Virus record (IMG/VR): IMGVR_UViG_3300008050_000105
Span: 1-41,927 of that record
Source of the DNA: a virus
Length of the DNA stretch: 41,927 bases
Direction: 5' to 3' (one strand)
A program made the translations under genes and the position numbers. Of the stretch, positions 1 through 41,927 are shown in pieces. The notes beneath the pieces were generated by a model. The model was not told the origin of the DNA. It did not search any database and was given only the letters and a program-made list of their open reading frames with translations. Numbering within the stretch: position 1 is the stretch's first letter; every line of letters starts with the position of its first letter.

Positions 1-477
1 CATTCTCCTACTGCATTACATGCAGGAATAGATCAAGAAGAACATTTAGATACGAATGCTGTCAGTAGAATCACAGCATTGGTTTTAGCTGTTCTTCAAC
101 CTGTAAGGGATAAGTTTGGAGCAACCAAGATTAATTCTTGTTTCAGATCCAGACCACTGAATGAGCTGGTAAACGGATCTCCTAATTCGTCGCATTGCTG
201 TTCAGGTACTTCAAGTGCAGCAGATATAGAAATTGCTAGTGAAAAGATAAGTAATCTGGAACTAGCAGTATGGATTCGGGATAATTTGGAGTTCGACCAG
301 CTAATTCTTGAGAACTACAATCCTGATAGAGTTTCAAAGATAACTGGTCAGAAGGAAGGACCGAATAGTGGATGGGTCCACGTATCCTATAGTAGTGTGG
401 GAGGTAACAGGAAGGAAGTTATGAGGATGGTAAAGGTAAAGGGGAAATCTAAGTATTTTAAGGGGTTGACAGATTAG
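1..477 (+). CDS. M15-family D-Ala-D-Ala carboxypeptidase endolysin, 5' end cut by window edge
   Basis: The frame is open from base 1, giving 158 visible residues. They match the peptidase M15A/M15_3 fold used by phage endolysins to cut peptide cross-links in murein. Visible marks are SPTALHAGID near the N terminus, the RSRPLN turn, H65 in NSSHC, D75 in AADIEI, FDQLILE, and H127 in GWVHVSY; H65, D75 and H127 are the expected zinc ligands. An internal TTG at 79 is possible but would remove conserved N-terminal sequence, so the gene must begin further left. It ends 1 nt before the convergent gene at 479-907, with no visible terminator between them. If the genome is circular, the missing start lies in the frame at 41649-41927. 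Family assignment is confident; the true start is unknown. Confidence 0.85.
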   Translation, partial: HSPTALHAGIDQEEHLDTNAVSRITALVLAVLQPVRDKFGATKINSCFRSRPLNELVNGSPNSSHCCSGTSSAADIEIASEKISNLELAVWIRDNLEFDQLILENYNPDRVSKITGQKEGPNSGWVHVSYSSVGGNRKEVMRMVKVKGKSKYFKGLTD

Positions 478-478
478 G

Positions 479-907
479 TTATTCAATACCTAGTTGTTTC
501 TTTAATTTATACCATTTGCTGTCAGAACCTATTTTTTCATCAGATACTTTCACCCAGTCGATGCTTCCATCTAATTTCAGCATTTTAATCTTACCAGTTT
601 TCCACTTATGGCTTGGGTGATTTAAGGGAGAAGTTTTGATTCCAGTAAGTCCTTTATTCCAAGGTGTTCTCCCCATCTGTCGTGTTGGTGCTTCTTTCCC
701 GAACTTTTCCTGGGCTTTTTTAAGAAGACAACCACATGATTTGGTCTTTTTTGGCCTGTTCTTGACATTGTTCTTACGTATTCTCTTTTCATTCCCACAA
801 CGGCAACGATAGATGAAGAAAGTACCATTGTCAGAGTCAGAGAACCGAATTGGTGTCAAGAAGGTTCCTGGGACTTCGATACCAAGTTCTGGTTTGTATG
901 AAGGCAT
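479..907 (-). CDS. Zinc-finger / NUMOD3-like DNA-binding protein
   Basis: A 142-aa basic protein. It has a CxC...CxC cluster (C35, C37, C58, C60; RCRCGN and SCGCL) of the kind that precedes HNH or homing-endonuclease modules in phage proteins. It also has a NUMOD3-like GRTPWNKGLTG segment at about 79-89. No HNH or GIY-YIG nuclease residues are visible, so it may be an orphan DNA-binding accessory or regulatory protein, or the degenerate remainder of a homing endonuclease. The start is supported by AAAGGA about 7 nt upstream. It is the last gene of the leftward early operon and overlaps the previous gene by 52 nt. Function is inferred from motifs only. Confidence 0.65.
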   Translation of the reverse strand: MPSYKPELGIEVPGTFLTPIRFSDSDNGTFFIYRCRCGNEKRIRKNNVKNRPKKTKSCGCLLKKAQEKFGKEAPTRQMGRTPWNKGLTGIKTSPLNHPSHKWKTGKIKMLKLDGSIDWVKVSDEKIGSDSKWYKLKKQLGIE

Positions 908-1083
908 TGGTGATCCTTTTCAGATTCTATTTTTTTAATGATCTCTATTGCTTCTTCAATGTGAGGAGGATGGTTTTCCTCATATAAAGAATATTCTTGT
1001 TGAAAATTGTCTTTCACATAATCTTTATTTCTATAACTTTTTTTATAAGCTGTAGAAAAAACTGATTTCATTTTCCCACTCAT
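856..1083 (-). CDS. Small hypothetical early protein
   Basis: A 75-aa charged protein with no recognised family. The ATG overlaps the stop of the upstream gene (ATGA), a coupling pattern repeated through this operon. Its 3' end overlaps the start of the zinc-finger gene by 52 nt, longer than most junctions here, which slightly lowers confidence. The middle (HIEEAIEIIKKIESEK) would form an amphipathic helix. Nothing else can be said about function. Confidence 0.5.
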   Translation of the reverse strand: MSGKMKSVFSTAYKKSYRNKDYVKDNFQQEYSLYEENHPPHIEEAIEIIKKIESEKDHQCLHTNQNLVSKSQEPS

Positions 1084-1391
1084 TTTAAGTTCTCTTCAGT
1101 AATAGTTATGGGATGCTTGCCTTTGGAGACTAGGTGCTCTAGCTCTTCCTTATCCTGTTTTTTGATTTGATTGAAATACTCTTTGAAGGAATTAAATCCT
1201 TCTTTTTGCCATGTACGGCCTTTTTTCTGTATAAAGCGTTTGTCAGGATCTGAGGAAAAGTTTGTAACTCCTGCTACCCATGCTTTTCTTTGGAAAAAAC
1301 CATTAAAAGAACGGTATAGCCCTCCTCTAGCACGCTGATAGTCTTTACCCTTTTTACTTCTTGGTGATTTAAAATCAAATCCTTTGCCCAT
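1080..1391 (-). CDS. Hypothetical basic early protein
   Basis: A 103-aa lysine-rich protein with a basic N terminus (SPRSKKGKDYQRARGG) and a C-terminal helical segment. No family recognised. It sits between two coupled genes downstream of ssb in the leftward operon; its start abuts the stop of the preceding gene and its stop overlaps the next ATG. The basic composition is compatible with nucleic-acid binding, but that is inference. Confidence 0.6.
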   Translation of the reverse strand: MGKGFDFKSPRSKKGKDYQRARGGLYRSFNGFFQRKAWVAGVTNFSSDPDKRFIQKKGRTWQKEGFNSFKEYFNQIKKQDKEELEHLVSKGKHPITITEENLK

Positions 1392-1594
1392 TATTTAGTC
1401 CTTTCATAGTTCTCAATTTTAGATACAACACTTGCTACAGTATCATCAGGAGCAACACCCTGCCCAAAGTCTTGTGCATGTTTCAATACTTTAAGAATTG
1501 CATTGATTTCAAAGACCGTGAACTTGATGTTGCTATACCATAAGGATTTAGAAGATGGGATCTTCTGCATCCAGTGCTTTTTGGTTCTCTTCAT
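1391..1594 (-). CDS. Small hypothetical early protein downstream of ssb
   Basis: A 67-aa protein, not recognised. It contains a helical stretch (FEINAILKVLKHAQDFG). The chosen ATG at 1594 has GGA about 7 nt upstream; the alternative ATG at 1570 has no visible ribosome site. With this start it overlaps the 3' end of ssb by 47 nt in another frame, so the acidic ssb tail lies in a dual-coded stretch. Function unknown. Confidence 0.5.
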   Translation of the reverse strand: MKRTKKHWMQKIPSSKSLWYSNIKFTVFEINAILKVLKHAQDFGQGVAPDDTVASVVSKIENYERTK

Positions 1595-1907
1595 TCATAT
1601 TCCGATGCGGACTGAATTCATCCACCCATAGGAAATGATATTTAGAACCGTCTTTTCCTTTACCTTCCATGAGTTTCCCCTGGATAGTAAGGGTATCACC
1701 ACGACCGCACCATTCTGTTAGTTTACGAGCCTGATTCCCGTGTGCATTACAACTAATCCAGATTGGTTGGTTGGCATACTTACCATGTTGTGTAATACCG
1801 AAGGAGAACCAGCATACAGATTTTGTAGTACCATCATCTTTCGTGGTTTCCTTTAAATTAGGAGGGTTTTTACCAATTCTACCTGTTGCAACTATAGAGT
1901 TAATCAT
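1548..1907 (-). CDS. ssb: Single-stranded DNA-binding protein
   Basis: A 119-aa OB-fold protein of the bacterial SSB type. The N terminus MINSIVATGRIGKNP is followed by the core (KSVCWFSFGITQ, PIWISCNAHGNQARKL) and GDTLTIQGKLMEG. It binds ssDNA during replication and recombination. It is shorter than E. coli SSB (178 aa) because the flexible linker is nearly absent, but it ends in an acidic tip, DAEDPIF, comparable to the host DDDIPF tail that recruits SSB partners. The ATG overlaps the stop of the upstream gene (ATGA). RusA and Bet in the same operon place it in a recombination-dependent replication module. Confidence 0.88.
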   Translation of the reverse strand: MINSIVATGRIGKNPPNLKETTKDDGTTKSVCWFSFGITQHGKYANQPIWISCNAHGNQARKLTEWCGRGDTLTIQGKLMEGKGKDGSKYHFLWVDEFSPHRNMNEENQKALDAEDPIF

Positions 1908-2158
1908 ACGTACTCTTCTTGGTTGATATTTAAAAAAGATTTTATTTCATTCATGTTAGGGAAAGTTTGAATAAACTCCCAAGCACTATCATCTGGGGCA
2001 TCTGGGTCGAAAAGGCTGTATAAATCCCACATATTCTGCGTCTTAGCGTATGTAAGCTCTTTCGTGTGGGTTGTACTCCTAACAACTTTCCATGCACCAC
2101 AGACCGATATATAGACGTTATTGCGGAAACTCCGTTTGAAGAATTTCTTCTTAATCAT
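1904..2158 (-). CDS. Hypothetical protein between rusA and ssb
   Basis: An 84-aa protein with a very basic N terminus (MIKKKFFKRSFRNN) and a more acidic C-terminal half. No family recognised. A strong GGAGG lies just upstream, inside the 3' end of rusA, which it overlaps by 8 nt; the stop overlaps the ssb ATG. Tight coupling to ssb and rusA suggests a DNA-metabolism accessory role, by inference only. Confidence 0.6.
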   Translation of the reverse strand: MIKKKFFKRSFRNNVYISVCGAWKVVRSTTHTKELTYAKTQNMWDLYSLFDPDAPDDSAWEFIQTFPNMNEIKSFLNINQEEYV

Positions 2159-2522
2159 AAACCTCCGATATGAAAATAGAACCTTTGACCTTCCAGATCT
2201 TACTGGCTGTTACATGGTATACGAATTTGTCCTCTTCAAAGAATGCATCAAGGACTGCTTTCAGAAGATTATCAATGTCAGGACGTTGTTGATGAGGTGT
2301 CCCGTCTTTTGCGAGTCTCTTCTTCTTGCTCCATGTTCTTGGCATCGGGATTTCGAATATTATCAACAATCTGGATGACTTCTGAAAAGGGGCTGAAAAG
2401 GGACGCAAAATGTCGCAGAAATTGCGGTATTTCATTACTGCAGGACGTTTCTGCCACTTGTCCCTTTGTGTCATCCTGGGTTTCCCGACAGGATCTGTTG
2501 GTATCCATACCTGTTTTACCAT
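2151..2522 (-). CDS. rusA: RusA-family Holliday junction resolvase
   Basis: A 123-aa protein matching RusA (usual length about 120). It resolves Holliday junctions, and in phages also branched replication intermediates before packaging. The N terminus has DPVGKPRMT. The acidic active-site block is RPDIDNLLKAVLDAF followed by EEDKFV, with D82, D84, D92 and D98 as candidate metal ligands. The start overlaps the ParB-like gene stop by 1 nt (TGATG) and has no strong ribosome site, so reinitiation is likely. The 3' end carries the ribosome site for the next gene. Confidence 0.87.
   Translation of the reverse strand: MVKQVWIPTDPVGKPRMTQRDKWQKRPAVMKYRNFCDILRPFSAPFQKSSRLLIIFEIPMPRTWSKKKRLAKDGTPHQQRPDIDNLLKAVLDAFFEEDKFVYHVTASKIWKVKGSIFISEVYD
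2160..2176. repeat. 17-bp direct repeat, copy A (rusA 3' end with GGAGG)
   Basis: The + strand reads AACCTCCGATATGAAAA. On the coding (minus) strand it encodes FISEV near the end of RusA and supplies GGAGG for the next gene. An identical copy is at 3337-3353. Confidence 0.7.
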
Positions 2523-3280
2523 CAGTCTAAGAAGTATATCTTCCTGGAACGACTTCCATGATTATAAATATGCTGAAGCTGTTCCTTTGCTTGTTTAAGA
2601 GTTGATGTCCCATAAACTTCTCCTCCTTTCTGTGTTAGTTTGCGGAGCATCACTTCAGGAACATAATGTTCATGTTCCATTAAACCTGCAATTGCTAAGA
2701 CCATCCTATTGTCTTTAATAGGAGTAAGATCTAGACAATCACGGATATGCTGACATTTCCTCTTTGTTTCTTCAATGTCACTAAAATGTATTGTATCAGA
2801 TTGAATCATTTCAATAGCTCTATGCATAACAAGCTTTATACCAAATTCAATTTTGATAACAATATTTGCTGAAAAACAATACTTTTCCATTAAAAATTCA
2901 ATGATCTTTGCTGCCTTACTCCCGTTATTCACTGCAGCTTTAATGAAATCATTGAGATTCCAGCGATTTGCAGATGCACTGATCTGTGCATAATCTTCAA
3001 CTCGTGCATCAGGATCTATAAGCACATATGCTTCTACACCTAATTCAATACATGCACGGACTCTATGATGTCCATCACATATAACAAGTTCTTCATTCAC
3101 AATTACAGGCAATCCTTTTTTATAGCCGAATTTTGCTATATTATTTTTGATTGCATTTAATCTGTTTCGATGTACTTGGGTAGTAACACCTTCTAGTCTA
3201 TTGTTAGCACTGGACTTAAGATCATTCTTAAGTTCTTTGACTGTTAATTGTAATAACGTACCTTTACGTTTGGATTTCAT
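2522..3280 (-). CDS. ParB/sulfiredoxin-fold nuclease-like protein
   Basis: A 252-aa protein with a ParB-like N-terminal domain: VTTQVHRNRLNAI, then GLPVIVNEELVICDGHHRVRACIELG with DGHHR at 69-73, the box II equivalent. Phage proteins of this fold include DNA-binding, nuclease and NTP-dependent regulatory forms; which applies here is not visible. The C-terminal 150 residues are helical and unassigned. The open frame extends upstream to a TTG at 3382, but the ATG at 3280 has AAAGGA 4-5 nt upstream and fits the domain boundary. It is coupled to rusA by a 1-nt overlap. No ParA partner or partition locus is present, so plasmid-type segregation is not supported. Confidence 0.75.
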   Translation of the reverse strand: MKSKRKGTLLQLTVKELKNDLKSSANNRLEGVTTQVHRNRLNAIKNNIAKFGYKKGLPVIVNEELVICDGHHRVRACIELGVEAYVLIDPDARVEDYAQISASANRWNLNDFIKAAVNNGSKAAKIIEFLMEKYCFSANIVIKIEFGIKLVMHRAIEMIQSDTIHFSDIEETKRKCQHIRDCLDLTPIKDNRMVLAIAGLMEHEHYVPEVMLRKLTQKGGEVYGTSTLKQAKEQLQHIYNHGSRSRKIYFLD

Positions 3281-3456
3281 TGTATCCTTTATAGTTTGGT
3301 TGGTGTGTTGCTGAACACCTTTGTCCTCATGACTCGAACCTCCGATATGAAAAGGCTGAAGTTCATCTATCAGAAACTTCAAGACGTATCAGTTAGACCC
3401 TTTATTTGAGATGTTGCCCTCATCTATGGAGTGGATCTATGATTCAACAACACAAA
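3281..3456. other. 176-nt gap in the early operon with a remnant of a rusA-like 3' end
   Basis: No convincing gene. The leftward strand contains a 17-bp exact copy (3337-3353) of the sequence spanning the 3' end of rusA and the ribosome site of its downstream gene (2160-2176). Here the copy leads only into a 13-codon frame. This looks like a recombination scar or duplicated leader. Confidence 0.45.
3337..3353. repeat. 17-bp direct repeat, copy B (non-coding gap)
   Basis: Exact copy of 2160-2176, in the same orientation, lying upstream of the ParB-like gene. In one minus-strand frame it would again read FISEV, but no full gene surrounds it. Confidence 0.7.
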
Positions 3457-3600
3457 TTATCTTGGCAGATATGCCATTGTTACATGTTCAATATGTTTCC
3501 TATTGCGGAATATATCTCTTGTGAAATATTCTCTTATGTATAGGTAGCCTCCTGGAACAGATTCACGTAATAATCTTACTTCGTCTGTTTCGTAGACCAC
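3457..3600 (-). CDS. Possible 47-aa hypothetical protein
   Basis: A longer frame here (to 3861) is mostly a low-complexity shadow of the helicase-loader gene. The part that extends past the loader reads like real protein: VRLLRESVPGGYLYI...RNRKHIEHVTMAYLPR. A GTG at 3600 is the best start found, but it has only a weak purine-rich region upstream and overlaps the loader 3' end by 25 nt. If real, it is translationally coupled to the loader. Function unknown. Confidence 0.4.
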   Translation of the reverse strand: MVYETDEVRLLRESVPGGYLYIREYFTRDIFRNRKHIEHVTMAYLPR

Positions 3601-3962
3601 TTCTGTGTCAGTTTGTCCATTGCTTCCTTGAACTCTTTCGGCATTGGGATCCTGTTCTTGACTACCTCCAACTGAGGCTTTTTTGTCTCTGCGATCCTCT
3701 TTCTTGTCTCCCTCTCCAGTTTGTAAGCTTCCATGAATTCCTCTGGAGTCGGCATCCAACCTTTCTTGCTCGGATGTCGTGCTATTTCGCTCCTCAGAAA
3801 CATCTGATGAACGCTGTGGGCTAGTTGAAGATCGTCGACTACTTCTAGTGCGTCTAACCATGCTTTAATTAGGCTCTCGGTTATCGGGACTTGGTAAGCT
3901 GATGCTAGACGGGTAACTATTACCGTTTCCATCGCCTTGCTCTGCTGACTTGTATTGTTCAT
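3576..3962 (-). CDS. Putative replicative helicase loader
   Basis: A 128-aa protein that, following the initiator gene, resembles the G39P/lambda P-type helicase loader group by pattern: ITESLIKAWLDALEVVDDLQLAHSVHQM, then WMPTPEEFMEAYKLERETRKRI. Such proteins bring the host DnaB helicase to the phage origin. ATG 3962 has GAAGGA about 5 nt upstream; an ATG at 3932 (METVIVTRLASAYQV) is an alternative that reduces the long overlap with the initiator gene (98 nt with the first start). No helicase gene is in the window, so host DnaB would be the partner. The assignment rests on pattern and position, not strong motifs. Confidence 0.6.
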   Translation of the reverse strand: MNNTSQQSKAMETVIVTRLASAYQVPITESLIKAWLDALEVVDDLQLAHSVHQMFLRSEIARHPSKKGWMPTPEEFMEAYKLERETRKRIAETKKPQLEVVKNRIPMPKEFKEAMDKLTQKWSTKQTK

Positions 3963-4764
3963 ACATGTCCTTCTCAATTAAATCAGGATTCATACCCTGA
4001 CGAATGAACTTAGGGGCTTCTTGTTTGGATGAGGCAGATTTATAATTCTGATGTGGTTCATGTACACTCTTCCAACCACTCATAATTGCTAAATCCACCA
4101 TTTCTTCAACATTGTACCCCTGCATCTTGAATCTCTGCAGTCTGTTAAAAAACAGTATTCGACCTTTTGCTGTGAAAGGTGATTTGATCTGTTTCCTGTG
4201 TTCTGCGAATTCTGCAGTCAATGAGAGCAGATCCCTTGCTGCAGGGTCAGTTTTCTCATTTTCATTCCGTGGGGGGACTATAGGGGGGTTTATTATATCT
4301 TTAGATGTTGTTTCTTTAGGAGAGATAATATCTAAAGACGTATTAGATTTATCTTCTATAGATGCTATAGATCTAAAGGCAAGTGCTTTAGACTCGGTTT
4401 CGGGTCCAAGTTCCTCCGTTTTGATAGGAACATCTGGTAAGGTGCTGTTTTCTAACACTTTATTAGGTGCTGAGAACCATTGCATCTTCTTGTCTGTCTT
4501 TTTCAGTATATAGCCTTTCATAACCAAATTACTGATTGCACGGTATATTGATGTTACACCCATGAATGGCATCATCACATGTAAGGCAGCATAAGAAACT
4601 GGTGTCCAAAATAGACCATCTTCTTCTCTCTGTTTATGGGTTTTATTATATAAAATATTCCTAATCAGAAACTCGTAGATGATGGCCTGATTTATGCCAT
4701 TTTCTTCTGCCATTTTAGAATCAAAGAAATATATCATACGGGTTGTGCTGAGTTGTTTAATCAT
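3865..4764 (-). CDS. Phage replication initiator, O-like, with winged helix
   Basis: A 299-aa protein. The N-terminal 110 residues read as a winged-helix domain (AIIYEFLIRNILYNK, WTPVSYAALHVMM, VTSIYRAISNLVMKGYI). A low-complexity Ser/Thr/Pro linker follows at about 115-175, then a C-terminal helical domain (GRILFFNRLQRFKMQGYNVEEMVDLA). This layout matches lambda O-type initiators, which bind repeats inside their own gene. The linker DNA here carries clustered CTTTAGA sites (4299-4392). The first nine codons come from a 27-bp tandem duplication, so the ancestral start is probably the second ATG at 4737. The gene is coupled to bet by ATGA. Confidence 0.68.
   Translation of the reverse strand: MIKQLSTTRMIYFFDSKMAEENGINQAIIYEFLIRNILYNKTHKQREEDGLFWTPVSYAALHVMMPFMGVTSIYRAISNLVMKGYILKKTDKKMQWFSAPNKVLENSTLPDVPIKTEELGPETESKALAFRSIASIEDKSNTSLDIISPKETTSKDIINPPIVPPRNENEKTDPAARDLLSLTAEFAEHRKQIKSPFTAKGRILFFNRLQRFKMQGYNVEEMVDLAIMSGWKSVHEPHQNYKSASSKQEAPKFIRQGMNPDLIEKDMYEQYKSAEQGDGNGNSYPSSISLPSPDNREPN
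4299..4392. other. Candidate replication origin: CTTTAGA iteron cluster inside the initiator gene
   Basis: Within 94 bp, CTTTAGA occurs four times in either orientation (4299-4305, 4331-4337, 4372-4378, 4386-4392), plus a near copy CTTTAGG at 4314-4320. The last two form an inverted pair with a 7-bp gap. The stretch is AT-rich and falls in the linker-coding part of the initiator gene, as in lambda O/ori. An origin function is inference. Confidence 0.45.
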
Positions 4765-4782
4765 ACGGGTTGTGCTGAGTTG
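4733..4782. repeat. 27-bp tandem duplication at the bet/initiator junction
   Basis: A 23-bp exact repeat at 4733-4755 and 4760-4782 shows a 27-bp unit duplicated in tandem. It spans the bet stop and initiator start. Because 27 is divisible by three, it adds nine in-frame codons (MIKQLSTTR) before the probable original start at 4737 and keeps the ATGA coupling. Confidence 0.8.
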
Positions 4783-5696
4783 ATTACATCTTCAGGAAAC
4801 TCTTCTCTGAGTTGTTTAAACATACCTACAACACGATTAAAGTCATCTTCTGATAGTTGTTCTTTCCAGGCTGAGAAGTTTGCGTTCTTGTAGTCTTTAA
4901 TTCGATTATAGGAATCAATATCAAAAACTGCATCCTTATCAGGATTTCCTTCAGGGTTCATAAGTGCTGCTACGTCTGCACCTATACCTTCTGCATTCCA
5001 TTGTGCATCTGCACTAGGTTCTGGTTGCTCGGTTGTCTCAGCAACTGGTTCTTCCTTTTTAGGTTCAGGAGAATTAGCCACTTTAGCCGATTTAGCCACC
5101 TTTGTTGTTGATTTCTTCTTCGGAGTTATATCAACAACACCATCTTTTGCCTGATCCATCTCCGACCATTCATACATGCCTGTGAATGCTTTAGGGTATG
5201 CTTTCCTATGTGCTGCAGCTATTGCACATTTCTGAATCATTCCCCAAGGGTCGATCTTCCAGCGTGATTTACCTGTATTGAAGGCATCCAATCTAACTGT
5301 GGCAACTATGTCATAGTGCTTGTCCTTACGACCTACTTTGCACCATGCTCCCAGTAGTTTCCCGAATGGTACTTCTGATGGTTGATGGTCTGTTTCTGTA
5401 CCTACTGTCCAACCTGCAGTATATCCATTGTAATCAGGGTACTCATTGGCTCTTGATACAAATGTATCTACATTAATCACTACTGCAGCAGGATTACCGC
5501 CATACTTGATGAAGTAGACTTCCTTGATCAAAGGATTAAGGTTTTGTGCTTTGCACAGTTCAAAGAAGTACTTATGTTCTGCAGGTGATCCATTACCTTG
5601 TGGATCAACATGTTTAATTACTTCTTGCATATCAAAGTTCCATTCACGTTGAGATTTTGTAAATGGAATAAACTCGGTTCTTGCTAGTTCAGTCAT
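4761..5696 (-). CDS. bet: Bet/RecT-family single-strand annealing recombinase
   Basis: A 311-aa protein. Residues 1-190 match the Bet/RecT family: EHKYFFELCKAQNLNPLIKE, then YFIKYGGNPAAVVINVDTF, RANEYPDYNGYTAGW and WGMIQKCAIAAAHRKAYP. It anneals complementary ssDNA produced by its partner exonuclease. A Lys/Pro/Glu-rich linker (about 192-235) leads to a short acidic helical C-terminal domain, which in such proteins often contacts SSB or partners. It directly follows the exonuclease with a 4-nt overlap (ATGA). Together with SSB and RusA this is a complete annealing-type recombination set. Confidence 0.87.
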   Translation of the reverse strand: MTELARTEFIPFTKSQREWNFDMQEVIKHVDPQGNGSPAEHKYFFELCKAQNLNPLIKEVYFIKYGGNPAAVVINVDTFVSRANEYPDYNGYTAGWTVGTETDHQPSEVPFGKLLGAWCKVGRKDKHYDIVATVRLDAFNTGKSRWKIDPWGMIQKCAIAAAHRKAYPKAFTGMYEWSEMDQAKDGVVDITPKKKSTTKVAKSAKVANSPEPKKEEPVAETTEQPEPSADAQWNAEGIGADVAALMNPEGNPDKDAVFDIDSYNRIKDYKNANFSAWKEQLSEDDFNRVVGMFKQLREEFPEDVINSAQPV

Positions 5697-6667
5697 GCTG
5701 CCTTTTCAGTTTCTTTTGTTAATTGTTTAAAATGGGGACAAAAAGTATTTACATTGCAATAACTCATGCAACGAGTGTCTTCTCCAGGACGGAATTCAAC
5801 TTCATAAGATGATGGTCCAGTAGATAAGTCATGAGCTTTTGCAAATGCATCATCATAATTATCTAAAACCTTAGTGGCTTTCTTATTGCCGACCTTTTTA
5901 ACAGCCCATGTATCAGGTTTATGCCAGCGTTCTTCTTCTGAACATATCAAATCACCTTTTAGATACATCCTTTCCAATTGTGAAGATTTGGCATTAACAT
6001 TAAAATCAGCTTCCATGTTGAGTTCTATACGCTTTAACAGAAACTTTTCTGCTTCAAGACTAGACCATATAGGTATTCCTATAAGTTGATAGGGTTGCTG
6101 TGGATATTTAGCAGGATCATTCCTATAACTGTTGAGCGACCAATCTCTGTAGAATGCTATCACAACAAGATCTGTTATACGTCTGGCTACTGTTAACATT
6201 TTCATAGGATATTGCTGATTATCATGTAGAAGTTTCAGCAAATTAAGCTGATCATGCCATTCTTGTTTACCTTTAGGGTTATTTAGTGCTGACCATGCAG
6301 ATGTGACTTTCCAATCATAGATTGTATGCCATAAATCATCTCCTATATTTCTATATTCTTTATAGTCAATCTGACCACTTATGGTCTTACCCATACGTTT
6401 GATGAAATAACGTGTTTCTGCTGTACCTTGATCATCTGAAGAGTTCTCTATGAAAGAGTGTATAGCAGATCCAAATAGACTCCAGATCCTGCTATCAGCA
6501 TCTTCTGTTACTTCATCATGGTGTTTACGTTGAAGTGCAGCTTGCCAAGGTGGTTTGATAAGTTCAGTGACTGTTAAATCACTGTTGCCCTTATCATAAG
6601 TTTCGTGTTGTTTGAGGATTGCCTTATAGAGAATATCTGGCATCCAGGGGGGTTGTACTATGTCCAT
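5693..6667 (-). CDS. PD-(D/E)XK exonuclease, partner of Bet
   Basis: A 324-aa nuclease of the RecB/Cas4-like PD-(D/E)XK superfamily. Motif I is LFGSAIHSFIE (H70, E74). The catalytic core is SGQIDY (D101) and IYDWKVTS (D118, K120), with a later QLNLLKLL helix. It would resect dsDNA ends to give Bet its ssDNA substrate. Cysteines C242, C300, C304 and C310 (RCMSYCNVNTFC) could bind an Fe-S cluster or zinc. The frame opens at a TTG (6679), but ATG 6667 has AAAGG 5 nt upstream and is preferred. It sits just downstream of the regulator gene. Confidence 0.82.
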   Translation of the reverse strand: MDIVQPPWMPDILYKAILKQHETYDKGNSDLTVTELIKPPWQAALQRKHHDEVTEDADSRIWSLFGSAIHSFIENSSDDQGTAETRYFIKRMGKTISGQIDYKEYRNIGDDLWHTIYDWKVTSAWSALNNPKGKQEWHDQLNLLKLLHDNQQYPMKMLTVARRITDLVVIAFYRDWSLNSYRNDPAKYPQQPYQLIGIPIWSSLEAEKFLLKRIELNMEADFNVNAKSSQLERMYLKGDLICSEEERWHKPDTWAVKKVGNKKATKVLDNYDDAFAKAHDLSTGPSSYEVEFRPGEDTRCMSYCNVNTFCPHFKQLTKETEKAA

Positions 6668-6689
6668 ATAACCTTTCAATTCAGGTTGA

Positions 6690-6893
6690 TTATTCGGATT
6701 CGTTGAGTAATCTCCTCTTCAAATCCCGTTTACGTCTCCATAGTGCTTGATGCACTGCTGAAGCAACTGCAGAGTTTTGTCTCGTCCCTGCGACTACCAT
6801 GTATGCATAGGTCTTGGTAACGCCAACATCCTGGGCGATTTCCTTCAGGTTTACTCCTCCCCAGAACTTAACTTGTTCTTGTAAGTGAGACAT
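6690..6893 (-). CDS. Cro-like helix-turn-helix regulator
   Basis: A 67-aa basic protein with a helix-turn-helix at about 16-41 (NLKEIAQDVGVTKTYAYMVVAGTRQN is the full segment; recognition helix near TKTYAYMV). It is the first gene of the leftward recombination/replication operon and lies 10 nt from a 19-bp palindrome that overlaps the probable transcription start. The simplest reading is a Cro-type autorepressor that limits early transcription. No CI-like partner or integrase was found, so lysogeny is not supported. Confidence 0.75.
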   Translation of the reverse strand: MSHLQEQVKFWGGVNLKEIAQDVGVTKTYAYMVVAGTRQNSAVASAVHQALWRRKRDLKRRLLNESE

Positions 6894-6902
6894 AGTGTTG
6901 TT

Positions 6903-6921
6903 TTGTTTAAAGTTTAAACAA
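6903..6921. promoter_or_regulatory. Palindromic operator of the regulator
   Basis: TTGTTTAAAGTTTAAACAA is a perfect 9-1-9 inverted repeat. It lies between the -10 element and the start codon of the Cro-like gene, where a bound dimer would block transcription. Confidence 0.7.
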
Positions 6922-6922
6922 C

Positions 6923-6949
6923 ATTATGACATCTGTTCATACTTGTCAA
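6923..6949 (-). promoter_or_regulatory. Leftward early promoter
   Basis: On the minus strand a consensus -35 TTGACA (6944-6949) is followed after 15 nt by an extended -10, TGTCATAAT (CATAAT at 6923-6928). The spacer is short but the TGn extension compensates. It would drive the operon from 6893 to 479. Confidence 0.65.
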
Positions 6950-6950
6950 C

Positions 6951-6985
6951 AAAAAAGGCAAAGAAAAGGGCCAAAAGTTGCCTTT
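6951..6985 (-). terminator. Rho-independent terminator after the DUF932-like gene
   Basis: On the minus strand AAAGGCAA and TTGCCTTT (6978-6985 and 6954-6961) form an 8-bp stem with a 16-nt loop, followed by a T run. It ends the middle leftward block just before the next promoter. Confidence 0.65.
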
Positions 6986-7011
6986 CAGCCCCTTGATATT
7001 ATATCACAGAG

Positions 7012-8124
7012 TTATGCTGCTAATGCAACATCCTCCCAATTGCGTGACTTCATATTGACAATATCCCAACCGATTGATTCCATTTCAATGGATCTATCAA
7101 CTGAGGTGCATTGTTTTGCTGCAGTGGTCACTGCATTACCCATTCCCCATTTGGTTCTGTCTCCTCCTAGTAATAATGCTTCCAGGATAGCTTCAGACTC
7201 CATTTCAGAGAATTTATGCTTCTTTGTGATCTCTTCTACTGCTTTCTGAGGTCTTTCAACTTCTGCACTGTCTTGAGATACTATGATTCTGTCTGTGATT
7301 TCCTCAAATGTCTGTCCATTGAACAAATGAGTCATCTCATCTTCCATCGTCATAAGCCATGCACGGTCCTGCTGAACGATAGTCTCATTTCTGTAGACTT
7401 CAGCACTGAAAGCCATATCCCGTTTAGACCCAATATGCTTTCTTTGTATAGTGTATTTTGCATCGTTGACAGTCATACCATTGAGACACACAAGCCTCTC
7501 AAGTATCGGAGAGACTTTGATCTTGCCCAGACCCGTTTCCGAGTTTTGGGCAAGAAAACCTAATCCTACTATGTCTCCCTTCTGCTGCTTACTTATATCT
7601 CTAGTCATATTAGGCATGAAACATCGCATGTACATGTGATTATCAGTAATGTAACTATCCTTAACCACCATGTTATGCTTGTCTGCAATGGGTACTATTG
7701 CCTGTAATACATCAAAGTTATCAATCGTAGCATATGCATTGCTCAAGTAAGCTCTACCAGTATCACCCCAAGCACGTATAAGCCTCTGCTTTGGTTCATG
7801 ATTAAACCAGTGCTGTACATTGTCTCTGAGTAGATCAGGAGCCTTCTGTAAGCATTTATCGAAGTAACTCTTCGGCAATTGTATATTGTTTGCCAACTGA
7901 GTCGTCATGGTGTCATTCATCTCTAATTGAATCATACCACTTTGGGTGGAAAGATTAATCAGAGGTGTATTCCTACTTGAGGAAGTACCATCTTCTTCGA
8001 ATATTTCAGTAGAACTATAATTGAATTGTATATTGTTCGTGTCATGTACGTGGAAATCACGCTTTATCTCTTCATCATTCTTGATCTTCTTTACTAGATC
8101 ATTGATGTCGTATCCTGGCTTCAT
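7012..8124 (-). CDS. DUF932-like phage/plasmid protein
   Basis: A 370-aa protein resembling the DUF932 (phage/plasmid-like TIGR03299) family by its pattern: RAWGDTGRAYLSNAYATIDNFDVL, MRCFMPNM, GLGFLAQNSETGLGKIKVSPILERLVCLNGM and RKHIGSK. The family is widespread in phages and plasmids, but its molecular role is not established. It is the last gene of the middle leftward block, overlaps the preceding gene by 4 nt, and is followed by a hairpin terminator. It is the only large protein in this block, which suggests a core early function. Confidence 0.72.
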   Translation of the reverse strand: MKPGYDINDLVKKIKNDEEIKRDFHVHDTNNIQFNYSSTEIFEEDGTSSSRNTPLINLSTQSGMIQLEMNDTMTTQLANNIQLPKSYFDKCLQKAPDLLRDNVQHWFNHEPKQRLIRAWGDTGRAYLSNAYATIDNFDVLQAIVPIADKHNMVVKDSYITDNHMYMRCFMPNMTRDISKQQKGDIVGLGFLAQNSETGLGKIKVSPILERLVCLNGMTVNDAKYTIQRKHIGSKRDMAFSAEVYRNETIVQQDRAWLMTMEDEMTHLFNGQTFEEITDRIIVSQDSAEVERPQKAVEEITKKHKFSEMESEAILEALLLGGDRTKWGMGNAVTTAAKQCTSVDRSIEMESIGWDIVNMKSRNWEDVALAA

Positions 8125-8444
8125 GCAGTCTCCTTCTTTGATTCATCATTCGAGGGACATGTAGCTACAAGCTCTTCCCAATCTTTGACATTCACCATCT
8201 TCCTGAGTTTCATTTTGTCTTTGATGCTCCCTTTCGTATTATTATATGGAATATTCACTTCATCATCCTGGAATAACTCTTCAAGTTTCCTCATGACGCA
8301 TTCTGCATTGTAACCATCATATTCTCCTACTTGATCTGCATACTTCATATATACTTGAAGTGCATTACGCATCGTTATGAGTTCTGTGACTTCAAAACGG
8401 GCACGTATATGCTTCACTGTTTTTACTGTTTCAATTAGATCCAT
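8121..8444 (-). CDS. Hypothetical early protein upstream of the DUF932-like gene
   Basis: A 107-aa, mostly helical charged protein, not recognised (RARFEVTELITMRNALQVYM near the N terminus). AAGGA lies about 6 nt before the ATG. It is coupled to the DUF932-like gene through ATGA, which suggests co-expression and possibly a shared job. No catalytic motif is visible. Confidence 0.65.
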   Translation of the reverse strand: MDLIETVKTVKHIRARFEVTELITMRNALQVYMKYADQVGEYDGYNAECVMRKLEELFQDDEVNIPYNNTKGSIKDKMKLRKMVNVKDWEELVATCPSNDESKKETA

Positions 8445-8454
8445 ATGTTCCTTT

Positions 8455-8685
8455 TTATGAAAATGAGATATCCCAAGAACCGTTTGAGATGATTTCGTTG
8501 ACGTTATCTTCTAGGTTTCCGTTGTTTTCGATATATTTGTTGATCTTATCTGTTGCATTGTTGTCCATCCATTCATTGATGGCATCATCGTTATCACTAT
8601 CCTTTAGACCTTGGATTTGTGTCTGAATTTCTGGATCTTTTAATAGTTCCAGAAGTAAAGGCTTTGCTATTGCTGATAAATCCAT
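8455..8685 (-). CDS. Small acidic hypothetical protein
   Basis: A 76-aa strongly acidic protein (PLLLELLKDPEIQTQIQ, then Asp/Asn-rich). The open frame reaches 8727, but ATG 8685 with AAGGA 5-6 nt upstream is the better start and gives clean spacing to the preceding gene. Acidic small early proteins can be DNA mimics or inhibitors of host enzymes; there is no specific evidence for that here. Confidence 0.6.
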   Translation of the reverse strand: MDLSAIAKPLLLELLKDPEIQTQIQGLKDSDNDDAINEWMDNNATDKINKYIENNGNLEDNVNEIISNGSWDISFS

Positions 8686-8692
8686 ATATTCC

Positions 8693-8935
8693 TTATTCAA
8701 TAGATTCTGTGTAATCAATAGGAACAACTTTTGGAAACTTCCACTTTAATCGCATCGTTTCCACTTGCTCCAGTTTACCCTGCTCAAGAAGTCCTGATAA
8801 TGAAGCTTCTTTCCAGAGGGTTCCTTCGTACACATCACACATTTCTGCAATCAGTGCACGTTCTGCACCCGTAGGTACAAGATCTATGACCATTTGATCT
8901 TCAAAACTATCATCTAATTCAGAATGGTAATTCAT
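8693..8935 (-). CDS. Hypothetical early protein
   Basis: An 80-aa protein; the visible middle is VIDLVPTGAERALIAEMCDVY and GLLEQGKLEQVETMRLKWK. A longer frame to 9052 overlaps the zinc-finger gene and begins with a shadow-like hydrophobic stretch; ATG 8935 with GGAG upstream is chosen. It overlaps the preceding gene by 17 nt. Not recognised. Confidence 0.6.
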   Translation of the reverse strand: MNYHSELDDSFEDQMVIDLVPTGAERALIAEMCDVYEGTLWKEASLSGLLEQGKLEQVETMRLKWKFPKVVPIDYTESIE

Positions 8936-9137
8936 CTGACTCCATGTTTGACGGTTGATCGCTATTACTTTGGCTATCAATTTCTGCACGATGAGACTTG
9001 CTAACGTACCCACTACCGCCACAGATATCGCACGGCCCAATATCACTAACATAGTTATCCCATTCGTCTAAAAGGTTCACATGTCCATATCCTGATCCAT
9101 TACAGCTTGGACACTGTATTTTAGGGTCTTTATCCAT
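8919..9137 (-). CDS. DnaJ-type zinc-finger small protein
   Basis: A 72-aa protein with two CxxCxGxG-type half-sites, CPSCNGSG (C9, C12) and CDICGGSG (C36, C39), as in the cysteine-rich domain of DnaJ. They would together bind one zinc. There is no J domain, so it is not a chaperone by itself; small proteins of this type occur in phage early regions with unknown targets. GGAGG precedes the start, which overlaps the stop of the previous gene (TAATG). Confidence 0.72.
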   Translation of the reverse strand: MDKDPKIQCPSCNGSGYGHVNLLDEWDNYVSDIGPCDICGGSGYVSKSHRAEIDSQSNSDQPSNMESDELPF

Positions 9138-9328
9138 TATTCCTCCTCTTCTTCTAAAGGTGTTTTATATATCGCGATTAGATGTATAACATCATCTCCA
9201 ACTCCGCATTGCACGGTATCTGAGGGAATTATTTCATCAACATAGTCCCATCTTGTGTGACCGACTAATTGTTCACATGCTCTATCTAAAGCGTCATTTG
9301 ATGCTCTGCAGTAGCTTGTATCTTTCAT
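9137..9328 (-). CDS. Small hypothetical early protein
   Basis: A 63-aa protein ending in an acidic tail (PLEEEEE). ATG 9328 with GGAGGAAAA immediately upstream is preferred over the open frame start at 9352. Its ATG overlaps the stop of the preceding gene and its stop overlaps the next ATG. It contains two Cys but no recognised motif. Confidence 0.62.
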   Translation of the reverse strand: MKDTSYCRASNDALDRACEQLVGHTRWDYVDEIIPSDTVQCGVGDDVIHLIAIYKTPLEEEEE

Positions 9329-9531
9329 TTTTCCTCCATGTATTCTTTCCAATCTTCTTGGAATTCGTCTGGGTTACTATCGTAAATAGACTTAAATGCA
9401 TCTTTTGCATAATCCCATATATCTTCTGATGTTAACCGAAATAATATTGTGTCTATAAGTTTATCTAGATTCTGATCAGTCATCTCTACTTCTTCAGGTA
9501 GGTGACTGTCATCATGTAACGGATGATCCAT
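9325..9531 (-). CDS. Small acidic hypothetical early protein
   Basis: A 68-aa acidic protein (LDKLIDTILFRLTSEDIWDY then acidic helix to EYMEEK). ATG 9531 is preceded by GGAG within one copy of a 17-bp non-coding repeat; ATG 9483 is an alternative start. It begins the run of coupled genes down to 7012. Not recognised. Confidence 0.58.
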   Translation of the reverse strand: MDHPLHDDSHLPEEVEMTDQNLDKLIDTILFRLTSEDIWDYAKDAFKSIYDSNPDEFQEDWKEYMEEK

Positions 9532-9547
9532 CTCTACGCTCCGATAA
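9531..9547. repeat. 17-bp non-coding motif, copy 1
   Basis: TCTCTACGCTCCGATAA on the + strand. On the minus strand it places GGAG just before the ATG at 9531. Related copies are at 9603-9619 and 10961-10977. Confidence 0.6.
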
Positions 9548-9602
9548 GGGGGAAACTAAAAAAAAATAAATCCATTAAAAAAATACTACTGGTCGCATAT
9601 TA

Positions 9603-9619
9603 TCTCTACGCTCCGCTAA
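9603..9619. repeat. 17-bp non-coding motif, copy 2
   Basis: TCTCTACGCTCCGCTAA, one mismatch to copy 1, 72 bp away. The DNA between the copies is rich in A/T runs. Confidence 0.6.
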
Positions 9620-9646
9620 TTCATCGCAGAAGTAAAAAAGTATGTA

Positions 9647-9711
9647 CGTGAGAGCATGAGGTGAAGGGCGAACCCTACACTTGGTCCTGTTGCGTACCTC
9701 ATACTCCCACG
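9647..9711 (-). ncRNA. Large stem-loop, candidate structured RNA
   Basis: Arms 9647-9662 and 9696-9711 pair at 14 of 16 positions. An inner hairpin at 9665-9676 reads, on the minus strand, AGGG-TTCG-CCCT with a UUCG-type loop. A T6 run follows about 7 nt after the outer stem on the minus strand. It could be a processing or termination structure or a small RNA between two early genes. Confidence 0.45.
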
Positions 9712-9717
9712 CATTGT

Positions 9718-10023
9718 TTATTTGTTGATGACTCTATTTACGAGTTCAAGCTTTAAAGCTTTGTATGGTGCATATGTTTTTATATCGAAACTCATATCAA
9801 CATATTCATCATTATCTTCATAAAATGCATCAATGATTGAATCGGCATGCATTGTTGCAATTTCACCTGTGAGAGTTGAAGCAAATGTCTCAAACTTTGC
9901 CATCAAAGCATATCCAATTTTTGCTTCGTTTCGTTCAAGCATTTTCAAGGTGTTTTTAATATGATTTGTACTCATATCTTTCATATCCAAGATCTCACCA
10001 CCTCTTGTTTTCCATGTAGGCAT
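9718..10023 (-). CDS. Conserved small phage protein, function unknown
   Basis: A 101-aa protein. The N terminus (WKTRGGEILDMKDMSTNHIKN...LKMLERN) has the pattern of small phage and prophage proteins that begin W-T-x-x-G-e-x-x-D-i-x-d-M-x-x-x-H-x-x-N; no function is established. GGAGG lies 6 nt before the ATG. The start overlaps the stop of the 49-aa gene upstream (TAATG). A large stem-loop follows its stop. Confidence 0.68.
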   Translation of the reverse strand: MPTWKTRGGEILDMKDMSTNHIKNTLKMLERNEAKIGYALMAKFETFASTLTGEIATMHADSIIDAFYEDNDEYVDMSFDIKTYAPYKALKLELVNRVINK

Positions 10024-10172
10024 TAAACCTCCATATTTTGCTTGAGTGCACTGATTCTAATGCCTGTTGATACTCTCAACCCATGTAACTGAGAGTGTAA
10101 TTGAATAATCTCCTGGCACAATTCTTTACGACTCTTTTTTCGTAATATTCGATTAATTATATTCCTATTCAT
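10023..10172 (-). CDS. 49-aa basic small protein
   Basis: A short gene of 49 residues with a basic N terminus (IINRILRKKSRKELCQ) and amphipathic helical middle. AAAGGA lies 5 nt before the ATG, and the stop overlaps the next ATG, both signs of a genuine gene. No family recognised. Confidence 0.6.
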   Translation of the reverse strand: MNRNIINRILRKKSRKELCQEIIQLHSQLHGLRVSTGIRISALKQNMEV

Positions 10173-10218
10173 ATATTCCTTTCTAGGGCCAACTCTTCCA
10201 TGTCAGCCCTTTGGTTAT

Positions 10219-10329
10219 TTAAGTTAAAAGCAGGTACGTGTGACCTGCTATGAGGCCAATGCCTGACCCTATCAACCCTGCGATTAGATGCAGGATCACC
10301 CAGTATTTAATCAGGATGTATGTTTTCAC
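10219..10329 (-). CDS. 36-aa transmembrane miniprotein
   Basis: Starts at a GTG that overlaps the stop of the preceding gene (GTGA). The product is one long hydrophobic span (YWVILHLIAGLIGSGIGLIA) with a basic N terminus. It would insert in the inner membrane. It is third in a row of small membrane proteins in the early region, which suggests envelope modification, exclusion or inhibition of a membrane target, by inference. Confidence 0.5.
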   Translation of the reverse strand: MKTYILIKYWVILHLIAGLIGSGIGLIAGHTYLLLT

Positions 10330-10607
10330 TTGGTATCTCTTTTGAAGTTATCAAGCATCCCAGGTTTCTTTGCCTTGTCAGATTTAAAAGCATCTACGAA
10401 TGGCATGATAAATAATGCTATTGGCATTAGTAAGATCGCACTTAGAATGTTTTTTATGAGCTTAACTAATGTATTCGGTGCTTCTTTCCCTTGGTTTTTG
10501 ATTATCTTCCCAGACTTGGATATGACCTCTTTGCCCTTCTTCACTCCTCGTGATTTGAGAAGTTTTTCCATATAGTTCGCCATCAACTGTTCGCTTTCCT
10601 GATACAT
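10326..10607 (-). CDS. Small membrane protein
   Basis: A 93-aa protein with a lysine-rich N-terminal half and one or two membrane spans at about 50-72 (NILSAILLMPIALFIMPFV). AGGAGA lies 6 nt before the ATG at 10607, a strong site. The first 146 nt overlap the preceding membrane-protein gene in another frame. Not recognised; early placement argues against a classical lysis holin. Confidence 0.6.
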   Translation of the reverse strand: MYQESEQLMANYMEKLLKSRGVKKGKEVISKSGKIIKNQGKEAPNTLVKLIKNILSAILLMPIALFIMPFVDAFKSDKAKKPGMLDNFKRDTK

Positions 10608-10731
10608 ATTCGTCTCCTATTCGACGTTTAACGATTATTCCTGCCAGAAATGCTATCACTAGCGGTATGACAGGTATGATACTGAATGCTACTACTACTG
10701 CTATTACTGAACCCAAAAATGCCCTATTCAT
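10462..10731 (-). CDS. Small membrane protein overlapping the next gene
   Basis: An 89-aa protein beginning with a hydrophobic segment of about 30 residues (SVIAVVVAFSIIPVIPLVIA), long enough for one or two spans, followed by a charged cytoplasmic-type tail. The N-terminal 41 codons are not shared with another gene and encode a plausible membrane span, so the gene is probably real. Its tail is encoded within the 10326-10607 gene in another frame. The start overlaps the 39-aa gene by 8 nt. Confidence 0.55.
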   Translation of the reverse strand: MNRAFLGSVIAVVVAFSIIPVIPLVIAFLAGIIVKRRIGDEYVSGKRTVDGELYGKTSQITRSEEGQRGHIQVWEDNQKPRERSTEYIS

Positions 10732-10843
10732 CGAACTGAAGCTCCCTTTCTTCAGCTAAATCTGCTAAATGTTCACGAGCTTCCCTCTCCCAATCCATAT
10801 CCCTTTTATTGCTGTATGGATAATTTTGCTCAATAGGTTCCAT
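10724..10843 (-). CDS. 39-aa highly charged small protein
   Basis: A short gene with AGAAAGG about 5 nt before the ATG. The product is rich in Glu, Asp and Arg (DWEREAREHLADLAEERE), predicted helical. It appears to be the first gene of the middle leftward block and overlaps the next gene by 8 nt. Not recognised. Confidence 0.55.
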   Translation of the reverse strand: MEPIEQNYPYSNKRDMDWEREAREHLADLAEERELQFDE

Positions 10844-10960
10844 ATCTACCTTTCTATAGATATACTTCTATAGATATATCTATATAGGTTATTTATTTAG
10901 AGAGATAATCTCTATACATCCCTCTGTTAGTGAAAGTTAACTGGTATAACGTCCAGTCAC
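10844..10960 (-). promoter_or_regulatory. AT-rich promoter/operator region of the middle leftward block
   Basis: It contains a tandem TTCTATAGATATA (10852-10864 and 10866-10878), a 13-bp palindrome AGAGATAATCTCT (10901-10913), and ACTGG...CCAGT around a TATAAC box (near 10940-10957). No single promoter is clearly best; TATATA-like -10 boxes lie on the minus strand about 40 nt before the 10843 start. Confidence 0.45.
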
Positions 10961-10977
10961 TCTCAACGCTCCGATAA
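10961..10977. repeat. 17-bp non-coding motif, copy 3
   Basis: TCTCAACGCTCCGATAA, one mismatch to copy 1. Here it is not next to a start codon, so it is not merely a ribosome site. Confidence 0.55.
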
Positions 10978-10992
10978 TTATTCCGTGCCCTC

Positions 10993-11029
10993 AAAAAGTA
11001 GTATCCTGGCACCCTCTCGGAATGCCAGG
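10993..11029 (-). terminator. Terminator after the 189-aa gene
   Basis: CCTGGCA (11005-11011) and TGCCAGG (11023-11029) form a perfect 7-bp stem with an 11-nt loop. On the minus strand a T5 run follows about 7 nt later. Confidence 0.55.
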
Positions 11030-11042
11030 TTGTTGTTCTGCC

Positions 11043-11612
11043 TCAGGCTTCGTTTACTGCCTGTTGCGTTTCTGCAGATGCGGTTGCGGTCTTCCTCATT
11101 GCGAGGACACGCACCGTCTTTGCGTCCCACTCGGTCGGAAGCCAATCTTCATCTGCACGGCTGTACTCTATCTTGACCCTACCGTCTCCGGTGGAATTGA
11201 TAGCTTCTATCTCCTCAGACGTGAGGTTGACGTAGAACGGCCAAACCCCGTAGACCGTCCTATCTCCTATTTGCTGAACCATGTACTCTGGCTCAGGTCT
11301 TGTGGTGTGCCCTCGGTCGCCTTTACTGGCCTCTGTCTCGACTATGAGAGGTTGGGCGTTTAGGGCGATGAGGTGCCCCTTTCCTGCTTTACGGTCATAG
11401 AATGCAGGGATGCGTAACGTATGGTCTGAAGTCAGTTCCTGCCTAGGTCCTGGTGCAGGTGTTCTGCCCTGCTCGTCCTTTGGTTCATAGTTGCTGAACT
11501 CCAAAGACGCTCGGTCAACCAGTAAATCCGCAAATACAACGGCATGTTCCATTGTGACCTCGGCCCGTACGTTTACGAAGGTTTCTGTTGTGTCAGTGTT
11601 TGATACTTGCAT
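11043..11612 (-). CDS. Hypothetical 189-aa protein in a GC-rich island
   Basis: A soluble, acidic 189-aa protein with no recognised family (SNTDTTETFVNVRAEVTMEH at the N terminus; VWPFYVNLTSEEIEAINSTG later). AAAGGAG about 6 nt before the ATG makes the start convincing. It is the first leftward gene after the early/late divide and has its own hairpin terminator. Its DNA is much more GC-rich than neighbours (for example 37 of 60 bases at 11101-11160 against 20 of 60 at 9361-9420), which suggests recent acquisition from another source. Function unknown. Confidence 0.68.
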   Translation of the reverse strand: MQVSNTDTTETFVNVRAEVTMEHAVVFADLLVDRASLEFSNYEPKDEQGRTPAPGPRQELTSDHTLRIPAFYDRKAGKGHLIALNAQPLIVETEASKGDRGHTTRPEPEYMVQQIGDRTVYGVWPFYVNLTSEEIEAINSTGDGRVKIEYSRADEDWLPTEWDAKTVRVLAMRKTATASAETQQAVNEA

Positions 11613-12037
11613 AGCGAACTCCTTTAGTGCTGTGCGGTTAGGATGTCCCTGCCAACTGGACTGCTGACTGAGGGAACAACCTATAAAAAAACTCCATTTT
11701 GGAAACTCCCCTGGTCGCTTAAACTTGTGTGCCCTTCCATATAGCCTCGCATGTCACCTTCTGTAGCCTGTACTGTACCCTGTAGTGCTTACCTCACTAG
11801 TGTAGGCCGTGCGTGTCGTCCACATTGGTCGTCTGGGTTGGGTTGGTTCGTGTTGACGTTTATATGCGAAGGCATGCCCCCCCAACAAATTCGCTGTCTC
11901 GACGTGTCTGGGTATACCCCCTCACCTACATTGGGTAGGAATAGGTGTTACAAAGTTTAACAAGCAAAAAGGATTTGCAAAGTAGATTGAGAAGGGTTAG
12001 TAGTAGAGGTACTTGGAATAATTAGGAGTGTAGCGAG
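11613..12037. other. Non-coding divide between leftward and rightward genes
   Basis: 425 bases with no convincing gene: the 69-codon + frame at 11751-11960 lacks a ribosome site and looks like noise. The left half is GC-rich; the right end is purine/AT-rich and has a GCAAA-AAGGA-TTTGC inverted repeat near 11965-11979. Late and early promoters are expected here but none matches consensus well. A CTGTA cluster lies at 11761-11784. Confidence 0.5.
11761..11784. repeat. Four CTGTA repeats
   Basis: CTGTA occurs at 11761, 11768, 11773 and 11780, with spacings of 7, 5 and 7. It may be a protein-binding array in the early/late divide. Confidence 0.45.
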
Positions 12038-12403
12038 ATGTCAGATAAAGATTTATATGGGAAAGAGGACTTTTTGCACAAGGGAACGAGTCATATCATG
12101 GATTCAAAGAGTCCAGGAAGAGTTCCGAAGTATTATCATGGTAAAGAAATAAACAGGAAGAATCAGTTTTTAGGAGGAGGTAGACGGGCTAATGATGCAG
12201 GTACTCGTACTGCTGGTGGAGGTTCATACCATGAGATCAAGCACCAGAAGAATCCAGAGGCAGGAACATCAAAGGGTCAGAGTCCGTTTTCAAGAGGAAA
12301 CAAGGAAGCAAGACAGAGGGGGACGTTATTGACAAGAGGAGGAGGTAAGGGAGGTTGGATACGGAAGTTAGTGAATAGTATAACAGGCAACCCATTAGAG
12401 TAA
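12038..12403 (+). CDS. Small basic protein, first gene of the late operon
   Basis: A 121-aa Gly/Lys/Arg-rich protein, probably largely disordered. Its C terminus (RGTLLTRGGGKGGWIRKLV) shares GGWIR and T-L-[LM]-T-R-G with the 183-aa protein at 17207, and more loosely with the 429-aa protein at 17799. AGGAG lies upstream of the ATG. Position just before terS suggests a role in packaging or head assembly, but no known family is recognised. Confidence 0.6.
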   Translation: MSDKDLYGKEDFLHKGTSHIMDSKSPGRVPKYYHGKEINRKNQFLGGGRRANDAGTRTAGGGSYHEIKHQKNPEAGTSKGQSPFSRGNKEARQRGTLLTRGGGKGGWIRKLVNSITGNPLE

Positions 12404-12430
12404 TGGTTAACATTATCTGAGTCAAAGCAT

Positions 12431-12454
12431 GTTCACCACGTTCACAATGTTCAC
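12431..12454. repeat. Three GTTCAC iterons abutting the terS start
   Basis: GTTCAC at 12431, 12440 and 12449, exactly 9 bp apart, ending at the base before the terS ATG. There is no Shine-Dalgarno sequence there. This is a candidate TerS-binding (pac-like) or control site. Confidence 0.5.
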
Positions 12455-12919
12455 ATGGACTTAAGCCACATACGATCTCCGAAGCGTAGGATGTTTGTAG
12501 AGGAGTTTGTTGAATCAGGAGATGCAGTCAAGGCAGCAAGGTTAGCAGGATATGACAAGGGTGATCAGCGTAAGTTGCGGAATCATGCCTGGAACCTGAA
12601 GAGTCAGTTGAAGGAAGAGATAGAGAGTTTGACTCGTGAGAAGTTGAAGCATGTAGGACCGAAGGCATTGAATGTGATGGAGCGTTTAATGGACCGTAGT
12701 GAGAGTGAGACAGTTCGTTTTCAGGCAGCAAAGGATTTACTGGACAGGAGTGGCTATCGTGGAACAGAAGGAGACATTGAGATCAGAAGGACAGTTGAAG
12801 AGATGGAAGCGCAGTTGGTTGCAATGGTGGGATCAGATGGAGCAAAGGTTCTCCTCGCAAAGGTATCAATACGTAAGCCTGTTTCAAGTGAAAGTGAGAC
12901 GTTTGAAGTCATCAATTAG
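12455..12919 (+). CDS. terS: Terminase small subunit
   Basis: A 154-aa protein. The N-terminal DNA-binding part (RSPKRRMFVEEFVESGDAVKAARLAGYD) has the helix-turn-helix pattern of phage small terminases. A helical middle (KALNVMERLMDRSESETVRFQAAKDLLDRSGY) is typical of the oligomerisation domain. It recognises phage DNA and recruits TerL. No clear ribosome site lies before the ATG, only GTTCAC repeats; the next ATG (12491) would cut off the conserved N terminus. It is separated from terL by an unusual 948-aa gene. Confidence 0.82.
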   Translation: MDLSHIRSPKRRMFVEEFVESGDAVKAARLAGYDKGDQRKLRNHAWNLKSQLKEEIESLTREKLKHVGPKALNVMERLMDRSESETVRFQAAKDLLDRSGYRGTEGDIEIRRTVEEMEAQLVAMVGSDGAKVLLAKVSIRKPVSSESETFEVIN

Positions 12920-12925
12920 ACGGAT

Positions 12926-15772
12926 ATGGCAAAGAAAGTAACAAATGACCCATTCCTAGAAAGAATGGAGCAGTTGCACAGTCATAAAACTGGAGCAACG
13001 AAGTCACAACGTGTTGTTAAGACTCTAAATCTGAAGAGATTCCAGTATAGGAAGGGTTCGAAACGTAATTTAGTCAAAAACCCAGTCGAGAATAAGATTT
13101 TAATGAGGATTGCAATACCTCCGACTCCAGATTTCCGTGAAACGATCTATACAGATGAAGTATTACGTTATTCTCCGTCCTTTGTACATGCAGGGAACCC
13201 TATCAAATCCTCGATTTTGAAGGATAACTACATTTCTGCAGAGAAAATTAAAACAATTAAGGCATATTTCAATCAGATTATTGAAGAAACGTCAGCTAAA
13301 GTCTCAGAAGAGACTGGTCCTTCCTGGAATTACAAGAGGGAATCATATCCTTCTGGGAAAATCCTCAAAGACAAGAAGGGTAAGCCAATTAAAGAGTTTC
13401 TTCAGCATGATATTGTAGAACGTGGGAAGATGACGTACCACACACGGAAAAAAGGAGAATTTGGGAAATTAGGTCCAGATGCACAGAAGCTTCAATCAGT
13501 AAAAGATCCTGCAAATGCAGAAAATGTGGTATCTACGCCTTTTGCCAAAGGTACTTCTCAGACAACATTCTCATTGAAACCTACTGGCGATAAATGGACT
13601 CCATGGGAAAAACTTGAACAATTCTTCAAAGAAGCATTTTCACAGGCAAAGGAAACAGGACAATATACGGTTGAAACAAGTAAATTGAAGCAGCGACAAG
13701 GAAAACCTCAGTTTGATACGAATATCATCATTAGTGAACAGGCATTTAAAGATATTTTTCGGAATGAAGTGATACCGATGCTGTTTGCCAAAGCGGATGA
13801 TCCCAATAGTAAGTTCAATTTTGGAAGTGCAGATCCAAGTACACCACGTAAAAATCTTGAATCGCTACAAGCAGATAAGGTTATTTCAAAAGAAGGTTTA
13901 TTATTGGATGCCAAGAATCCTCTTAGCTATGATTTCCGATTTGGAGAAGCAAGAGGAAGCGATGATATTTCTTTTAATGAAACAATTGGACTAGGGAAAG
14001 AAGCATGGGGTGATGCATCCAAAGATATTAAAGGAGAAGGTTATTCTTTAGGAACCCATAAAACAGGAACAGATACTTCTGAAGGAGCATTAAGCAGGGG
14101 TATAGGTGTTCCTCCAGGATATATAGGCCGTGGTGGTCCTGAATATACAACAACAAGGAATTTAGGCAAACAACTGCTTCTACCTGTTATGGAAGAAGTT
14201 TCTGTTTCAGAGACTATGAAATTAGATCGCTTTGACGAATCTGATATAAACATCAAAAATCAGAAACAATATGTCAAATTATTGGATCAAGTTCTTGAAG
14301 AAGCAGACAAGATACAAAAAGTTCAAGCAGGTTCTGCAACAGGGTGGGATAATGAAATAGATATTAGTAAAGTCCATCAGCATACAGTAGATGATTTTGT
14401 AGGAAAGGATGAGAATCAGACAGTCCAGGAAGAGATGGAGCAGATACGGCAACAATACAACAACATTGTTAAAGAATACGATATTGGCAGTAAAGCTTGG
14501 CATCAGGAAACAACAAAGCTATTACAGAGGTATCAAGGAGCACAGGTAGCCCAATTAAGGGAAATCGATCCAATTCTGGCACATCTGGTCCTGCGTGGTG
14601 CTCATACTCAAAAGGGACTTAATGCTCCTGCATATGATGATTCGACTGCAGATAAATATACACTACGAGCAGGTAAATTGAGAAGAAAAGGAGAACCTGC
14701 TTATGAAACTGATCCCAAAGAAGATATACCTTTCCATTCCGTACAGAAAAGCAAAGAAATAAGTCAACGCAGGACAAAAGGGACCGACAGTGAACGGAAG
14801 CAATTGAGGGGCGATATTTGGGAGGGAGTGTGGCAGGGAACGAAAATAAAACCTAAAGAAACCTCTATGGTTGATATAGAGGAAGTTAAAGCAGCAGAAC
14901 AAAAACTAAACCTCCAATCTGAAGGAGGCTGGAAAAAGTTAGAGTATTTTGCATCAAAAGGGATTTTGAGCGAGTTCGTAAAAGGTCCAGAACCAGAACC
15001 TGCAAGTATACAACGCCAATTAACCCTATTTGAACCTAATGTGATGAGTAAGGCTTTAGAAGCTAAAGTAGCACCTTCTGAACCCATTGTTGCACCACAG
15101 TCAGAATCCTTTGTATTGACGGATAAGGTTAAACCAAAACAACTAACATTGAATCTGGAACCTGGAGAAGTACCAGATGTTAAGATAAAACCAGGAAACA
15201 TTAATCCGTATCCAAATGCAGCACATGATCCAACGATAGGTTTACAAGATCAACTAGAAGGTGGTACTCGATCCGAACCAACTAAAAGCACACGACTTTA
15301 TCAAGGCCAAACGTCACTTGAAGGATCTCCTATCGAAAAAGGTGGAATCAGTAAAGTCCAACAGAATCTGGAATATAAAGAAACCATTGATATGAAGAAG
15401 TCTAAGTTGACAGGAGATTGGATGACTCGACAGGAACAACTCAGAACAGGAGAACAAGCACTTCATGGCAAGATCAATCCTAAACTGGGTATCTTCAGTT
15501 TTGGAATGGGATTAATGACAGGACCTCTAAGTGCAGGAGTTGCTTACAAAAATGTACAAAGATTAAACGAGCAGGAAGCACTTTATGGATTGGGTACTGA
15601 TGGTGCAACAGGTCCAGAACCTTCATGGGGGAATCTAGGAGCACCTGTTACAGAAGAAGATTTCAAACAAGAGTTCTGGAGCAGAATGACTATGGGGATC
15701 ATACCATCCGTACAGCAATTACGATGGCAACGTCAAATGGACCCAGGAGCAGGTATTAGCCCAGATGCTTGA
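12926..15772 (+). CDS. 948-aa hypothetical protein between terS and terL
   Basis: A large hydrophilic protein with no recognised domain. The first 330 residues look folded; the rest is rich in Glu/Gln/Lys helices (QTVQEEMEQIRQQYNNIVKE around 500). Near the C terminus are three related short motifs: RQLTLFEP (Q698-F702), KQLTLNLEP (about 739) and QTSLEGSP. QLTLF resembles the bacterial sliding-clamp binding pentapeptide. A weakly hydrophobic segment (IFSFGMGLMTGPLSAGVAY) lies near residue 850. It overlaps terL by 8 nt, so the two are coupled. It could be a virion or packaging accessory protein; position is the only functional clue. Confidence 0.75.
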   Translation: MAKKVTNDPFLERMEQLHSHKTGATKSQRVVKTLNLKRFQYRKGSKRNLVKNPVENKILMRIAIPPTPDFRETIYTDEVLRYSPSFVHAGNPIKSSILKDNYISAEKIKTIKAYFNQIIEETSAKVSEETGPSWNYKRESYPSGKILKDKKGKPIKEFLQHDIVERGKMTYHTRKKGEFGKLGPDAQKLQSVKDPANAENVVSTPFAKGTSQTTFSLKPTGDKWTPWEKLEQFFKEAFSQAKETGQYTVETSKLKQRQGKPQFDTNIIISEQAFKDIFRNEVIPMLFAKADDPNSKFNFGSADPSTPRKNLESLQADKVISKEGLLLDAKNPLSYDFRFGEARGSDDISFNETIGLGKEAWGDASKDIKGEGYSLGTHKTGTDTSEGALSRGIGVPPGYIGRGGPEYTTTRNLGKQLLLPVMEEVSVSETMKLDRFDESDINIKNQKQYVKLLDQVLEEADKIQKVQAGSATGWDNEIDISKVHQHTVDDFVGKDENQTVQEEMEQIRQQYNNIVKEYDIGSKAWHQETTKLLQRYQGAQVAQLREIDPILAHLVLRGAHTQKGLNAPAYDDSTADKYTLRAGKLRRKGEPAYETDPKEDIPFHSVQKSKEISQRRTKGTDSERKQLRGDIWEGVWQGTKIKPKETSMVDIEEVKAAEQKLNLQSEGGWKKLEYFASKGILSEFVKGPEPEPASIQRQLTLFEPNVMSKALEAKVAPSEPIVAPQSESFVLTDKVKPKQLTLNLEPGEVPDVKIKPGNINPYPNAAHDPTIGLQDQLEGGTRSEPTKSTRLYQGQTSLEGSPIEKGGISKVQQNLEYKETIDMKKSKLTGDWMTRQEQLRTGEQALHGKINPKLGIFSFGMGLMTGPLSAGVAYKNVQRLNEQEALYGLGTDGATGPEPSWGNLGAPVTEEDFKQEFWSRMTMGIIPSVQQLRWQRQMDPGAGISPDA

Positions 15773-17198
15773 ACCAGAACGCTTAGAGCAAGCAATAAAG
15801 CTTGCCGAACAGATTACGGAAAAGAAGGATACCAATAGACTGTCATTTTATGATCCTTATGAGTACCAAAACAACTTTCACTCTGCAAAAGACAACGATG
15901 GGCGACTGGCAAGGCAGAGGCTTTTAATGGCAGCAAATAAGACTGGTAAGACCTTCTGTGGTGCTGCAGAGATGGCATTTCATTTGACAGGTAAGTATCC
16001 GAAATGGTGGAAAGGGTATCGTTTCACAGGACCAATCAAGGCATGGGCAGCAGGAAATACAACTGCAAACACAAGAGACATTGTACAAGCAGAACTATTA
16101 GGAGAGCCAGGAGATGAAGAAGACTTTGGTAAAGGAGCACTTCCTAAAGATGTGATTTTAAAATGGGATCGCCAACCAGGAATACCAAACGCAGTCTCTA
16201 CCGTGACTGTCAAACATGCATCAGGAAAAAATTCCAAGTGCTATTTGAAATCCTACGAGCAGGGGAAACAGGCATGGATGGGGAAAGCGATAGATGTAGT
16301 ATGGATGGACGAGGAACCGCCACAGGACATCTACAGTCAGGCATTACGGGCATCCCTCAAAAGCGGTGGTTTGACCTATATGACATTTACTCCAGAATCA
16401 GGGATGACGAATGTCGTTGCTCAGTTCATGAACAATCTGAAACCACACCAACAACTCTACAATGCCACTTGGGATGATGCACCACACCTTGATGATGAAA
16501 TCAAAGAAGAAATCCTTGCTGCATTACCACCGCATGAAAGAAAAATGCGTTCTGAGGGTATACCTGTACTGGGTAGTGGTCTTGTCTTTCCTATCGATGT
16601 TGAACAAATTAAACGTACTGCATTTGCCATCCCAGAACACTGGTCGAGGATATGTGCTATTGATTTTGGATATGATCACCCTACTGCTGCTGTGTGGATT
16701 GCTCATGACAGGGATCATGATGTTGCATACGTGTATGATACCTATAGAAAGTCTGGAGAGACTCCATTAGTTCATGCACAGGCTATAAAAGCCCGTGGTG
16801 ACTGGATTCCTGTTATATGGCCCCATGATGGTGCACAACATGATAAAGGCTCAGGAGAACCCCTTGCAGCGATCTACAGAAGGCAGGGGATGAATATGTT
16901 CCCAAAGCATTTTGAAAACCCTGAAGGTGGTCAGGGTGTCGAACCAGGACTCATGGAAATGCTTCAGAAGTTCCAGACTCAACGGTTACTCGTGTTTGAC
17001 CACTTGGGTGAGTTCTTTGAAGAAATGAGGATGTATCACAGAAAAGATGGTAAGGTGGTAAAGGAACGTGATGATCTTATGTCTGCAGCACGTTATGCAG
17101 TCATGTCACTACGTTATGCAAAAGGTTTAACCTTTTCTAAGAGAATGGACCACGGCATCGGAACATTCGATGACGAATATCAATATTTCGCAGCATAG
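15765..17198 (+). CDS. terL: Terminase large subunit
   Basis: A 477-aa packaging motor. The ATPase domain has Walker A AANKTGKT (56-63) and Walker B DVVWMDEEPP (177-186; D182, E183). The C-terminal RNase H-fold nuclease has AIDFGYDHPTA (D300), WPHDGAQ (D355) and ERDDLMSAARYA (D436-D437) as metal ligands. It pumps DNA into the procapsid and cuts the concatemer. Length is normal for the compact terminases of podoviruses. It overlaps the upstream 948-aa gene by 8 nt. Confidence 0.93.
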   Translation: MLEPERLEQAIKLAEQITEKKDTNRLSFYDPYEYQNNFHSAKDNDGRLARQRLLMAANKTGKTFCGAAEMAFHLTGKYPKWWKGYRFTGPIKAWAAGNTTANTRDIVQAELLGEPGDEEDFGKGALPKDVILKWDRQPGIPNAVSTVTVKHASGKNSKCYLKSYEQGKQAWMGKAIDVVWMDEEPPQDIYSQALRASLKSGGLTYMTFTPESGMTNVVAQFMNNLKPHQQLYNATWDDAPHLDDEIKEEILAALPPHERKMRSEGIPVLGSGLVFPIDVEQIKRTAFAIPEHWSRICAIDFGYDHPTAAVWIAHDRDHDVAYVYDTYRKSGETPLVHAQAIKARGDWIPVIWPHDGAQHDKGSGEPLAAIYRRQGMNMFPKHFENPEGGQGVEPGLMEMLQKFQTQRLLVFDHLGEFFEEMRMYHRKDGKVVKERDDLMSAARYAVMSLRYAKGLTFSKRMDHGIGTFDDEYQYFAA

Positions 17199-17206
17199 AG
17201 GTACTT

Positions 17207-17758
17207 ATGAAAGTATACACAGAGGTAGTCTGGACATGGGATGAAGAGAAAGGAGAACTTGTTGAAGAGTCTTCTAAATCTCATGAATATGAAGGTCCTA
17301 TTGTAGGGGCATGGCCTTACTCTATCCCCTCTACACCATCTTTTGGAGGTGAGTGGGGAGGATCTACAAAGATAACACTAGATCCCAAAGGAATTTCAGG
17401 AGGTTGGAATGCTGGTTGGGAAAGAGGAAATGAAGTTGGTTGGAGTCCATTAGGTAAATGGGGTGCTGGACTTATATTAGGTCTAGAAGGAGCAATAAAG
17501 GGTCAACTAGGTCAAGATGATATTTATGGTTGGAAAAGAAATCCCAAACGCTCTACTTCTAACAAAAGTCCAGGTGATACCTTACTAAAAACCCAGATTG
17601 CAGGTACTGGATCTAACTTTGGAAGGTATGGAGACATCAGCCAACAAGCTCCAGGAGGTTGGATCAGACAACAGAACAAAAACCGTGATGGTCGGTCTAG
17701 TACTCTTATGACAAGAGGATTATCTAAGAAACAAATAAATGCTCGACATACTGCTTAA
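17207..17758 (+). CDS. 183-aa protein with shared C-terminal motif
   Basis: A Gly/Trp-rich protein of unknown fold; the middle has a possible short hydrophobic stretch (WGAGLILGLEGAIKGQLG). The C terminus reads APGGWIRQQ...GRSSTLMTRGLSKKQINAR. That tail recurs in the 429-aa neighbour (TMLTIGQSASKINARRIG) and partly in the 121-aa protein at 12038. Similar RxSTLLT-type tails occur in small proteins near the portal of other phages, as far as I recall. GAGG precedes the start. A head or connector accessory role is inferred from position. Confidence 0.6.
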   Translation: MKVYTEVVWTWDEEKGELVEESSKSHEYEGPIVGAWPYSIPSTPSFGGEWGGSTKITLDPKGISGGWNAGWERGNEVGWSPLGKWGAGLILGLEGAIKGQLGQDDIYGWKRNPKRSTSNKSPGDTLLKTQIAGTGSNFGRYGDISQQAPGGWIRQQNKNRDGRSSTLMTRGLSKKQINARHTA

Positions 17759-17798
17759 TGTTTAGAATGTTGTATCAAGAACTGAGGATATAAAAGTT

Positions 17799-19088
17799 AT
17801 GCCAAGATACAGAGGGAGAAATATCCTACGTAAGGTAAACCCTGACACTGGTTTTCTGGAAACTATAGATAAAGACACAGGAGAAACTTTAGAGGTAGAT
17901 AAAGATTACGTTAGACCAGAAGATGATAATCTACAACCACCGCCATCCCAACGTCCTCCTCCTGGGACTCAGGTAGGTCCACCTAAGACTACCATTGCTC
18001 AATCCGCACCAAAAGATGCTGGAACTTTTAATTTTGCTAACAGTGCTGAGATCATTAAACAACTTAATGAAAAGTACCCGACTAATGCAGGATTAGAACA
18101 AAACTTTAAATACAATCCTGATACAGACAGTTTTGATCCTTATCTGACTCATGGAGGCAAAGAGTATACAGTCTCTGAGATCCAAGATCTTAATAATACA
18201 ATAGCTGGTCTGCCAAAAGGAATAGGTTCAGGTGGTGGTGGCTTACTGGGTAGTCTGAATGATTTAGTTAATAACGTTAAAGGTAGCCTTACAGACCTGA
18301 CTAATGTTGACTTAACGGACATTGACTTAACGGACCTTGATCTCAGTGGTGGTGTTACTGTCGATACTACGCAAGACCTAGCTGGAGCGACTACGACTTT
18401 ACTAACAGAAGGATTAGAGTCTGTCCAGGATTTCGGAATTACAGCCGTAGAACAATTAGGGGAAGGGGCAGAATCTGCTAATGAATTCATAGATGCAACA
18501 ATAACAGGAATAGGAGAACAGGGAGCGGAATTTGGAGAGTCCGCTGGTGAAGCAGTAACTTTTTTGGAAGAACAAGCAGCAGAGGGGGCAGAGTCTCTTA
18601 CTGAGGCAGGGACTTTTCTGGAAGAACAAATAGCAGAGGGGGCAGAGTCAGCTCTTGAATTCGTAAATGCAACAGTTACAGGAGCTGCGGATGTAGTACA
18701 TGCTACTGGTACTTTTATACACGATTTTGTTAATAATCCTTATGAACAAGTAGTAGAAGGTTTAAGCAATCTAAATGATTGGGCATCAACTCAACTCTTC
18801 GGATCGACGATGCCGGAGTTTGGTACAGAACTTATCGTAAATATGGGAGAGAATTTAAACTTAACTCCTCCTAGCACTCCTGGACCTGGAACTGGACCTG
18901 GAACTGGACTAACGACAGCACAACCCATGGTCGGAGGTGACATGTCAAATGCTGCATTGCAAGAACAAGTTTTACCAAGATCGAATATTCGACAAGATAT
19001 GATGAATCCAATTTTAGGAGGACGAAGGAAAACCATGCTGACAATAGGACAGTCTGCATCTAAAATCAATGCACGAAGAATAGGTTAG
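17799..19088 (+). CDS. 429-aa repeat-containing protein upstream of portal
   Basis: A modular protein. N terminus charged and Pro-rich (about 1-75); then a Leu/Asp run of VDLTDIDLTDLDLSG encoded by a 15-bp tandem repeat (18307-18335). A helical region has an 18-residue tandem repeat TFLEEQ(A/I)AEGAES (DNA units at 18558 and 18612). Next come a Pro/Gly-rich linker and a conserved tail GGRRKTMLTIGQSASKINAR shared with the 183-aa neighbour. Unknown function; the long acidic helical region would suit a virion component. Spacing to the portal gene is 2 nt. Confidence 0.62.
   Translation: MPRYRGRNILRKVNPDTGFLETIDKDTGETLEVDKDYVRPEDDNLQPPPSQRPPPGTQVGPPKTTIAQSAPKDAGTFNFANSAEIIKQLNEKYPTNAGLEQNFKYNPDTDSFDPYLTHGGKEYTVSEIQDLNNTIAGLPKGIGSGGGGLLGSLNDLVNNVKGSLTDLTNVDLTDIDLTDLDLSGGVTVDTTQDLAGATTTLLTEGLESVQDFGITAVEQLGEGAESANEFIDATITGIGEQGAEFGESAGEAVTFLEEQAAEGAESLTEAGTFLEEQIAEGAESALEFVNATVTGAADVVHATGTFIHDFVNNPYEQVVEGLSNLNDWASTQLFGSTMPEFGTELIVNMGENLNLTPPSTPGPGTGPGTGLTTAQPMVGGDMSNAALQEQVLPRSNIRQDMMNPILGGRRKTMLTIGQSASKINARRIG
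18307..18335. repeat. 15-bp tandem repeat in the 429-aa gene
   Basis: TTGACTTAACGGAC occurs at 18307-18320 and 18322-18335, giving the repeated LTDxD peptide. Confidence 0.75.
18558..18649. repeat. 54-bp tandem repeat (two units) in the 429-aa gene
   Basis: Units starting at 18558 and 18612 encode the same 13 core residues (TFLEEQxAEGAES). The near-identical DNA points to recent duplication. Confidence 0.7.
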
Positions 19089-19090
19089 GT

Positions 19091-20740
19091 ATGGCTTACG
19101 AAGATCAAGATAATCCTGCATCTGATATTATTCAGGAATACGAATATCTGAAGTCCAACCGATCTGCATGGGAAGGTCAATGGAATCAGATTGCTGAAAT
19201 GGTTATTCCAAGACGAGCAGATTTCCATAATAAAGACCGTAATCCTGGAAATGAACGAAGACAGAAGATCTTTGATTCTACTCCAGTACGTGCATTATCA
19301 CGATTTGCAGCAGGTATGCATAATATCCTTACTCCTGCAGCAGCACCTTGGTTTATTCTAAAACCTAGAGTACGTGCCTTAGAACAAAATAGAGATGTCA
19401 ATCTGTGGTTAGAAGAGACTACAAAACAGATTCAGATGTTTCTGTCTCGTCCTCAATGCAACTTCCATCCTGCAGTATATGAGTACTATGCAGACTTAGG
19501 TGCATTTGGAACTGCCATTATGTTTATTGAGGATGTTCCAGGAGAAGGTCCAATGTACAGGAACTTCCCTCTGTCTGATTGTCTTCTTGCAACGAATAAT
19601 CTAGGACGAATTGACACAGTATTCAGGCATCATAAACAGACTGCAAAAGCACTTATAGAACAGTTTCCTCCAGAACAACTTTCAGAGAAGGTTCTCAAAA
19701 GTATGGAATCTGGAAAACCTTATGAAACTTTTGAGTGTTTCCATGTTGTAAAACCATGGCATTCTCTTAAACCTAGTGCATTGCAAACAGTTGAAAAACC
19801 TTGGGTTTCTCTTCACATCCTTAAAGAAGAAAAGAAGATCCTTGGTGTTGGAGGATATGACCAATTCCCATACACATGTAGTAGATGGTCAAGGAATGCA
19901 TTGGAAATATATGGGAGAGGCCCAGGAGGAGATGCACTTCCAGATATCAGGATGCTCAATGAAATGGAGAAAACCTACCTCAAAGGTCTTCAGAAGCAGG
20001 TGGACCCTGCGTTGACCCTGCCTGATGATGGGTTTATAACACCCTTAAAAACCTATGCTGGGGCACTCAACTTTCACCGTGCAGGGTTCACCTCTCAGGA
20101 TATGATAGGTCAGATCCCTACTGGAGAACCTAGATATGCAGATGCAAAGATGGGTCAAGTCAGAGAAGCTATTGATAAAGCCTTCTATTTGGACTTGATG
20201 GAATTACCTGGACCTACTGCAAGTGATGGTGATGTACTCCGATTTACTGCAACAGAGATTGCAATGAGACAAAGGGATCGTTTGATTATCCTTGGTCCTA
20301 TTGTTGCCAGACAAGAAGCAGAGTTTCTTTCTCCTCTTATTGAACGTACCTTCATGCTTATGATGAGATCTGGAATGCTTCCACCTCCTCCTGAAGAAAT
20401 GATGGAGGTTGATTTCATGGTGGAATATGTGAATCCTGTATCAGTTTCAATGAGATCAGTAGAACTCAATGCAGTTTCACAATTGATGCAATTCATTATG
20501 CCTTTGGCACAGATTGATCCTATGGCAATTGAAAGACTCAATATTAGTAGAATTACTGAATTGGGTGCAGAAATCCTACGTGCTCCTGCATCTGCAATTA
20601 GAACGAATGAGGAAATGCAACAGATTATGGAAGCACGGCAACAACAACAAATGGCACAACAACAGATGCTTGCAGGACAGATGGCATCTGAAGTTGATAA
20701 AAATGTTGCTGATGCGGAAGCAAAGAGAAGAGTTAATTGA
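19091..20740 (+). CDS. Portal (head-tail connector) protein, T7 gp8-like
   Basis: A 549-aa protein of the head-to-tail connector family (Head-tail_con). Typical segments are QWNQIAEMVIPRRADF, RALSRFAAGMHNILTPAAAPWF, ALEIYGRGPGGDALPDIRMLN and FTATEIAMRQRDR. It forms the dodecameric ring at the packaging vertex and docks TerL, then the tail. T7 gp8 is 536 aa, so length fits. The C terminus is Gln-rich (MEARQQQQMAQQQM). A TAGG lies before the ATG; the stop overlaps the next gene's ATG by 1 nt. Confidence 0.92.
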   Translation: MAYEDQDNPASDIIQEYEYLKSNRSAWEGQWNQIAEMVIPRRADFHNKDRNPGNERRQKIFDSTPVRALSRFAAGMHNILTPAAAPWFILKPRVRALEQNRDVNLWLEETTKQIQMFLSRPQCNFHPAVYEYYADLGAFGTAIMFIEDVPGEGPMYRNFPLSDCLLATNNLGRIDTVFRHHKQTAKALIEQFPPEQLSEKVLKSMESGKPYETFECFHVVKPWHSLKPSALQTVEKPWVSLHILKEEKKILGVGGYDQFPYTCSRWSRNALEIYGRGPGGDALPDIRMLNEMEKTYLKGLQKQVDPALTLPDDGFITPLKTYAGALNFHRAGFTSQDMIGQIPTGEPRYADAKMGQVREAIDKAFYLDLMELPGPTASDGDVLRFTATEIAMRQRDRLIILGPIVARQEAEFLSPLIERTFMLMMRSGMLPPPPEEMMEVDFMVEYVNPVSVSMRSVELNAVSQLMQFIMPLAQIDPMAIERLNISRITELGAEILRAPASAIRTNEEMQQIMEARQQQQMAQQQMLAGQMASEVDKNVADAEAKRRVN

Positions 20741-21003
20741 TGTTTAAAAAAGAGGAACGTAGAAGAACTTTATATTATGAGCTTTTTAACAGTCCTGCTG
20801 GTAAGGAGGTATTAGCTGATCTAAGCAGGAACTATAAAATACTCAGTACAACCTTCGTGGAAGGTGATTCTCATCTTTCTGCCTTTAAGGAAGGTGCACG
20901 ATCTGTTGTAATGAGTTTAATGCAGCTTGCAGGATCTTCCCCACAGGAGGTTATGCAACATATCAAAAAACTAGAAGCTGAATATGGAAGAACCGACCAG
21001 TGA
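20740..21003 (+). CDS. Bbp19-like small protein
   Basis: An 87-aa protein whose pattern (LFNSPAGKEVLADLSRNYKI, FKEGARSVVMSLMQLAG) matches the Bbp19 family of small proteins encoded between portal and scaffold in BPP-1-like podoviruses. Its molecular role is not established. ATG 20740 overlaps the portal stop; a TTG one codon upstream is less likely. Its 3' end overlaps the scaffold start by 20 nt. Confidence 0.7.
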   Translation: MFKKEERRRTLYYELFNSPAGKEVLADLSRNYKILSTTFVEGDSHLSAFKEGARSVVMSLMQLAGSSPQEVMQHIKKLEAEYGRTDQ

Positions 21004-21784
21004 ACCCGTTGCGAATGAAGTACCAGCGGATAATTCACCATCCTTTGATTCAACCAGTCTCCCTGGAGATTTAGCTGATGAACCGAGCCTTCGTAACTTC
21101 GATTCTGTCGATAAGTTGGCTCAAAGCTATGTCCATCTTGTACGAAAGATGGGAGCACCGCCTGAAAACTTCGTCCAAGTCCCTAAAAAAGGAGAATCTT
21201 GGGATGGAGTATATCAGGCATTAGGAAGGCCAGACGAACCATCAGGCTACAGTTTTGATGATTTTGAAAATCAACCAGGACAGTTTGATGAATTCAGAGG
21301 CAAAGCACACCAGTTGGGTCTGACTCAGAATCAGGCAGAGAAATTGTTGGAAATTTCTGCACAGGAACAACAACAAAGCTCTAAGATGCAACAACAGCAT
21401 ATAGAACAACTGGAAATGGAAGGTCAACAAGCCTTGATGAAGGAATGGCCTGGAAAAGAGTATGACAAGAATATGGAATATGCTCGTCGTGCTTTTGGAC
21501 AGTTCGCAACTCCTGAACTTCTTCAGTTTGTAGAAAATACAAGGATTGGAGATCATCCTGAAATCATCAAAATGATGTCTAATATAGGCAAAAGTTTTGC
21601 TGAACATCAATTGTTAGTGGGCACAGACTCACCAACTCAACTCTCACCAGTCAATGCACAGCAGAAGATTGATGAGAAATTTGGAGACAAAGACTTTAAT
21701 GAAGCGTATTTAAACAAGGAACATCCAAATCATGATTCTGCAGTGAAGCAGATGTCACGATTGTTCCAAAGTGCAAACGAATAA
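20984..21784 (+). CDS. Scaffolding (capsid assembly) protein
   Basis: A 266-aa acidic, Gln-rich helical protein directly upstream of the capsid gene, the usual place for a T7 gp9-like scaffold. The N terminus is disordered and acidic. It is followed by SVDKLAQSYVHLVRKMGAP and the common scaffold pattern YQALGRPDEPSGYSF, then a Gln-rich coiled coil (QEQQQSSKMQQQHIEQLE) at about 125-150. It guides capsid assembly and leaves before maturation. No protease gene is visible. Confidence 0.82.
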   Translation: MEEPTSEPVANEVPADNSPSFDSTSLPGDLADEPSLRNFDSVDKLAQSYVHLVRKMGAPPENFVQVPKKGESWDGVYQALGRPDEPSGYSFDDFENQPGQFDEFRGKAHQLGLTQNQAEKLLEISAQEQQQSSKMQQQHIEQLEMEGQQALMKEWPGKEYDKNMEYARRAFGQFATPELLQFVENTRIGDHPEIIKMMSNIGKSFAEHQLLVGTDSPTQLSPVNAQQKIDEKFGDKDFNEAYLNKEHPNHDSAVKQMSRLFQSANE

Positions 21785-21927
21785 TCGGAAGCACTTGAAG
21801 TCCATGTGAAACCTTTCGGGAGATAATCGCTTTAGCGACCTCCCTGTAGGAAGGGTTCGGAGTCCAGGAATGGGCAACTCCCTTTGACAGTTGGACACCC
21901 AACTTAAACTACTTAGAAAGGTATCCT
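21785..21927 (+). promoter_or_regulatory. Structured leader of the capsid gene
   Basis: The 143-nt gap can fold into consecutive hairpins: 21810-21857 (arms AACCTTTC/GAAGGGTT with inner GGGAG/CTCCC and TCGC/GCGA), GGAGT/ACTCC (21859-21881), and AGTTGG-ACAC-CCAACT (21889-21904). No T run follows, so a processing or mRNA-stability role for the capsid message is more likely than termination. AGAAAGG precedes the ATG. Confidence 0.5.
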
Positions 21928-22857
21928 ATGGCATATGATGCTATAAATACCTCCATGGTGAAGCAGTACTCTGCGAATGTGCAGCATCTGCTCCAACAAA
22001 GAGGTTCAAGGCTTCGAGGGGCCGTAACCCTTGAAACAGGCAAGATCGGTGAAGAGGTCTTCATGGATCGTGTCGATGCTACCGATGCGGTAGAGGTCAC
22101 ATCCCGTCATGCGGATTCTCCGTTGATGGATGTCCCACATGATCGCAGACGGGTAACACCGAAAGATTATGACTGGGGTAAGCTTGTAGACAATCCCGAT
22201 AAATTGCGTCTAATTATGGACCCTACCAGTGCATACGTTGAATCGGCTGCAATGGCAATGGGACGTAAGATTGATGACATCATCCTTTCTGCTGCTCATG
22301 GAACTGCATATGGTTCTGGAACGAGTGCAGGTGCTGATGCCAATGAAGCAATTGTATGGCCTGCAGATGCAAGTCAGGATATTGCTGTTGATTTTCAGCA
22401 AGATGGGACTACAGGGACAAATAAGACCCTTACCGTCGATAAGCTCATCCGAGCACAACGCATACTTCAACAAAATGAAGCAGATGACTATGATGCAAGT
22501 GGACGTTCTCCACTTTTCATTGTTTGTTCATCGGCCCAGATTGAAGGCATGTTAAATGATGATAGTTACAAAAACCGTGATTATTCACCTCTGTATGCTC
22601 TGTATACAGGTGATGTGGATCATTTCATGGGATTCAACTTCATCAGAACTGAAAAAACCACTGTCGCAAGCAGTGTGGAAGATGTTTTATGCTTCCATCG
22701 TGCTGGACTTGGACTCTGCATCTGGGAAGACATTGTTGCCCGTGTAGATGAACGTCCTGACAAACGGTTCAGCCAGTACATCTACTTTCGGATGACGATG
22801 GGTGCTACACGTTTAGAAGAAAAGCGTGTTCTCAAAATCAAATGTGCAAACGCTTAA
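21928..22857 (+). CDS. Major capsid protein
   Basis: A 309-aa protein between scaffold and decoration genes. The pattern (MVKQYSANVQHLLQQRGSRL, HDRRRVTPKDYDWGKLVDNPDKLRL, GRKIDDIILSAAHG) matches the major capsid of BPP-1 and similar podoviruses, which has an HK97-type fold. There is no N-terminal propeptide or protease, so the protein is probably not cleaved. The long structured leader and good ribosome site fit high expression. Confidence 0.85.
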   Translation: MAYDAINTSMVKQYSANVQHLLQQRGSRLRGAVTLETGKIGEEVFMDRVDATDAVEVTSRHADSPLMDVPHDRRRVTPKDYDWGKLVDNPDKLRLIMDPTSAYVESAAMAMGRKIDDIILSAAHGTAYGSGTSAGADANEAIVWPADASQDIAVDFQQDGTTGTNKTLTVDKLIRAQRILQQNEADDYDASGRSPLFIVCSSAQIEGMLNDDSYKNRDYSPLYALYTGDVDHFMGFNFIRTEKTTVASSVEDVLCFHRAGLGLCIWEDIVARVDERPDKRFSQYIYFRMTMGATRLEEKRVLKIKCANA

Positions 22858-22872
22858 TCTGAAAGGAAAATT

Positions 22873-23370
22873 ATGGCTGCAATAACTGCAGGAACTACCC
22901 CAGCATTCTATGCAACGAATATGGGGAATACCGCACAAAGCGGAAATGCCAAACCTGTTATGCGGAATGTCGCAGATATAGGTGGGCGTATGCGTGTAGC
23001 CTATGACACATTTGTTATAGGTACTACTGGAACATGGGCACTCAATGGATTGGTACCCGTTGCTGTGCTCCCCAAAATGGCGAAAGTCTGGGATATTAAG
23101 GTGTATCAATCAGCATCTTTGGGAGCCAGTAAGAAAATATCAGTAGGTTATTTGCCTACAGATGGAACTACTGCTGGAGATGATGTGAAATTCCAGGCAG
23201 CAACTGCTGCTTCTACTGCAACACAATGGATCTTTACTGGAGTCATTGCCACAGGTGCAGTAGGTTACGCTCTTCCTGCAGAGTCCTGGATCACTCTGCA
23301 TCATACATTGGGATCAGGTGCTGCTGCTGCTGGAACTATCCAGAGCATCATTACCTACACAATCGACTAA
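22873..23370 (+). CDS. Putative capsid decoration (cement) protein
   Basis: A 165-aa Ala/Gly/Thr-rich beta-type protein (RMRVAYDTFVIGTTGTWALNG, VWDIKVYQSASLGASKKISVGYL) immediately after the capsid gene with GAAAGGA as ribosome site. In related podoviruses this slot holds a cement or head-stabilising protein. Sequence alone does not name the family; a structural role is likely from position and composition. Confidence 0.65.
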   Translation: MAAITAGTTPAFYATNMGNTAQSGNAKPVMRNVADIGGRMRVAYDTFVIGTTGTWALNGLVPVAVLPKMAKVWDIKVYQSASLGASKKISVGYLPTDGTTAGDDVKFQAATAASTATQWIFTGVIATGAVGYALPAESWITLHHTLGSGAAAAGTIQSIITYTID

Positions 23371-23379
23371 GGAGGCTAA

Positions 23380-23997
23380 ATGGCGGGTGCTGTTGATATT
23401 TGCAATATTGCGTTGACCAATCTTGGTGAACAAAAGATTGTTTCTCTTGATGAGAATAATGAACGTGCCCGTCTAAGCAAACTTAGGTTTGATGACGTAC
23501 GGGATACCGTGCTGCGACTCCATCCGTGGAATTGTGTCACGGCCCGTACTATCCTAAACAGAGACACAGATACTCCTGCATGGGGGTATACCTACCAGTA
23601 TTCACTACCCAGTGACTGCATCAGAGTCCTTGCAATCCATGATGCAACTATTGCATATAGGATAGAAGGATCAAAACTCCATACAGATTCAGGAACCATA
23701 AAACTGAAGTATATTCAAAGACCTTCTGATTTGACGGTTCTTGATGCAAATGTAGTCAATCTCATTGGGATTCGACTTGCATGGGAGTTGGCAGAACCTC
23801 TAACTGCCAAAACTGCTCTTAAAACTGAAATGTGGCAGAAGTTCACATTAGAGTTGGCAACCACCAGAAGTATGGATGCCACAGAAGGGACACCAGAATA
23901 TTTTCATGGTTCAACATGGTTGGATGGAAGAATGGGTGCATTCACTGATCCATGGAAACCTATTGATGCACCTGCAGAAGGTTATTCTAAAATCTGA
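23380..23997 (+). CDS. Tail tubular protein A, T7 gp11-like
   Basis: A 205-aa protein of the gp11 gatekeeper family. Typical pattern: VDICNIALTNLGEQKIVSLDENNERA, then DVRDTVLRLHPWNC and YTYQYSLPSDCIRVL. It forms the ring below the portal and connects to the nozzle. T7 gp11 is 196 aa. GGAGG lies just upstream. It overlaps the next gene by 1 nt (TGATG). Confidence 0.88.
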   Translation: MAGAVDICNIALTNLGEQKIVSLDENNERARLSKLRFDDVRDTVLRLHPWNCVTARTILNRDTDTPAWGYTYQYSLPSDCIRVLAIHDATIAYRIEGSKLHTDSGTIKLKYIQRPSDLTVLDANVVNLIGIRLAWELAEPLTAKTALKTEMWQKFTLELATTRSMDATEGTPEYFHGSTWLDGRMGAFTDPWKPIDAPAEGYSKI

Positions 23998-26900
23998 TGG
24001 CAACTAAGTATCGGGTTCAGAACAGTTTTGCAGCAGGAGAACTGTCACCCAAGATGCATGGTCGGTATGACACCGAACTGTACAAACAGGGGACTAAACA
24101 GATGAAGAATTTTGTTCCTCTTCTTCAAGGTCCTGCAAAGAGAAGACCTGGAACCTATTATGCTGCTGATGCCACAACAAACACTTCAGAGGGTTCAAGA
24201 TTGATTCCTTTCCATTTTGGAGAATCAGATAGTTATGTTTTAGAATTCAGTAATAACAAGATCCGATTCTTCACTCAGAATGGTCAGTTGAAAGAGTCTG
24301 GTTCTGTAGCATCAATAGCAATTGCGGGAGGTACTGGATATACGGCAGGGACTCTAACTGCAACAGGAGGAGGTGGAGTTGACGATTCCAACGAATTCGC
24401 AGGAACTTATGGTATTAATGGGATCGCTATGACCCCCAGTGTAAGCACCCCACCCTCTGTTGATACGATTGTCCATGGCAGTGATCATGACGAAGGAACC
24501 TACGATGGGGTTTCCTTAACTGGTGGAACAGGAACTGGAGCAAAAGGCACGGTTCATGTTGATTCTTCGGGTGAAGTTTTCCTTGTGATCGTCACGGATG
24601 CAGGATCTGGTTATGTGGTTAATGACACTTTAACGATCTCAAAAGACACCATTGGAGGTGCTGCAGATGCGACTTGTGATGTTGCAACTATTATCAATAT
24701 GGGAGCTGCAACTATAACAAATCCTGGGAAAGGTTTTACTTCTGCTCCTACGATAGTAATAACAGAAGGATCTGGTTCTTCAGGGACAGGAGCGACTGCA
24801 ACTGCTACTTTGGGTAGTGACAATGATAACCCTTATGAACTAACAACGACTATTTCAGAAGCACAGACCAAGACCTTTGATTTCACACAATCTGCAGATG
24901 TAATCTATATTGTTCATCCTGATTTCCAACCTAAAAAACTAGCTAGAACCATTGATGCAACAAATGTATTAAGAGCAGCAGATGATACAGTATGGACCCT
25001 AAGTGATGTTGATTTTGAAGATGGTCCATGGGATGAAGTCAATACGGATAATGCCAAATTAGTCAAGGTTACGGCAGTAACAGGAAGTGATTATGCTTGG
25101 ACAGCAGTAGACGGAGTTGGTGTAGACACAACCCAGAACCGATTTACTCTTTATGGTCATGGTCTAATGAATGGGATGAAGATTCAGTTCCCTACAGGAA
25201 CAGGTCTAAGCCAAGGGAACCTAGTAACTGCAGATTCTACTTCTGAGTCTGAAACATTATTCCCCACACTTGCTACAGAATATTTTGTTGTAAATGCACA
25301 ATCATCTTCTTTCCAGATTGCTACAGAAGCAGGTGGCTCTCCAATAGAGTTTAAACTTTCCAAGCTGAATAATCTTAGGATTGACTCGGTTACTATCACA
25401 GAAGGAGGAACAGGATATGGTGCTGATGTAGCTCACGGAGATTCTACTGGAAATAAATTAACTGCTACTAGCACTACTGGAGGCTCTGGGTTTGCTGCGA
25501 CTTTTGAAACAAATTCCTCTGGTACAATTGATGGGACAATTAATATTAGTAACAATGGGCGAAATTATGGAAATGCAACTATTGACATTGTAGATGCATC
25601 AGGAACAGGTGCGAAGTTAACGCCCGTTATAGGAGATGCATCAGTCGTTGAATGGACAGGTAAGTTAGATCTTGAAAAGAAAGTCATTGCAAAAGATAAG
25701 GTCTGTACTATTACAGCGTCTGGACACTCTTTTGATGCTGAAGATACTGAACGTCTTATCAGAGTCAATGTATTTGCAGGATCAGAAGCAGAAAAAACCA
25801 AGGGTATACGTTGGGCATGGTTTAAAATAACAGCAGTGGCAGGAGGACTCGGATCAATTACTGCAACATCTCAAGGTGAAGTAGGTATTGTTGATGTCGA
25901 TACTCGTGAATGGAGGATGGGTATTCTGGGAGGGGATAATGAGTGGCCTAGTTGTATTCAAATCCATCAACAACGTCTTGTAGTAGGTTCTTCGACCCAA
26001 TATCCCACTACAGTTTGGTTATCAGAAGCAGGGGATTTCCATAGTTTTGCTCCTGATAGCAAGATTGGTATCTCTACAGGTGCATCTGATTCCATTGGTC
26101 AAACGATCATGGGAGAGCAGATTCTAGATAGTAATGCTATCAGTCTGACCATTGATTCGGATACTGTAGATGAAATCTATTGGATTGCTGAAGGAAAGAA
26201 ACTCTCACTAGGTACTTCTGGAGGTGTCTTCAATCTCTATGGTTCAGAGAATAACTACACTATTACTCCTACCAACTTCTCTATCATACGTGATACATCC
26301 TGGGAAGCAGCAGATGTTAAGCCTGTAAGGATTGGTAATGCCATGATCTATGTACAGTTTAACAAACGGAAACTCCGTCTGCTTACATTCAGTGGAGAAG
26401 ATGTCCAATATGAGTCCAGAGAGATCTCATATCAGGCAGATGAACTGGTAGGTAAAGAAATGAAAGAGATTGTCTATCAGAAACAACCTCATTCCTTGAC
26501 ATGGTGCCGTATGGAAGATGGGACTCTTGCATCCATGTCTTTTGAGGACACATTAGAAGTAGTAGGATGGGGTCAACATGAAATAGCAGGAGTCAATGGA
26601 ACTGAAACCGCTGGTGTTTGGAGTATTCAGCATGGCGAAGTTGAATCAATGGCAGTCATTCCTGGAGGAGGACGGGATCAATTATGGATGATTGTTAGAA
26701 GAAATATAAATGGTGGCTTTGTCAGATATGTCGAATTCCTTGAAAAGTTCTATGAACCTACTGAAACGACACAGGATCTTGCACATTTTGTAGATTGTGG
26801 GCTTTATAAGACTGATTCTTCAGAATTCACTACTGCAAACTACCTGCATCTGAAAGCTGAAGAACTAAGAATCCTTGGAGATGGAGCAGTACAACCCAAT

Positions 26901-27308
26901 GCAACAGTTAATTCTTCATCAGGAGTTCTGACAATAAATACAGCAGTTACAAAACTGGTTGCAGGACTACCTTATAACTCAGAATTGACCTGTCTGACTC
27001 CTAAACAGGCTGTAGACGGAAGTTTATTTGTAGTTGGTAGGGATAGGGTGGTAAAGGCTCATCTTCTCTTACACGATACTCTAGGCGTTAAAATAGGACT
27101 ATTCGGCCAAGATGATGATGACCTGGAAGAATTCATTTTCCGCTTAACACAGGATGATTTGAATACGATGGTTCCTTTATTTACAGGTAATAAAACAGCA
27201 AATATCTTGAGCAGATCCTTGGATGAGGAACAAATCAAGATTCTATGCGATCAGCCTTTTCCAATGACGCTGGTTGCTCTTGTTTCTGAACATGAAATGA
27301 ACGTCTGA
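23997..27308 (+). CDS. Tail tubular protein B (nozzle), T7 gp12-like, with beta-repeat insertions
   Basis: An 1103-aa nozzle protein. The N terminus (VQNSFAAGELSPKMHGRYD, MKNFVPLLQGPAKRRPGTYY) is diagnostic, and the C-terminal half contains ILGGDNEWPSCIQIHQQRLV. T7 gp12 is 794 aa; the extra length comes from inserted Gly/Thr-rich repeats at about 105-275 and 460-545 (GGTGYTAG, GSGYVVND, GKGFTSAPTIVITEG, GGTGYGAD). An intervening module reads LYGHGLMNGMKIQFPTGTGL. Such insertions would project from the nozzle and may contact fibres or the cell surface. It abuts the internal virion genes. Confidence 0.88.
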   Translation: MATKYRVQNSFAAGELSPKMHGRYDTELYKQGTKQMKNFVPLLQGPAKRRPGTYYAADATTNTSEGSRLIPFHFGESDSYVLEFSNNKIRFFTQNGQLKESGSVASIAIAGGTGYTAGTLTATGGGGVDDSNEFAGTYGINGIAMTPSVSTPPSVDTIVHGSDHDEGTYDGVSLTGGTGTGAKGTVHVDSSGEVFLVIVTDAGSGYVVNDTLTISKDTIGGAADATCDVATIINMGAATITNPGKGFTSAPTIVITEGSGSSGTGATATATLGSDNDNPYELTTTISEAQTKTFDFTQSADVIYIVHPDFQPKKLARTIDATNVLRAADDTVWTLSDVDFEDGPWDEVNTDNAKLVKVTAVTGSDYAWTAVDGVGVDTTQNRFTLYGHGLMNGMKIQFPTGTGLSQGNLVTADSTSESETLFPTLATEYFVVNAQSSSFQIATEAGGSPIEFKLSKLNNLRIDSVTITEGGTGYGADVAHGDSTGNKLTATSTTGGSGFAATFETNSSGTIDGTINISNNGRNYGNATIDIVDASGTGAKLTPVIGDASVVEWTGKLDLEKKVIAKDKVCTITASGHSFDAEDTERLIRVNVFAGSEAEKTKGIRWAWFKITAVAGGLGSITATSQGEVGIVDVDTREWRMGILGGDNEWPSCIQIHQQRLVVGSSTQYPTTVWLSEAGDFHSFAPDSKIGISTGASDSIGQTIMGEQILDSNAISLTIDSDTVDEIYWIAEGKKLSLGTSGGVFNLYGSENNYTITPTNFSIIRDTSWEAADVKPVRIGNAMIYVQFNKRKLRLLTFSGEDVQYESREISYQADELVGKEMKEIVYQKQPHSLTWCRMEDGTLASMSFEDTLEVVGWGQHEIAGVNGTETAGVWSIQHGEVESMAVIPGGGRDQLWMIVRRNINGGFVRYVEFLEKFYEPTETTQDLAHFVDCGLYKTDSSEFTTANYLHLKAEELRILGDGAVQPNATVNSSSGVLTINTAVTKLVAGLPYNSELTCLTPKQAVDGSLFVVGRDRVVKAHLLLHDTLGVKIGLFGQDDDDLEEFIFRLTQDDLNTMVPLFTGNKTANILSRSLDEEQIKILCDQPFPMTLVALVSEHEMNV

Positions 27309-27309
27309 T

Positions 27310-27876
27310 ATGGCAGCTTGGTGGTTAGGTGCAGCAGCTTTTGCTCAATTTGCTTCAGGAGTAGGCAAAGCTAATGCTATTAAAAGAAGTTCTTATGCAG
27401 AAGCAGATGTCGATGAAGCATATGCTGATGCAATCCTTAGAAACCACTTCAGTAATGTCCAAAGACAACGTGATAACCTTTACGACTTTACTACAAAAAG
27501 AATGGATCAGGGTGGTCAACAGTTGGCGTTGGCTGCTAGAGCAGGTGATCAGGCAGTTGGTAAAGTCAGAACTGCAACAACATCTTCGGGAGCCATCTCT
27601 GAGATGGGTACTACCCAGGATGTGCAGGTCGAACAAGCCTTTGATGCATGGTACAACCAACAACAGGTTGCTATGTCTACTCAAACAGATGTTGAATCTG
27701 CAACTAGAGGTTACAACCAATGGATGGAAGCAGACTATGAACAAACCATGATGTCCTATAATAACCTTTATGCATCGGCTAGAGCTAAACGATCAGGTGC
27801 TGACGATATGTGGGGTGCTAATATATTCTCATCATTAGCTAATGCAGGTGGAACCTACGCAGCAGGAAAAGCATGA
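27310..27876 (+). CDS. Internal virion protein, T7 gp14-like
   Basis: A 188-aa protein with an Ala/Gly-rich hydrophobic N terminus (AAWWLGAAAFAQFASGVGKA) and C terminus (SSLANAGGTYAAGKA) around a helical, Gln/Ala-rich core. Size and position after the nozzle gene match T7 gp14 (196 aa), which is ejected to form the outer-membrane part of the DNA translocation channel. It overlaps the next gene by 4 nt (ATGA). Confidence 0.72.
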   Translation: MAAWWLGAAAFAQFASGVGKANAIKRSSYAEADVDEAYADAILRNHFSNVQRQRDNLYDFTTKRMDQGGQQLALAARAGDQAVGKVRTATTSSGAISEMGTTQDVQVEQAFDAWYNQQQVAMSTQTDVESATRGYNQWMEADYEQTMMSYNNLYASARAKRSGADDMWGANIFSSLANAGGTYAAGKA

Positions 27877-30800
27877 TTATTCCAAGACAGTATTTTAATC
27901 AGCAGACTCCTCAAGCACAGATGCAACAGGCTCCTATGACTCAGGCTCCTCAAAGAGGAACTGCAAATACAGGCCGTGCAAAAGCAGAAGAGTCTCTCTT
28001 TGAAAGCATGGAAGGACTCTTTGCAAAGCTTGGAGGGGTTGCTGCAAAGGTGGAGAAGTCCAATCGTGAAATGGAATTCCAAGAGCACAAACAAATCCAA
28101 AGCGAACAAACAGACAGAGAATTAGATGATTTCAGAGAACAAGTCTTACCATCATGGGAAATAACAAAACTAAATGCGAATTCTGTAATAGATTATTTTA
28201 AAGAAGGGGAAAAAGGACCACAATGGGGCACAGCCCAAAAATTATCAAGTGATGACAAGACCAATCGTAGATTACAAGTAGAGTTAAAAGCTCAACGTCA
28301 ACAGGCAATTAGGATTGCTGTTTCAGCAATGAATACTGAACGTAATGATAGAGCAGTTGCATTGATGACAGATGGAGTTACGGCCTTGTCGCAAAAATAT
28401 GCAGCTAAACTTTTCCAAGGAGGAGATGGTGATCCAGAAGGTTTTATTGTAGCTTTTAACAAAGAGTTTGAATGGATTAAAAAAGATGGGTTTTTAGGTA
28501 AAGATCGATATAACACGGAACTTAGCAGGATAAGAGCATATTTTTCCCAAATAAGAGCAACTCGGGATTTTGGGATGTTTCCAGATAAGATGTCTGAGTT
28601 GACATGGAAAGAAGTAGTAAATAAATATACGGATGCAGCAGGGATTGGTCCAAGTATGGAACATTTATTCCCGTTATGGCAAGCAAATGTAAATGCCAAA
28701 AAAACAAATGCTTATGTTGATTTGAAAGGTTATATACAAGATCCGTCTGTACGCCCATTTACAAGTAAAGAAATGATGGAAATAGGTCAACCTCTATGGG
28801 ATTCAGTAAAATCAGAACATAAAACGGATTTAAAACGTCTGCAAAAGCAAAAAGAGAATTCATGGGACTTCCAAAAGACCCTTCTTTATTTACGTGCTGA
28901 TATAAACAATCCTAAAGCAGGGCAATTCGCAGCATTAGTAACATTGGATGTCAGGTCAAATTATTCAGGAGATGGTAAATACACATGGCGACCAAATGCT
29001 AAAAATATAACAAAATGGTATCCAATACCTGAACAAGCTCAACAGGTCATGACACTTGTAAAACAATATATAGATTCAAAAGAATCTAGTATTCAAAAGC
29101 AGGGGGTAATTGACTCAGAGAAAATTATCAACAAAATTAATGATAATAAAATACCAATTGACGAAATTCAAAATGAATTAGATGCAAATATCGGTATCGG
29201 AGACAAAGGACGAATTCAACTGCAAGGTTTTATTGATCAACGCAAAAGATTAGACACAGAAAGTAGAGCAGAGCGTATAATAAAACAAAATCTAAATTCT
29301 GAAGAAAAAAAACAGACTTTTATTACTAATTATAATGCGGTTATGGAAGGGGGTTCCCCAAAAGAAGGAGTACAACCTCAAAATGATCAACAAAAAGCAA
29401 TTCTAAATGCAGATCTAAATACTGTGAGTGATTTATATCGCATGGCTAAAGGTGATGCTAGGGCATTAGTTCAAGCAGGTGATGAGGCTGATATACGTCT
29501 TGGGTTATCTAAAGTTAGGTCAACAGTTGATTTAGATAAAATGCTCGGTACTTTAAAGGGCCGAACAGATCTTGATCCTACATTTAAGAAAAATCAGTTA
29601 GCTATACTGCATGGAGCAAGAGAAAATTATGAAAAAATAGAAAAAGTAGAAACAGATCGGAAAACTAATATAAGGCAAGCAAATGTTTCATTAGGTTTAG
29701 GAAATAAAATCAAAACCAGCCAAGATCCTGAAACCTTACTTACAGATGAAGAAATAAAAGATGCCGATATCACTGATAATCAGAGACTCTATCTTACAGG
29801 AATACGTGATCTTAAAAAGATACAATTAGAAACGCAGGATAAAGGAGATGCAGATAGTCTAGAAGCAGCAATCCTTATAGGAAAAGCAATCAAATCAGAA
29901 AAGCCTTCGGATGCAAGGAACTTGATCCAAACTGCCAAAGCAAAGATTAAAGACCAAATAGTACTTCAAAATCTGGAAAACAAACTGTTGGAGTTAGAAA
30001 AAGGATTGAGATTAAATAAAGAGGATGAAGAGAGAAGAATAAAAGAAAAAGATCAGTCTGTATTATATGCAGATCTTGATAGACAGATTCAAACGAAGTC
30101 GTCAGACCAAGATCTAGCGTCTCTGTCTACTGAAATTAATCAGTTAGTAGAAGAAGTAAATCCACTGCAAAAAATTGCACTAGAATTACGTCTTGAATTA
30201 AAAAAAGAGGCGGTCAAGTCACAAAAGAGCACAAAAGAGGCTAAATATGATAATGAACAAGATCGTGCTGACGATGCTCGTGTAAGGGAACAAATAGATA
30301 ACCATGTCCAAAAGAATGATCCTTCTAAATCTTTAAAACCAATAATTGATGAACTCTTTAATAAAGAGAAGGTAACCCAACGATTTCCAGAAGGAGAACC
30401 TGCATGGTATATCAATCTTCGTTCACATGCGACCCAATCAAGAACATTTCTTAGAAAAGGAGAACAAAAACGAGGACTAATAAAATATGTACGTAAAAAC
30501 TGGAAAGAATATCTAGGGATGACAGAAACACAAAAAAAAGCAAAATGGAATTTATTATTTGATTTTGATAAAGCTGATACTTATGCGTCTAAATTAAAAG
30601 ATCAACATACCCCTGACCCTTATGACAGTGCAAAACTAACATATGATTTAGATGCTTATACTAATTATCTTCGTAATCAGATATATAATCCCAATACAAA
30701 TCTTACTAATCCATTAAATGTTCCTGATCATGAAGGACGTTCATTAGGAGAAAGATTAGGTAGTTTCCGATCTCCATTTGACAAACTTAAAAGTTGGCAG

Positions 30801-31385
30801 GAACGTATTCGGTTGAATATCGAATCTGTTGTACGGATGATAGAACCTAAACCCATAGAAGATGCTATAAATGCTTTAAGCAAAGAAGTAAGTAAAGATA
30901 TGCATAAAGAGAAACTGTTTAAAGTATATTCAGATATAGCAACTGAAAGATTAGAGGATGTGAGAAAAGATCCTGGTGGAACCGAAGCTGATGATATTAT
31001 TAATGCTAAAGAGACTGGAGAAGTAATAAATACTAATTTTGCTGATTCATCAAAATGGAGACAAATAGATTATGTGCATGATGGAGATACACTTTTTGTC
31101 GATGGAGTAAAATTCAGATTAGGAAATGTTGATACAAAAGAACTGGGAAGACCCGACCAAGCAGGAGAAGCGACAAGAGATGCACTTAAGGATTATTTAA
31201 AAAATCGTAAAGTAAGAATGGAAGTCTATGGAACTGGAGAATTCGGTAGACCACTAGTATATATCTTTACCGATGATGGATTGATGCTAAATAAATGGTT
31301 GATTGATCATGGTCACTCGGAATTTATTGGTGGATTTGGTGGTGGGAAATATCAAAACCGGTTAAGTAGTGAGTATGCACAATGA
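27873..31385 (+). CDS. Internal virion protein with C-terminal staphylococcal-nuclease domain
   Basis: A 1170-aa protein in the gp15-like slot. Residues 1 to about 1040 are highly charged and helical, with a Gln-rich N terminus. Residues 1062-1165 form an SNase (thermonuclease) domain: DGDTLFVDG (D1072), FRLGNVDTKE (R1082, D1087, E1090) and GEFGRPLVYIF (R1126). These match D21, R35, D40, E43 and R87 of S. aureus nuclease in identity and order, and R-to-D-to-E spacing is exact. The domain should be a Ca-dependent DNA/RNA nuclease, probably carried in the virion and ejected. No lytic transglycosylase domain is visible. Overlaps of 4 nt join it to both neighbours. Placement among ejection proteins is confident; delivery of the nuclease is inference. 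Confidence 0.82.
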   Translation: MIIPRQYFNQQTPQAQMQQAPMTQAPQRGTANTGRAKAEESLFESMEGLFAKLGGVAAKVEKSNREMEFQEHKQIQSEQTDRELDDFREQVLPSWEITKLNANSVIDYFKEGEKGPQWGTAQKLSSDDKTNRRLQVELKAQRQQAIRIAVSAMNTERNDRAVALMTDGVTALSQKYAAKLFQGGDGDPEGFIVAFNKEFEWIKKDGFLGKDRYNTELSRIRAYFSQIRATRDFGMFPDKMSELTWKEVVNKYTDAAGIGPSMEHLFPLWQANVNAKKTNAYVDLKGYIQDPSVRPFTSKEMMEIGQPLWDSVKSEHKTDLKRLQKQKENSWDFQKTLLYLRADINNPKAGQFAALVTLDVRSNYSGDGKYTWRPNAKNITKWYPIPEQAQQVMTLVKQYIDSKESSIQKQGVIDSEKIINKINDNKIPIDEIQNELDANIGIGDKGRIQLQGFIDQRKRLDTESRAERIIKQNLNSEEKKQTFITNYNAVMEGGSPKEGVQPQNDQQKAILNADLNTVSDLYRMAKGDARALVQAGDEADIRLGLSKVRSTVDLDKMLGTLKGRTDLDPTFKKNQLAILHGARENYEKIEKVETDRKTNIRQANVSLGLGNKIKTSQDPETLLTDEEIKDADITDNQRLYLTGIRDLKKIQLETQDKGDADSLEAAILIGKAIKSEKPSDARNLIQTAKAKIKDQIVLQNLENKLLELEKGLRLNKEDEERRIKEKDQSVLYADLDRQIQTKSSDQDLASLSTEINQLVEEVNPLQKIALELRLELKKEAVKSQKSTKEAKYDNEQDRADDARVREQIDNHVQKNDPSKSLKPIIDELFNKEKVTQRFPEGEPAWYINLRSHATQSRTFLRKGEQKRGLIKYVRKNWKEYLGMTETQKKAKWNLLFDFDKADTYASKLKDQHTPDPYDSAKLTYDLDAYTNYLRNQIYNPNTNLTNPLNVPDHEGRSLGERLGSFRSPFDKLKSWQERIRLNIESVVRMIEPKPIEDAINALSKEVSKDMHKEKLFKVYSDIATERLEDVRKDPGGTEADDIINAKETGEVINTNFADSSKWRQIDYVHDGDTLFVDGVKFRLGNVDTKELGRPDQAGEATRDALKDYLKNRKVRMEVYGTGEFGRPLVYIFTDDGLMLNKWLIDHGHSEFIGGFGGGKYQNRLSSEYAQ

Positions 31386-32857
31386 AAGAACGATACCATT
31401 ACAAAAATTTAGGGCAGACAATAACAGCACATCCTGAAATAGCTGAACTTTGGAGGAAACCATGGAAAAAATTAGCAACAGATATTTTGCAAAGCCAACT
31501 ATTAGGATTGGCTGATCCTAATGTGGATATTGGAATTTGGAACGATATTTTGGGGATTAAAACGCCACAAATGCTCCGATGGAATAGAGATGAGGATCTA
31601 GCTATTAAAGATTATAATGATCGTGAAGCACATTTTGATACCAAAGGGGATTTTTACATGTGGACGGTAAATAGATTATGGGATGATTTAGAATATTATC
31701 CTGAAGTCAAACAGGATTTGTTCCATGCAAGGAATATAAAACCTGATGATCAAATTAAAAATGAAGATATACGATCACACTTAAACAGCAACCCATCAGG
31801 ATATCATTTAGAAAAAAATGATGCAGATAAACAGAAACATTTTGAGACTATAAAACAATTAGCAAGTTCTTATATACAGAATTCAGGTTACAACGAATAC
31901 AGTGCTATAAGTCGTGCAGTTAAAAGTTTATATGGTTGGACAATAGTAGGAAGGGATGAAGACACAGGGTCTTATCACGGTTTATCTACATCTGCTGCAA
32001 GAGAATATGATTTAAGCCCTGAACAAATTGTATCAGGAGCCAGAAGACGTATTGCTGAAACTTTGATGAATGTAACAAATATAAATCAATTAGATGTTTT
32101 AGGTTTTAAAGAATCTCTGACACCATCACAAAAAAGAACGTTTTTAGAAGAAGCTTTTAAATCTCGTGGAACAGTTCAAATAGATGTGGCTCCTGCAATG
32201 GATGGTAATGGCTGGATGACAGTTATAAAAAAATATAAAGAAATCGAAAATTCCTGGTGGTTTAATGATTGGAACCCAACCAGCATTCAAGGACTTCTGG
32301 TTGTGGATGGGAAGCATCACGTTGCTGATGAAAAAGAAATACAACGATTAGCCTTATCAGAAGAAATAGTTGTTGGGCTTCAACAGATATATGAATTACC
32401 AGGACCACGCCTTGGAGGATCTACGATCTGGGAAGACCTAATGACTCATGAAAAAGAATACTTAGGTAGTGGTGGTAAACCACCAACTAAATACAACATA
32501 TCAGGACAACAATTTCCAGCTACGGATTTAATGAAAGGATTTTTTTTAGGAGCACCACTAGGATCACCACAAAGTTACAGTAAAGGTCAGGTTGATTTTG
32601 TCATTAAACCGATGATTGAACATTTCAGAGGAAATATTGGAGAACGATATATGCCTGAACCTTCAGACACAGAAATGCGTGCTTACATAGATAAAGAATT
32701 AAAAAAACATGGGAGTTTTAGGAGCAAATTCGTTGAATATTTAAAGGGTGCTCCTTTTTTAGGTAGTTGGCTGGATGATGATTTTTATGAAGGAATAAAA
32801 GATAATCCTCCATTTGATCCTTCTCGTTCTCATTTTATGCATGCACGAGTCAGATGA
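31382..32857 (+). CDS. Hypothetical internal virion protein, 491 aa
   Basis: A soluble, aromatic-rich 491-aa protein without a recognised domain. It lies between the nuclease-bearing ejection protein and the gp16-like proteins, coupled to both by 4-nt overlaps. The C terminus (DDDFYEGIKDNPPFDPSRS) resembles the short Pro/Asp tails common in virion proteins. A role in the ejectosome or core is inferred from context. Confidence 0.65.
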   Translation: MKERYHYKNLGQTITAHPEIAELWRKPWKKLATDILQSQLLGLADPNVDIGIWNDILGIKTPQMLRWNRDEDLAIKDYNDREAHFDTKGDFYMWTVNRLWDDLEYYPEVKQDLFHARNIKPDDQIKNEDIRSHLNSNPSGYHLEKNDADKQKHFETIKQLASSYIQNSGYNEYSAISRAVKSLYGWTIVGRDEDTGSYHGLSTSAAREYDLSPEQIVSGARRRIAETLMNVTNINQLDVLGFKESLTPSQKRTFLEEAFKSRGTVQIDVAPAMDGNGWMTVIKKYKEIENSWWFNDWNPTSIQGLLVVDGKHHVADEKEIQRLALSEEIVVGLQQIYELPGPRLGGSTIWEDLMTHEKEYLGSGGKPPTKYNISGQQFPATDLMKGFFLGAPLGSPQSYSKGQVDFVIKPMIEHFRGNIGERYMPEPSDTEMRAYIDKELKKHGSFRSKFVEYLKGAPFLGSWLDDDFYEGIKDNPPFDPSRSHFMHARVR

Positions 32858-33963
32858 TGTTTAGACAATCCTATACATATGCAAGACCAGATATTTTAAA
32901 AAAAACACTCAGAGGATATCGTCCTGGTGGGATGGGGACTTTTACAAGTTCTGTATCTGAAGGGTTCCATCAAACACCTGTAGTACAAGCTATTGAATGG
33001 TTACAATATGGAATGGCAGGTAGTGATTTTTATTCAAGTCCTGAAGCAACAAGACCAGTAACAAAAAATGAATTCCAAGAGTTCGTTGGTGATTTACCTA
33101 TTCAATACGAAGAAGGGGTCACATTTGGACAAATGGATATTCTTAAAAAAGAACATGCTAGAGAACAAGCATATGGATGGTTTAATCAAAATGTTGGGAT
33201 GTGGGAACCTTCTAGGATAGGAGGATTCTTAATTGGCTCATTACCTGATCCTTTGATGTTGATGCCTATGAGTGGTTTGGTATCAAGAATGGCAACTACA
33301 GCAAGGGCAATAAATAGAGGTATGGGAATAGGATTAAATGGATTCAAAAAACCAATAGGTAATGTGCTAAGGACAGGAACTGAAGCAGCATTATTTGCAG
33401 GTATTGCAGAAGCAACCATATTAGTGCCAAAAAAAGAAAAATTCCAGCAACCATGGGGATGGCAACAGGCTTTGGTTGATGTAGGTTTTGCTTTCGGTGC
33501 TGGAGCTTCTTTGAGTGCATTTGCTCAAGTAGCACCATCTATAATAAAAGCCCCGTCTTATTTTAAATTAGGTGCTCTTACAAAAGTATCCAAAGATCTT
33601 GGTGATGGAGAATTAGGCTCTGTTATGCCTAATGATTACAAACCTAAAGGTCCTAATGATTCTCTAACTCCTGCAGGACAACGCTATCCTGACCATAATA
33701 TTACTCCAGAAGAGATAGCTGGTCAGGCTACTCAAGATGCAGATAGAGTCTTAAGCAGACCACAACAAGAACTAGAATCTATAAGAGCTAATGAAACTAT
33801 AGATACATTCATTGAAAGTGCAGGGGATGCAATTGACAGTATTGTAACACCAGACTTTCAAAGGAAACTTACTGATTTTGGAGGATCTATAGTAAATAGA
33901 TCCGCAGATGAATTGGAAAAGATCATTAATTATAGTATTAACTGCTTTAAAAAGAATCGATGA
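32854..33963 (+). CDS. gp16-like internal virion protein, N-terminal part
   Basis: A 369-aa protein with two hydrophobic regions: RIGGFLIGSLPDPLMLMPMSGLV (about 125-147) and ALFAGIAEATILVP (about 183-196). These patterns are usual in the N-terminal third of large podovirus ejection proteins. The next gene carries the usual C-terminal part, so the two may be one protein divided at 33949-33963. Stop and start overlap (ATGA), which allows reinitiation. Either a genuine two-gene arrangement or a one-base loss in an A5 run explains it. ATG 32857 is an alternative start. Confidence 0.68.
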   Translation: MMFRQSYTYARPDILKKTLRGYRPGGMGTFTSSVSEGFHQTPVVQAIEWLQYGMAGSDFYSSPEATRPVTKNEFQEFVGDLPIQYEEGVTFGQMDILKKEHAREQAYGWFNQNVGMWEPSRIGGFLIGSLPDPLMLMPMSGLVSRMATTARAINRGMGIGLNGFKKPIGNVLRTGTEAALFAGIAEATILVPKKEKFQQPWGWQQALVDVGFAFGAGASLSAFAQVAPSIIKAPSYFKLGALTKVSKDLGDGELGSVMPNDYKPKGPNDSLTPAGQRYPDHNITPEEIAGQATQDADRVLSRPQQELESIRANETIDTFIESAGDAIDSIVTPDFQRKLTDFGGSIVNRSADELEKIINYSINCFKKNR

Positions 33964-36545
33964 TTTGTGCAAGTAATTTAGCAAAAAGATTCAAGATCAG
34001 CTTTGATGAAGCTGCAGATGTTATAGATTCTATCAAGGATCTAAATCTTGATAAACTCACGGCACTTGGTCCTGAAGCTGCAAAACGACAAGCCTTTCGT
34101 CTTCATTCCACACAAGTAGCCAGGAATTATTTAACATCCCGAATACCATTCTTCCAGAACCTTATGTCTGGTTCTAGTAATGAAGTGTATAAAAAAATAT
34201 ATGGTTTTTTAGAGAATGCAGCCAAAGATCAAGATACTCGTAGAACTAATCGTATGGGTAGGATCTTCAATGCATTATCCTTTGATAGAAAACTGTTCAG
34301 CAGGAAATCTTCAGACAAAGCATTCCAGGAAGCTACAGTAGAAGAAATGCTCCCATTTACGGGGAAACAAAAAGGAGACAATTCGGAGGCATTTGAATTC
34401 AGTCAGGCATCATTCAATGAAAAGAAGGCACAAGTAGGAGAAGCAAATCAATATGGAGCAGGGATGCTCTGGAGGGATGACCATCTTACACAGCAATGGC
34501 ATGATCAAATCAGGATGGTATCAGCAGGTAAGAAGCAATGGGTTGATTATGTCCATGACAGGGTTGATTTTGAAAAGTCCTTTGATGTTAGAGGTAATTC
34601 ATTTGCAGATATGACAGAAACTGCACGTAAAAGGTATTTGAATTCTGTATATGATGCAATTACCAAAAACATCGACGAATTTGACTGGTCTGGGAATATA
34701 ATGAATAAGTCTTTAAATAAAAGACTACAAATGACCCGTCATTTACAGTTAAAGGATAAGACAGCATGGTTGGAATACAATAAACAGTTCGGACATGAGA
34801 ATCCTGTAGAAGCCATTATATCAGGAATGGATGTAATGGATGATAGAGTAGTCCTTCTTAAAGCATTCGGGAGTAATCCTAAAGAAGCATATAAATATTT
34901 AAGAAAAAGGATGGAAGGTGAGAAGATTTATATAGATAAGGCAGGGATTGTACGTGAATGGAAACAATCTGATCTAATGGATCTAGAGGGTCAATGGAGA
35001 GCATATGGGCATGATAAGCACCCTGACAGCTTAGATAGTGCAAAAGTTGCAGCATTGGAGCCTGATGCACAATTGAAGGTAGTATATGCCAAATCAAAAT
35101 GGAATGAGATGGTGGAAAATGCTGATGCAGCAAAAGCAAAACCTGTGAAACTATCAGGATGGCAACGTGATCAGTTGGATTCATTGTGGAAACAGGTGTC
35201 AGGAGAAGCTTATGTAGTAGGTCGACCTTCAGTAGCAAAGTTTATGAGGGGGATGCATTCATGGTTGATAACAACAACTATGGGCAAGTCAATGATCTCA
35301 TCCTTTGGGGATTTTGCATCAGTTGCTGTTAATCTGCACAGTCATGGAAGAGGGTTCCTTGGATCATATGGAGACATAATAAGTGCATTCCGTGCCCGTT
35401 TAGACAAGATACAGAGCAAAGCAGAACGTGAATATGTCTTAAACCACATAAATGTAGCACTAGAAGGGTTTATGCAGTCAACGCATAGTCGTTATGCATT
35501 TGGCGAAAGATTGAACCGTGGTGCTCAATTGATGTTTGATATTAGTGGATTAAATGCTTGGACAAATACATGGAAGGAAGTATGGGGTAGGTCTATGTCA
35601 ATGCATCTTGCTCACAAGATGAAAACAAAGTGGGCAGATCTTGATCCTTTATTGAAGAAAACATTGAAGGAACATAGATTCCAGGAAAAAGATTGGTTGG
35701 ATCTACAATCAGCAGGTTCCTTTTCTTTGAAAGAAAGAGTTAAAAATAATCCAAACTTCAAAGATGTTGAAGTAGGAAGTGAAAGATTTATAACATCGGA
35801 TTGGGTCCGACAGAAGATTGATGGGAAAAAGGGGGAACGTCTGGGGTTTATGCTAGATAGGTTCTTCCAAAATGAAGCAAGGGCAGCAGTCCCTACACCT
35901 GATGCAATGGATCGTGCATTTATGATGAGAACCTTCCAGAGAGGGACTGTTCCTGCAGTAGTTGCACAAATGATCTTTACATTTCGTTCACATCCAGTAG
36001 TAATGGGACGGAAAGTACTGCCACGTATGTGGGAAATGGGACTTCCAAGCTTGCTACACCTCACTCCAATGATTGGATTAGGTTATGCTTCGCTTGCAGT
36101 AAAAGACTTGATTAAAGGAAAGGAACCTAGAAGACCAGATAACCTCAATACAGTATTAGAGTCAATAGTACAAAGTGGGTTTGCTGCAGGTATTGGTGAC
36201 TTTTTACTTGAAGAGGTTGGTAGACATCATTCATCCTTTGATGAAACTCTACTTGGTCCACATTACGAATTCTTTAAGGACGTTGCATCGCTAGGTAAGG
36301 GACTGGCGACTGGGCAGGACGGTGCTGCTGATGCATGGAACATGATAAGGGAACGGACTCCGTTCATGAACCTGTTCTATACTGAATTAGCATACAATTA
36401 CTTGGTCCACTATCAGGTAATGGAAACACTGCAACCTGGATATACCCAGATGGTTGAGAACTGGAGCAAAGGTGTTGATCAACAACAGTATATTGATGCC
36501 TTACGTCCAACCAATTTTGTCTCTCATGGAGGTCCTTTCCGATGA
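33960..36545 (+). CDS. gp16-like internal virion protein, C-terminal part
   Basis: An 861-aa helical protein. The C-terminal third has a pattern recurrent in large podovirus internal virion proteins: RAFMMRTFQRGTVPAVVAQM, IFTFRSHPVVMGRKVLP, LTPMIGLGYASLAVKDLIKG. The protein lacks a folded N terminus of its own, starting in mid-helix (ASNLAKRFKISFDEAADVID). Together with the 369-aa gene it would make about 1230 aa, close to T7 gp16 (1318 aa), but without gp16's transglycosylase domain. Only a weak A-rich ribosome site precedes the ATG. Overlap with the fibre gene is 4 nt. Confidence 0.72.
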   Translation: MICASNLAKRFKISFDEAADVIDSIKDLNLDKLTALGPEAAKRQAFRLHSTQVARNYLTSRIPFFQNLMSGSSNEVYKKIYGFLENAAKDQDTRRTNRMGRIFNALSFDRKLFSRKSSDKAFQEATVEEMLPFTGKQKGDNSEAFEFSQASFNEKKAQVGEANQYGAGMLWRDDHLTQQWHDQIRMVSAGKKQWVDYVHDRVDFEKSFDVRGNSFADMTETARKRYLNSVYDAITKNIDEFDWSGNIMNKSLNKRLQMTRHLQLKDKTAWLEYNKQFGHENPVEAIISGMDVMDDRVVLLKAFGSNPKEAYKYLRKRMEGEKIYIDKAGIVREWKQSDLMDLEGQWRAYGHDKHPDSLDSAKVAALEPDAQLKVVYAKSKWNEMVENADAAKAKPVKLSGWQRDQLDSLWKQVSGEAYVVGRPSVAKFMRGMHSWLITTTMGKSMISSFGDFASVAVNLHSHGRGFLGSYGDIISAFRARLDKIQSKAEREYVLNHINVALEGFMQSTHSRYAFGERLNRGAQLMFDISGLNAWTNTWKEVWGRSMSMHLAHKMKTKWADLDPLLKKTLKEHRFQEKDWLDLQSAGSFSLKERVKNNPNFKDVEVGSERFITSDWVRQKIDGKKGERLGFMLDRFFQNEARAAVPTPDAMDRAFMMRTFQRGTVPAVVAQMIFTFRSHPVVMGRKVLPRMWEMGLPSLLHLTPMIGLGYASLAVKDLIKGKEPRRPDNLNTVLESIVQSGFAAGIGDFLLEEVGRHHSSFDETLLGPHYEFFKDVASLGKGLATGQDGAADAWNMIRERTPFMNLFYTELAYNYLVHYQVMETLQPGYTQMVENWSKGVDQQQYIDALRPTNFVSHGGPFR

Positions 36546-39500
36546 TCAATAGCGTATCCCATCGTACTTCAACAACAGCATCCAGTGCAACCACTAGCAC
36601 TGATTTTGCGACTCCTGCCCCGATCTACACCAAAAATGATGTAGAAGTTTATGTTGATAGTGTTAAAAAAACTGTCGACTCCCAATATGCTGTCACGATA
36701 GGAACAGATAACACGGCAAACATTAGGTTCACTTCAGGAAATGTTCCTGCAGATGGTGTGGGTGTAGTTATTGTCAGATCCCTTCCTTACTTACAAGGAC
36801 AGAACTTTATCAATAATGATGCTCTTGACATCGAAAATGTAGAGACAGGCTTAGATAAAATAACTGTAATGACACAGCAGTTAGCAGATGGTAAGGATTA
36901 TTCATTCAAGTTTGCCAAAGAATTAGCTACTGCAGAATTCAATTCTACTTCTGTAGTCGGGACTAACTTTGAAAATGTCCAGGATAGAGCAACAACACTT
37001 TCAGCAACCAAAACGACAAGAGCAAACAAATATGTAGGATTTGATGCAAATGGTGATATATCAGTATCAGGAGATATAGGAATTTATAGAGGAGATTGGG
37101 TTACAGGAACAGCATATGTAGTGAAGGATCTTGTTAAACAGAATAGTGATAGTGATTCTACGGCAGCACTTACAAAGGGTAATATATATATATGTATCAC
37201 TAAACATGATTCAACAGGTTCTTATTTAACCGAGAATGATACAGCAAATTGGACGTTAGTATTGGACACTGTAGTTGCAACTTCAGGTATTGAAGAGTCT
37301 AAAGCTTGGGCTACTAAAGTTGATGGAATTGTTGATGCATCTACAGGAAGTGATGATTTTTCCAGTAAAGCGTATGCCATAGGTGGTACAGGTGTAGATA
37401 ATGTTGCTGGATCTGCTAAAGATTGGGCAACTGAAACGGGTTCTACTCCATCAAGTACTGCAACAGATGCAAGTGCTAAAGAATGGGCTATTGGTTCTTC
37501 TTCTCATAAATCTGAATATTCCGCTAAGGAATATGCAATTGGTGATGAAACAGCTAGTGGAGGATCAGCAAAGGCATGGGCAATTGATGAATCAAGTCCT
37601 GATGGTACAAGTGAAAAGTCTGCTAAAACATTAGCAGCAGAAGCTGCAGCAGACGTTCTTTTAACACATGCAGATGTACTTCTTACAAATGCAGATGTTA
37701 TTTCGACGGGTGAGGATGTTGAAGCAACAAATGCAGATGTAGTATTAACAAATGCAGACGTAGTAACTACTGCCGCATCTGAGGTTGCCGCTAAAGCAAG
37801 TGCTGCCGCAGTAGCAAGTTCCTTAGACTCCTTTAATGATACGTATCTCGGAACGATGTCGGATTCATCAACCCAAGGTACTAATCCTACTACTAATGGT
37901 ACGTGGGCTAAGAATTCTTCTGCAATTACTGTAGCAAGCGGATCAAATATAAAAGTGGGGCAGGTTGTTACTGGTACAGGAATGCCATCACCTCCTCCTA
38001 ATGTTATTTCAGTAGTAGGAACGGCAGTGGTTGTATCAGAGAATATGGCAGCAGCAGGATCGGCAGTAGCCCTAACATTTACTGGTTATGGTGTCTATGG
38101 TACTTACAATGGCACCAAAGATGGCCCAACTACTGACAATGACAATGGAGCGTTAGCAGATGGTATGCTTTATTTTAATACCACTGATAACAATATGATG
38201 GTCTATAAAACCACAGGAGCCTCTTGGATTGCCGCTACAGCTTCAGGTGGTGTTTCGTTAGTAATTCATAAGGTTACTGCTAGTGGCAGTGAAACTTCTT
38301 TTGCCGCTGGTACTTTTACTCCAACATTATCGTATGAGGTAAACAACATAGTTGTGTTTCTCAATGGAGTTAGGTTGGATGCAACGGACTATACAGCAAC
38401 TACAGGTACATCAATTACTGGTTTAGCGGCAGTAGCAGCTTCAGATGAGTTGGTAGTATTAGCATTCAAGACCTTTGAGGTTGCAGATGCAGTCAGTGCG
38501 GCTTCAGGAGGAACCTTCAATGGTGCAGTTACGTTCTCCGCAGGATTGACAGGAGATGTTACTGGTAACGCTTCTGGGACAGCCGCCACAGTAACAGGTG
38601 CTACTCAATCAGCAATTACTACTGCTACCAATCTTACATCAGTAGGGACACTTACTTCAGCCACGATTTCTGGTGATCTTACAGTAGACACAGACACACT
38701 AAAGGTCGATTCAACGACTAATCGGGTCGGCATCGGGACTACTCCTTCTTATGCTTTAGATGTAAAATCATTAATTGGGCTTCATGGTAGTTCGTCAGGT
38801 ACAACAAAATTAGCAACTTGCGCGGCTGATTCTACTGAAAATTGGTTATATATTGGCTCATCTCAACTCCATATCCGTACACAAGCAGACTCTGCTAATA
38901 GAATGACTATCACGGATGCTGGTAAAGTCGGCATCGGCTGTGCTCCCGCTGTAGCGCTTGAAGTCATAGACACAAGCAATTTAGAAACAGTCGCAGGATT
39001 TGGTGCTGATGATGATGGGACAGCTTTTATCAGTGTTAGAACAGCAGAAACGCAGAACAATTTAGCTGGTCTCACCTTTTCTGTCGGTACTGCAACTCCT
39101 ACTGGTGTTGGTTCATCAGCATCCATTGGGCATGTGTTAGGTAAGGTGGTGAACTCTGGGGGGCCTTTACATGGCGAGTTGCAATTTCATACAAATTATA
39201 GTGATTCAATAACTCAAAAAATGGTTATTACAGATGCTGGCAGAGTCGGCATCGGTGATATATCACCTACTTATAAGCTAACAGTAGATGGTGATGGCGA
39301 ACGATTAGCGTTTTCGGCAGGGGCTAGTTATCCCTTTATGACTGGACTGAGATCAAACAGGTCAGGGACTACTTGTGGGAATATGTATCTGGAAACTTGG
39401 CGAGGAGATGCAAGTAACACACCAGTTACTGCAATTGCTATTGAAGGAGCGGATGGCTATGTTGGCATCGGTGATATATCACCTAGCTACCCGTTAGAGG

Positions 39501-40000
39501 TCAGTCACACAACTACTGGGAGCTATGTAGCTAATTTTGAACATGGTGGAGGTGTTTCTGCTCGACATGGTATAAGAATAGAAGCAGGCGCGGATAATGG
39601 GGGAAGTTTAACTTACTATGTTGCTGCTAAAGACGGTGATGGAGATGATGTCGGAGTTCTCCAGAATGATGGTGGTACATTTAGTATTGCGGACCAATCC
39701 GATGAAAGACTAAAAGATAATATTGCTGATACAAAAATACATGGATTGGATAATGTTATGGACATGAAGGTCCGAGAATTCGATTGGAAGAAAAATGGTT
39801 CGCACGTTCCTGCTGGGCTTATTGCCCAAGAACTTAAAGAAATATATCCGTTCGCTGTCACTGGTGAGGTTGGAGATAAAGACCCTGAAGATCCTACGAA
39901 AGATGCCTATATGTTTGTAAGTCGGGATTTACTTGTCCCAGTTTTAATCAAAGCAGTCCAAGAATTATCAACCAAAGTAACAGCACTGGAGAACGCATAG
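36542..40000 (+). CDS. Tail fibre with gp17-like N terminus and S74 intramolecular chaperone
   Basis: An 1152-aa fibre. Residues about 20-115 follow the T7 gp17 particle-binding domain pattern. Next come SAKEWAIG/SAKDWAT repeats and six heptads of the ADVxLTN type (370-411), a likely coiled-coil shaft. Later are beta repeats with four RVGIG...P...L.V units. The C-terminal S74 domain begins SDERLKDNI: S1053 and K1058 are the expected catalytic dyad, with autocleavage before S1053 after trimer folding. A final helix (LIKAVQELSTKVTALENA) ends it. It binds the host receptor. The stop abuts the 53-aa gene. Confidence 0.9.
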   Translation: MINSVSHRTSTTASSATTSTDFATPAPIYTKNDVEVYVDSVKKTVDSQYAVTIGTDNTANIRFTSGNVPADGVGVVIVRSLPYLQGQNFINNDALDIENVETGLDKITVMTQQLADGKDYSFKFAKELATAEFNSTSVVGTNFENVQDRATTLSATKTTRANKYVGFDANGDISVSGDIGIYRGDWVTGTAYVVKDLVKQNSDSDSTAALTKGNIYICITKHDSTGSYLTENDTANWTLVLDTVVATSGIEESKAWATKVDGIVDASTGSDDFSSKAYAIGGTGVDNVAGSAKDWATETGSTPSSTATDASAKEWAIGSSSHKSEYSAKEYAIGDETASGGSAKAWAIDESSPDGTSEKSAKTLAAEAAADVLLTHADVLLTNADVISTGEDVEATNADVVLTNADVVTTAASEVAAKASAAAVASSLDSFNDTYLGTMSDSSTQGTNPTTNGTWAKNSSAITVASGSNIKVGQVVTGTGMPSPPPNVISVVGTAVVVSENMAAAGSAVALTFTGYGVYGTYNGTKDGPTTDNDNGALADGMLYFNTTDNNMMVYKTTGASWIAATASGGVSLVIHKVTASGSETSFAAGTFTPTLSYEVNNIVVFLNGVRLDATDYTATTGTSITGLAAVAASDELVVLAFKTFEVADAVSAASGGTFNGAVTFSAGLTGDVTGNASGTAATVTGATQSAITTATNLTSVGTLTSATISGDLTVDTDTLKVDSTTNRVGIGTTPSYALDVKSLIGLHGSSSGTTKLATCAADSTENWLYIGSSQLHIRTQADSANRMTITDAGKVGIGCAPAVALEVIDTSNLETVAGFGADDDGTAFISVRTAETQNNLAGLTFSVGTATPTGVGSSASIGHVLGKVVNSGGPLHGELQFHTNYSDSITQKMVITDAGRVGIGDISPTYKLTVDGDGERLAFSAGASYPFMTGLRSNRSGTTCGNMYLETWRGDASNTPVTAIAIEGADGYVGIGDISPSYPLEVSHTTTGSYVANFEHGGGVSARHGIRIEAGADNGGSLTYYVAAKDGDGDDVGVLQNDGGTFSIADQSDERLKDNIADTKIHGLDNVMDMKVREFDWKKNGSHVPAGLIAQELKEIYPFAVTGEVGDKDPEDPTKDAYMFVSRDLLVPVLIKAVQELSTKVTALENA
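37649..37774. repeat. Six 21-bp heptad repeats in the fibre gene
   Basis: They encode six successive 7-residue units of the ADVxLTN type. The regular period suits a trimeric coiled coil. Confidence 0.75.
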
Positions 40001-40162
40001 ATGCAACTAACACAAGAACAGTGTGATGATCAGATCACAAAGATACAACAACAGATCCCTGAGCTACAGGCTCAGTTACAAAGACTCTTGGGGTATAAGC
40101 AAGCCCTTACTGAAATGCAGGAAGATCAACAACCAGTAGAAGAAGAAGAAACAAATGAGTAG
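40001..40162 (+). CDS. 53-aa coiled-coil small protein
   Basis: Starts at the base after the fibre stop. It is Gln/Glu-rich (KIQQQIPELQAQLQRLLGYK) with an acidic end (PVEEEETNE), a predicted short coiled coil. The stop overlaps the next gene by 8 nt. Similar short helical proteins often follow fibre genes in podoviruses, perhaps as assembly aids. Function is not known. Confidence 0.6.
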   Translation: MQLTQEQCDDQITKIQQQIPELQAQLQRLLGYKQALTEMQEDQQPVEEEETNE

Positions 40163-40427
40163 AGCAAGAGATAACGCCAACTTTACTGTACTTGATACTA
40201 GAATGCCTAATTTAACAGGTGATGTTACAACTGTTGAAGGTGCTGTAGCTACTTCTATTACAGCCGATGCAGTAGGTACAGATGAACTTGCAAACGATGT
40301 TGTAATCACTACCTCTGGTCTTATCACTGCTAACGGTGGGCTGGAGACAGACACAAATTCAAAAATCAAACAAAAAGGAGCTTTTATGCAATCAAGTACA
40401 CATCAAGCATTTGTCTTAGGATACTAA
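40155..40427 (+). CDS. Short fibre-associated protein
   Basis: A 90-aa protein starting MSRARDNANFTVLDTRMPNLTGDV, a common opening of tail-fibre proteins and fibre fragments in aquatic phages. The body is Thr/Ala-rich beta-type. It may be a small adhesin subunit or a reduced second fibre. It overlaps the 53-aa gene by 8 nt. Confidence 0.6.
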   Translation: MSRARDNANFTVLDTRMPNLTGDVTTVEGAVATSITADAVGTDELANDVVITTSGLITANGGLETDTNSKIKQKGAFMQSSTHQAFVLGY

Positions 40428-40436
40428 GGAGAAATT

Positions 40437-40796
40437 ATGTCAATACCAGATGGAGGAGGAACAGAGGTTTTAAAAAATCTCTATAAAGATGGATTAAATA
40501 ATGCGTGGTGGAGTGGTACTGATGTAACAGTACCAGCAAGTCATATTTGGACTATACTAAGTATTACTATGTCTAATATTTCTTCTGATACAGCCGATAT
40601 TGGGTTAAGAATAGTACCAAGTGCAGGAGGTTCTCTGGATATAATACCAAATACTGGTGATACACCACTTACACGATATGGTGTATTTGTTTGGAATGAT
40701 AAACTGGTATTATCTGCTGGTGATGAAATTCGATTTTACACAAACAAAACTATGGATATTTTCATTTCATACATAGACCAAGATTGGAGCGCGTAG
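40437..40796 (+). CDS. Hypothetical fibre-region protein
   Basis: A 119-aa beta-rich protein (HIWTILSITMSNISSDTADIGLRIV, LVLSAGDEIRFYTNKTMDIFISYI). The pattern resembles jelly-roll-like tip proteins in which a strand pair ends in I-S-Y-I/V. GGAG lies just upstream. Probably a structural component of the fibre or its tip, by context. Confidence 0.58.
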   Translation: MSIPDGGGTEVLKNLYKDGLNNAWWSGTDVTVPASHIWTILSITMSNISSDTADIGLRIVPSAGGSLDIIPNTGDTPLTRYGVFVWNDKLVLSAGDEIRFYTNKTMDIFISYIDQDWSA

Positions 40797-40802
40797 AACC
40801 TC

Positions 40803-41255
40803 ATGAGCGGAATAATAAATCAAGTTGGTGCAAGGTCAGGGACTATCTCTGTTGGTGATTATCCTGTTTCTACAGGAACAGTAACACTATCTGGCACAAC
40901 AGGACTGGATTATGAGGAAGGTTCTTGGACTCCTACGGGTGACGTAGATTTTGATCAGGCCACTGGATACTACACCAAAATTGGTAGGCTTGTAACTTTA
41001 TCTTTCGCGATTCTTTGGGGCAGTGATACCGATGGAAGTGGTGCTCAAATTAAAAGTCTACCTTTCACGGCAGCAGGCACGAACTCACGAGGAGGTGGGT
41101 TTTTGAGTTATTCCTCGGATGGTACCGCTTCGAGTCTCTATATGGGTTCAACGACTACAGTATATGTCAAAGCATCCGCTGGAGCGGGCGCGGTAACAAA
41201 TACTGACCTTCAAACACGCGATTTAATGGGCGTAATCACGTATATAACTGCTTAA
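40803..41255 (+). CDS. Hypothetical tail-fibre-like protein
   Basis: A 150-aa protein with the YEEGSWTPTG...ATGYYTKIGRLVTLSF pattern that recurs in phage fibre/tailspike tip regions, and an N terminus like other fibre fragments (MSGIINQVGARSGTI). It is likely an adhesin or tip subunit. The C-terminal half is Gly/Ser/Thr-rich. There is no enzymatic motif. Confidence 0.65.
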   Translation: MSGIINQVGARSGTISVGDYPVSTGTVTLSGTTGLDYEEGSWTPTGDVDFDQATGYYTKIGRLVTLSFAILWGSDTDGSGAQIKSLPFTAAGTNSRGGGFLSYSSDGTASSLYMGSTTTVYVKASAGAGAVTNTDLQTRDLMGVITYITA

Positions 41256-41256
41256 A

Positions 41257-41526
41257 ATGGAACTAGATAAAATAGAAGTAGTCACAGACTACAAACATCT
41301 TCAGATTCGGGAGATTACTGACTCAGGTGGATACCACCGCAGAGTGCTTACATCAGATATGGATGTTTCTGGTGAAACTCAAACCATTCAACGTGGTACT
41401 GATGAGAATGGTGATCCAATTATGAAAACAGTTAAGGAAATTGCAGAAGAACTGTGGACTGATGAAGTTAAGACTGCATGGACTACTTTCCAAGCTGAAC
41501 AAGAAGCAGAAATGAATCCTGAGTAA
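41257..41526 (+). CDS. Hypothetical protein, 89 aa
   Basis: A charged protein (LDKIEVVTDYKHLQIREITD; RGTDENGDPIMKTV; a C-terminal acidic helix). Small proteins of this kind lie near fibre and lysis genes in many environmental phages, with no assigned role. It starts 1 nt after the previous stop. Confidence 0.6.
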   Translation: MELDKIEVVTDYKHLQIREITDSGGYHRRVLTSDMDVSGETQTIQRGTDENGDPIMKTVKEIAEELWTDEVKTAWTTFQAEQEAEMNPE

Positions 41527-41529
41527 TCC

Positions 41530-41652
41530 ATGACAGGACTATTCATATTCTGCCTGATTTATATCACTCTGATTTCATCTGGAGCCTATCTGGTTTGGTA
41601 CTTTATGAATAACTATGATGAAATTATTTTCAGGAGGGATAGTGCAAAATGA
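41530..41652 (+). CDS. 40-aa membrane protein, holin-like
   Basis: A single hydrophobic span (GLFIFCLIYITLISSGAYLV) followed by a short charged tail (NNYDEIIFRRDSAK). Its stop overlaps the next ATG (ATGA). Position near the lysis gene and the one-span layout suggest a holin, pinholin or small lysis accessory. A bitopic spanin part is less likely because it has no long periplasmic domain. Confidence 0.55.
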   Translation: MTGLFIFCLIYITLISSGAYLVWYFMNNYDEIIFRRDSAK

Positions 41653-41927
41653 ACCCTGCAGATTATGCATATGCAACTGGAAAGATACATCCTGATCTCA
41701 TGGAAGTAGATAGTTTATTACAATTAATAGAAAGAATAGGACTGCCAGCAGTTATTATTGGGGCAACTTTTTTTTATATTTATAAAACTGCACAAAGTCA
41801 TCGTGACGAAGTTAAGTCATGGCAAGAGAAAGATACGGTAGCAGATTCAAGACTCATTGATGTGATTAATCTGTCCAATACGAGAAATGAGAATTTTCAA
41901 TCGGCATTGAACGAACAGACAATGGCG
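41649..41927 (+). CDS. Membrane-anchored lysis protein, 3' end cut by window edge
   Basis: 93 codons are open to the last base. After a short N terminus there is one membrane span (IGLPAVIIGATFFYIY, about 31-46), then a charged helical segment. Alone it would be read as a small holin or spanin-like protein. If the window is circular, the frame continues directly into the M15 peptidase at position 1, giving NEQTMA-HSPTALHAGID and a 251-aa membrane-anchored endolysin. The joined sequence matches the usual M15 opening pattern (E-M-x-x-S-x-T-A-x-x-x-G-I-D). Circularity is not proven. Confidence 0.6.
   Translation, partial: MNPADYAYATGKIHPDLMEVDSLLQLIERIGLPAVIIGATFFYIYKTAQSHRDEVKSWQEKDTVADSRLIDVINLSNTRNENFQSALNEQTMA

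Follow-up and report, generated by a model that had tools for sequence, protein, structure and literature searches.

Why would a short-tailed phage end a large protein, encoded between its tail tube and tail fiber genes, in a nuclease domain? The question is raised by IMG/VR record IMGVR_UViG_3300008050_000105, a virus contig of 41,927 bases that was analyzed over its full length (here called the window; all positions are those of the whole contig). The phage is of the short-tailed podovirus type and is known from metagenomes only. Its plus-strand block opens with a small terminase (phrog_2538), a 948-aa product, the large terminase (phrog_2) and a portal/head-tail adaptor (phrog_332), followed by a protease (phrog_458), the major head protein (phrog_3437) and the tail tubular proteins A and B. 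Downstream of tail tubular B lie genes for proteins of 188, 1170, 491, 369 and 861 aa and for a tail fiber of 1152 aa with a Peptidase_S74 domain, while the minus strand carries RecT, exonuclease, replication initiator and ParB-like genes. The reading frame of the 1170-aa protein is uninterrupted, and the original prediction had assigned its end to the staphylococcal nuclease (SNase) family and the protein itself to the ejection type.

Two further features of the contig were observed. The 948-aa ORF (12926-15772, plus strand) sits between the small and large terminase genes, an unusual site for so large a protein, and matched no Pfam or PHROG family. In tail tubular B, two segments (24332-24705, plus strand) match L012 and L013 in swapped order, and the protein measures 1103 aa in the window versus 844-846 aa in the contigs L007 and L008; on these alignments, it is a tail tube protein with a rearranging insertion. 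A scan of genomes with tail tubular B, seeking the host, gave no match.

The C-terminal domain was recognized by sequence, profile and predicted fold. Pfam finds one domain only in all 1170 aa, SNase (PF00565), at 21.9 bits (E=2.6e-4) for the whole protein. A search of the protein tail alone gave 25.4 bits (E=2e-5), both scores being above the curated cut-off of 21 bits, and the 'endonuclease' family phrog_452 matched the tail at E=4.1e-11. Furthermore, a profile built from five sequences (the domain of the window, those of its three homologues and that of a free phage SNase) retrieved staphylococcal nuclease structures from the PDB at E=9.6e-15, covering SNase residues 14-131. An AlphaFold2 model of the domain alone (pLDDT 76, pTM 0.71) was matched by Foldseek to staphylococcal nuclease with E=1.5e-7, a probability of 1.00 and a TM-score of 0.70. 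These results agree with one another and confirm the C-terminal ~109 residues (about 1062-1170) as an SNase domain with a predicted SNase OB-type fold; the location (31056-31385) and family given in the original prediction were correct. The C-terminal end falls near SNase residue 131 in all four homologues. The idea that this short end acts as a switch that folds only on binding was dropped because a free phage SNase (L092) stops even earlier.

Table 1 Features of the window around the SNase-ended gene
Feature	Position	Strand	Basis or remark
Tail tubular proteins A and B	23380-27308	+	phrog_394, phrog_376; identify the module as part of a podovirus tail block
188-aa protein, gp14 slot	27310-27876	+	Position
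1170-aa protein, gp15 slot: variable scaffold, predicted all-helical, with C-terminal SNase	27873-31385	+	Homologues in L007, L008 and L009
Apparently exchanged cassette, ~5 kb	28066-33092	+	No blastn similarity to L009/L013; lower G+C
SNase domain, residues 1062-1170	31056-31382	+	Pfam PF00565, phrog_452, PDB profile match, predicted fold
D1070-G-D1072 codons (SNase D19, D21)	31080-31088	+	Alignment; invariant in four homologues
R1082 codon (SNase R35)	31116-31118	+	Invariant in four homologues
D1087-T1088-K-E1090 codons (SNase D40, T41, E43)	31131-31142	+	D1087 is N in L007 and L009
R1126 codon (SNase R87)	31248-31250	+	Invariant in four homologues
491-aa protein	31382-32857	+	4-base overlap with the SNase gene; co-varies with the SNase protein
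369-aa protein	32854-33963	+	Contains the right cassette border
861-aa protein, virion structural/putative internal virion protein	33960-36545	+	phrog_684

The fusion is shared by three other IMG/VR contigs (L007, L008 and L009), which have a matching gene order and encode SNase-ended homologues of 1165-1210 aa with 23-31% identity to the window protein. An assembly chimera is thereby ruled out, since all of them carry the identical architecture. The tail of the L008 homologue is unambiguous (PF00565, 50.1 bits, E=4.4e-13); L007 and L009, searched as whole proteins, score 20.0 and 15.3 bits and lie under the cut-off. In all six homologue pairs the domain is more conserved than the scaffold, with identities of 43% versus 28% between the window and L008, 34% versus 19% between the window and L007, and 78% versus 70% between L007 and L009. 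No homologue of the scaffold was detected beyond the clade: an alignment-based scan with the 1170-aa protein returned no homologue, and a search of the phages collection no match. Among 50 records bearing phrog_684, the Pfam SNase search found the fusion in three clade members only, plus one free SNase (G025). On 32 representative proteins encoded just upstream of phrog_684 genes, Pfam detected no SNase, SLT being found in three and GH108 in one.

In the phrog_684-bearing G025, the free SNase is a 135-aa ORF (L092:1363-1770) just before a chitinase-type endolysin-like ORF, and stand-alone SNases are frequent in cyanophages. Searched against a plasmid collection, the L008 domain (L008:7090-7455) has relatives on 4822 records, 3889 of them predicted to be conjugative. 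Carrying an SNase may be common among DNA-transferring elements in general.

Comparison at the DNA level delimits a cassette around the domain. The window is 94-95% identical to L009 and L013 up to position 28065 (codon 65 of the 1170-aa gene), and blastn similarity resumes at 33093, at about 80-82% identity, inside the 369-aa gene. The G+C content is 0.34-0.37 within this stretch versus 0.42 just upstream. Due to this gap between conserved flanks, the 1170-aa and 491-aa genes appear to have been exchanged together, as a block, between phages, and the SNase was kept by both cassette versions. The 491-aa protein shows 26-41% identity in phages whose neighboring genes are 85% identical. It evolves as fast as the SNase protein, suggesting that it may be a physical partner of the latter.

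Each residue of the SNase catalytic set has its counterpart in the window copy by alignment (Table 1), as the original prediction had claimed, and the core positions D21, R35, D40, T41, E43 and R87 are likewise complete in L008. Across the four homologues, five of these six core positions are invariant, compared with 20 of the 109 domain positions (hypergeometric P=0.0007). The set is therefore retained in the relatives at these five positions but not at D40, a metal ligand in SNase, which is N in two of the four. Between L007 and L009, pN/pS, a measure that is only rough here because synonymous differences are near saturation, is lower in the SNase segment (0.215) than in any other segment and stands at 0.256 overall. 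The segment is therefore under purifying selection even with D40N. From these alignments, we infer that the 1170-aa protein would be capable of SNase-type catalysis.

The D40N substitution is also what chiefly speaks for the leading alternative, in which the SNase-like domain is a non-catalytic, nucleic-acid- or protein-binding OB domain of the conduit that grips the entering DNA or docks the 491-aa partner. Loss of D40 would weaken metal binding in L007 and L009, a fold search with the full-length model retrieved SND1 structures among others, and the SN domains of SND1 serve in binding; the co-variation of the 491-aa protein points in the same direction. However, D21, R35, T41, E43 and R87 stay invariant at an overall identity of 23-31%, the catalytic set is complete in the window, in L008 and in the separate fusion of Aeromonas phage phiA008 described below, and selection for binding alone need not retain E43 and both arginines. 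We therefore regard a purely binding domain as doubtful, yet as the rival to be taken most seriously.

The position of the 1170-aa gene corresponds to that of an ejection protein gene. It comes immediately after tail tubular B and a protein of gp14 size, a place like that of gp15 in T7, and the order from tail tubular A and B to the tail fiber matches the internal-protein block of T7, Pelagibacter phage HTVC035P and Pseudomonas phages. Pelagibacter phages have relatives of the 861-aa protein that are labelled 'putative internal virion protein'; those of Pseudomonas phages bear the label 'virion structural protein', and the slot protein there is labelled 'endolysin'. The 188-aa protein was negative against T7 gp14 by hhalign, and its L008 relative gave a sub-threshold T7_gp14 match (E=0.013). 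In Vibrio phage VC8, the positional counterpart of the 1170-aa protein is ORF17 (694 aa), located between a 132-aa protein and ORF18-ORF19, of which ORF19 is the phrog_684 relative; mass spectrometry detected ORF17 in virions (PMC4802629). The 1170-aa protein probably also resides in the phage head and enters the host together with the DNA.

Sequence comparison with known ejection proteins gave a different picture. Hhalign and profile comparison of the 1170-aa protein with T7 gp15 and gp16 was negative, and neither the HTVC035P slot proteins nor the 32 slot proteins of phrog_684 phages showed convincing homology to it. The full-length AlphaFold2 model is almost all helical ahead of the SNase domain, at low confidence (pLDDT 67.7, pTM 0.29), and Foldseek matched it to a T7 core protein only weakly (E=0.19). 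In BFVD, most matches were to phage proteins 500-1200 aa in length (E about 1e-5 to 1e-2, low TM-scores), several of them named for NlpC/P60, SLT or GH108 domains. Because the T7 profile comparison was negative, 'gp15-like' denotes here position and a predicted all-helical scaffold, and the protein is therefore classed as working like an ejection protein rather than as a gp15 homologue. Gene order thus bears out the proposed place in an ejection-protein module, whereas the term 'ejection-type' fits gene order and predicted scaffold but finds no profile match to T7 gp15 or gp16. In the window's own module, no murein hydrolase was recognized. Given the SLT and GH108 heads at the same slot in relatives, the SNase therefore appears, from its position, to stand in for the peptidoglycan hydrolase that elsewhere serves as the enzymatic head.

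The reading that we prefer, with a probability of roughly 0.45, is that of a conduit-forming ejection protein with a catalytically competent C-terminal SNase that is packed, ejected and cuts nucleic acid outside the lumen at entry. More specifically, the 1170-aa protein would be packed in the head, leave the particle ahead of the DNA or together with it, and help to build the conduit that takes the DNA across the host envelope. After ejection, the nuclease head would sit at the end of this conduit that lies in the periplasm or at the inner membrane, where it could cut nucleic acid outside the lumen, the phage's own DNA being shielded inside the channel. The most plausible target would be non-self DNA, such as that of phages co-infecting the cell or arriving later, with host nucleic acid less plausible, although the data themselves favor no particular substrate. 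Within the virion, the packaged genome might be spared because the head is poor in Ca or because the protein is folded differently until ejection; refolding upon ejection is described for T7 gp15 and gp16 (PMC8954989).

This entry nuclease is supported by the sequence, profile and fold of the domain, by catalytic conservation at 23-31% identity combined with the lowest pN/pS, and by the gene order together with the presence of VC8 ORF17 in virions. The SLT and GH108 heads of relatives, the lysozyme of gp15-like proteins (PMC8954989) and the phiA008 fusion add to this support. It is weakened by the lack of sequence similarity to T7 gp15/gp16 or to the slot proteins of relatives, and by D40N in two of four homologues.

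Other roles for an active enzyme are improbable. The nuclease could work for the phage inside the producing cell, in replication, packaging or maturation rather than at entry, and stand-alone phage SNases are indeed common outside virion modules, but the fusion partner here is a protein of the internal-virion block and not a packaging or replication gene product. To about the same degree, it is unlikely that the nuclease is delivered to the cytoplasm and degrades host RNA or chromosomal DNA in an early host shut-off. SNase-type enzymes are usually sugar-nonspecific, and delivery with the DNA would permit action ahead of gene expression; however, the C-terminal head of a periplasmic tube protein would miss the cytoplasm if the geometry of T7 gp15 holds, and the copy number would be low. 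Least likely of all is a non-virion, late cytoplasmic protein encoded in the tail block by chance, a view that draws on the clade-restricted scaffold and on the indirect case for virion presence but is opposed by the gene position between tail tubular B and the phrog_684 protein and by the virion location of the VC8 counterpart (PMC4802629).

Enzymatic domains on ejection proteins are already known. Domain swapping among ejection proteins is described in a review, with the lysozyme activity of the gp15-like proteins of K1E and K1-5 as one case, and the term 'nuclease' is absent from the review's text (PMC8954989). For an SNase or thermonuclease on ejection or internal virion proteins, no report was found in the open-access literature, in line with the earlier statement that the fusion is not known as an established system; since the search covered open-access literature only, this absence is not proof. 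If the enzyme is active, the virion would send a nuclease through the conduit of its own genome, which makes the protection of self-DNA a testable question. Activity would also point to a way of excluding rivals, or of attacking nucleic acid during entry, for which no gene has to be expressed, and would mean that podovirus ejection proteins carry a wider range of enzymatic heads than peptidoglycan hydrolases alone.

SNase domains were also found in other giant phage proteins. In the cultured Aeromonas phage phiA008, an SNase with the whole catalytic set (E=7.9e-7) lies at residues 28-112 of a 2050-aa protein with matches to the virion structural families phrog_30152 and phrog_6958; this giant protein had no match in IMG/VR. 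As in the window, the SNase is fused to a large protein, but it is N-terminal, on another scaffold and in another phage type, and the fusion apparently arose independently. Two giant families without an assigned function carry internal SNases, phrog_8809 at about 1098-1220 of 2317 positions and phrog_37474 at 169-282 of 2087 positions. Speculatively, virion-borne entry nucleases could be a recurrent strategy in which unrelated phages fused an SNase to conduit-forming or giant virion proteins, so that the first entrant destroys competing nucleic acid in the envelope before gene expression. Its members would be the present clade (C-terminus), phiA008 (N-terminus) and possibly the two PHROG families.

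Several known systems share part of this design. Polyvalent proteins are likewise large, thought to be delivered with the phage DNA and equipped with enzymatic conflict domains, but they carry several (2-15) such domains per polypeptide, compared with one in the window protein; neither 'staphylococcal nuclease' nor 'SNase' occurs in the text of the paper describing them (Iyer et al. 2017, PMC5512222). In P22-like phages, the ejection proteins gp7, gp20 and gp16 are highly variable and mosaically exchanged between otherwise similar phages, and changes in them overcome SieA superinfection exclusion (PMC10883804); they belong to other protein families, and the passages of that study considered here report no nuclease domain. 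With the staphylococcal nuclease/thermonuclease family, including the free phage SNases of phrog_452, the window domain shares sequence family, fold and catalytic set, but the free enzymes are small and stand-alone, whereas here the SNase is the last part of a protein of the virion module that is about 1170 aa long, and two homologues carry D40N. The T7 ejectosome (gp14, gp15 and gp16) resembles the window in block order, with a gp14-sized and then a large protein, predicted to be helical in the window, after tail tubular A and B, and differs in gp15/gp16 sequence. T7 and its relatives also bear enzymatic heads on their ejection proteins, but where T7 gp16 carries a transglycosylase, the window protein carries an SNase.
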